Shown one piece after another: positions 1 through 64,000 of a stretch of 64,000 bases of DNA. The notes below the pieces were generated by a model. It saw nothing but the letters and a program-made list of their open reading frames with translations, was not told the DNA's origin and made no database searches. Where the stretch lies: the NCBI RefSeq assembly GCF_028769735.1, contig NC_088194.1, positions 3,542,319 through 3,606,318 of the forward strand, given 5' to 3'. This DNA comes from Zonotrichia leucophrys gambelii (Eukaryota; Chordata; Aves; Passeriformes; Passerellidae). Within the stretch, counting starts at the first letter, position 1. Every line of letters starts with the position of its first letter. The translations under genes were made by a program, and so were the position numbers.

Positions 1-250
1 AAAAGGCGAAAAACCTAGGAAAAAAAATGAAAAAAATCTGGGAAAAACTGGGGGAAAATCTGGGAAAAACTGGGAAAAAACTAGGAAAAACCAGGGAAAA
101 ATCTAGGCAAAATCCATAAAAAAATCTGGGGAAAATCCAAGAAAAACTAGGAAAACAGTCTTGGGAAAAAACAGGGAAAAATTAGAAAAAAGCAGGAAAA
201 ACCCAGGAAAAACCCGGAAATTGCCAATCCCTTGGAAATGTCCGGGTTGC
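1..250. repeat. A-rich intronic minisatellite in TUFT1
   Basis: Short irregular repeats of the type gggaaaaactagg and aaaaatctggg fill this stretch up to the acceptor of the first TUFT1 exon in view. It is intronic and I see no coding signal. Confidence 0.6.
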
Positions 251-252
251 AG

Positions 253-336
253 CTGCAGAATTCCAAGAGCGTGATCCAGGCCAAGGACGCAGCGATCCAG
301 GAGCTGAAGGAAAGAGTTTCCTACCTGGAAGCAGAG
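253..336 (+). CDS. TUFT1: TUFT1 coding exon, coiled coil
   Basis: This 84-nt exon (28 codons, phase 0 at both ends) starts after gggttgcag and ends at GCAGAG before gtgggg. It encodes the heptad-rich segment LQNSKSVIQAKDAAIQELKE followed by RVSYLEAE. The acceptor could also sit 6 nt downstream, after a second cag. Confidence 0.85.
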
Positions 337-2100
337 GTGGGGCCCGGAGTTCTGTGGACTGGATCCGAGCTTGGGTTGGGAATGTTTGGGTCCGGGTTGG
401 GCTCCTTGTGGGGGTGGTTGGGGAACTGGGTATGGGGGTAAAGCAGGAAAAAGGTGGGAAAAAGCAGGAAAGAGGGAGGAGAAGGGGGGAAAAGGGTGGG
501 AGGGAATCAAGACCTAGAAAGTCCCACAAGACCAAAAAAAAAAAAGCTGGAAAAAGCCCCAAATTCCCAACCTGAGCCTGACCATTTCTGCCAGGATTTG
601 GGAAATACCTGGGAAGTTCCCAATCCAACAGTGAGATTGAGGATTTTGAGATGGAAAATTCCCCTGATCCTCATTTTTCCTGGGACAGACCTTCCCAAAT
701 AACTCAGGAACTCCCCAGTCACATTCCTACGCTCCAAATTACCCCAAATCCCAGAAATTCCCATTCTGAGCACAGAGGGACCATCCCAAGGCAGCTCTCC
801 ATGGTTGGAAAAAATCCTTTCCGGATCCCAAATCCTGGGTTTTTTTCCCCAGAATCTGGAGATGCATGACCGGATTGAGCACCTGATCGAGAAACAAGTG
901 AGCCGGGGCGGGAGCAGTGCCCGCGCACGCTCCAAGTCGGAATACGTCAGCAGGTGCGGCGGGAATTCAGGGTCAGGAATTCTGGGATCTGGGTTGGGAA
1001 TGGTGGGATTCAGGTTGGGAACTCCAGGACCTCTTCAGGATTTGGGGATTCTCTTTGCATTAGGCAATGAACTTTTGGATTTGGGGCTGCAGTTTTGGAA
1101 GTGCTGTCTGGATTTTGGAGATTGTTTTTGGGATTTTGGGATGAACTGTTGGATTTTAGGATTCTCTTCTGGATTTAGGGACTAACTTTTGGAATTTTGG
1201 GATGCTCTTCCAGATTCGGGGATAATTGAAATCTCCCATAATTTTTCCACATCTGCAGCAGATCCCAAATCCCTCCCACAGGAATTTTTAGGAATTCAGA
1301 TCTCCCCGAAATCCTTTTCCCTATTTCTTCCTACTGAAAATTCCTTTTATTTTTTTTCCCCTTTTCCCAGTAAACGCCTCCCAGGCCCAAAGCCACTGCC
1401 CCTGATCCGAGTGGTGGAAACCTGAATTTTGGGTCTGGGCCCAACCGGATCCTTCCCCTTCGGAATGACCGGAATTTCCAGCTGGAGTCAGAGCCCTTCC
1501 TGAGGGAAGAGGTTTGGGATCGCCCCGGGCACGATTCCAGGTCGGAATCGGTAATTTTCCCCCTTTTCCCAGCGATTTTCCGGCTCTCGCCATTCCCGTG
1601 TGGAGTCCAGAGGTTTTTCCTAACTGGATTTGAGATTTCACCTTTTTTTTGGGAATTTCCAAATCAAAATCTTGGATTCTGCTTTTTTCCTGAAGAAAGA
1701 TTCCAAAAAGCTGGGAGCCACCACACTGTCAACCTCCAACACCACCCTTGGACTTGGAAAATGCTCTCCCAACCCTAAAAATTCCGTGTCTTTCTGCTGA
1801 ATCCTGTGTTTTTCCCACGTAATTTCCTGCTTTTCCCGCAGAATTACATGCTTTCCCCCCCAAATGATTATTGTTGAAATTCCCATGATTTTGGGATTTT
1901 ATTCCCTGTATTTATTTCTGTAAATTATCAGAGTCTCCGGGTGAGGTGGGGGATGGGCACAGGCTGGAATTCTTGGGAATTTTGGCCCAGGACTGCCCCA
2001 ATCCCACGTTTGACCCCGAAGGCTCCAACCAGGATCCCTCGGGATTCCCTTGGAGTTTTTTAATTCCTGGTTTTCGTATTAAAGATAAAAAATTCTGTCT
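253..2100 (+). CDS. TUFT1: TUFT1 (tuftelin 1), 3' end of gene: three coding exons plus 3' UTR
   Basis: Three plus-strand exons join in frame (253-336, 853-953, 1371-1425) and encode the C-terminal tail of tuftelin. The pieces read LQNSKSVIQAKDAAIQELKE, then NLEMHDRIEHLIEKQ, then the terminus GPKPLPLIRVVET, which matches my recollection of vertebrate TUFT1 (human ends PMPVIRVVET). Tuftelin is an acidic coiled-coil protein first described in enamel and also expressed in soft tissues. The part here is the end of the coiled coil and the short basic tail. Phases agree: the first exon ends at phase 0, the second at phase 2 (AG|), and the third supplies T to complete Ser. Acceptors are clear (ttttttccccag, cccttttcccag) and donors are gtgggg and gtgcgg. 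Birds lack teeth, so an intact tail suggests a non-enamel role. Upstream exons lie left of the window. Confidence 0.9.
853..953 (+). CDS. TUFT1: TUFT1 penultimate coding exon
   Basis: This 101-nt exon follows a ttttttccccag acceptor. It encodes NLEMHDRIEHLIEKQ and then a Ser/Arg-rich stretch ending near SEYVSR, and stops at CAG before gtgcgg (phase 2). Confidence 0.87.
1371..1425 (+). CDS. TUFT1: TUFT1 terminal coding exon with stop
   Basis: The exon follows the acceptor ccccttttcccag. Its first T completes a Ser codon with AG from the previous exon, giving SKRLPGPKPLPLIRVVET and a TGA at 1423-1425. The IRVVET terminus is diagnostic of tuftelin. Confidence 0.92.
1426..2100 (+). other. TUFT1: TUFT1 3' UTR with ATTAAA poly(A) signal
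   Basis: Non-coding sequence follows the stop. An ATTAAA hexamer at 2078-2083 lies just upstream of a T-rich stretch and is the best poly(A) signal candidate. The exact cleavage site is not determinable here. Confidence 0.6.
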
Positions 2101-2149
2101 GCTTTAAATCCCAGAAGTTGTGGTTGGTTGGAAAAGATTGGGAATTTTG

Positions 2150-2420
2150 GGGGGAAGGTGGGGGCTTTTTTCTGGGTTTTTTGGCTTTTTTGGTTTTCCC
2201 AGGTCCTGATTCCATGGGAATGGTGAAACTTTGGGATTGGGATTTTCCCTGTTTTCAAAACCAGGGGTGGGCTCAGGTTGGGAATTTGGGGATTTTTCCA
2301 GGGTTTTTCTTTTTGGCTTTTGGGGTTTTTGCGGGTCCTGATTCCATAGGAATGGGGTTACTTTGGGATTGCGATTAGGGTTTTCTGGGTTCCCAAAACC
2401 TGGGGGACTCAGGGTGGGAT
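2150..2420. repeat. Two-copy diverged tandem repeat downstream of TUFT1
   Basis: Two units of about 130-150 bp share the anchors tcctgattccatgggaatgg (near 2206) and tcctgattccataggaatgg (near 2338), each followed by actttgggattg. No gene is evident between the TUFT1 3' end and 2580. Confidence 0.55.
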
Positions 2421-2579
2421 TTGAGGGGTCTCGGATTCACCTCCAGATCCCAAGAATTCCTCTTCAAAAGGTCTGGAGCCCCAGGATCCATGGATTTAAG
2501 GGGAGTGGGGCCTGGGGCCACCCGAGACCTTCAGGAATGACCAAGAGGGGACCCCCAGCTGTGTCCTAAGTTAGGGATG

Positions 2580-3410
2580 GGCCAAGTCTTGTGTCTTTGT
2601 CTCACAGAAAGGTGGTTCACGTGTCCTTTAATATCATATGTGCAAATATTTCCAATCTGCATTCTGCCTTATCAGAAAGCTAATTAATGATTTTATTATA
2701 CTATATTACATCTAAACTGAATCTGCCAAGTACTCAACCCTGCACACACCGCACACAACTCGTGACTGTCACCCAACAGTCCTGACACACGCACACACTC
2801 GGCCCTGACAGGCCAAGGAAACCAAACACCATCACTTTGGTAAACAATCTCCATGTTGCATTCTACTTTGGCACAAACACAGGCACAGCAAATGAGACAA
2901 GAATTGTTTTTCCTTCCTCTGAGGTTCAGAGAAGGTGAATCCCAGAAATATTCTTGGGAAGAATTCTGCCTTGCTTTTCTCTGTGAGGAGAAATGTGGTG
3001 ACAGGTGCACCCTTGCCTCCAGGGCAAAGAATCACGAAACCGTTTGGGTGGGAAGGGTCCTTGAAGGCAAGAGGGGGCTCATCTGCTTCAGAGCTGCTTG
3101 CTTTTCTCACACCTTTCACAAGCAAAGCCTGAAGCAAACCCTCCCAAGTTGCCCAATCGACCAGGGGACCCCTCAGCACTCGGCAACGGTTGCCGGCAAA
3201 ACCTCAAACTTACTCACACAGGGACAAGGCCGTGCACTCAGTTGTAACCCAGATTCTCTTTTTCCGACAGTAGCCTCAAACTCCCTTTGTTCTCTCTGCA
3301 GGCCTTTTTGCAAGCACACCAATTAACAGACTACACAAGTTTGACCAGCAGACTTCAGCTAAATCCAAAATTGGTTTCTACCCCAAGTAAAATTTCCACC
3401 CCCCTCTCTC
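2580..3410. other. Single-copy-looking intergenic sequence, no gene recognised
   Basis: Base composition is mixed, with an ACAC-rich patch near 2745-2800. Overlapping open frames exist on both strands, but none shows a recognisable domain or a convincing exon structure. I cannot assign it to a transposon family by eye. Confidence 0.4.
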
Positions 3411-3414
3411 ACCT

Positions 3415-4470
3415 GTGATGTTTGGAATTTTAGGAGGTGGCAGCCCACTCGAGACCAAAGGTCCTGAGCAGGTTGCAGGCCCAGAGACACAAATGCCATC
3501 CCTTTTCCATGGGAAACAAAACTCACCACCCCAGTTTCCTTATATCAGTTTGATGAAGGTCACTCAGAGTTCTCGTTGGCTGCAGACTTGGTCTTGGAGT
3601 TATGGAGTTATGTTTTCTCTTAACACCTCCTCACCTCACCTCCCTGCGGCTGTGTCCCCTTCTACGCCCCTAACCCTACTCTATTTTCCAGCCCGCTCTT
3701 GCTCCATCCCTCACTCTGCCCTTAACCCGTCCCATCACACTTCCCGCTCCATCCATTACTTCACCCACCGCCCACCTGTGAGTCCCCTCCAGCAGCACGC
3801 AGGAGCCTGAACCCTTGGAGGACAGCGCAGCTCTTGCGGCAGGACAACACCCAAGTAGGACAGGCAGGGACAACGTCTGTGGGCTGCAGGGTGTCACAAG
3901 GGGCTGCGGGCTGAGGGGAGGGGGCTGGAGGGTGACACAGAGCATGGGGGGAGCTGAGAGCAGAAGGGGGCTTTAGGAGCAACTGGGGAGCTCCAGGGTG
4001 GCACAGAGATGCTGAGAGCGGGGAACTTGAGGGTGACAAGAAGAGGGTGAGGGGGAGCAGATGCCTTGAGGGGCAAAGTGGGGGCTGCTTGAGGGTGACA
4101 GGTGAACCAGCCCTCACACCACCCTTAACCTTAGCCTAAAAACCACCCCTAACCAGGTGGAGAGTGCACGGTGGAGGCCAGGGGGCCAAGGGACAATGTC
4201 AGAGGTCTTGGGGTGACACACAGACATTGTGGGCTGAGGGGCAAGGAGGGGGAGGCTTGAGAGATGGAGAGCTCACACTGAGGGTTAGGGGTACAAAGAA
4301 CACAGGGTACCAGGTCGGGTTAGGGTACAGGTGCAGCAGCCCTCAACCCAACGCCACGGTCACCCTAAACAGCACCTCTAGGATCCCAGTGTTCCCCAAC
4401 AGCAGCACAAGGCAGTTACCCCAATGCTGGGGCAGCTCCAGAACTCTCCCAGCAGCTGCAGGCGGCAACC
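3415..4470. repeat. Subtelomere-like repeat with degenerate CCCTAA/TTAGGG words
   Basis: The stretch contains scattered telomere-like words (cccctaaccctac near 3667, ccctaaccaggtgg near 4147, gggttagggtac near 4317). It shares organisation with 13290-13500: phrases such as cccaacagcagcacaa occur in both, followed by caaccctaa-type words. The part near 3520-3600 resembles the tandem units at 13930-14160. I infer an old dispersed subtelomeric family. Confidence 0.45.
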
Positions 4471-4486
4471 CTAATAAAAAGGTAGA

Positions 4487-4507
4487 TAATAATAATAATA
4501 ATAATAA
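4487..4507. repeat. (AAT)n microsatellite
   Basis: About seven perfect AAT/ATA triplets sit at the edge of the subtelomere-like block. TG/TCTG-rich simple sequence follows to about 4600. Confidence 0.85.
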
Positions 4508-4744
4508 AAATAAGGGCCACAGCGAGCGTGTAAATGGAAAGAATGTGTGAGTGTGTGTGAGAGCACATGGCTGTGTCTGTCTGTGTCTGCTCGTCTCTGC
4601 ATGTGTGAGCACATGCTGACTGGATTTAACCTTGTGTATATGACTTTTGCTTTTCAGGTTTTGCAACTCATTGTATAATTTAGAATAAAAAATCCCCAGC
4701 TGCCTTCCCCCCCCACCCCGGCTGTTTTTTTTTTCTTGGTCCTG

Positions 4745-5578
4745 GTCGGGTAAAAACCCAGAAAAATACTCCAAGATAGGCTAGAAAAGACCCAAAAAAA
4801 CCCAGTAAAAAAACCCCAAGATGGGCAAGAAAAACCCAGGAAAAAACCCTGAAAAAACCCCAAGATGGACAAAAAAAAAAAAAACCACAAAAACCGAGGG
4901 AAAAAAACTCAAGATGGGCAAGAAAAAATCAAGAAAAAAATCAGAACAATCCCAGGAAAAAACCTCTAGGTGGGCAAGAGCAAACCCAGAAAAAAAAAAA
5001 ACTAAAAAAACCCAAGATGGGCAAGAAAAAAACCAGAAAAAAATCCTAGAAAAAACCCCAAGATGGGCAAGAAAAACCCAGAAAAAACCAAGGAAAAACC
5101 CCCAAGATGGGCTAGAAAAAACCAGAAAAAAACCCCAAGAGGGGCAAGGAAAACCCAACAAAAAACGCAGGAAAATCACAGAAAAAAACCCCAAGATGGG
5201 CAAGAAAAATCCGAGGAAAAAACCCCGCGATGGACCAGGAAAAAACCAGAAAAAACAAAGGAAAAAAAAACTAAAAAAAAGGAAAACCGGAAAAAACCCC
5301 AAGATAGGCAAGAAAAATCCAGGAAAACACCCAGAAAAAAACCCCCAAGAGGGGCAAGAAAAAATCCCAGAAAAAATCCCCCAAGGTGGGCAAGAAAAAA
5401 TCAACAAAAAACCCAGAAAAATCACAGAAAAAAACTCCAAGACGGGCAAGAAAAAGAACAGAACACTCCCACAGAAGACCCAGGAAAAAAAACCAACATG
5501 AGCAAGAAAAAACCCAGAAAAAACACCCAAGACTGGCAAGAAAAAACCAGGGAAAACACCAAGATGGGTAGCAAAAAC
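4745..5578. repeat. A-rich minisatellite, unit about 35-40 bp
   Basis: The unit contains ccccaagatgggcaag followed by an A-rich spacer with cccagaaaaa words. Roughly 20 diverged copies run to the start of the CpG-rich satellite. The lysine-rich plus-strand frames and Phe/Trp-rich minus-strand frames are repeat artefacts. Confidence 0.85.
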
Positions 5579-5584
5579 CTATTG

Positions 5585-8500
5585 TAAAAGGTGCCGTAAA
5601 GCGCGACTGTCGTAAAAGGTGCCGTAAAGCGCGACTGTCGTAAAACTGCCGTAAAGCGCGACTGTCGTAAAATCGGCCGTAAAGCGCGACTGTCGTAAAA
5701 TCGGCCGTAAAGCGCGACTGTCGTAAAAGGTGCCGTAAAGCGCGACTGTCGTAAAATCGGCCGTAAAGCGCGACTGTCGTAAAAGGTGCCGTAAAGCGCG
5801 ACTGTCGTAAAATCGGCCGTAAAGCGCGACTGTCGTAAAAGGTGCCGTAAAGCGCGACTGTCGTAAAATCGGCCGTAAAGCGCGACTGTCGTAAAACGGC
5901 CGTAAAGCGCGACTGTCGTAAAATCGCCGTAAAGCGCGACTGTCGTAAAATGGCGTTAAAGCGCGACTGTCGTAAAACGGCCGTAAAGCGCGACTGTCGT
6001 AAAATCGGCCGTAAAGCGCGACTGTCGTAAAATCGGCCGTAAAGCGCGACTGTCGTAAAAGTGCCGTAAAGCGCGACTGTCGTAAAATCGGCCGTAAAGC
6101 GCGACTGTCGTAAAATCGGCCGTAAGCGCGACTGTCGTAAAAGGGCCGTAAAGCGCGACTGTCGTAAAAGGCGTTAAAGCGCGACTGTCGTAAAATGCCG
6201 TAAAAGCGGACTGTCGTAAAATGCGTAAAGCGCGACTGTCGTAAAAGGTGCCGTAAAGCGCGACTGTCGTAAAATCGGCCGTAAAGCGCGACTGTCGTAA
6301 AAGCGCGACTGTCGTAAAAGGCGTAAGCGCGACTGTGTAAAATCCGTAAAGCGCGACTGTCGTAAAAGCGCGATGTGTAAGGCCGTAAGCCACTGCGTAA
6401 AGCGAAGCGACGTCGTAAATGCCGAAAGCGGACTGTGTAAGGCCGTAAAGGCGACTGTCTAATGCGTAAAGCGCGACTGCGTAAAAGGTGCGCCGTTAAA
6501 GAGCGCGATGTCGTAAAACGGCGTAAAGCGCGACTGCGTAAAGGGCCGTAAGCGCGACTGTCGTAAAAGCCTAAAGCGCGACTGTCTAAAGGCGTAAAGC
6601 GCGACTGTCGTAAAAGGCGTAAAGCGCGACTGTCGTAAAGGGCCGTAAAGCGCGACTGTCGTAAAAGGCCGTAAAGCGCGACTGTCGTAAAATGCCGTAA
6701 AGCGCGACTGTCGTAAAACGCCGTAAAGCGCGACTGTCGTAAAATCGTAAAGCGCGACTGTCGTAAAATGCCGTAAAGCGCGACTGTCGTAAAAGGTGCC
6801 GTAAAGCGACTGTCGTAAAATGCCGTAAAGCGCGACGTCGTAAAATGCCGTAAAGCGCGACTGTCGTAAAAGGCGTAAAGCGGACTGTCGTAAAAGTGCC
6901 GTAAAGCGCGACTGTCGTAAAAGGCCGTAAAGCGCGACTGTCGTAAAAGGCCGTAAAGCGCGACTGCGTAAAACGCCGTAAAGCGCGACTGTCGTAAAAG
7001 GTGCCGTAAAGCGCACTGTCGTAAAATGCCGTAAAGCGCGACTGCGTAAAAGGTGCCGTAAAGCGCGACTGTCGTAAAATGCGTAAAGCGCGACTGTCGT
7101 AAAATCGCCGAAGCGCGACTGTCGTAAAAGCCGTAAAGCGCGACTGTCGTAAAAGGCCGTAAAGCGCGACTGTCGTAAAATCGGCCGTAAAGCGCGACTG
7201 TCGTAAAATGGTGCCGTAAAGCGCGACTGTCGTAAAAGTGGCCGTAAAGCGCGACTGTCGTAAAAGCGGCCGTAAAGCGCGACTGTCGTAAAACGCCGTA
7301 AAGCGCGACTGTCGTAAAAGGTCCGTAAAGCGCGACTGTCGTAAAAGGTGCCGTAAAGCGCGGACTGTCGTAAAATGCGTAGCGACTGTAAAAGCGCGTA
7401 GGACTGTCGTAAAACGTGCCGTAAAGCGCGACTGTCGTAAAAGGGCCGTAAAGCGCGACTGTCGTAAAACGGCCGTAAAGCGCGACTGTCGTAAAATGCC
7501 GTAAAGCGCGACTGTCGTAAAAGGTGCCGTAAAGCGCGACTGTCGTAAAATCGGCCGTAAAGCGCGACTGTCGTAAAAGGCCGTAAAGCGCGACTGTCGT
7601 AAAAGGCCGTAAAGCGCGACTGTCGTAAAATGCGTAAAGCGCGACTGTCGTAAAATGCGTAAAGCGCGACTGTCGTAAAAGGCCGTAAAGCGCGACTGTC
7701 GTAAAATCGGCCGTAAAGCGCGACTGCCGTAAAGCGCGACTGTCGTAAAATCGGCCGTAAAGCGCGACTGTCGTAAAAGGGCCGTAAAGCGCGACTGTCG
7801 TAAAATCTGCCGTAAAGCGCGACTGTCGTAAAAGGTGCCGTAAAGCGCGACTGTCGTAAAAGCGCCGTAAAGCGCGACTGTCGTAAAATCGGCCGTAAAG
7901 CGCGACTGTCGTAAAAGTCGCCGTAAAGCGCGACTGTCGTAAAATGGCCGTAAAGCGCGACTGTCGTAAAAGGTGCCGTAAAGCGCGACTGTCGTAAAAC
8001 GTGCCGTAAAGCGCGACTGTCGTAAAATGCGTGCCGTTTAAAGCGCGACTGTCGTAAAAGGTGGCCGTAAAGCGCGACTGTCGTAAAACGGCCGTAAAGC
8101 GCGACTGTCGTAAAACGTGCCGTAAAGCGCGACTGTCGTAAAAGCCGTAAAGCCGATGTCGTAAAAGCCGTAAAGCGCGACTGTCGTAAAACGGCCGTAA
8201 AGCGCGACTGTCGTAAAAGGTGCCGTAAAGCGCGACTGTCGTAAAAGGTGCCGTAAAGCGCGACTGTCGTAAAACTGCCGTAAAGCGCGACTGTCGTAAA
8301 ATGGGGCGTAAAGCGCGACTGTCGTAAAACGGCCGTAAAGCGCGACTGTCGTAAAACGGCCGTAAAGCGCGACTGTCGTAAAACGGCCGTAAAGCGCGAC
8401 TGTCGTAAAACGGCCGTAAAGCGCGACTGTCGTAAAAGGTGCCGTAAAGCGCGACTGTCGTAAAAGGTGCCGTAAAGCGCGACTGTCGTAAAATCGGCCG

Positions 8501-9415
8501 TAAAGCGCGACTGTCGTAAAAGGCCGTAAAGCGCGACTGTCGTAAAATCGCCGTAAAGCGCGACTGTCGTAAAAGGTGCCGTAAAGCGCGACTGTCGTAA
8601 AAGGTGCCGTAAAGCGCGACTGTCGTAAAACGTGCCGTAAAGCGCGACTGTCGTAAAATCGGCCGTAAAGCGCGACTGTCGTAAAAGGTGCCGTAAAGCG
8701 CGACTGTCGTAAAATCGGCCGTAAAGCGCGACTGTCGTAAAATCGTGCCGTAAAGCGCGACTGTCGTAAAATCGGCCGTAAAGCGCGACTGTCGTAAAAG
8801 GTGCCGTAAAGCGCGACTGTCGTAAAATCGGCCGTAAAGCGCGACTGTCGTAAAACTGTCGTAAAAGGTGCCGTAAAGCGCGACTGTCGTAAAATCGGCC
8901 GTAAAGCGCGACTGTCGTAAAAGTGCCGTAAAGCGCGACTGTCGTAAAATCGGCCGTAAAGCGCGACTGTCGTAAAAGGTGCCGTAAAGCGCGACTGTCG
9001 TAAAAGCGGCCGTAAAGCGCGACTGTCGTAAAAGTGCCGTAAAGCGCGACTGTCGTAAAACGGCCGTAAAGCGCGACTGTCGTAAAATCGGCCGTAAAGC
9101 GCGACTGTCGTAAAGCGTAAAGCGGACTGTCGTAAAAGCGGCCGTAAAGCGCGACTGTCGTAAAACGGCCGTAAAGCGCGGACTGTCGTAAAAGGCCGTA
9201 AAGCGCGACTGTGCCGTAAATCACGTGCCGTAAAGCGCGACTGTCGTAAAAGGGCCGTAAAGCGCGACTGTCGTAAAAGGTGCCGTAAAGCGCGACTGTC
9301 GTAAACGCCGTAAAGCGCGACTGTCGAAAACGTGCCGTATAAGCGCGCGCCGTAAACAGTGCCGTAAAGCGCGACGTCGTAATCGGCCGTAAGCGCGACT
9401 GTCGTAAAAGGTGCC
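5585..9415. repeat. CpG-rich satellite, about 28-bp unit, about 140 copies
   Basis: The unit is close to GGTGCCGTAAAGCGCGACTG followed by TCGTAAAA. The spacer before CCGTAAA varies (ggtg, tcgg, cgg, tgcg), so the period runs about 24-30 bp. A standard unit carries five CpGs plus a short inverted repeat, CGACTGTCG. The core GCGCGACTGTCGTAAAA is nearly invariant over long stretches (about 7900-9100). Copies near 6300-6560, 6780-7400 and 9110-9410 have many one- or two-base deletions, which could be decay or consensus error. Both CGTAAA words put TAA stops on the plus strand, while the minus strand happens to lack stops. I do not recognise this satellite from any named family. Confidence 0.95.
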
Positions 9416-9421
9416 TAAACC

Positions 9422-9790
9422 GTGTCGCATGGCGCCGCCATCTTGCCGGAAACCACGTGTCGCATGGGCGCACGCCATCTTGCCGGAAATCCACGTGTCG
9501 GCATGGGCGCCGCCATCTTGCCGGAAAAACCACGTGTCGGCATGGGCGCCGCCATCTTGCCGGAATGCCACGTGCGTCGCAGGGGCGCCGCCATCTTGCC
9601 GGAAACCACGTGTCGGCCATTGGGCCCCTGCCATCTCTTGCCGGAATCCACGTGTCGGCATGGGCGCCGCCATCTTGCCAAAAACCACGTGTCGGCATGG
9701 GCGCCGCCATCTTGCCGGAATCCACGTGTCGGCACAGGCGCCGCCATCTTGCCGGAAACCACGTGTCAGCATGGGCGCCGCCATCTTGGA
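9422..9790. repeat. 37-bp array with YY1-like, ETS-like and E-box motifs (module 1, 3' part)
   Basis: About ten units of the form GCCGCCATCTTG (YY1-type core CCATCTTG), then CCGGAA (ETS-type), then CCACGTGTCGG (canonical CACGTG E-box), then catgggc. The spacer after CCGGAA alternates between aacc and tcc. The array starts directly against the 28-bp satellite and ends in GCCATCTTGGATTAGGGTTA, where the repeat runs into telomere-like sequence. Factor binding is inferred from motifs only. Confidence 0.9.
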
Positions 9791-10029
9791 TTAGGGTTAG
9801 TTTTAATCGGTAATTTTAACAGTTAGGGTTAATTTTAAAGCTCTTTTAGGATTATTTAAGGATTTTTTTAAAGGTTCTTGGGGATTTTTACGGGTGTTTA
9901 GGGGCTTTTTAAAAGTAGGGCATTTTGAGTGTATTCGGAGGCTCTTTTTAGGGTTCTGTGGGGTGTTTAGGATACATTTTCTCTCTCTCTTTCTAACTTT
10001 GTTTTCCTTTCTAGCTTTAGTTTAAAAAA
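9786..10029. repeat. TTAGGG-containing tail of the macrosatellite (copy 1)
   Basis: It begins with GGATTAGGGTTAG and GTTAGGGTTAATTTTAA, then an AT-rich segment with TTTAGGG-like words, and ends in a CT tract and TTTAAAAAAGCAGCAGTAGA. It is nearly identical to 12218-12475, with a few indels. Confidence 0.85.
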
Positions 10030-10139
10030 GCAGCAGTAGAAACTTTCAGGCTCCCTGGGACAAAAGGAAAAAAATAAAAAATTGAAAAATACAAAACAAA
10101 CCCTTTACTCCCCGGGAGCCTGAAATTTTCTACTGCTGC
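10030..10139. repeat. Foldback (inverted-repeat) element, copy A
   Basis: Arms at 10030-10068 and 10101-10139 are about 90% complementary (left arm GCAGCAGTAGAAACTTTCAG..., right arm ...CTGAAATTTTCTACTGCTGC) around an A-rich loop of about 32 nt. A better-paired copy lies at 16519-16628. It could be a DNA cruciform or hairpin RNA, or simply a MITE-like foldback remnant. Confidence 0.85.
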
Positions 10140-10560
10140 ACCGGACATATAGTTTTTATTCTTTTTACTATAAACACTAGATAGGAACCCCACCCTCTCC
10201 TAATCAGGACCCCCAGCAGACACCAATCAAGCCTAATCAGTCTCGCCTACCACTAGACACCATTCCTATACCCAGGCACCCACCCCGTCACCAAGCCCCC
10301 CCTAGGTCCCACCCCCCAACCGCAGCACTGCCCTTAGCCAAGCCCGCGCCGACCTGGCCCTAGCCGCCCCAGCACCGCCCCCCGTCGGCACCCCCGACAC
10401 CCCCTCCCTGGCGCCGCGGCCCCCGGGCGCCGCCCAACCCTACCCGAGCCCCCGCCCCCGGCACCGCCCCCGCACCGCCCCCCGTCGCCGTGCCCCGCCC
10501 CCGTCGCCTGCCCCCGCCCCGGCACCGACCCTTCGTCGCCGGCCGCGGCGGCCAGAGGCC
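10140..10560. repeat. Macrosatellite module 2: unexpanded TAATCAG segment and GC-rich block
   Basis: From 10140 to about 10310 the sequence parallels 16629-16710 and 17430-17510 but carries only about one TAATCAG/CAATCAAGCC unit where the other copy has a long array. From 10320 to 10560 it is a C-rich, CpG-dense block (runs of ccgcccccg) with no convincing gene. Confidence 0.75.
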
Positions 10561-12220
10561 GCCCCGACGCCTTAGATGCCCCTCCCCGCGACGCCGCCGG
10601 CCTCACGCGAACCGGAATTTCATTCCGGCCCCGGGGACCCGCGGAGAGCGCAAAAATCCCGGCAAAAATCGAGAAAAAAGATCCGTCATGGGCCGCCATC
10701 TGCCGGAAACCACGTGTCGGCATGGGCCGCCATCTTGCGGAACCAGTGTCGGCATGGGCGCCGCCATCTTGCCGGAATCCACGTGTCGGCATGGGCGCCT
10801 CCATCTTGCCGGAAACCACGTGTCTTCATCAGCGCCGCCATCTATCCGAGCCCGGAGTCTACCCCGACGCCTTAGATGCCCCTCCCCGCGACGCCGCCGG
10901 CCTCACGCGAACCGGAATATCATTCCGGCCCCCGGGGACCCGCGGAAAGCGCAAAAATCCCGGCAAAAATCGAGAAAAAAGACGTCAAAATCGGCATGGG
11001 CGCCGCCATCTTCCGAAACCACGTGTCGGCATGGGCGCCGCCATCTTGCCGGAATCCACGTGTCGGCATGGGCGCCGCCATCTTGCCGGAAACCACGTGT
11101 CGGCATGGGCGCCGCCATCTTGCCGGAATCGCACGTGTCGGCCACGGCCGCGCCGCCATCTATCCGACCGGGCTACCCACGCTTTAGATCGCCCTCCCGC
11201 GACCCGCCGGCTCACGCGAACCGGAATATCTTCCGGCCCCGGGAGCGAGACCAAAAACCGCAAATCGAGAAAGATCGGCATGGGGGCGCCATCTTGCCGG
11301 AAACCACGTGTCGGCATGGGCGGGATCATCGCCGACAGTCGGGCCGATTGCCGGAATCCACGTGCGGCAGGGCGCCTCCATCTCGCCGGAAACCACGTGT
11401 CTTCATCAGCGCGCCATCTATCCGAGCCCAGAGGCTACCCCGACGCCTTAGATGCCCCTCCCCGCGACGCCGCCGGCCTCACGCGAACCGGAATATCATT
11501 CCGGCCCCCGGGGACCCGCGGAAAGCGCAAAAATCCCGGCAAAAATCGAGAAAAAAATCCGGTCATGGGGGCCGCCATCTTCCCGGAAACCACGTGTCGC
11601 ATGGCGCCGCCATCTTGCCGGAAACCACGTGTCGGTCATGGGCGCCGCCATCTTGCCGGAATCCACGTGTCGTATGGCGCCGCATCTTGCCGAAACCACG
11701 TGTCGGTATGGGCGCCGCCATCTTGCCGGAAACCACGTGTCGGAATGGGCGCCGCCATCTGACCGAATCCACGTGTCGGCAGGGGCGCCGCCATCTGCCG
11801 GAGTCCACGTGTCGGCACGGGCGCCTCCATCTCGCCGGAAACCACGTGTCTTCATCAGCGCCGCCATCTATCCGAGCCCAGAGGCTACCCCGACGCCTTA
11901 GATGCCCCTTCCCGCGACGCCGCCGGCCTCACGCGAACCGGAATATCATTCCGGCCCCGGGGACCCGCGGAGAGCGCAAAAATCCCGGCAAAAATCGAGA
12001 AAAAAGATCCGGTCATGGGGGCCGCCATCTTCCCGGAAACCACGTGTCGGCATGGGCGCCGCCATCTTGCCGGAAACCACGTGTCGGCATGGGCGCCGCC
12101 ATCTTGCCGGAATCCACGTGTGGGTATGGCGCCGCCATCTTGCTGGAATCCCACGTTGTCAGTGTCATGGGGGCCGCCATTTTGCCGGAAACGACGTGTC
12201 GGCACGGGCGCCGCCATCTT
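10560..12220. repeat. Higher-order array: about 100-bp CpG-rich leader plus 37-bp YY1/ETS/E-box units
   Basis: A leader (tagatgcccctccccgcgac, then CGCGAACCGGAAT, CCCCGGGGACCCGCGGA and a cggcaaaaatcgagaaaaaa segment) recurs at about 10573, 10873, 11183 (degraded), 11450 and 11900. Each copy is followed by a run of 37-bp units with CCGCCATCTTG, CCGGAA and CCACGTG. In total there are about 30 units. Frames that look proline/arginine-rich here arise from the repeat. The CpG and motif density resembles a promoter array more than ordinary satellite DNA. Confidence 0.88.
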
Positions 12221-12475
12221 GGATTAGGGTTAGTTTTAATCGGTAATTTTAACAATTAGGGTTAATTTTAAAGCTCTTTTAGGATTATTTAAGGATTTTT
12301 TAAAGGTTCTTGGGGGATTTTTACGGGTGTTTTAGGGGCTTTTTAAAAGTAGGGCATTTTGAGTGTATTCGGAGGCTCTTTTTAGGGTTCTGTGGGGTGT
12401 TTAAGATACATTTTCTCTCTCTCTTTCTAACTTTGTTTTCCTTTCTAGCTTTAGTTTAAAAAAGCAGCAGTAGAA
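12218..12475. repeat. TTAGGG-containing tail of the macrosatellite (copy 2)
   Basis: It starts GGATTAGGGTTAGTTTTAAT and matches 9786-10029 nearly base for base. It ends after GCAGCAGTAGAAAA, so this copy has lost the foldback right arm. Confidence 0.88.
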
Positions 12476-13080
12476 AAGTTATTTACGGTTAGGTTTATTT
12501 GAGTTTTTATTAGGGTTCAATGGTGTGGGATGTTTGTTCTGTTAGTAATAGAAATAGGTTTGTTTTGATGTGCTGCGATGGGATGAGCGTGTGCTGCGTA
12601 CCGGTGCTGACAAAGGTACAGTATTTTTATGGCTCTGATGTGTCGGGTTAATGAATTTATATGGTCTAATATGTAGATGAAAATAAAAATAAATATACAT
12701 TTAAAAATAAATATAAAATTATAGTGGTAAACAGAAATATAGAAATCAAATAGATAAATACATAAAACTATAATATATTGTATATTATTGTAACATAACA
12801 TATAAATTATAGTCTATTATATATGTAAACAAAGATATATAACTATAGAATGTAAATATAAAAACAGTAAAATAAATTGGAGAATTTTTTTTGTTTTTTT
12901 AGGTTATAGGCTGGGTTTTATAATAAATGTGGTGGTGGGCTTTGCTGCAGCTGGAATTTGTATCTATTTCAGGAAGCGTCATACAGTATATCCTGCAATT
13001 TAATAGATCCCCTGCTATGTTAGTTGTAGTGGAAGAAGCTGAATGAAACCAGGACACTGAACTTTGGTGCACCAAACCCC
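12476..13080. other. AT-rich spacer, no gene seen
   Basis: Very AT-rich (tataaat/atataa words, 12640-12890), followed by mixed sequence. A 94-aa minus-strand frame is low complexity with no family resemblance. Confidence 0.5.
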
Positions 13081-13124
13081 TGCCAATAACAGGTTTTCAA
13101 ATAACAAACCCACAGTTTACAACA

Positions 13125-13285
13125 ATGTTAAAAGCCCAGCCTACAAAAATACCAAACTCCCAGCCAAAAAAAAATACTAAAAACTTGGCCTACAAAAATA
13201 TCGAACAAACCAGCCTATAAAAAACTGCATTTCAAAATACCAGAACAACCTAGTTTCAAAATAATAGGAAACCCAATTTCAAGGT
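13125..13285. repeat. Short diverged tandem repeat (about 30 bp)
   Basis: About five degenerate units contain cagcctacaaaaataccaa or close variants. They sit between the AT-rich spacer and a subtelomere-like segment. Confidence 0.5.
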
Positions 13286-13289
13286 ACAC

Positions 13290-13560
13290 AGGAGGTGAGG
13301 GCTGCGGGGCAGAGGGACCGGTTGAGGGGTAAAGGGAGAGGCCTTGAGGGCTGGACAGTCCAGTGGAGATCAGGGGTACAGGATACAGCTGTACCACCCC
13401 CTCACCCCAGCCCTAACCTCAGCCTAACCAGCTCCCCTAAAAACAGCCTTTTCCCCCAACAGCAGCACAACACAGCAACCCTAACAGCGAGACCAGAGAG
13501 CAACCCTCACACACCAGGACAATGACAGAACCCTCAGAGAACAACAGACCCACTGCGGCT
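13290..13560. repeat. Second copy of the subtelomere-like segment
   Basis: It resembles 4200-4470: a gaggggtaaagggagaggcc-type region, a purine-rich part, then ccagccctaacctcagccta and cccaacagcagcacaac. No gene is recognised. Confidence 0.45.
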
Positions 13561-13899
13561 AGAGAGCAACAGGTAGAGTTTGGAGACTGAGCACGTCTTT
13601 TTGAGTTTTTTTCTCAGGACTTTTAAAGGTATTTAGGGGATTTTGGAAGGGACTTCTCTGGGACTTTTTAGGGTATTGTTGGGGCTTTTTCAAAGCCATT
13701 CTGTGATTCCCTAGAATATTTTGAAGATTATGGTCAGGGTCAGAGGAAACACCCTCTGAAAAGGCAGAGTTTTAGGACTGCAGTGGAATGCTTTAGAAAG
13801 GGGTCAGCGGTGGCACAGCAGGTCGGGTCCCACACTGCCAGTCCAAAGGTTGTAAGTTTTAGACCCAGCTAAGTTGTTGTGGTCAGGGTTAGATGCTCT

Positions 13900-14200
13900 C
13901 AGCTTTGGTCTGGGAGAATTTCTGCACAGAAAAACTCACCCCCTGAGTTTGCTGATGCCAGTTTGCAGGAGGTGCTTGGCACTGCCAGAGCAGCCCGAGT
14001 TCTCGGTGGGGGCAGCTTTGCTCCTGGAGAAATCCTGTGCTGGCCCTCTTCCCTGTAAAACCAAACTCACCCTGCTGCGTGTCGACGTCCATCCGCAGGA
14101 GGCACGTGGCACTCCGAGGGCAGCAAGAGTTCTTGGTGTTGGCAGCTGCGGACTGCGAGAAATTGTTCTCTGCAGTTTTGGAGGCCGAATTGCAGTTTCT
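13900..14200. repeat. Diverged tandem units of about 130 bp
   Basis: At least two units share the order aaactcaccc, gcaggaggtgcttggcac (or gcaggaggcacgtggcac), gcagc..gagttct..g and tgggggcagct/tgttggcagct. A weaker relative lies at about 3520-3600. Open frames exist on both strands but none is recognisable. Confidence 0.5.
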
Positions 14201-14209
14201 GCCATGGGC

Positions 14210-15700
14210 ACACAGAGAGGAAAGGCTGTTAATTTCCTTAGAAAGGAAAGCCTGGCACCCCATGGTTTAAGGGGCAGACAAAGGGCTGTATAGGGGAAAG
14301 AGCTCCTCACAGGACCTTTCTTCACCTCAGCCCCCACTCCAAGGTCTAGCAGGCCCCCCGTGTGACAAGCTGCTTTCAGAGGGTTGCCCGGGCACACCTG
14401 CACAGGGAGCTGCTAGGCCAGAGGGACTAACGGGGACGGTCGGAGCATCCAGCACGGACTAGGAAACAGCCAGACCCACCTGGGCACTGAGCATCACTTT
14501 GAGAAAACGCCAAGGGAAGAGCCCTTTTGGCCAAGGGCCAGCAACTGAGCAGGCCAGGCAGCAAGTGGGGTTCCAGGAGAGGGCTTTCAACTTTCCCCTT
14601 TTACAGTGTCAGTCCCTCTCCAAAGCCCCCAGACCCTCCAGAGCACTCCCAGAAAGGAGAGGGGTTATTAGGAGAAAAAGAGTTTATAAAAAAGGGAAAA
14701 AGCTTCATTTTCCATTAGTTTTTGTGTTCAAACTGGTAGGGACTTGGATTCCCCTGCAATTTTAATGGTCTCAGTTGAAAGAATCCCTGCCTTTTCTATG
14801 CTGTTAGGGGTGTTAATTGACAGGGAGTCCTCATTCTCTATTATTTGGCAGTTTAAAAAGAAGGGGAAAATCTTGACAATGTTTCTTATGGGTTTGAATT
14901 AAGGGTAGCCACCCCTTTTTGTTGTCCTGAGGCCCAAATTGAGGGAGAAGGCCAGCTATCCCTCCATCCTAAGGGTTTGAACTGAGGGAAAAATCCTTCT
15001 TTTTTCATCACTGGAGAGATTTAAAGTGTGGAAAGCCCCTCTTTTCCCAATATTTAAGGAGAGCAAATTAAAGGGCAGAAACTATTTATTTGCCATTGTA
15101 TTAGCTTCAGTAGAGGTAACTGCCCCATTTCCTCTTTTTAAGGAGTTCACTGGAAGGAAGCTCTGCCTTTTTCAGCATCTTAAGGGTTTAAAACTACATT
15201 TCAGGGCACTTCTTTCTATGCTGTAGGACCAAGTATCTCAGAGAAGGATGAGCCTCACATGCCCTTAACCCTTACACTGCCTGGGAGGCTTTTATTTTTC
15301 TTATTTTTCCTTATAATGTAGATAGCCTAAATTAGAGGTCCCAAGGAGACTTAGACTATTCATACCATTAGTATTCTTCTCCACCCAGCTTAGTCACATG
15401 GGAAATACTACTTAGTAGCCACTAAGGAATAATTACCTAAGTTAACAGCAAATTACCCAATCTATCTAGTTATGCTGCCTAAACAGAAAGTTTTATTTCT
15501 TACCAGTTTGCTGCCCTTTTGCTCCAAGCAGTTGCTACAAAAAAGAAAGCGCTGTTATTTTTCTGAAGAGCTTTCTTCTATAACAAGCACTTTACTCCCC
15601 TTGAATTTGAGTCAGAGAGGCCAAACAGCTGCAGCTGCTCTGAGGGCTTTTATACTCGGTGGGATTTGCCCCCTCCCTTTTCGTGGGTGCCATGGGAACG
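14210..15700. other. Non-repetitive spacer, no gene recognised
   Basis: Moderate GC, with several tttaaggg/taagggttt words between 14800 and 15190 that may be a very old tandem repeat. The open frames are short and lack domains. It may contain an old LTR-like or other mobile remnant, but I could not identify terminal repeats. Confidence 0.35.
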
Positions 15701-16130
15701 AGAGGCGGGCACAATCAGGGGTATATTAACCCCAGCCTTGGCTGTGGGGCTTCATTCCCTCTCTGGGATGTGCTGGGGTAAGAACTCTCCTCTCATTTCA
15801 GTGAAGAGGCTCTTTCAGCTCATCTCAACTTCTTTCCAGCAGGTGTTTCTGGGCATCTAAAGCATAGAGGCTTTGAAGATTCTGTGAAGTAAACAGCATG
15901 GAATACAGGGAGTATTTAGACTCATGATTTTGGCTTTTGTGTTTAGGGGTGGTAAAGTGCATTTGTAATTTCTGGTTTTGTTCTTGTTTTGTTTTGTATT
16001 TTTTTTAGGAGGAGCGCAGCATCCAGAGATTCCTGGTTGTGTCAAGTACAACACTTTTTTCAGCAGATTCATCATGTCACAAGAGGGATCCGCCCAGTGT
16101 CAAGGATGATGTCTGAGATTGAGGCATCAG
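15640..16130 (+). ncRNA. Candidate spliced transcription unit (promoter, short exon 1, exon 2)
   Basis: TATA-like words at about 15649 (TTTTATAC) and 15721 (GTATATTAA) precede a possible first exon ending at 15777 before gtaaga. A strong acceptor (long T tract ending tttttttag) begins a 122-nt exon at 16009-16130, which ends GAGGCATCAG before gtgagt, a consensus donor. The exon carries ATGs but only short frames (11 codons from the first ATG), so a non-coding RNA or a 5' non-coding exon is more likely than a protein. No poly(A) site or later exon was located. This is inference from signals only. Confidence 0.3.
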
Positions 16131-16254
16131 GTGAGTTGAGGATTGTGATTAGGAGAAGGAATGTGAGCAGGCATACAGTTAGGAATTATTGTGGGTGGGG
16201 GGAGGTTTGAAGGTAGCAGGGTGAAAAAGGATGTTTATTTGAGGACCCCCCCCC

Positions 16255-16495
16255 AAGGCTTTTTCTCTCTGTTTTTTTCTCTGTCTTCTTTTCTCTCTGT
16301 TTCCCTCTGTCTTTTTTTTCCCTGTCTCTTCCTCTTCTTTTCACTCTTTTTCCTTCTCTCTATTTTTTTCAGCCTTTACTTCTCTCTCGCTTTTCTCTCT
16401 CTCTCTCTCTCTCTCTCTTTTCTCTCTCTCTCTCTCTCTCTCTTTTCTCTCTCTCTCTCTTTTCTCTCTCTCTCTCTCTCTCTAACTTTGTTTTC
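16255..16495. repeat. CT-rich polypyrimidine tract
   Basis: Roughly 240 nt of (CT)n and TTTC words run directly into the ctaactttgttttcctttct segment shared with 9980-10015 and 12412-12450. It is the expanded form of the short CT tract in the other modules. Confidence 0.85.
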
Positions 16496-16518
16496 CTTTC
16501 TAGCTTTAGTTTAAAAAA

Positions 16519-16628
16519 GCAGCAGTAGAAACTTTCAGGCTCCCGGGGAGTAAAGGAAAAAAATAAAAAAATTAAAAATACAAAACAAACCCTTTATTCC
16601 CCGGGAGCCTGAAATTTTCTACTGCTGC
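16519..16628. repeat. Foldback (inverted-repeat) element, copy B
   Basis: Arms at 16519-16556 and 16591-16628 pair at 36 of 38 positions around an A-rich loop of about 34 nt, with a CCCGGGG core. It pairs better than copy A at 10030-10139. Flanks on both sides match copy A. Confidence 0.9.
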
Positions 16629-16689
16629 ACCGGACATATAGTTTTTATTCTTTTTACTATATACATTATATAGGAACCCCACCCTCTCC

Positions 16690-17450
16690 TAATCAGGACC
16701 CCCAGCCGACACCAATCAAGCCTAATCAGCACCCCCAGCTGACACCAATCAAGCCTAATCAGTACCCCCAGCTGACACACCCCCAGCTGACACCAATCAA
16801 GCCTAATCAGTACCCCAGCTGCACCAATCAAGCCTAATCAGTACCCCAGCTGACACACCCCAGCTGACAGCAATCAAGCCTAATCAGTACCCCCAGCTGA
16901 CACCAATCAAGCCTAATCAGTACCCCCAGCTGACACACCCCCAGCTGACACCAATCAAGCCTAATATCCAGTCACCCCCAGCTGACACCAATCAAGCCTA
17001 ATCAGTACCCCCAGCTGACAGCAATCAAGCCTAATCAGTACCCCCAGCTGATACCAATCAAGCCTAATCAGTACCCCCAGCTGACACACCCCCAGCTGAC
17101 ACCAATCAAGCCTAATCAGTACCCCCAGCTGACACACCCCCAGCTGACAGCAATCAAGCCTAATCAGTACCCCCAGCTGACACACCCCCAGCTGACACCA
17201 ATCAAGCCTAATCAGTACCCCCAGCTGACACAGCACTGACACCAATCAAGCCTAATCCGTACCCCCAGCTGACACCAATCAAGCCTAATCAGTACCCCCA
17301 GGTGACACACCCCCAGCTGACACCAATCAAGCCTAATCAGTACCCCCAGCTGACAGCAATCAAGCCTAATCAGTACCCCCCTGACACACCCCCAGCTGAC
17401 ACCAATCAAGCCTAATCAGTACCCCCAGCTGACACCAATCAAGCCTAATC
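16690..17450. repeat. 33-bp TAATCAG/CAGCTGACAC minisatellite
   Basis: The unit contains CAATCAAGCCTAATCAGTAC then CCCCAGCTGACAC. About 24 copies are present, with some short CCCCAGCTGACACAC half-units. CAGCTG is an E-box-type palindrome. The equivalent position in module 2 (about 10195-10245) holds only about one unit, so the array expanded after the module duplicated. Stop-free minus-strand frames here are artefacts. Confidence 0.93.
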
Positions 17451-17454
17451 AGTC

Positions 17455-17985
17455 TCACCTACCACTAGACAGCACCCCTATACCCAAGCACCGACCCTGT
17501 CACCAAGCCCCGCCCCTAGGTCCCCCCCCCCCCTTCCCCAAACCACAGCCCCCCCCCAGCCAAGCCCGCGCCGCCCCCAGGGACCGCCTCCCACCGGCCA
17601 CCCCCGCCCCTAGGCGCCCCAGTCCCCGGACACCCCCCCCCCCGTCGCCAAGCCCCCGCCCCCTAACACCACCCCCGGTACCCAAGCGCCCCGCCCCCCG
17701 GCTCCGCCCCGCCCCCGGGCGCCGCCGCCCCGCCCCCGGGCACCGCCCCCCCATCGCCGTGCCCCCGCCCCCGGGCGCCACCTCCCCTACCCGAGCCCCG
17801 CCCCCGTGCGCCGCCCCTCCGTCGCCGGGCCGCCGCGGCCAGAAGCCGCCCCCACGGCTCAGAAGCCCCTCCCCGCGACGCCGCCGGCCGCATGGGAACC
17901 GGAATAACACTCCGGCCACGGGGGACAGGAGGAAAGCGCAAAAAACCCGGCAAAAATAGAGAAAAAACAATCTGGTCATGGCGGC
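17455..17985. repeat. Macrosatellite module 3: GC-rich block and leader
   Basis: It starts with a segment matching 10240-10310 (taccactagacagcacccct and following), then a C-rich CpG-dense block, then the leader cccctccccgcgacgccgcc and a caaaaatagagaaaaaac segment, as at 10573-10680. No gene is seen. Confidence 0.8.
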
Positions 17986-18462
17986 CGCCATGTTGCCGGA
18001 AGTGACGTAATTCGGATGGCGCCGCCATCTTGTCCCCTTACCACGTGTCGGCATGGGGGCCGCCATCTTGCCAGAAACCACGTGTCGGCATGGGGGCCGC
18101 CATCTTGCCGGAAACCACGTGTCTCCATGGGCGCCGCCATGTTGCCGGAAACCACGTGTCTCATGGGCCCGCCATCTGCGAACACCGATGCCGTGCGCAT
18201 GGCCGCCATCTTGCCGGAAACCACGTGTCGGCATGGGCGCCGCCATCTTGCCGGAAACCACGTGTCGGCATGGGCGCCGCCATCTTGCCGGAAACCACGT
18301 GTCCTCATGGGCGCCGCCATCTTGCCGGAAAACACACCTGGGCGCCTCCATTTTGCCGGAAACCACGTGTCGGCATGGGCGCAGCCATTTTGCTCCAAGT
18401 CACGTGACCACCGCCATCTTAGAAAACAATCACGTGACGACGTGCGGGCCGCCATCTTGGAT
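17985..18462. repeat. 37-bp YY1/ETS/E-box array (module 3)
   Basis: About fifteen CCAT cores in GCCGCCATCTTG-type words, about twelve with an adjacent CACGTG and most with CCGGAA. The last units near 18400-18450 change to tcacgtgacca-type words. The array ends GCCGCCATCTTGGATTAGGG, exactly like modules 1 and 2. Confidence 0.9.
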
Positions 18463-18647
18463 TAGGGTGAGTTTTAATCGGTAATTTTAACAATTAGGGC
18501 TAATTTTAAGGGGTAATTTTAAGGGTTACAGTTTATTTTAACATTAATTGAGGTTCGGGATGGGGTTTAGGATTCAGGGTGGGGTCCGGGATCGGGTATT
18601 GCCCTCGGGTGAGGGTTGGGGGCGGGGTGTAGGGTTCGGGGTGGTGT
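18461..18647. repeat. TTAGGG-like tail (copy 3), diverging into G-rich repeat before the gap
   Basis: It begins GGATTAGGGTGAGTTTTAAT, continues with caattagggctaatttta, then becomes G-rich (gttcgggatggggtttagg words) up to the N run. Confidence 0.75.
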
Positions 18648-18746
18648 NNNNNNNNNNNNNNNNNNNNNNNNNNNNNNNNNNNNNNNNNNNNNNNNNNNNN
18701 NNNNNNNNNNNNNNNNNNNNNNNNNNNNNNNNNNNNNNNNNNNNNN
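18648..18746. other. Assembly gap (N run)
   Basis: About 100 Ns, typical of a scaffold gap of unknown true size. To the left is satellite sequence and to the right is an ARHGEF11 intron, so adjacency across the gap is an assembly statement and is not supported by sequence here. Confidence 0.98.
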
Positions 18747-18749
18747 TCA

Positions 18750-19250
18750 TTCCCGGGTATTTTCCTGCACATTCCCAGACCATTCCCGGTTATTTTCCCG
18801 GATCATTCCCGGTTATTTTCCCGCACATTCCCGGTTATTTTCCCGGATTATTCCCGGATCATTCCCGTGTCATTCCCGGACCCACCCCGCACATTCCCTG
18901 CTCTATTCCCGCACATTCCCGGTATTTTCCCGCACATTCCCGTTCCGTACCGGGGCCGTCCCCCGCGTTTCCTGCAGCACCTTCAGCTGCAGTTGGCTCA
19001 GCCGGACCCACCCCGCACATTCCCGGTATTTTCCCGCACATTCCCGGTTATTTTCCCGCACATTCCCGTTCCGTACCGGGGCCGTCCCCCGCGTTTCCTG
19101 CAGCACCTTCAGCTGCAGTTGGCTCAGCCGGACCCACCCCGCACATTCTGACCATCCCGGTTATTTTCCCGGATCATTCCCGGTTATTTTCCCGGATCAT
19201 TCCCGGTTATTTTCCCGGATTATTCCCGGATTACTCCCGTCCCGTTCCGT
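18750..19250. repeat. ARHGEF11 intron 8 minisatellite containing two partial copies of exon 8
   Basis: The background is a cattcccggttattttcccg repeat. Within it, 18967-19003 and 19091-19127 repeat the last part of exon 8 (minus strand, encoding about SQLQLKVLQET) with its flanking donor sequence ccgGTACGG, in units of about 122 bp. The authentic exon edge is at 19253. Confidence 0.85.
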
Positions 19251-19252
19251 AC

Positions 19253-19381
19253 CGGGGCCGTCCCCCTGGTCTCCTGCAGCACCTTCAGCTGCAGTTGGCT
19301 CAGCCGCCGCCGCGCCCCCTCCAGCTGCTCCTCCAGCGCCGCGCCCGCCCCCGGCTGCCGCTGCAGCAGCTCCTGGAAACG
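19253..19381 (-). CDS. ARHGEF11: ARHGEF11 exon 8
   Basis: 129 nt (43 codons) after the acceptor ctgtcccccag. It encodes RFQELLQRQPG, an Ala-rich bit and EEQLEGARRRLSQLQLKVLQ, then ETRGTAP before gtacgg. An alternative donor 30 nt earlier (CTGAAG before gtgctg) is possible. The 3' edge is duplicated twice downstream. Confidence 0.82.
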
Positions 19382-22300
19382 CTGGGGGACAGAGAGACCG
19401 GGAATCGCGGCGGGGTTCCGGGGAAAACAGCCCGGAAACAGCCCAAATCAGCCTCAAAAACAGCCCGAAACAGCTCAGAAACAGCCCAAAACAGCCCAGA
19501 AACAGCCCGAAACAGCCCGAACAGCCCGAAACAGCCCGGAAACAGCCCGAAACAGCCCGGAAACAGCAGGGAATACGGCAGGGCTCGCAGGGAAAACAGC
19601 CCCAAAAACAGCCCGGAAACAGCCCAAAACCAGCCCGAAAACAGCCCAAAAACAGCCCCGGAAACAGCCCGGAAACAGCCCCAAAAAAGCCCAAAAACAG
19701 CCCAAAAACAGCCCCGAACCAGCCCCAAAAACAGCCCCGAAACAGCCCGAAACAGCCCCGAAACAGCCAGGAATCACGGCAGGGTTCACAGGGAAAACAG
19801 CCCAAAAGAGCCGAAAACAGCCCGAAACAGCCAAACAGCCGAAACAGCCAAAAACAGCCCCAAAAACAGACAGGGAATCACGGCAGGGTTCACAGGGAAA
19901 ACAGCCCCGAAACAGCCCCAAAACAGCCCAAAACCAGCCCAAAAACACACAGGGAATCCTGACAGGGTTCCCAGGGAAAACAGCCCAGAAACAGACAGGG
20001 AACTCCCAGAGAAACACGAGAAAACAGCCCAAAAGCAGACAGGGAATTATGGCAGGGTTCACGGAAAAACAGCCCCAAAACAGCCCAAACCAGCCCAAAA
20101 CTAGACAGGGAATTCCAGCAGGGTTCCCAGGGAAATCCGGGAATACACACAAAAACCAGGCAGGGAATTCTGACAGTGCTCCGAGGGAAAACAGCCCAAA
20201 GCCAGAGAGGGAATTCCCAGCAGCATTCCCAGGGAAACCCAGGAAAGCACCCAAAAAATAAAAATTAAAAAAAACCTCCAGAAAAATCAAAAGGAATTCC
20301 CAGCCTGGCAGCTCCAGGGATTGAGGGATGGGCTCAGAGGGGTTTTCCTGGGATTTTCCCGGGGTTTTCCGGGAGAAGCAGAAAAAAAAGAGGAGGAAAA
20401 GCAAGGGAAAAAGTGGGAAAACGGGAAAGGTGGGAGTACCTGGAACTCGGCCTCCTCCTGGCGCAGCATGTTGCGCAGGATCTGCGCCGCGTGCTTCTGC
20501 ACCTCGGGGTCCTGCGGGGCCGGGCCGCGGGGTAACGGCAACGGGGCATGGTGGGGATAACGGGGATAACGGGAATGACAGCGGGAATAATGGGAATAAC
20601 AAGGGGAATAATGGGTATGAGCGGGTTGGGATCCCCTCAGGGAATTCTGGGATCTCCTGGGGGAGTTCTGGGGTCATTTCAGGGAATTTTGAGTTCCCCT
20701 CTGGAATCCCGGTGTCCCCCCAGTTCCGGCCCCCCTGCAGTTCCGGTCCCCCCCACAATCCCGCTCCCCCCCACAACCCCGGTCGGTCCCCCCGCAGTTC
20801 CGGTCCCCCCACAATCCCGGTGTCCCCCCCACAATCCCGGTGTCCCCCCACAATCCCGGTGCCCCCCACAACCCCGGTCGGTGTCCCCCCCCAATCCCGC
20901 CCCCCCCCACAATCCCGGTCGGTCCCCCCACAATCCCGGTGCCCCCCACAATCCCGGTGTCCCCCCCACAATCCCGGTTGGTCCCCCCCAGTTCCGGTCC
21001 CCCCACAATCCCAGTGCCCCCCATAATCCCGGTGTCCCCCCCATAATCCCGGTGTCCCCCCCACAATCCCGGTCGGTCCCCCCCAGCTCCGGTCCCCCCC
21101 CAATCCCGCTCCCCCCCACAACCCCGGCCGGTGTCCCCGCAGTTCCGCCCCCCGCCCGCCGGTGCCTCACCTGCAGGGGCCGGGGCTCGGTGATGCGCTG
21201 GGGGGGCGCCGGGGGAGCCCCCGCGGGCTCGGGCTCGGGCTCGGGCCGGGACCCCGGCGCTGCTCCGGCTCCGGGCGGGGACCCCAGAAGGGTCAGCGCC
21301 ACGTAGGCACCGGCTGGGGACGGAACGGGCACGGGATGGCGGGGGAACGGCGGGGAACGCGGGGATAACGGGGAAATGTGAGCGGGGATTGGGGGGAATC
21401 CACAGGGAAAACTCCAGGGAAAGTCTGGGATGGAGGAAATGTCAGCTGGGATTGCGGGGAAAATCCACAGGGAAAAAAAACTCCAGGGAAACTCTGGGAT
21501 AATGGGGAAATGTGAGAGGGGATTGTGGGGGAAATCCACAGGGAAAAAATTCCAGAGAAAATCTGGGATAAAGGGGAGGTGAGCTGGGATTGCGGGGAAA
21601 ATCAACAGAGAAAAAATTCCAGGGAAAGTCTGGGATAGCAGGAAATGTGAGCGGGGATTGTGGGGAAATCCACGGGAAAAACTCCAGGGAATGTCTGGGA
21701 TAACGGGGAAATGTGAGCGGGGATTGGGGGGAATCCACAGGGAAAACTCCAGGGAAAGTCTGGGGCTGGAAATTCCAGAATTCCCGGAGGATGGAAAACG
21801 TCCCCCGCCCCTCGCCCAGCTCCGTGTTCTCCCAGGGAACGGGAGCGGAATTTCAGGAACTCACACTTGATCAACTTCACCACCTCCAGGTGGGAGCTGT
21901 TGCTCACCATCGTGCCGTTCACCTGCAAGGGCCGGGAAAGGGCTGGGAAACGGGGATTTACCCAAAAATCCCCCGGGAATGTGGGAAAGGGCTGGGAAAC
22001 GGGAATTTACCCAAAAATCCCCCGGGAATGTGGGAAGGGGCTGGGAAACGGGAATTTGGGAAAGGGATGAGAAAATGGGAATTTACCCAAAAATTCCCCG
22101 GGAATGAGGGAAAAGGGCTGGGAAATGGGAATGTGGGAAAGGGCTGGGAAACGGGAATTTACCCTGGGAATGTGGGAAAGAGCTGGGAAACGGGAATTTA
22201 CCCAAAAATCCCCCGGGAATGTGGGAAAAGGGCTGGGAAACGGGAATTTGGGAAAGGGATGAGAAAATGGGAATTTTCCCTGGGAATGTGGGGAAGGGCT

Positions 22301-25300
22301 GGGAAAGGGGAATTTACCCAGAAATTCCCCGGGAATGTGGGAAAGGGATGGGAAACGGGAATGTGGGAAAGGGCTGGGAAACGGGAATTTACCCAAAAAT
22401 TCCCGGGAATTTGGGAAAAGGGCTGGGAAACGGGAATTTACCCAAAAATTCCCCAGGAATTTGGGAAAGGGCTGGGAAATGGGAATGTGGGAAAGGGCTG
22501 GGAAACGGGAATTTACCCCAAAATCCCCCGGGAATGTGGGAAAAGGGCTGGGAAACGGGAATTTGGGAAAGGGCTGGGAAATGGGAATGTGGGAAAGGGC
22601 TGGGAAACAGGAATTTACCCAAAAATCCCCCAGGAATGTGGGAAAAGGGCTGGGAAACGGGAATTTACCCCAAAATCCCCCGGGAATGTGGGAAAAGGGC
22701 TGGGAAACGGGAATTTACCCAAAAATCCCCGGGAATGTGGGAAAGGGCTGGGAAACGGGAATTTGGGAAAGGGATGAGAAAATGGGAATTTTCCCTGGGA
22801 ATGTGGGGAAGGGCTGGGAAAGGGGAATTTACCCAGAAATTCCCGGGAATGTGGGAAAGGGCTGGAAAACGGGAATTTACCCAAAAATTCCCCGGGAATT
22901 TGGGAAAGGGATGAGAAAATGGGAATTTTCCCTGGGAATGTGGGGAAGGGCTGGGAAAGGGGAATTTCCCGGAATTGTGAATTTCCCGTGTCCGGGATCG
23001 CCCACCTTGAGGATGCGGTCGCCCTCCTGCACGCCGGCCCTCATGGCAGCCCCACCTGTGCACAGCAGGGTCAGGGCAGCCCCCGAGCGATTCCGGAACC
23101 TTCCAGGGGGCTCCGCACCCCCCGGCCCCCAAAACCCCCCAAAACCCCCCCAAACTGGGACATTTCCCAAGGAAAACCCCGCAGTTCTGCCACGTTTTCC
23201 CCACAGTTCTCCCACATTTTTGTGCTATTTTTCCCCCCCATTTTTCTCCTTTCTCCCCCCATTTTTCTCCCCCCAGCTGAGGATGGGGATGGATGAGGGG
23301 CCCCCTGGGGATTGTCCAGCCTGTCCAGCCCTCTGTCCACCCCAGTGTCCAGCTGTGTCCACCCCATGTCCATCCCTGTGTCCACCCCAGTGTCCAGCTG
23401 TGTCCACCCCATTTCCATCCCTCTGTCCACCCCAGTGTCCAGCTGTGTCCACCCCATGCCATCCTTGTGTCCATCCCCAGTGTCCAGCTGTGTCCACCCC
23501 ATGTCCATCCCTCTGTCCACCCAGTGTCCAGCTCTGTCCATCCCCATGTCCATCCCTATGTCCACCCCAGTGTCCAGCTGTGTCCATCCCCATGTCCATC
23601 CCTGTGTCCATCCCCAGTGTCCAGTTGTGTCCACCCCATGTCCATCCTCGTGTCCATCCCCATGTCCATCCCTGTGTCCACCCCGTGTCCATCCCTGTGT
23701 CCATCCCTGCCCATCCCCGTCTCTACTGTGTCCATCCCTGTCCATCCCAGGGTCCATCCCCATGTCCAGCAGTGTCCACCCTGTGCCCAGCCATGTCCAT
23801 CCCCGTGTCCATCCCCGTGTCCATCCCCATGCCCAGCCATGTCCATCCTCGTGTCCAGCAGTATCCACCCTGTGCCCAGCAGTGTCCCCCCGCACCCACC
23901 CTCGTGCCAGTCAGTGTCCATCCCCGTGTCCATCCCCATGTCCATCCCCGTGTCCATCCCTATGTCCATCCTTGTGTCCATCCCTGTCCATCCCTATGTC
24001 CACCCTGTGTCCATCCCTGTCCATCCCCGTGTCCAGCTGTGTCCCCCCCTGCACCCACCCCGTGCCGGTCAGTGTCCATCAGTGCCCACCCCAGTGTCCA
24101 CCCCAGTGCCCATCCCAGTGTCCATCCCAGTGTCCATCCCAGTGTCCATCCCCGTACCCACCCCCGTGCCGGTCAGTGTCCATCAGTGCCCAGCCCAGTG
24201 TCCATCCCCGTGTCCATCCCCGTGTCCATTCCCGTGCCCAGCAGTGTCCACCCCCGTGCCGGTCAGTGTCCACCCCGTGTCCATCCCCGTGCCCACCCAT
24301 GTCCATCCCGTGTCCATCCCCGTGTCCATCCCCGTGTCCATCCCTGTGTCCGTCAGTGCCCACCCCGTGCCCACCCCCGTGCTGGTCAGTGTCCATCCCC
24401 GTGTCCATCCCCGTGTCCAGCCCCGTGCCCACCCCCGTGTCCCCCCGCACGCACCGGGCCGCACGGACTGCACCAGCACCACGCGGTCGCCGCTGACGGT
24501 GAAGCCGAAGCCATGCTGGTCCCGCTGGATGATCACGCAGCGCTGCACCAGCCCTGCCGCCGGCACGGACACACGGACACACGGACACACGGACACACGG
24601 ACAGCGACAGGGACACACGGACAGGGACAGACGGACAGACACACGGACAGGGACACACGGACAGACAGAGGGACAGGAGCGAGAGCAGGCAGTGAGGCTC
24701 CGGGCTCCGGGTGCTCCAGGGCCTGCAGGGCCTCGGGGTCACTGCCCAGCCCCGGCCACCAGGGCCTGTCCACTCTGACCCCACGGACACTGCCCAGCCC
24801 TGACCCCATGGACACTGTCCACTCTGACCCCATGGTCACTGCCCACTCTGACCCCATGGTCACTGTCTAGCCTGACCCCATGGACACTGTCCATCCCTGA
24901 CCCCACGGACACTGTCCATCCTGACCCCATGGTCACTGTCCACTCTGACCCCACGGACACTGCCCACTCTGACCCCATGGACACTGTCCAGCCCTGACCC
25001 CATGGACACTGCCCAGCCCTGACCCCATGGACACTGTCCACTCTGACCCATGGACACTGTCCACTCTGACCCCATGGACACTGTCCACTCTGACCCCATG
25101 GTCACTGCCCACTCTGACCCCATGGACACTGTCCACTCTGACCCCATGGACACTGTCCATCCCTGACCCCACGGACACTGCCCAGCCCTGACCCCACGGA
25201 CACTGCCAACCCCTGACCCCACGGACACTGTCCACTCTGACCCCGTGGTCACTGTCCATCCCTGACCCCATGGTCACTGTCCACTCTGACCCCATGGACA

Positions 25301-28300
25301 CTACACACCCCTGACCCCGTGGTCACTGCCCACCCTGACCCCACGGACACTGTCCACCCCTGACCCCACGGACACTGCCCACTCTGACCCCACGGACACT
25401 GTCCATCCCTGACCCCATGGACACTGTCCACTCTGACCCCATGGACACTGTCCACTCTGACCCCACGGACACTGTCCACTCTGACCCCATGGACACTGTC
25501 CAGCCCTGACCCCATGGACACTGTCCACTCTGACCCCATGGACACTGTCCACTCTGACCCCATGGTCACTGCCCAGCCCTGACCCCATGGACACTGTCCA
25601 GCCCTGACCCCATGGTCACTGTCCATCCCTGACCCCATGGTCACTGTCCATCCCTGACCCCGTGGTCACTGCCCACCCCTGACCCCATGGTCACTGTCCA
25701 CTCTGACCCACGGACACTGCCCAGCCCTGACCCCATGGTCACTGTCCACTCTGACCCATGGACACTGCCCACTCCTGACCCCATGGTCACTGTCCACTCT
25801 GACCCCATGGTCACTGCCCACTCTGACCCCATGGTCACTGCCCAGCCTGACCCACGGACACTGCCCAGCCCTGACCCCACGGACACTGCCCAGCCCTGAC
25901 CCCATGGACACTGTCCAGCCCTGATCCCATGGACACTGCCCACTCCTGACCCCATGGTCACTGTCCACTCTGACCCCATGGTCACTGTCCACTCTGACCC
26001 CACGGACACTGCCCACTCTGACCCCAAGGTCACTGTCCACTCCTGACCCCATGGTCACTGTCCACCCTGACCCCATGGTCACTGTCCATCCCTGATCCCA
26101 TGGACACTGCCCACTCCTGACCCCATGGACACTGTCCACTCTGACCCCATGGTCACTGTCCACTTGACCCACGGACACTGCCCACTCCTGACCCCATGGA
26201 CACTGTCCACTCTGACCCCATGGTCACTGTCCACTCGCTGACCCATGGTCACTGTCCAGCCCTGACCCATGGTCACTGTCCATCCTGATCCCATGGACAC
26301 TGCCCACTCCTGACCCCATGGACACTGTCCACTCTGACCCCATGGTCACTGTCCATGCCCTGACCCCATGGACACTGCCCAGCCCTGACCCATGGTCACT
26401 GCCAGCCTGACCCCACGGACACTGTCCACTCTGACCCCACGGACACTGTCCAGCCCTGACCCCATGGCACTGCCCACTCTGACCCCATGACACTGTCCAC
26501 TCTGACCCCATGGTCACGCCCAGCCCTGACCCCATGGACACTGCCCACTCTGACCCCACGGAACACTGTCCACTCTGACCCCATGGTCACTGCCCACTCC
26601 TGACCCCATGGACACTGTCCACTCTGACCCCATGGACACTGCCCAGCCCTGACCCCATGGACACTGTCCACTCTGACCCCATGGACACTGCCCACTCCTG
26701 ACCCTGTGGTCACTGTCCATCCCTGACCCCACGGTCACTGCCCACCCCTGACCCCATGGTCACTGTCCATCCCTGACCCCATGGACACTGCCCAGCCCTG
26801 ACCCCATGGACACTGCCCAGCCCTGACCCCATGGTCACTGTCCAGCCCTGACCCCACTGAGTGCCCACTGAGTGCCCGCAGAGTGACCCCTGTGTGACCC
26901 CAGAGTGCCCATGAGTGCCCATGAGTGACCCCAGAGTGCCCATGGGTGCCCATGAGTGACCCCTGTATGAGTGCCCATGAGTGACCATGAGTGCCCACGA
27001 GTGACCATGGGTGCCCATGAGTGCCCATGAGTGCCCATGAGTGACCATGAGTGACCATGAGTGCCCATGAGTGCCCACGAGTGACCATGAGTGCCCATGA
27101 GTGCCCATGAGTGCCCATGGGTGACCATGAGTGCCCATGAGTGACCCCAGAGTGCCCATGAGTGCCCATGAGTGCCCACAGTGACCATGGGTGACCACGA
27201 GTGACCGTTCCCACCTGCGCTGTCGCCGCTGTCCGGGGCTGGCCGGGGGTGTCCGGGCGATCTCCGCTCCGAGGGGGCCTCGAGGGACGGGGGGAGGCTG
27301 CTCAACCTGGGGGGATGGACAGAGTGACCACTGGGCAGCCAGGACAGACGGACAGAGTGACCGCTGGGCAGCCAGGACAGACAGAGTGACCGCTGGGCAG
27401 CCAGGACAGAGTGACCGCTGGGCAGCCAGGACAGAGTGACCACTGGGCACTGCCAGGACAGACGGACACAGTGACCGCTGGGCACTGCCAGGACAGACAG
27501 AGTGACCACTGGGCAGCCAGGACAGACGGACAGAGTGACCGCTGGGCAGCGCCAGGACAGAGTGACGCTGGGCAGCCAGGACACAGAGTGACCACTGGGC
27601 AGAGCCAGGACAGAGTGACTGCTGGGCAGCCAGGACAGACGGACACAGTGACCGCTGGGCAGCGCCAGGACAGACGGAGTGACCGCTGGGCAGCGCCAGG
27701 ACAGACAGACAGAGTGACCGCTGGGCAGCCAGGACAGACGGAGTGACCGCTGGGCAGCGCCAGGACAGACAGACAGAGTGACCGCTGGGCAGCCAGGACA
27801 GACAGAGTGACCGCTGGGCAGCGCCAGGACAGACAGACAGAGTGACCGCTGGGCAGCCAGGACAGACAGAGTGACCGCTGGGCAGCCAGGACAGACAGAC
27901 AGAGTGACCGCTGGGCAGCCAGGACAGAGTGACCGCTGGGCAGCCAGGACAGACAGAGTGACCGCTGGGCAGCCAGGACAGAGTGACCGCTGGGCAGCGC
28001 CAGGACAGACAGAGTGACCGCTGGGCACTGCCAGGACAGAGTGACCGCTGGGCAGCCAGGACAGACGGACAGAGTGACCGCTGGGCAGCGCCAGGACAGA
28101 CAGAGTGACCGCTGGGCAGTGCCAGGACAGACGGACAGAGTGGTCACTGGGCAGCGCCAGGACAGACAGAGTGACCGCTGGGCAGCGCCAGGACAGATGG
28201 ACAGAGTGACCACTGGGCAGCGCCAGGACAGACAGAGTGACCACTGGGCAGCCAGGACAGACGGACAGAGTGACCACTGGGCAGCCAGGACAGACGGACA

Positions 28301-31300
28301 GAGTGACCGCTGGGCAGCGCCAGGACAGACAGAGTGACTGCTGGGCAGTGCCAGGACAGACAGAGTGACCGCTGGGCAGCCAGGACAGACGGACAGAGTG
28401 ACCGCTGGGCAGCGCCAGGACAGACAGAGTGACCGCTGGGCAGCCAGGACAGATGGACAGAGTGACCGCTGGGCAGCCAGGACAGAGTGACCGCTGGGCA
28501 GCGCCAGGACAGACGGAGTGACCACTGGGCACTGCCAGGACAGACGGACACAGTGACCGCTGGGCACTGCCAGGACAGACGGACACAGTGACCGCTGGGC
28601 AGCGCCAGGACAGACGGACAGAGTGACCACTGGGCAGTGCCAGGACAGACTGACAGAGTGACCGCTGGGCAGCGCCAGGACAGAGTGACCGCTGGGCAGC
28701 CAGGACAGACGGACACAGTGACCACTGGGCAGTGCCAGGACAGACAGACAGAGTGACCACTGGGCAGCCAGGACAGACGGACAGAGTGACCGCTGGGCAG
28801 CCAGGACAGACAGAGTGACCGCTGGGCAGCCAGGATAGACAGACGGACAGAGTGACCGCTGGGCAGCCAGGATAGAGTGACCGCTGGGCACTGCCAGGAC
28901 AGACGGACACAGCCCAGGACAGACGGACATGGCCCAGGACAGATGGACACGGCCCAGGACAGACGGACACGGCCCAGGACAGACGGACACGGCCCAGGAC
29001 AGACGGACACGGCCCAGGACAGACGGACACAGCCCAGGACAGACGGACACAGCCCAGGACAGACGGACATGGCCCAGGACAGACGGACACGGCCCAGGAC
29101 AGACGGACACGGCCCAGGACAGACGGACACGGCCCCTGGGCACCGCCAGGACAGCCGGGGCTTAACCAGGCTATAAAAAACTCGTTTAATTCGGATTAAT
29201 TAAAGCTCCTTAATTGCCTCGGGGGCGGCCCGGCCGCGGCCGTTCCCACAGTAATTCCCACAGCAAAAATTCATTCCCACAACAATTCCCAAAATTCCCA
29301 AAATTCCCAAAATTCCCAAAATCCCAGGGGCGCCTCCGGAGGGACCCCAGCCCTGCCCGCCCCTCCCAGCTCCCCAAAAATCCAAAATTCCCCAAAAATC
29401 CGGAGCTTGGAATGGGCAGAAATTCCCTTTTCCCACCATTTCTGCCCACTGGGTTCCTTCCCACAGCTGGAAAATCCCACAGAAACCTGGGATGAACCAC
29501 ACGGAAAGCAGGAAAAATGGGGAAAATTCCGATTTTCCAGCATTTCCGACCCCTCAATTCCCTCACACCGAGGTTTTCCAAGGAAAACCAGAATTCCAGG
29601 GGAACGGGGGGGACATGGAGGGTTCTTCCCATAAAATTCCCAAGTGTTTTTATTGGGAATCCCGAAATTTCCAGATTTTCCCTCAATCCCAACCCCTCCC
29701 GGCCATTCCCAGCTTTATTTTGGGGTCTGGGAATCCCAAAAGGAGCCAGAATTCCCAAAATCCCTCAATTTTTCACATTAAAAAATTCCCAATTCCCAAC
29801 CTCAACGGGGAACGGGAATTCCGTCCCTGCCATTCCCAAATCCACGAAAACCCCCAGGGGAAAATTTTTTAGTTTTTATATTTATATTTATATTTTAATT
29901 TTTATATTAATTTATATAATTAAATTTTTTAATTTTTATATTTTTATATTTATATTTTTATATTTATATTAAATATAAAAATATTAAATATTTTTATATT
30001 TAATTTTATTTTTTTTATATATTTTTATATTTTTTAATTTTTATATTTTTATTTTTTTCCCCCCGCATTGCGAGGGAGGAATTCCAGGGTTCGGGATTTT
30101 CTCTGGATTTGCAACATTTTGGTTTTTCCCTCGCTGCCAAACCCGGGGGCTGCGGCTCCGCTGCCCTGCCCGCAAAAACACCACGGAAAACACAGAAAAA
30201 CCGGGATTTTCCCCATTTTCATGCTCTGAACCCCGCGCTGCCCCACCCCTCTGGGCGCTTTTCCAGCCGGGAACCCCAAAATTTTTATGGGAAGGAACCC
30301 AGTGGGGAGAAATGTTGGAAAATTGAATTTTCCCCCCCATTTTTCCTTTTTTAAAAGTGGTTTTTCCCCAAATTTTGGTGGATTTTCCAACCGGGAATTC
30401 CGATTCCAATGTGGGAAGGAACCCAGTGGGGAGAAATGTTGGGAAATGGGAATTTTCCCCCCATTTTTCCTTTTTTAAAAGTGGTTTTTCCCCAAATTTT
30501 GGTGGATTTTCCAACCGGGAATTCCGATTCCAATGTGGGAAGGAACCCAGGGGTCAGAAATGTTGGGAAATGGGAATTTTCCCCCATTTTTCCTGCTTTA
30601 AACGTGGTTTTTTCCAGGTTTCCATGGGATTTTCCAGCTGGGAATTCCAATCCTGCTTTAGGTAGGAAGCCACTGGTCAGAAATGTTGGGAAATGGGAAA
30701 TTTCCCCCATTTTTTCCTGCTTTAAACGTGGTTTTTCCCCAAATTTTGGTGGATTTTCCAACCGGGAATTCCAATCCTGCTTTAGGTAGGAAGCCATTGC
30801 TCAGAAATGTTGGGAAATGGGAATTTTCCCCCCATTTTTCCTGCTTTAAATGTGGTTTATCCCAGATTTTGGTGGATTTTCCCATTGGGAATTCCAATCT
30901 CATTGTGGGAAAGAACCCGGTGGGCAGAAATGTTGGGAAATTGGAATTTTCCCCATTTTTTCCTATTTTAAACGTGGTTTATCCTGAATTTCCATGGGAT
31001 TTTCCAGCTGGGAATTCCAACTCCAGTGTGGGAAGGAAGCCACTGGGGAGAAATGTTGGGAAATTGGAATTTTCCCCATTTTCTCCTATTTTAAACGTGG
31101 TTTATCCTGAATTTCCATGGGATTCCACTGGGAATTCCAATCCTGTTTTAGGGTAGGAAGCCAGTGGTCAGAAATCTTGGGAAAAGGGAATTTTTCCCAT
31201 TTTTTCTATTTCAAACGTGGTTTATCCCAGGTTTCCGTGGGATTTTCCAGCTGGGAAGGGCAGAAATGTTGGGAAATTGGAATTTTTCCCATTTTTCCTA

Positions 31301-34300
31301 TTTCAAACGTGGTTTTTCCCAAGTTTCCATAGGATTCCAATCCTGTTTTACGTGGGAACCCATTGGCCAGGAATGCTGGAAAACAGGAATTTTTTTCCCT
31401 GTTTTTCCTGCTTTCAACTCTGGTTTATCCCGGGTTTCCGTGGGATTTTCCATGGAACCCCAAAGGCTTTTTTGGGAAGGGATCCCAGCGCCCGGATTTT
31501 CCCCATTTTTCCATTTTTCAATGTGGTTTCTCCCAGATTTTGGTGGATTTTCCATGGAACCCCAAAGGCTTTTTTGGGAAGGGATCCCAGCGACCCCGGA
31601 CGTTGGAAATTGGGGATTTTTCCCCATTTTCGCAGCCGGGTTTTTGTGGTTTTGTTTTTCCGGGAATTCTGCGTGGGAATGGCGCCGGAAGCTGCTCCCG
31701 GCTGGGTAATGATTAACGTAATGATTGATTAACGTAATGATTGATTAACGTTAATGATTAACGGGAGCCGCTCCTGGAAAAGCAAAAACCGGGAAGGACG
31801 AGTGGGAATTCCCAACCCCGGAATTCCTGCCCCAAGGGAACAACAGCATTTATCCCTGAAATCCCAAATAAAACAGCCAGAAAATCCTGGAATTCTATGG
31901 GATGGGAAAGATCCTTAAATCCCCAAAAAATCCCACCCTGATCTCGATAAAATCCAGGATTTATCCCTGAAATCCCAAATAAAACAGCCCAGAAAATCCT
32001 GGAATTCTTTGGGATGGAAAAGACCCTTAAATCCCAAAAATTCCAGATTGATTTCGATCCCAGGGATGGAAACCCATGGGATAAAATCCAGGAATCCCAA
32101 ATAAAACAGCCCATAAATCCTGGAATTCTTTGGGATAGGAAAAGATCCTTAAATCCCAAAAAATCCCACCCTGATCTCGATAAAATCCAGGATTTATCCC
32201 TGAAATCCCAAATAATCCTGGCCAGAAAATCCTGGAATTCTATGGGATGGGAAAGATCCATAAATCCCAGAAAATCCCATCCTGATTCTGATCGCAGGGA
32301 CATTCCCACCATCCCAGAGATCCATGGAATAACCTGGGATAAAATCCAGGATTTATCCCTGAAATCCCAAATAAAACAGCCCAGAAAATCCTGGAATTCT
32401 ATGGGATGGGAAAGATCCTTAAATCCCAGAAAATCCCACCCGGATCTCGATAAAATCCAGGATTTATCCCTGAAATCCCAAATCATCCAACCAATAAATC
32501 CAGGAATTCTATGGGATGGAAAAGATCCTTAAATCCCAAAAAATCCCACCCTGATCTCGATAAAATCCAGGATTTATCCCTGAAATCCCAAATAAAACAG
32601 CCCATAAATCCAGGAATTCTTTGGGATGGAAAAGATCCTTAAATCCCCAAAAATCCCACCCGGATTCCGATCCCAGGGATGGAAACCCATGGGATAAAAT
32701 CCAGGATTTATCCCTGAAATCCCAAATAATCCAACCAATAAATCCTGGAATTCTTTGGGATGGGAAAGATCCATAAATCCCCAAAAATCCCACCCGGATT
32801 CCGACCCCAGGGATGGAAACCCATGGGATAAAATCCAGGATTTATCCCTGAAATCCCAAATAAACCAGGTCAGAAAATCCTGGAATTCTTTGGGATGGAA
32901 AAGATCCTTAAATCCCAAAAATTCCAGATTTCGATTTCGATCCCAGGGATGGAAACCCATGGGATAAAATCCAGGATTTATCCCTGAAATCCCAAATAAT
33001 CCAACCAGAAAATCCTGGAATTCTTTGGGATGGAAAAGATCCTTAAATCCCAGAAAATCCCACCATAATTCCAATCCCAGACACATTCCCACCATCCCAG
33101 GGATTGAAATCCACGGGATAAAATCCAGGAATCCCAAATAATCCAGGCCAGGGAATTCTGGAATTCTTTGGGACGGAAAAAGCAGAAAAAAATCCTGGAA
33201 TTTGGTGGGAAAACGATCCCAGAAATTCCTGGGATCTGCTTCTCTCCCCGGACCCCAAACTCCTCATTTTTCACCCAAATCCGTGTGGGAAATGCCGTGG
33301 CTGCAGCGGCGATCCCGACCCAGGAATCCTCAGCAAAATTCCCGAATTTATCCCAGAAAAACCTTCCAGGGTTTTCCAAGGGTTTATCCCACAATAATAT
33401 ATCCCAAATTTGGTTTAAAATGGAGCAAAACAAACAGGAAAAAGCCAATTCCCAGTGAGGGACACTGGAAATATCCCAGAAATCAGAGAGGTTTGGGATA
33501 TTCCCCCCCCCACGCTCCCAAAATCCCGGGATTTTATCCCAAAACGCTGCAAGGATGGGGTGGGCCCCTCAGAAACCCCAAAATCCCGGAATTTTATCCC
33601 AAATTCCCGTCTTTTCCCCCAAGGAATGGGGTGAGGGCCCCAGGACGAGCTGAGCCCCCTCCCAGATCCCCCAAAGCCCCAAAATCCCAGAGTTTCAGCC
33701 CAAAATCGCAGAATTTCACCCCAAGGCACCGCAGGGACGGGGCAGCAGCTCCACCCTGATCCAAATCCCTTCCTCTGAGCCCCCAGAGCCCCAAAATCCC
33801 AGATTTTCACCCCAAATCGCTGCTTTTCCCCCAAGACGTGGGGCGGGAGGTGCAGACCGGGCTGAGCCCCCTCCCAGAGGCCCAAAATCCCCGAATTTCA
33901 CCCCAAAACACCCCAAATCTCTGCGTTTCACCCCAAAACACCCCAAAACCTCAGTGTTTCACACCAAAACACCCCAAATCTCTGCGTTTCACCCCAAAAC
34001 ACCCCAAATCCCGGCATTTCACCCCAAATCACTGCAGGGGTGGGGTGGGGGGTCCAGGACGAGCTGAGCCCCCTCCCAGAGCCCCAAAATCCCCGAATTT
34101 CACCCCAAAACACCCCAAATCCCGGCATTTCCCCCAAAACACCCCAAATCCCGGCATTTCACCCCAAATCCCGGCATTTCCCCCAAAACACCCCAGATCC
34201 CAGCATTTCACCCCAAATCCCAGCGCTTCACCCCCAAAACACCCCAAACCCCGGCGTTTCACCCCAAACACCCCAAATCCCGGCATTTCCCCCCCAAACA

Positions 34301-34815
34301 CCCTAAATCCCGGCATTTCCCCCAAAACACCCCAGATCCCAGCATTTCACCCCAAATCCCGGCGTTTCACCCCCAAACACCCCAAATCCCGGCATTTCCC
34401 CCCAAATCCCAGCGCTTCACCCCAAAACACCCCAAACCCCGGCGTTTCACCCCCAAACACCCCAAATCCCGGCGTTTCACCCCAAACCCCTGCAGGGACC
34501 GGCTGCGGGCTCCAGCACGAGCCGAGCCCCCTCCTACGAGCCCCAAAACCCCCGAATTTCACCCCAAATTCCCGAATTTCACCCCAAACCGCCGCTCTCC
34601 CCCCTCGGAGCAGCCGAGCCCCCTCCCCGCTCCCCGCAGCCCCAAACCCGCCCGATTTCGCCCCAAAGCCGCGTCCCCCCCTCCCCAAGGGCGGCGGGCT
34701 CTCCCCCTCAGGCCGAGCCCCGTCCCCTTTTCCCCGCTTTTCCCCCGTTTCCCCCCGGCCCGGGGTCGCCCCTCAGCCCGTACCTGTCCGGGGCCTGCGG
34801 AGGCCTCACGCTCAT
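19253..34815 (-). CDS. ARHGEF11: ARHGEF11 (PDZ-RhoGEF), 5' part: coding exons 1-8
   Basis: Eight minus-strand exons join in frame into 225 residues: 34784-34815, 27215-27306, 24455-24553, 23006-23055, 21865-21922, 21171-21313, 20440-20511 and 19253-19381. The start reads MSVRPPQAPDRLSS (human MSVRLPQSIDRLSS from memory). Residues about 42-122 are a PDZ domain, with the carboxylate-binding GFGF at 56-59. Then comes a proline-rich linker, DPEVQKHAAQILRNMLRQEE and EEQLEGARRRLSQLQLK. ARHGEF11 is a Rho guanine-nucleotide exchange factor that links G-alpha-12/13-coupled and plexin-B receptors to RhoA. Its PDZ binds plexin-B C-termini. The RGS-like, DH and PH domains are not in the window because the gap at 18648 interrupts the gene. 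ARHGEF12 is excluded mainly by the N-terminus and by the VVLVQSVRPGGAAM and GAYVALTLLGS wording. Confidence 0.93.
19400..20280. repeat. ARHGEF11 intron 7 minisatellite (cagcccgaaa type)
   Basis: Short 9-12 bp units (aacagcccgaaacagccc) alternate with a longer motif, agggaatcacggcagggttc, repeated about seven times. It fills the intron between exons 8 and 7. Frames here are artefacts. Confidence 0.85.
20440..20511 (-). CDS. ARHGEF11: ARHGEF11 exon 7
   Basis: 72 nt, phase 0 at both ends, acceptor ggccccgcag, donor gtactc. It encodes DPEVQKHAAQILRNMLRQEE plus AEFQ, one of the most conserved linker segments of the protein. Confidence 0.94.
20715..21145. repeat. ARHGEF11 intron 6 C-rich minisatellite
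   Basis: About 20 units of a 17-25 bp repeat (cccccacaatcccggt, gtcggtccccccgcagttcc). Confidence 0.88.
21171..21313 (-). CDS. ARHGEF11: ARHGEF11 exon 6, PDZ end and proline-rich linker
   Basis: 143 nt between gtccccag and gtgagg. It encodes SGAYVALTLLGSPPGAG, then a Pro/Glu-rich linker with alternating PEPEPEP, and ends PPQRITEPRPLQ. That end matches the human PPPQRITGPKPLQ segment. Confidence 0.92.
21370..21770. repeat. ARHGEF11 intron 5 repeat, about 80-95 bp units
   Basis: Units contain ggggaaatccacagggaaaa, ctccagggaaagtctgggat and a ggggaaatgtgagcggggat segment. About five copies. Confidence 0.85.
21865..21922 (-). CDS. ARHGEF11: ARHGEF11 exon 5, PDZ
   Basis: 58 nt between cccttgcag and gtgagt. 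It encodes VNGTMVSNSSHLEVVKLIK, which includes the second PDZ helix (His-Leu at its start), plus the first base of a Ser codon. Confidence 0.93.
21935..22975. repeat. ARHGEF11 intron 4 minisatellite
   Basis: Units combine gggaatgtgggaaagggctg, ggaaacgggaatttaccc and aaaaatcccccg (about 55-60 bp, variable). The array begins almost at the exon 5 acceptor. Confidence 0.9.
23006..23055 (-). CDS. ARHGEF11: ARHGEF11 exon 4, PDZ
   Basis: 50 nt between tgctgtgcacag and gtgggc. It encodes GGAAMRAGVQEGDRILK (first Gly split with exon 3), the central part of the PDZ fold. Confidence 0.92.
23290..24445. repeat. ARHGEF11 intron 3 minisatellite (tgtccatcccc type)
   Basis: Dozens of copies of tgtccatccccgtgtccatc and tgtccagctgtgtccacccc run up to the exon 3 donor. 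Because cat/atg recur in phase, long open frames appear on both strands. They are artefacts. Confidence 0.92.
24455..24553 (-). CDS. ARHGEF11: ARHGEF11 exon 3, first half of PDZ domain
   Basis: 99 nt, acceptor gtgccggcggcag, donor gtgcgt. It encodes LVQRCVIIQRDQHGFGFTVS then GDRVVLVQSVRP. GFGF is the peptide-carboxylate loop. Confidence 0.93.
24568..24672. repeat. 10-bp cacggacaca repeat next to ARHGEF11 exon 3
   Basis: About ten units of acacggacac with interspersed gggacag words, immediately upstream of the exon 3 acceptor on the minus strand. Confidence 0.85.
24770..26865. repeat. ARHGEF11 intron 2 minisatellite, about 26-bp unit
   Basis: The unit is ctgaccccatggacactgtc with variants (ccatggtcactgcccactct). 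About 80 copies over 2.1 kb, with some single-base deletions (near 25050, 26230, 26470). Confidence 0.93.
26866..27205. repeat. Second intron 2 minisatellite (gtgcccatga type)
   Basis: A 10-bp unit, gtgcccatga/gtgaccatga, in about 30 copies abuts the exon 2 donor. Confidence 0.9.
27215..27306 (-). CDS. ARHGEF11: ARHGEF11 coding exon 2
   Basis: 92 nt, acceptor ccatccccccag, donor gtggga. It encodes the Ser/Pro-rich N-terminal region LSSLPPSLEAPSERRSPGHP and following, matching the human RLSSLSSLGDSAPERKSPS region. It is wedged between minisatellites on both sides. Confidence 0.88.
27312..28885. repeat. ARHGEF11 intron 1 minisatellite (gaccgctgggcagcc type)
   Basis: Units of about 27-37 bp contain gtgaccgctgggcagccagg then acagacggacaga. 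About 45 copies start immediately beside the exon 2 acceptor. Confidence 0.93.
28886..29140. repeat. 20-bp cacggcccaggacagacgga repeat
   Basis: About twelve almost perfect copies of a derivative of the preceding array. Confidence 0.93.
29400..29565. repeat. Inverted copy of the 30260-31620 repeat family
   Basis: The sequence ttctgcccactgggttcctt, then ccacagctggaaaatcccac and aaacctgggatgaaccac, is the reverse complement of the units at 30.9-31.3 kb (which read gtggtttatcccaggtttcc and so on). It lies in ARHGEF11 intron 1. Confidence 0.75.
29868..30058. repeat. (TTTTATA)n AT-rich simple repeat
   Basis: Almost pure A/T of the form tatttttatatttatatttt, partly self-complementary. Confidence 0.92.
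30260..31620. repeat. ARHGEF11 intron 1 tandem repeat, about 110-125-bp unit
   Basis: About eleven units with the order gggaaggaacccagtgggga, gaaatgttgggaaatgggaa, ttttcctttttta..gtggttt and ccaaccgggaattcc. It alternates between two subtypes (caaattttggtgga and cctgaatttccatggg). Frames in it are artefacts. Confidence 0.92.
31680..31762. repeat. Short gattaacgtaat tandem repeat
   Basis: Four or five copies of tgattaacg(t)taa lie between the two larger repeat blocks. Confidence 0.7.
31840..33175. repeat. ARHGEF11 intron 1 tandem repeat, about 107-bp unit
   Basis: Units read aaatccaggatttatccctg, aaatcccaaataa, cagaaaatcctggaattct and atgggatgggaaagatcctt. About twelve copies, with a longer variant that contains gatcccagggatggaaaccc. 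Confidence 0.93.
33500..34560. repeat. ARHGEF11 intron 1 minisatellite (caccccaaatcccggcattt type)
   Basis: Units of about 30-35 bp with ttcaccccaaaacaccccaa, sometimes joined to a longer gagctgagccccctcccaga unit. It runs into the CpG-rich promoter region. Confidence 0.92.
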
Positions 34816-35165
34816 GGTGGAGCTCGGTCAGGGCAGCGCCCGGAGCCGCCGCCCCGCTCCGGCCGGCCCCGCCACCATGCCCGGCCGCGGCGGCTGCGGC
34901 GGCGGCCTCGGGGGGCCCCGAGCGAGCCCCGCGGGGCCCCGAGCGAACCCGCCGGGCTGCGGTTCGGTGCCGGCCCGGCCGAGCGGGGCTCCCCCTGCCG
35001 CCCTGCCCTGCCTGCCGCGGGGGCCGGGCTGAGGGAGAGGCCTGGAGGCCGCTCCCAATCCCCGGGCTCGCCCGGCCCCCCGCGCCCGGCACGGCGGGGC
35101 AGCGCCCGCGGCGGCTGAGGGGCGGCGGGGAGCGGGCGGGGACGGAGCGGGGGAGGGAGGGAGGG
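34580..35165 (-). promoter_or_regulatory. ARHGEF11: CpG island around ARHGEF11 exon 1
   Basis: GC- and CpG-dense sequence with GGGCGG/CCGCCC words surrounds the ATG at 34815 and extends upstream to about 35165. No TATA box is obvious. I infer a CpG-island promoter. The transcription start was not located. Confidence 0.65.
34784..34815 (-). CDS. ARHGEF11: ARHGEF11 coding exon 1 with start codon
   Basis: The ATG at 34815-34813 follows a GAGCTCCACC context. It encodes MSVRPPQAPD plus AG of a split Arg codon, then the donor GTACGG. The exon sits inside a CpG-dense block, as expected for a first exon. The phase (2) fits exon 2, which starts with G. Confidence 0.88.
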
Positions 35166-35179
35166 AGGGAGCGGGGGGA

Positions 35180-36345
35180 CACGGGGACAGTGCGGGGGAC
35201 AGTGAGTGACCGCGGGGTGTGAGGGGACACTGAGTGAGTGACCTGGGGGTGTGAGGGGACACTGAGTGACCTGGGGGTGTGAGGGGACAGTGAGTGACCG
35301 CGGGGTGCGGGGGACACTGAGTGACCGCGGGGTGCGGGGGACACTGAGTGACCGCGGGGTGTGAGAGGACACTGAGTGACCTCGGGGTGCGGGGGACACT
35401 GAGTGACCGCGGGGTGCGGGAGATAAAGGGGGACAGACAGGGAACAGTGTGATGTGGGGGTGTGAGGGACACTGAGTGACCGCGGGGTGCGGGGGACAGT
35501 GAGTGACCTCGGGGTGTGAGGGGACACTGAGTGACCGCGGGGTGCGGGGGACACTGAGTGACCGCGGGGTGCGGGAGATAAAGGGGGACACAAGGACAGT
35601 GTGGATGTGGGGGTGTGAGGGGACAGTGAGTGACCTCGGGGTGCGGAGGACACGAGACAGTGACAGGGACACGGTGATCTTGGGGTGCGGGGGACACGGG
35701 ACAGGGAGGGGGACACGGTGACCTCGGGGTGTGAGGGACAGAGAGTGACCTTGGGGTGCGGGAGGTGAGGGGGACAGTGAAGGGGACACGGTGACCTCGG
35801 GGTGTGAGGGACACTGAGTGACCTCGGGGTGCGGGAGATAAAGGGGACAGATAGGGGAACAGTGTGGATGTGGGGGTGTGAGAGGACACTGAGTGACCGC
35901 GGGACAGTGCGGGGACACTGAGTGACCGCGGGGTGTGGGGGACACTGAGTGACCTCGGGGTGCGGGAGATAAAGAGGGACAGACAGGGGGACAGTGTGGA
36001 TGTGGGGGTGTGAGGGGACACTGAGTGACCTCGAGGTGTGAGGGGACACAGAGTGACCTCGGGGTGCGAGGGACACGGGACAGTGACAGGGACATGGTGA
36101 TCTTGGGGTGAGGGGACACGGGACAGTGAGGGGGACACGGTGACCTTAGGGGTGTGAGGGACAGAGAGTGACCTTGGGGTGCAGGAGGTGATGGGGACAG
36201 CGAAGGGGACACGGTGACCTCGGGGTGTGAGGGACACAATGGACAGTGTGGGCTGGAGGGGACACTGAGTGACCTCGGGGTGCGGGGGACACAGGGGAGG
36301 ATTTGAGGGGACACTGAGTGACCTTGGGGTGTGGGGGACATGGGG
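35180..36345. repeat. Minisatellite upstream of ARHGEF11, about 27-bp unit
   Basis: Units contain gacactgagtgaccgcgggg then tgcggggga, in about 40 copies. It occupies most of the 2.1 kb between ARHGEF11 exon 1 and the ETV3 3' end. Minus-strand Ser/Pro-rich frames are artefacts. Confidence 0.93.
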
Positions 36346-36700
36346 ACAGTGTGGATGTGGGGACAGTGAGGGTTTGGGGACACCAATGGGGACAGTGTGG
36401 ATGTGGGGACAGTGAGGATTTGGGGACACCCATGGGGACAGTGAGGATCTGGGGACATGGGACAGTGAGGGTTTGGGGACACCAATGGGGACAGCTAGGA
36501 TTTTGGGGACAAGGGGACACTGAAGTTTTGGGGACACCCATGGGGACAGCGAGGATTTGGGTGTGGGGGACATGGGGACAGTGTGGATGTGGGGACAGTG
36601 AGGGTTTGGGGACACCCATGGGGACAGTGAGGATTTGGGGACATGGGGACACTGAAGTTTTGGGGACACCCATGGGGACAGCGAGGATTTTGGGGACACC
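36346..36700. repeat. Second minisatellite (ggggacacccatggggacag type)
   Basis: About 12 units of 25-45 bp with ggggacagtgaggatttggg. It adjoins the ETV3 polyadenylation region. Confidence 0.9.
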
Positions 36701-36869
36701 CAAAAACCCCCAAACCCCACAGCCAGAACCCCCAATCGGGAATTTTTGTGATCCAGGGAACCCCTGAGCTCCCCAAAATTTCGGCTCCCAAACCCCAAAA
36801 TCCCTCAGAAAACCCCAAAATCCAAAAACCCTCAGAAAAACCCCAAAAGCCCCAAAGAATCCAGCGAGC

Positions 36870-50962
<14,093 letters not shown>

Positions 50963-50979
50963 CTGCCGAGGGAAAGGGT

Positions 50980-53100
50980 CAGAAATGGGGGAAAAAATGG
51001 GGGAAAATGAGGGGAAATGAGGGGAAAAAGGGGGGGGGAAATTGGAAAAAATGGGGAAAAAATGGGAAAAATGGGGGAAAAATGGGGGAAAAATGGGGGA
51101 AAAAGATAGGGGTGGGGAAAAATGGGTGGAAAATTGGGGAAAAAAATGGGGTCAGCAGGGACAGCCCAGGAAATAGGGGAAAAAAAAGGGAAAAATGGGA
51201 AAAATGGGGGGAAAATGAGGAAAAAACCGGAGAAAAATGGGGTCAGGAGGCACCGCCCTGGAAATGAGGGAAAATGGGGAAAATATTGGGAAAATTGGGG
51301 AAAAATGGGAAAAATGGGGTGAGGAGACAATAACCAGGAAAAATGGGGAAAAATGGGGAAAAAAGAGAGAAAATTGGGAGGGAAAGGGGTCAGGAGACAC
51401 CGCCCAGGGGCTGAAATGGGGAAATAATGGGGAAAAATGGGGGAAATAATGAGGAGAAAATGGGAGAATAATGGGGAGAAAATGGGAGAATAATGGGGAG
51501 AAAATGGGGGACAAAAAGAGGGAAAATGAGGGGAAATTCAGAGAAAATGGAGAAAAAAAAAGGGGGAATAAAGTGGGGGAAAGGGGGGAAGAAATGGGAG
51601 AAAAATGGGGGGAAATGGGAGTAAATAGGGACAAAAAGGGGGAATAAAGGGAAATAAATGGGGAGGAAACTGAAGAAAATGGAAAAAACATGGGGAGAAA
51701 AAAAAAGGGGAAATAAGGGGAAGAAAAGAGGGAAAAAGGGTGGAAAAGGGAGAGAAAAACAAGGAATAAAAGGGAAATAAAGGGGAAATAAAGGGGAAAA
51801 AAAGGGGGAAAGGCAAGAGAAGAGGAAGAAAAGGGGAAAAAGGGGAAAATGGAGAGAAAGGAGCAGAAGGAGGGGAAGGAGAAGCAGAAAGGGAAATTTC
51901 CCTGGCTGGGGCTGCAGAGGAGACAAAACAAACCCAGCTCAGCCCCAGACGGGCTCGGCTGCCAAAATCCACAGCCGGGAGCGGGCCCGGGGTGTGCGGG
52001 GGGAATGGGGAAAAATGGGGAAAAAATGGGAAAAAAGGGGAAAAAATGGGGGAAAATGGGGAGAAAATGGGGAAAAAATGGAGAAAAAAGAAATGGGGGG
52101 AAAATGGGGAGAAGAAACAACGGGGGAAAATGGGGGGAAAACATGAGAGAGAAAAAAGATGGGGAGGGAAAAAAAACGGGAAATGGGGGAGAAAATGGGG
52201 GAGGGGAAACAGGGGAAAAATGGGGATGAAAATGGGAGAAAGGAAAATAAGAGAAATGAGGGGAAGGGAAAAATGGGAAAACGAGGGGAAAAATGGGGAA
52301 AAAATGGGGAAAAACATAGAGAAAAGTAGGGAGGGGAAAACGGGAAAAATAGGGAAAATAAGAAAAGGGAGAAGAAACAGAGAAAATGGGGAGGGGAAAA
52401 TGGGGAAAAAATGGGAAAAACATAGAGAAAAGTAGGTAGGGAAAAATGGGGGAAAAATAGAGAGAAAAATAGAGAAAATGGGGAGGGAAAAACGAAAAAA
52501 ATGGGGGAAAAATACAGAAAAACAGAGACGAAAAGGAGAGGGGAAAACAGGAAAAATGGGGTAAAAATAGGGGAAAAATAGAGAGAAAGGGGAGGGAAAA
52601 CGGAAAAAATGGGGAAATATGGAGAAAAATAGAGAAAAAATAGAGAGAAAGGGGAGGGGGAAACGGGGGAAAAAAGAGGGGAAAAATAGAGAGAAAGGGG
52701 AGGGAAAACGGAAAAAAATGGGTGGAAAATAAAGAAAAAAAAGAGATAAAAAGGGGAGGGGGAAATGGGGAAAAAGGGAAATAAAGGGGGGAGGAAAGGG
52801 GGGAAAATAAAGGGGAAATGGGAGAAAAGGGAAAGAAAAAGGAGAAAAATAGAGGAAAAGAGAAAATAGAGAAAGAGAAGGGGGGAAAATAGAGGGAAAA
52901 AAAAGAGAAAAATGGGGAGGGGGAAATGGGAAAAATGGGGGGAAAACACAGGAAAGGGGGAGGAGGAAATGGGGAAAAAGGGAAATAAAGAGGGGAAAAA
53001 CAGAGAAAAATGGGAAGCAAAAATGGGAAAAACGGGGGAGGGAAAACAAGGGGGAAACAGAGGGAAAATGGGGAAAAATGGGAAAAAAGGGGGAAAAAAG
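50980..53100. repeat. 2.1-kb purine-only tract (gggaaaaatgggg) upstream of ETV3 coding exons
   Basis: The plus strand is almost entirely A and G with sparse T, built from ggggaaaaatggg and gagaaaaatagag units, interrupted by a GC-rich non-repetitive piece at about 51890-52000. It lies between the putative first non-coding exon and the first coding exon. The 999-aa Phe/Pro/Ser frame on the minus strand is an artefact of the polypyrimidine complement. Confidence 0.93.
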
Positions 53101-53104
53101 GGGA

Positions 53105-54135
53105 AAGGGGGAATTTCCGTGCCGGGGCCGGCGGGCCGGGGTTCCCGGCAGAGCCCCCGAGCCCCGGCCCGGTCCCGTTCCCCAAATGGCGCCGGGCCCG
53201 CGGCCCCCCCGCCCCGCCGCGCTCCCGTCCCGGCGCCCCGAGCGTGTCCCGGCCTGCCCGGCCCGCCCCGGCCCCGGGCGCCGCCGCTCCCGCCGCTCCC
53301 GCCCGCAGCCACCCCCGGAGCGGCGCCGAGCGGAGCCGCGGCCTCCCCGCGCGGGACGGGGCTGGCCCGGTTCCCGTTCGTTCCCCGTTCGCTGCCGGTG
53401 CCGGTACCGGGGCGGGCGGGGGTCGCTCGCTGCTCGCCCCCGCTCGGTTCTGGGTAACCCCCGCCCCCCCCGGCCCCGCCTCTGGGGCCGCTCCGCGCTC
53501 AGCGCCGGCCCCCGCCGCCCTCCCCCGGTTACCGGGACCCCCCCGCCGGTACCGGCACTGCGCTGCGGCCCCGCCGCCCCCGGAGAGCGCCCGCTCCGCC
53601 CTCAGGGGGGGCTCCCCCTCATCCCCCCCGCTCTCCGGTACCCCCGGCAATCCCCCCACCCCTCCGGTACTCCCGGTACCCCCGGTACGAACCTGCGGGG
53701 GCGGCGCGGGCCGGGAGGAGCGAGGCGGGTTCCGGCACAAGGAGGAGGAGGAGGAGGAGGACGGGAAGGGAGGGGGGAAACGGGGCAGGAGGCGGGCGGG
53801 GACCGGGGCGGGGGGGGGGGCGGATCGTTCCCGGTAGTGCGGGGCGGGGGAGCGGAGGCGGCTCAGGCTCCGGCCGCTCGGTCCCGCTGCGGCCGCGGTC
53901 GGTGGCGCCGCCGCCTCTCGTCCGTGCCCTCCTTTCCCTTGTTGTTGTTCGTTCTCCTCCTTCCGCTCCTTCTCCTCCTCCCGGTGCCTCCCCCGCGCCG
54001 CCGCCGCCGCCGGAACCGGAACCGCCGCCGCCGCCCACGCGCTTCCGGGCAGCGCGCGCGCCCACGCGCTTCCGCTTCCGGTCCCGCTGAGGGGAGGGGG
54101 GAGAGGCGCGGGAGCGCGCGCGCGGGAAACGCCCC
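53105..54135 (-). promoter_or_regulatory. ETV3: CpG island, presumed ETV3 promoter and non-coding exon 1
   Basis: A 1-kb CpG-dense block contains GGAAGCGGAAG-type ETS words (minus strand near 54045-54085) and GGGCGG boxes. A possible donor on the minus strand at 53693/53692 (CGCAG before gttcgt) could end a first non-coding exon. The transcription start is not determinable. Proline/arginine-rich frames here are composition artefacts. Confidence 0.55.
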
Positions 54136-54169
54136 CTGCCCTCACAAACACGGGCCCGGAAAAACGGGA

Positions 54170-55040
54170 AAAAACAGCAATAAAACAGCGAGAAACGGGG
54201 CTAAAACCGGGATGAATGGAGAAAAACGGGCATAAACAAGGCCGAGAGGGGGCAAAACCTGAGATAAATGGGGATAAACAGGGCTAAAACCGGGATAAAT
54301 GGAATGAAAAGAGGGCAAAAGCCGGAATAAATGGAGAACACCAGATATAAACGGACCAAAGCAGGGCAAACCCGGGTATAAACGGAGCTAACCCGGGTAT
54401 AAACGGAGCTAACCCGGGTATAAACGGAGCTAACCCGGGTATAAACGGAGCCAAACACCCCAAACTGCCTGAAAAGCGGAGCCAGAGCAGCCCCGAGCGC
54501 AGGCCCAGACTGGGACCTAAACCGGGTACAAACAGACCTAAAATGGACCCAAACCAGGCCAAAAATTGGCCCCAAACCAGGCCCAGGATGCTCCCTAAAA
54601 CAGCCCCAAAACCAGCCCCAAAAAACCCCAAACCAGCCCCAAAATAGAACCAAACCCAGAGGCAAAACCAGGCCCCAAATACACCAAAACCCACCCCAAA
54701 ACCGGCCCCGAGTTCCCAAACACCCCAGAACCAGCCCCAAAATACCCGAAACCCTCCCCAAAATAGAACCGAACCCAGGGCCAAAACCAGGCCTCAAATA
54801 CCACAAAACCAGCCCCAAAACACCCCAAAAAAACCTCAAAAAACCCAAAATAGAACCAAACCTGGAGGGAAAACCAGGCCCCCAAAAAAACCCCAAAACC
54901 AGGCCCCCAAAAAAACCCCAAAACCAGGCCCCAAATGCCTCAAAACCAGTCCCAAAAAAACCTCAAAAAAACCCAAAACAGAACCAAACCCAGGGTGAAA
55001 ACCAGGCCCCAAATCCCCCAAAATCAGCCCCAAATCCCCC
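54170..55040. repeat. Intergenic minisatellites between ETV3 promoter and SLAM-like 3' end
   Basis: First gggataaatggagaaaaacg-type and cgggtataaacggagctaac units (four perfect copies near 54375-54450), then ccccaaaaccaggccccaaa-type units to 55040. No gene. Confidence 0.88.
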
Positions 55041-55054
55041 CAAACAAAGCACGC

Positions 55055-58000
55055 AGCCCAAACGTCACCAACATTTATTTGCTGATATTTACACGGTGGG
55101 TGTGGGTGGGGGGGTCCCCAATGTCCCTCCCAGGTTTTGGGGTCCCCAAGGTGTCCCCAATGTCCCTCCCCAAAACAGTCCCAGGCAGGAAATTGGGGAC
55201 AAACCCGAGGGTTTTGGGGTCAGAAACGGGGAAATCGGTCCAGTTGTGGGGTCAGGGGATCCTCCCACCCCAAATCCCCCTGAGGACCCCCCAAAAATCC
55301 ATCTGGGACCCCCATCTTGGGTCCCCCTCCCCAGCACAGCCCCAGGGATGGAATTGGGGACAAACCCGGGGATTTGGGGTCAGAAATGGGGAAATTGGTC
55401 CAGTTGTGGGGCTGAGGGAATCATCCCACCCCAAAACATGCGGGGACCCCAAAATCCCCCAGGGACGCCCCAAAAATCCATCTGGGACCCCCATCTTGGG
55501 TCCCCCTCCCCAAAACAGTCCCAAGCAGGGAATTGGGGACAAACCCGGGGATTTGGGGTCAGAAATGGGGAAATTGGTCCCTTTGTAGGGTCAGGGGATC
55601 CTCCCACCCCCAAACCCCCAGGGAGTACCCAGGGACCCCCAAATTCTGGCTCCACCACCCTGATGGGGATCCCCCTCCCCAAAACAGCCCCAGGGATGGA
55701 ATTGGGGACAAACCCGAGGGTTTTGGGGTCAGAAATGGGGAAATTGGTCCAGTTGTGGGGTCAGGGGATCGTCCCACCCCCAAATCCCCCAGGGACCCCA
55801 AAACCCCCAGGGACCCCCCAAAAACCCCTCTGGGACCTCCACCTTGGTCCCCCTCCCCAGCACAGCCCCAGGGATGGAATTGGGGACAAACCCGAGGGTT
55901 TTGGGGTCAGAAATGGGGAAATTGGTCCAGTTGTGGGGTCAGGGGATCCTCCCACCCCAAACCCCCCCGAGGACCCCCCAAAAATCCATCTGGGACCCCC
56001 ATCTTGGGTCCCCCTCCCCAAAACAGTCCCAAGCAGGAAATTGGGGTCAAACCCTGGGTTTTGGGGTCAGAAATGGGAAAATCCGTCCAGTTGTAGGGTC
56101 AGGGGATCGTCCCACCCCAAAACATGCGGGGACCCCAAAATCCCCCAGGGACCCCCCAAAAACCCCTCTGGGACCCCCATCTCGGGTCCCCCTCCCCAGC
56201 ACAGCCCCAGGGATGGAATTGGGGACAAACCCGGGGTTTTGGGGTCAGAAATGGGGAAATTGGTCCAGTTGTGGGGTCAGGGGATCCTCCCACCCCAAAA
56301 CCATTGGGGGCCCCAAATGGGACCCCCAAACCCCAGGGAGACCCCAGCCTGGAGCCCCTCCCCAGAACAGTCTCAGGGATGGCATCGGGGTCGGCCCCGC
56401 GGGTTTTGGGGTCAGAATGGGGAAATCGCCATTTGGTGGGTTTCCCCAAAGGAGAGGAACCCGGAGACCGGCTTGGGCACCCTCCCCACGCTCTCAGCCT
56501 TGCATGGGGTCCCGCTTTTGGGGTCAGCGGGAACCTCCGTATCCTTGTGGGTCCCCATTAGGGCTTGGACGACCCCAAAGCCTTTGGGGGTCCCCAAAAG
56601 GCCCGAGACCCCGAAATTTTGGGGTGGTGGTTTTTGGGTGGTATTTAGGGGTTGCGTTTTTGGGTGTTTGGGGTTGTTTTGGGTGGTTTTGGGTGTTTTT
56701 GGGTGTTTTGGGGTGGTTTGGGGTGGTTTTTGGGGTGTTTTGGGTGGTTTTGGGTTTGTTTTGGGGGTGGTTTTGGGTTGGTTTTGGGTGGTTTTGGGTG
56801 TTTTGGTGTTTTGGGTTGGTTTTGGGGTTTTGGGTGTTTTGGGGTGGTTTTGGGGTGGTTTGGGGTGTTTTTGGGGTTGGTTTGGTGGTGGTTTTGGGTT
56901 GGTTTTTGGGGTTGTTTTTGGGGTGTTTTGGGGTGGTTTGGTGGTGTTTTTGGGGTGTTTTTGGGTGGTTTTGGGTTGGTTTTTGGGGTGTTTTTGGGTT
57001 GGTTTTTGGGGTTGTTTTTGGGGTGTTTTGGGTTGGATTTGGTGGTGTTTTGGGGGTGTTTTGCGGTGGTTTTGGGTTGGTTTTTGGGGTGGTTTTTGGG
57101 GTGTTTTTGGGTGTTTTGGGGTGTTTTTGGGCTGGTTCTTGGGTTGGTTTTTGGGGTGTTTTTGGGGTGTTTTGGGGTGTTTTTGGGGTCGCTCACCTGG
57201 CCCTATGTCACCTCCTCGGCCGTGTCCTCGGGCCCTTTCTGCTCGGTGCCCCCCGGCGGCGACTTTGGGGCCTCGGGTTCGGCTTTTTGGGGTGCGCTGG
57301 GCTCCTTTGGGGCCTCGGGTTTTTGGGGTGCGCTGGGCTCCTTTGGGGCCTCGGCTTTTTGGGGTTTTTGGGGTGCGCTGGGCTCCTTTGGGGCCTCGGG
57401 TTCGGCTTTTTGGGGTGCGCTGGGCTCCTTTGGGGCCTCGGCTTTTTGGGGTTTTTGGGGTGCGCTGGGCTCCTTTGGGGCCTCGGCTTTTTGGGGTTTT
57501 TGGGGTTCGCTGGGCTCCTGGGGCGCCTCGGGGGGGCTGGGGCCCTGTGGGGCGACAACGGGGGGCCCCTGAGGTTTCTGGGGTCCCCCCACGGTTTTTG
57601 GGGTCTCTCCGAGGTTTTTGGGGTTTTTTTATGGTTTTTTGGGACTCCCACAGTTTTGGGCTTTCACTCCTGGATTTTTAGGACCCCCCTCCCCTGTGGT
57701 TTTTGGGATTTCTGAGGTTTTTTGGGGCTCGGATGTTTCTTTTTGGGGAACTCTCCCCGTTTTTGGGGAACTCTCCCCGTTTTTGGGGAACTCTCCCCAT
57801 TTTTGGGGCTCCCACTGTTTTTGGGATTTCCTGTGGTTTTATTTTGGGGCTCCCCACAGTTTTTTGGGATTCCCGTGGTTTTTAGGGACCCCCCCCCATT
57901 TTTTTTGGGGCTCCCTCTTGGTTTTTTGGGATTCCCGTGGTTTTTGGGATTCCTGCAGTTTTTTAGGACTCCTGCAGGGTTTTTTTTTAGGCGATTCCTG

Positions 58001-61000
58001 CCATTTTTAGGATTTACCGTGGTTTTTTTGGGATTCTCGCAGTTTTGGGGATTCCCGGGGGTTTTTGGGGTCCCTCTCAGTTTTTGGGGTCCCTTGCAGG
58101 GTTTTGGGCTCCCCCCTGTGTTTTTGGGGTCCTTGTCCCGGTTTTTGGGGTCCCTGTCAGGGTTTTTGGGGTTCCCCAGGGATTTTGGGGTCCCCTGGAG
58201 ATTTTGGGGTCCCTCTTGGTGTTTTTGGGGTCCCTAAGGGGATTTTGGGGTCCCTGTCCCGGTTTTTGGTGTCCCTCTCAGTTTTTGGGGTCCCTCGGGG
58301 GTTTTTGGGGTCCCTGTCCCGGTTTTTGGGGTCCCCTCTCAGTTTTTGGGGTCCCTGTCAGGGTTTTTGGGGTCCCTCTCAGTTTTTGGGGTCCCCCCGG
58401 GGTTTTTGGGGTCCCCCGAGGTTTTTGGGGTCCCTGTGGGTGTTTTGGGGTCCCTGTCGGGGTTTTTGGGGTCCCCTATCAGTTTTTGGGGTCCCTAAGG
58501 GGATTTTGGGGTCCCTGTCGGTGTTTTTGGGGTCCCCTATCAGTTTTTGGGGTCCCCTCTCAGTTTTTGGGGTCCCTGTCCGGGTTTTTGGGGTCCCTGT
58601 GGGTGTTTTGGGGTCCGGACCTGGTCGTTGCCCTCGGGGGGGCTCCTGCAGACGATGTCGCTGAACGGCGGCGCCTCCGCGGGGCTCTCCTCGGGCGGGG
58701 CCGTGGGCGTGGCGGCTGCGGGGAAACGGGGCAAAAACACGGGAAAATGGGAAAAATCCAGGGAAAAAAAACAGGGAAAAAACCCAGGGAAAATGGGGAA
58801 AAAAACCCAGGGAAAATGGGGGAAAAACCCAGGGAAAATGGGGGAAAAACACGGGAAAATGGGAAAAATCCAGGGAAAAAACCCAGGGAAAATGGGAAAA
58901 ATCCAGGCAAAAAACCCAGGGAAAATGGGAAAAAACCCAGGGAAAAACCAGGGGAAAAACCCCAGGGAAAATGGGGGAAAAACCCAGGGAAAATGGGGGA
59001 AAAACACGGGAAAATGGGAAAAATCCAGGGAAAAAACCCAGGGAAAATGGGAAAAAAATCCAGGGAAAATGGGGAAAATCCAGGGAAAAAACCCAGGGAA
59101 AATGGGAAAAAAATCCCAGGGAAAATGGGGAAAATCCAGGGAAAAAACCCAGGGAAAATGGGAAAAAAAATACAGGGAAAATGGGAAAAAAAATGCAGGG
59201 AAAATGGGAAAAAAAATACAGGGAAAATGGGAAAAAAATCCAGGGAAAATGGAGAAAAAAATCCAGGGAAAATGGGGAAAAAATACAGGGAAAATGGGAA
59301 AAATCCAGGGAAAATGGGAAAAAAAATCCAGGGAAAATGGGAAAAAACCCAGGGAAAATGGGGAAAAAAATACAGGGAAAATGGGAAAAAAACCCAGGGA
59401 AAATGGGGAAAATCCCAGGGAAAATGGAAAAAAACCAGGGAAAAAACCCAGGGAAAAAACCCAGGGAAAATGGGAGAAAAACCCAGGGAAAATGGGGAAA
59501 AAATCCAGGGAAAATGGGGAAAATCCCAGGGAAAATGGAAAAAAATCCAGGGAAAATGGAAAAGATAATGGAGAATGGGGGAAGAAATCAGGGGAAATGG
59601 GAAAACAGGAAAACAGTGTAACAAGAAAATGGGAAAATGGGAAAAATGGGAAAACCAGAAAAGCAGAGAATTGGGGGATTGGGAGTTGGGGGAATTATTG
59701 GGGATTTGGGAACTGGGAATTGGGGACTTTGGAATTTGGGGAGTTGGGAATTTGTGGATTTGGGAATTGGGGATTTGGCGTTTGGGAGCTGAGGAGTTGG
59801 GGATTTGGGAATTGGAAAGTGGGAGTTGGGATTTGGGGAATCGGGAATTGGGGAATTGGGGAATCGGGAAATCAGGGATTTGGGGAATCGGGAATTTGGG
59901 GATTTGGGGAATCAGGACTTGGGGATTTGGGGAATCAGGAATTTGGGGATTTGGGGAATTAGGGATTTGGGGATTTGGGGAATCGGGAAATCAGGGATTT
60001 GGGGAATTGGGAATTTCGGGATTTGGGGAATCAGGAATTTGGGGATTTGGGGAATCAGGAATTTGGGGATTTGGGGAATCGGGAATTTGGGGAATTGGGG
60101 AATCGGGAATTGGGGATTTGGGGTTTAGGAATTTGGGGGTTTGGGGGAATTAGGGAATCGGGAATTGGGGAATTGGGGAATCAGGGATTTGCGGAATCGG
60201 GAATTTTGGGATTTGGGGAATCAGGAATTGGGGATTTGGGGTTTAGGAATTTGGGGATTTGGGGATTTGGGGAATCGGGAATTTGGGGATTTGGGGAATC
60301 GGGAATTTGGGGGTTTGGGGAATTGGGGAATCGGGAATTTCGGGATTTGGGGAATCGGGGATTTGGGGTTTAGGAATTTGGGGGTTTTTGCCCACCTGCC
60401 TCGGCCGCCTTCTCGCTGTTGACCCTCCAGCACCAGAAGGCGCCGCCGAGGCTCACGGCCACCAGGATGAGGGACAGAACCACATAGCCCGAGGTGGAGA
60501 AGGCCGAGGGACCCCCTGAGGGTGGGGACACCCCGGTGACACCCCAGGGTGACACCCTGTGTGACACCCCCAGGTATGGCACCCCTGTGTGCCGTCCCCA
60601 TCCCTGTCCCCATGTCCCCGTGTCACCTCCGCCCTGGCACAGGCTCTGCAGGTCGAACACAGTGACCTGTCCCTGTCCCCTCAGTGTCCCCTCAGTGTCC
60701 CCGTGTCCCCTCAGTGTCCCCATGTCCCCATGTCCCCATGTCCCCTCAGTGTCCCCATCTCACCTCCGCCCCGGCACAGGCTCTGCAGGTCGAACACAGT
60801 GACCTGTCCCTGTCCCCTCAGTGTCCCCTGTGTCCCCGTGTCCCCTCAGTGTCCCCTCACCTCCGCCCTGGCACAGGCTCTGCAGGTCGAACAGGGCGAT
60901 CTGTGCCCATGTCCCCTCAGTGTCCCCGTGTCCCCTCAGTGTCCCCTGTGTCCCCTGTCCCCTCAGTGCCCTCATGTCCCCTCAGTGTCCCCATCTCACC

Positions 61001-61933
61001 TCCGCCCTGGCACAGGCTCTGCAGGTCGAACAGGGTGACCTGTCCCTGTCCCCGTGTCCCCTCAGCGTCTCCTCAGTGTCCCCATGTCCCCATCTCACCT
61101 CCGCCCTGGCACAGGCTCTGCAGGCCGAACACAGTGATCTGTCCCCATGTCCCCTCAGTGTCCCCATGTCCCCTCAGTGTCCCCATGTCCCCTCGGTGTC
61201 CCCATGTCCCCTCACCTCCGCCCTGGCACAGGCTCTGCAGGCCGAACACAGTGACCTGTCCCTGTCCCCTCAGTGTCCCCTCAGTGTCCCCTCAGTGTCC
61301 CCATGTCCCCTCACCTCCGCCCTGGCAGAGGCTCTGCAGGTCGAACAGGGCGATCTGTCCCCATCCCTGTCCCCATGTCCCCTCAGTGTCCCCACGTCCC
61401 CCATGTCCCCTCAGTGTCCCCATGTCCATGTCCCCTCACCTCCACCCTGGCACAGGCTCTGCAGGCTGAACAGGGTGATCTGTCCCCATGTCCCCTCAGT
61501 GTCCCCATGTCCCCTCGGTGTCCCCGTGTCCCCTCAGTGTCTCAGTGTCCCCATCTCACCTCCGCCCTGGCAGAGGCTCTGCAGGTCGAACACAGTGACC
61601 TGTCCCTGTCCCCTCAGTGTCCCCATGTCCCCTCACCTCCGCCCTGGCAGAGGCTCTGCAGGTCGAACTCGGCCACCTTGTGGTCGGCGGGGTTGCTGAC
61701 GGTGCACGCGTAGGTGACGTTGGTGGCGGCGGGCGGCAGCGCCACCCTCAGGGTGGTGCCGTCGGGGGACAGCTGGTGGCGCCCGGGCCCCAGGCGGCCC
61801 CAGGCCAGGCTGTCGCGCCGCCAGGTGACATTGACGGCGCCGCGCCCGCTGCCCTGGCACTGCAGCGTCAGGTTGCACCACTCGAGCGTGCTGGCCAGGA
61901 GCTGGCTGCGGGTGCGGGGGCTGGGCACGGCCT
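55055..61933 (-). CDS. SLAM/CD2-family receptor, 3' part: C2 Ig domain, transmembrane and tail exons
   Basis: Four minus-strand exons join in frame: 61637-61933, 60396-60515, 58621-58715 and 57203-57544. The first encodes a CD2-family C2-type Ig domain with the hallmark cysteines (EWCNLTLQC, YACTVSNP, QSLCQ). Next come a transmembrane helix (VVLSLILVAVSLGGAFWCW) and a proline-rich tail with PKEPSAPQK repeats ending EEVT. Members are homophilic or heterophilic leukocyte receptors on the cell surface. The V-domain and signal-peptide exons are right of the window, although V-exon edge copies occur at 63.57-63.94 kb. I cannot assign the orthologue, and no complete TxYxxV/I switch motif is visible. 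A fully intergenic HEPACAM-type or other CD2-like gene remains possible. Confidence 0.75.
55074..55079 (-). terminator. Poly(A) signal AATAAA of the SLAM-like gene
   Basis: AATAAA on the minus strand, followed by a T/GT-rich stretch (tgttggtgacgtttgggctg), is a convincing cleavage signal, about 0.9 kb upstream of the ETV3 CpG island. Confidence 0.65.
55110..56450. repeat. Tandem repeat, about 180-bp unit, in the SLAM-like 3' region
   Basis: About seven units with gaattggggacaaacccgag, ggttttggggtcagaaatgg, ggaaattggtccagttgtgg, ggtcaggggatcctcccacc and gggacccccatcttgggtcc. It lies between the poly(A) signal and the stop codon, so it is 3' UTR or intron. The length is often divisible by three, which creates long open frames on both strands. 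Confidence 0.92.
56600..57195. repeat. G/T-only minisatellite (ggttttgggtggttttgggg)
   Basis: About 600 nt of almost pure G and T on the plus strand (ttttggggtgttttggggtg), ending at the donor after the SLAM-like terminal coding exon. Runs of three or four G at short spacing make G-quadruplex formation plausible on the plus strand. The transcript of the gene would be the C-rich complement. Confidence 0.92.
57203..57544 (-). CDS. SLAM-like tail exon B with coding minisatellite
   Basis: 342 nt after a good acceptor (gtcgccccacag), phase 0, 113 residues then TAG at 57205-57203. It is built of repeats such as KAEAPKEPSAPQKPQ of 12, 14 or 15 residues. All unit lengths are multiples of three, unlike the intron repeats, which argues for selection on an open frame. 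PxxP words suggest possible SH3 ligands. Six bases after the stop lies a consensus donor (GGCCAG|gtgagc), so the 3' UTR is probably spliced, or the stop is a mutated residue. Confidence 0.7.
   Translation of the reverse strand, partial: GPSPPEAPQEPSEPQKPQKAEAPKEPSAPQKPQKAEAPKEPSAPQKAEPEAPKEPSAPQKPQKAEAPKEPSAPQKPEAPKEPSAPQKAEPEAPKSPPGGTEQKGPEDTAEEVT
57575..58610. repeat. Intronic minisatellite (tttttggggtccctgtc type)
   Basis: Units of 17-33 bp with tttttggggtccctctcagt are regular from 58040 on. The first part (57575-58040) is related but looser (gggaactctccccgttttt). Confidence 0.9.
58621..58715 (-). CDS. SLAM-like cytoplasmic tail exon A
   Basis: 95 nt after gtttccccgcag. It encodes AATPTAPPEESPAEAPPFSD then IVCRSPPEGNDQ. 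The donor after CAG is gtccgg, which is weak, so the 3' boundary is less certain. Flanked on both sides by minisatellites. No tyrosine motif in this exon. Confidence 0.7.
58730..59690. repeat. Intronic minisatellite (cagggaaaatgggaaaaa)
   Basis: About 45 units of 17-22 bp, cccagggaaaatggggaaaa and variants, between tail exon A and the next repeat. Confidence 0.93.
59690..60385. repeat. Intronic minisatellite (ggaatttggggatttgggga)
   Basis: Units of about 9-25 bp, atttggggaatcgggaattt, run to the donor of the transmembrane exon. Confidence 0.92.
60396..60515 (-). CDS. SLAM-like transmembrane exon
   Basis: 120 nt between ccccaccctcag and gtgggc. It encodes GGPSAFSTSGY, then the hydrophobic helix VVLSLILVAVSLGGAFWCW, then a basic stop-transfer (RVNSEKAAEA). 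Phase 1 in and out. Confidence 0.88.
60623..61600 (-). repeat. Nine tandem copies of the 3' edge of the SLAM-like C2 exon with donor
   Basis: On the minus strand each unit holds TTCGACCTGCAGAGCCTGTG then CCAGGGCGGAGgtgag, i.e. the last codons (FDLQSLCQGG) and donor, followed by a cactgaggggacatggggac intronic repeat. Edges lie at about 60630, 60761, 60864, 61000, 61098, 61213, 61317, 61440 and 61558, and the authentic one is at 61637. Spacing is about 100-140 bp. Confidence 0.93.
61637..61933 (-). CDS. SLAM-like C2 Ig-domain exon
   Basis: 297 nt after gttttgcag. It encodes AVPSPRTRSQLLASTLEWCN onwards. Paired cysteines WCNLTLQC and YACTVSNP...SLC give the two-disulphide C2 fold typical of CD2/SLAM proteins, with N-glycosylation sites NLT, NVT and NVT. 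The donor GGCGGAG|gtgagg leaves phase 1. Both edges of this exon have been amplified into the flanking introns. Confidence 0.85.
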
Positions 61934-62029
61934 CTGCAAAACGGGGGGCACGGGGTGGCACCGAAACCGCCGAAAATGTCCCCAAAAATCACCAAAAATC
62001 CCACCAAAAATCCCCCCCAAAATCTGTCC

Positions 62030-63390
62030 CTGTCCCCAGGAGCTGGCTGCGGGTGCGGGGGCTGGGCACGGCCTCTGCAAAACGGGGGCACGGGGTGGCA
62101 CCGAAACCGCCGAAAATGTCCCCAAAAATATCCCCAAATCCCCCCAAAAAAACTCCAAAAATCCCCCCAAAAAAATCCCAAAAATTCCCCCCCAAAATCT
62201 GTCCCTGTCCCCAGGAGCTGGCTGCGGGTGCGGGGGCTGGGCACGGCCTCTGCAAAACGGGGGGCACGGGGTGGTGACAAAAACACCCCAAAAATCCTCC
62301 CCAAAAATCCCAAAAAAACCCCCAAAAAATCCCCCCAAAAAACTCCAAAAATCCCCCAAAAAATCCCCCCAAAATCTGTCCCTGTCCCCAGGAGCTGGCT
62401 GCAGGTGCAGGGGCTGGGCACGGCCTCTGCAAAACGGGGGGCACGGGGTGGCACCGAAACCGCCAAAAATGTCCCCAAAAATCCCCAAAAATCCCCCGAA
62501 AAAACCCCCAAAAAATCCCAAAAAATCCCCCCCAAAATCTGTCCCTGTCCCCAGCCCTGGCCAGGAGCTGGCTGCGGGTGCGGGGGCTGGGCACGGCCTC
62601 TGCAACGGGGGGCACGGGGTGGCACCGAAACCGCCAAAAATGTCCCCAAAAATCCCCTCAAATATCCCCAAAAAAAACTCCAAAAATCCCCCCAAAAAAT
62701 CCCCCCCAAAAAATCCCCCCAAAAATCTGTCCCCAGGAGCTGGCTGCGGGTGCGGGGGCTGGGCACGGCCTCTGCAACGGGGGCACGGGGTGGTGACAAA
62801 AACACCCCAAAAATCACCAAAAATCCCAAAAAACCCCCCAAAAAATCCCCCCAAAAAACTCCAAAAAATCCCCCCAAAAATCCCAAAAAATCCCCCCCAA
62901 AATCTGTCCCTGTCCCCAGCCCTGGCCAGGAGCTGGCTGCGGGTGCGGGGGCTGGGCACGGCCTCTGCAACGGGGGGCACGGGGTGGCACCGAAACCACC
63001 GAAAATATCCCCAAAAATCCCCCCAAAAATCCCATAAAAATAGGCAAAAATCCCACCAAAAATCCCCCCAAAAATACCCTAAAAATCCCCCCAAAAAACT
63101 CCAAAAAATCCCAAAAAATCCCCCAAAAAAACCTCCAAAAATCCCCCCAAAAATCCCAAAAAATCCCCCCAAAATCTGTCCCTGTCCCCAGGAGCTGGCT
63201 GCGGGTGCGGGGGCTGGGCACGGCCTCTGCAACGGGGGCACGGCAATGGTGACAAAAACACCGAAAATATCCCCAAAAATCCCCTCAAATCCCCCAAAAA
63301 ACCCCCCAAAAAAACCCCCCAAAAAATGCCCCCAAAAATCCCCCCCAAAAATCCCTCAAAACCTCCCCAAGGCACGGCCTCTGCAACGGG
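62030..63390 (-). repeat. Eight tandem copies of the 5' edge of the SLAM-like C2 exon with acceptor
   Basis: On the minus strand each unit reads ttgcag, then AGGCCGTGCCCAGCCCCCGC and ACCCGCAGCCAGCTCCTGG, followed by A-poor, G/T-rich intronic sequence. Edges are near 62082, 62259, 62435, 62605, 62777, 62971, 63232 and 63385 (the last truncated). The authentic acceptor is at 61933. Spacers are made of ccccaaaaatcccc-type repeats (plus strand). Confidence 0.93.
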
Positions 63391-63564
63391 GGCACGGGAG
63401 TGGTAACAAAACCACCAAAAATATCCCCAAAAATCCCCTCAAATCCCTCAAAAACCTCCCCAAAAATCCCCCCAAAAAATCCCACCTTAACTAATGAATG
63501 ATTAAATGAACGATTAAATTAGTAATTAAATGAGTGAATTAAATTAATTAACCACGTCCCCTCA

Positions 63565-63940
63565 CCGCAGACGGACAGGTTGAAGGCCTGACCATCCATC
63601 AGTGTCAGCTAGAACCCCATTTCTGCTCCGTGCCTCAGTTTCCCCACCAAAAACCCACCTTAACCCAATGACCCAATTCAATTAATAACTAAATGGATGA
63701 ATTAAATTAATTAACCGCTCCCCCTCACTGCAGACAGACAGGTTGAAGGCCTGATCATCCATCAGTGTCACCTAGAGCCCCATTAGTGTTCCGTGCCTCA
63801 GTTTCCCCACCAAAAACCCAAGTTAACCCAATGAACAATGAACCAATTAATCAATTAATTAATTAACCATCTCCCCTCACCATAGACAGACAGGTTGAAG
63901 GTCTGATCCCCATCAGTGTCACCTAAAACCCCATTTCTGC
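63565..63940 (-). repeat. Three tandem copies of a presumed V-domain exon 3' edge with donor
   Basis: On the minus strand the units read GGCCTTCAACCTGTCCGTCT then GCGgtgagg (copies near 63567, 63724 and 63873). In frame this is QAFNLSVC plus one base. That fits the end of a SLAM-type V domain and its phase fits the C2 exon (C-E-A-V-P). The full exon should lie to the right of the window. Copies to the left are downstream, as in the other three cases. Sequence between copies is a tccgtgcctcagtttcccca-containing spacer of about 150 bp. Confidence 0.7.
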
Positions 63941-64000
63941 TCCGTGCCTCAGTTTCCCCACCCAAACCCCAAGTTAACCCAATGAACAATGAACCAATTA

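Follow-up and report, generated by a model that had tools for sequence, protein, structure and literature searches.

Both edges of two adjacent immunoglobulin (Ig) exons in a songbird SLAM-family receptor gene have been amplified outward into the flanking introns. The two exons are accompanied by 43 decoy splice sites distributed over all four of their edges, and the GT or AG dinucleotide is intact in 42 of these. Local tandem duplication and exchange that take no account of exon borders, filtered by selection on the exon, probably gave rise to these arrays.

A SLAM-family receptor gene in repeat-dense DNA

The window, that is, the whole 64,000-nt stretch of DNA that was analyzed, is located on a contig of 4,037,257 bases (4.04 Mb) in a genome of 1.12 Gb. 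We take this contig to be the counterpart of chicken chromosome 25, judging from the order of the contigs and from gene content, and it is probably not a dot chromosome. The receptor gene lies on the minus strand, as do all features described below unless stated otherwise, and contains a signal-peptide exon (near 72296), a V-type Ig exon (65903-66244, just to the right of the window and therefore outside it), a C2-type Ig exon (61637-61933; 297 nt), a membrane exon (60396-60515), a cytoplasmic exon (58621-58715) and a tail exon (57203-57544). The functional C2 exon matches Pfam Ig_3 with an E value of 1.2e-05, which is under the curated cut-off, and its borders read TTTTGCAG/AGGCC ... GGCGGAG/GTGAGG, with slashes at the splice junctions. 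Across the junction between the C2 and membrane exons, the DNA-encoded protein reads QGGGGPS.

The exons follow the order characteristic of the SLAM family (V, then C2, membrane and cytoplasmic exons), and the similarity of the gene product points to the same assignment. Its best match among solved structures is SLAMF6 (E 4.6e-05), and the top database matches listed come from birds, for the most part bear the names SLAM family or Ly-9, and are 64-96% identical over nearly the full query, the closest among the matches listed being a protein of the finch Geospiza parvula (96% identical). The cytoplasmic ITSM motif, defined as TxYxxV/I, was not found in the exons read; its likeliest position is occupied by PPFSDIVCR, which contains no tyrosine. 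Because some SLAM-family members are devoid of ITSM motifs, this absence does not exclude membership in the family. The FSDIV form of the cytoplasmic exon is also present in Haemorhous (P0002), and YSDIV or YTDIV is found at this position in several other birds.

The introns of this gene consist largely of repeats. Arrays identified by Tandem Repeats Finder cover 76-98% of each of five introns, and they extend over 32% of the V exon and 13% of the C2 exon. Motifs resembling G-quadruplexes (G4) are more frequent than in mononucleotide shuffles on one strand in each of five arrays examined. Across the 182 kb around the window, repeat coverage per 20 kb (Tandem Repeats Finder) is 23% at the left end and 47% at the window start; between roughly 20 and 140 kb it amounts to 66-74%, and in the last short stretch to 30%.

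Edge copies of the C2 and V exons

The intron between the C2 and membrane exons contains nine extra copies of the C2 donor edge (60594-61591), each comprising 32 nt of exon together with the donor. Their exon-intron boundaries are at 60626, 60763, 60860, 60999, 61098, 61215, 61314, 61439 and 61559, and GT is intact in all nine, as is the longer GTGAG in eight. On the opposite side of the exon, in the V-C2 intron, are eight extra copies of the acceptor edge (62036-63413), with boundaries at 62074, 62249, 62426, 62599, 62771, 62964, 63226 and 63380. All eight retain AG; seven contain 39-43 nt of exon, and the outermost contains 10 nt. On alignment, these counts agree exactly with the original prediction of eight acceptor and nine donor copies around one intact exon, and the copies also conform to its description in that they keep their splice dinucleotides and all face away from the single intact exon. 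The directions that it called upstream and downstream are correct in transcript orientation because the gene is on the minus strand. An origin of the decoys as copies of other, paralogous exons, which had been raised together with the prediction, was rejected: in a whole-genome DNA search with the C2 exon, which scores best candidates only, ten of the ten matches listed fall at this locus.

The V exon is likewise amplified on both sides, with 15 donor-edge and 11 acceptor-edge copies that lie mostly beyond the window and together span 63524-67994 in window coordinates. Each donor copy includes 28-45 nt of exon and a GT (15 of 15), and the acceptor copies include 76 nt of exon in ten of 11 cases and AG also in ten of 11. 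The part of the donor series that is inside the window (63524-64000) has boundaries at 63565, 63728 and 63880, and the series continues to about 65791. Read in transcript order, the 3969-nt V-C2 intron thus contains 15 V decoy donors and then eight C2 decoy acceptors, is 98% under tandem repeats (Tandem Repeats Finder), and is in essence two facing edge series. The possibility that V-C2 decoys frame new cassette exons was rejected, as all 15 decoy donors precede the eight decoy acceptors. Some database protein models (P0006, P0111) match the region of the V-acceptor array, perhaps as a result of gene-prediction noise.

Chance similarity was assessed with 100 dinucleotide shuffles each of intron 1 (a 2756-nt part), intron 2 and intron 3, using blastn-short with 20 nt and 42.1 bits as the minimum for a match, the threshold applied to exon stuttering in chicken (PMC12954441). 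The real sequences of introns 1 (part), 2 and 3 yielded 9, 16 and 8 such matches, respectively; the shuffled ones yielded none at 42.1 bits or above, with best scores of 30.2, 26.3 and 24.3.

Amplification elsewhere in the gene and region

Nine edges of the SLAM gene were surveyed, covering the exons other than the signal-peptide exon. Border-spanning copies are present at four of these edges, intron-only arrays at another four (both edges of the cytoplasmic exon, the tail-exon acceptor and the membrane-exon donor), and no array at the remaining one, the membrane-exon acceptor; the membrane exon accordingly has edge-spanning copies at neither side. The tail exon has itself undergone an in-frame tandem expansion of coding sequence. 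Counted from the GNDQ position of its relatives, it encodes 117 amino acids, a figure in which the four residues of GNDQ are added to the 113 read, versus 41-56 in the 19 listed relatives that were compared, none of which has the in-frame expansion. Since this array sits inside coding sequence, amplification is not confined to exon borders.

Similar arrays are found in two other genes. An exon encoding an ETS domain (48314-48552, the acceptor end being approximate by a base; Pfam E 2.9e-23), whose best solved-structure match is ERF, is followed by 19 decoy donors distributed over 3.1 kb (45135-48230), all of them with GT, and its acceptor side displays repeats of intron sequence only. A second SLAM-like V exon, 31% identical, resides about 85 kb away on the plus strand (contig position 3692719; L035:4463-5876). 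Its donor edge is amplified into at least six copies, eight being counted by alignment and six having an intact GTGAG, and edge copies are absent from its acceptor side. Pooled over the three genes, six of the 13 edges examined are amplified. The involvement of the ETS exon and the second SLAM V exon makes the amplification a regional feature and not an Ig-specific one.

For comparison, 40 Ig exons elsewhere in the genome were inspected with 1.5-kb flanks. These were the best-scoring domain matches (10 V-set and 30 Ig_3), mostly on larger contigs and with microchromosomal Ig exons left out, and four of them have an exon-overlapping match in their flanks, of which one is edge-like and in single copy. 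The three matches that were not counted (L044, L047 and L055) involve 28-92 nt of exon at 69-86% identity and look like sister Ig exons. A V-set exon on contig C17 (L021, 1181-1281 and 1422-1522) has a single 101-nt copy of the region around its upstream edge, 90% identical, which may represent an early phase of such amplification.

When 10 of the 70 candidate open reading frames were scanned against Pfam, the ETS exon was identified along with a Tc5/DDE transposase and an exon of a proteasome gene, and one frame gave weak zinc-finger-type matches. The transposase is a 714-amino-acid open frame (L019:659-2800, plus strand) with Tc5 DNA-binding and DDE transposase domains. A further open frame of 432 amino acids (window 39890-41185, minus strand) has no Pfam match, and sequence from its 5′ end recurs in the DNA next to it.

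Origin of the copies

A border-blind origin can be pictured as follows. The introns would behave as minisatellite-like arrays whose size rises and falls through recurrent duplication and exchange over short distances. Arrays that reach an Ig exon have units that span the border and contain the splice site along with about 30-76 nt of exon sequence. Duplication itself would ignore exon borders, and selection on the exon would set what survives. When one breakpoint falls in the intron and the other in the exon, the exon would be left whole, with the extra edge on its intron side; when both fall within the folded Ig domain, the duplication would be lost. An in-frame duplication within a disordered tail would be tolerated, as appears to have happened in the last exon. 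The geometry of surviving duplications would therefore suffice to explain why the copies face outward, with no need for a special process. Border-spanning, intron-only and in-frame coding arrays, the three outcomes predicted by this scheme, all occur in one gene.

The original prediction favored copying that is initiated at exon borders, a claim that is not supported in view of the intron-only arrays beside four of nine edges, the array within the tail exon, and the lack of a significant gradient. If a directional process, such as repair- or R-loop-linked copying at splice sites, emitted copies outward from the border, it would account for the outward amplification of four out of four edges of the two Ig exons, and it would agree with published chicken cases, in which more than 90% of sources are at most one base away from the border (PMC12954441); a screen that uses exons as queries must in any case find array sources near borders. 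The correlation between identity to the functional edge and rank along the series has the expected sign in three of four series (rho -0.40, -0.36, -0.52 and 0.14), and it is significant in none of them (p 0.22, 0.18, 0.18 and 0.72, respectively). Given the three negative coefficients, a weak gradient may be hidden by small numbers. The unit most closely related to a given one is not adjacent but 2-9 units distant in 43 of 47 cases, which points to multi-unit exchange and not to stepwise emission from the border. Stepwise outward copying was rejected on these two grounds, and we regard any such directional process as unlikely. The border-blind reading carries a difficulty of its own, in that borders must be struck often: six of the 13 edges examined in three genes are amplified.

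Tandem arrays are also hard to assemble, and the present ones come from one assembly; misassembly could conceivably have multiplied the repeats. This is extremely unlikely to explain the pattern, given that the divergence of copies from the functional edge reaches about 25%, that their spacings are irregular (77-262 nt), that the arrangement recurs at three genes, and that it is known from published work, in which raw nanopore reads were used to check one chicken intron (PMC12954441). The copy numbers given here may nevertheless be off even if the arrays are genuine.

Possible exchange between functional edges and decoys

Border-blind duplication and exchange could also involve the functional edge itself. 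In the SLAM gene, variants common to at least two copies are synonymous in 15 of 24 cases (expected fraction 0.298, p = 0.0009), and private variants in 11 of 34 (p = 0.44). The corresponding counts are 11 of 23 shared (p = 0.013) and five of 12 private variants (p = 0.15) for the ETS exon, and two of four and one of five for the second SLAM exon. Pooled over the three exons, 28 of 51 shared versus 17 of 51 private variants are synonymous (one-sided Fisher p = 0.023), an excess that is only suggestive because the statistics treat copies that are not independent. This leaning of shared variants toward synonymous changes implies that the copies are not purely neutral descendants and that the functional edge seems to participate; it suggests that many variants went through a functional exon prior to copying or in the interval from one round to the next. 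At arginine codons, several of the ETS variants that are shared are non-synonymous, and the copies therefore also decay as noncoding DNA.

Individual residues offer similar hints. Nine of the 15 V-donor decoys encode the alanine of Geospiza and Haemorhous, and five encode threonine, like the functional exon; at the C2 acceptor, the functional TTTTGCAG form is common to the three nearest decoys only. It is a tentative possibility, on the doubtful side, that the functional edge is a living member of the array, with coding sequence flowing in both directions between edge and decoys through gene conversion or block exchange. If so, the intronic decoys would archive past exon alleles and could return them to the protein, and the edges of immune-receptor exons would represent a conversion-driven source of variation.

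Predicted consequences for splicing

Splicing from a decoy donor would lead to a stop eight codons past the end of the exon for the 15 V decoys and seven codons past it for the nine C2 decoys. Among the eight C2 decoy acceptors, three preserve the frame, as judged from lengths of 141, 666 and 1293 nt, and each of these meets a stop; the other five shift it. Decoys are presumably tolerated because each is more distant from its partner site than the functional site is, and exon definition would then select the innermost pair of acceptor and donor, here the functional pair.

A regulatory role, in which decoys are selected for producing truncated or soluble receptor forms or for slowing splicing, would be compatible with the intact GT or AG of 42 of the 43 decoys. 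In addition, read-through at the C2 donor stops after seven codons, before the membrane exon, and use of a decoy donor could therefore in principle give an anchorless form. The splice core does not, however, exceed the remainder of the copied block in conservation: between 40% and 72% of all dinucleotides in four copied blocks are at least as conserved as the splice dinucleotides. The core is thus neither specially kept nor destroyed relative to its surroundings, and selection for or against decoys was rejected on this basis. Like arrays are found in an ETS transcription-factor gene, and the V-C2 junction has no insert in any of the 31 relatives aligned (31 proteins at this junction; the C2-membrane junction was viewed in eight relatives). 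Selected splicing regulation is accordingly very unlikely, and the locus is expected to be an unstable region with the potential for mis-splicing and with no dedicated function.

Comparison with known systems

Sequence or exon stuttering, as defined in chicken by Hron et al. (2026; PMC12954441), is the copying of a lateral part of an exon, together with its donor or acceptor, through the adjoining intron. According to the main text of that paper, it affects 115 chicken genes and 236 introns, of which 190 are on dot chromosomes and ten on other microchromosomes, and the lengths of stuttering introns vary strongly between birds. The original prediction knew of no comparable case; these 115 genes supply precedents for exon-edge copies with splice sites. 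In a full-text literature search, the stuttering terms (sequence, exon, introns) turned up in PMC12954441 only. A two-sided arrangement was not found named in the passages of its main text considered, and the phrase "both sides" occurs zero times in the paper; two-sided cases may nevertheless exist among the 115 genes.

The present arrays have the sequence properties of exon stuttering. Copies span the splice site at four Ig-exon edges and at the ETS donor, and they form imperfect tandem clusters between intact exons, with the exception of the coding array in the tail exon. As described for chicken in PMC12954441, the edge copies are in direct orientation and carry a splice site, the tandems are imperfect, intron-only arrays occur elsewhere, and the setting here is a repeat-dense contig of microchromosome size. 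The excess of G4 motifs is in line with the replication-stress idea of that paper, and is no test of mechanism. The copied exon part is about 30-76 nt here and 20-187 nt (median 36) in chicken, and there are 8-19 copies per edge here and 1-44 (median 4) in chicken (PMC12954441). The host in this case is a songbird and not chicken. Both edges of two adjacent exons are affected, with two series meeting in one intron, an arrangement not seen in the passages of PMC12954441 considered, and one array lies in frame within a coding exon, whereas that text states no case crossing into adjacent exons. Relative to what was seen there, the new elements are the songbird host, the two-sided amplification of adjacent exons, the expansion of a coding exon, and the hints of exchange between edges and decoys.

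These observations indicate that the instability underlying exon stuttering extends to songbird immune-receptor and transcription-factor genes and that both edges of adjacent exons can be affected at once. The tail-exon expansion suggests that proteins, too, can be lengthened by a process of this kind. Dozens of near-perfect, outward-facing decoys provide a natural test of exon definition among competing sites.

Two other systems share parts of this architecture. Tandem-repeat introns with G-quadruplex motifs have been reported in avian GC-rich genes (Beauclair et al., 2019; PMC6792250) and are common to those genes and to the present locus; exon-edge copies are found here, and the portions of that report considered describe none. 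Intronic VNTRs such as TERT VNTR6-1 (PMC11830802) resemble the arrays in having units of tens of bases and a link to splicing. Unlike TERT VNTR6-1, as it is presented in that source, the repeat unit described here takes in part of an exon together with a splice site, and it is within the exon that the array ends.
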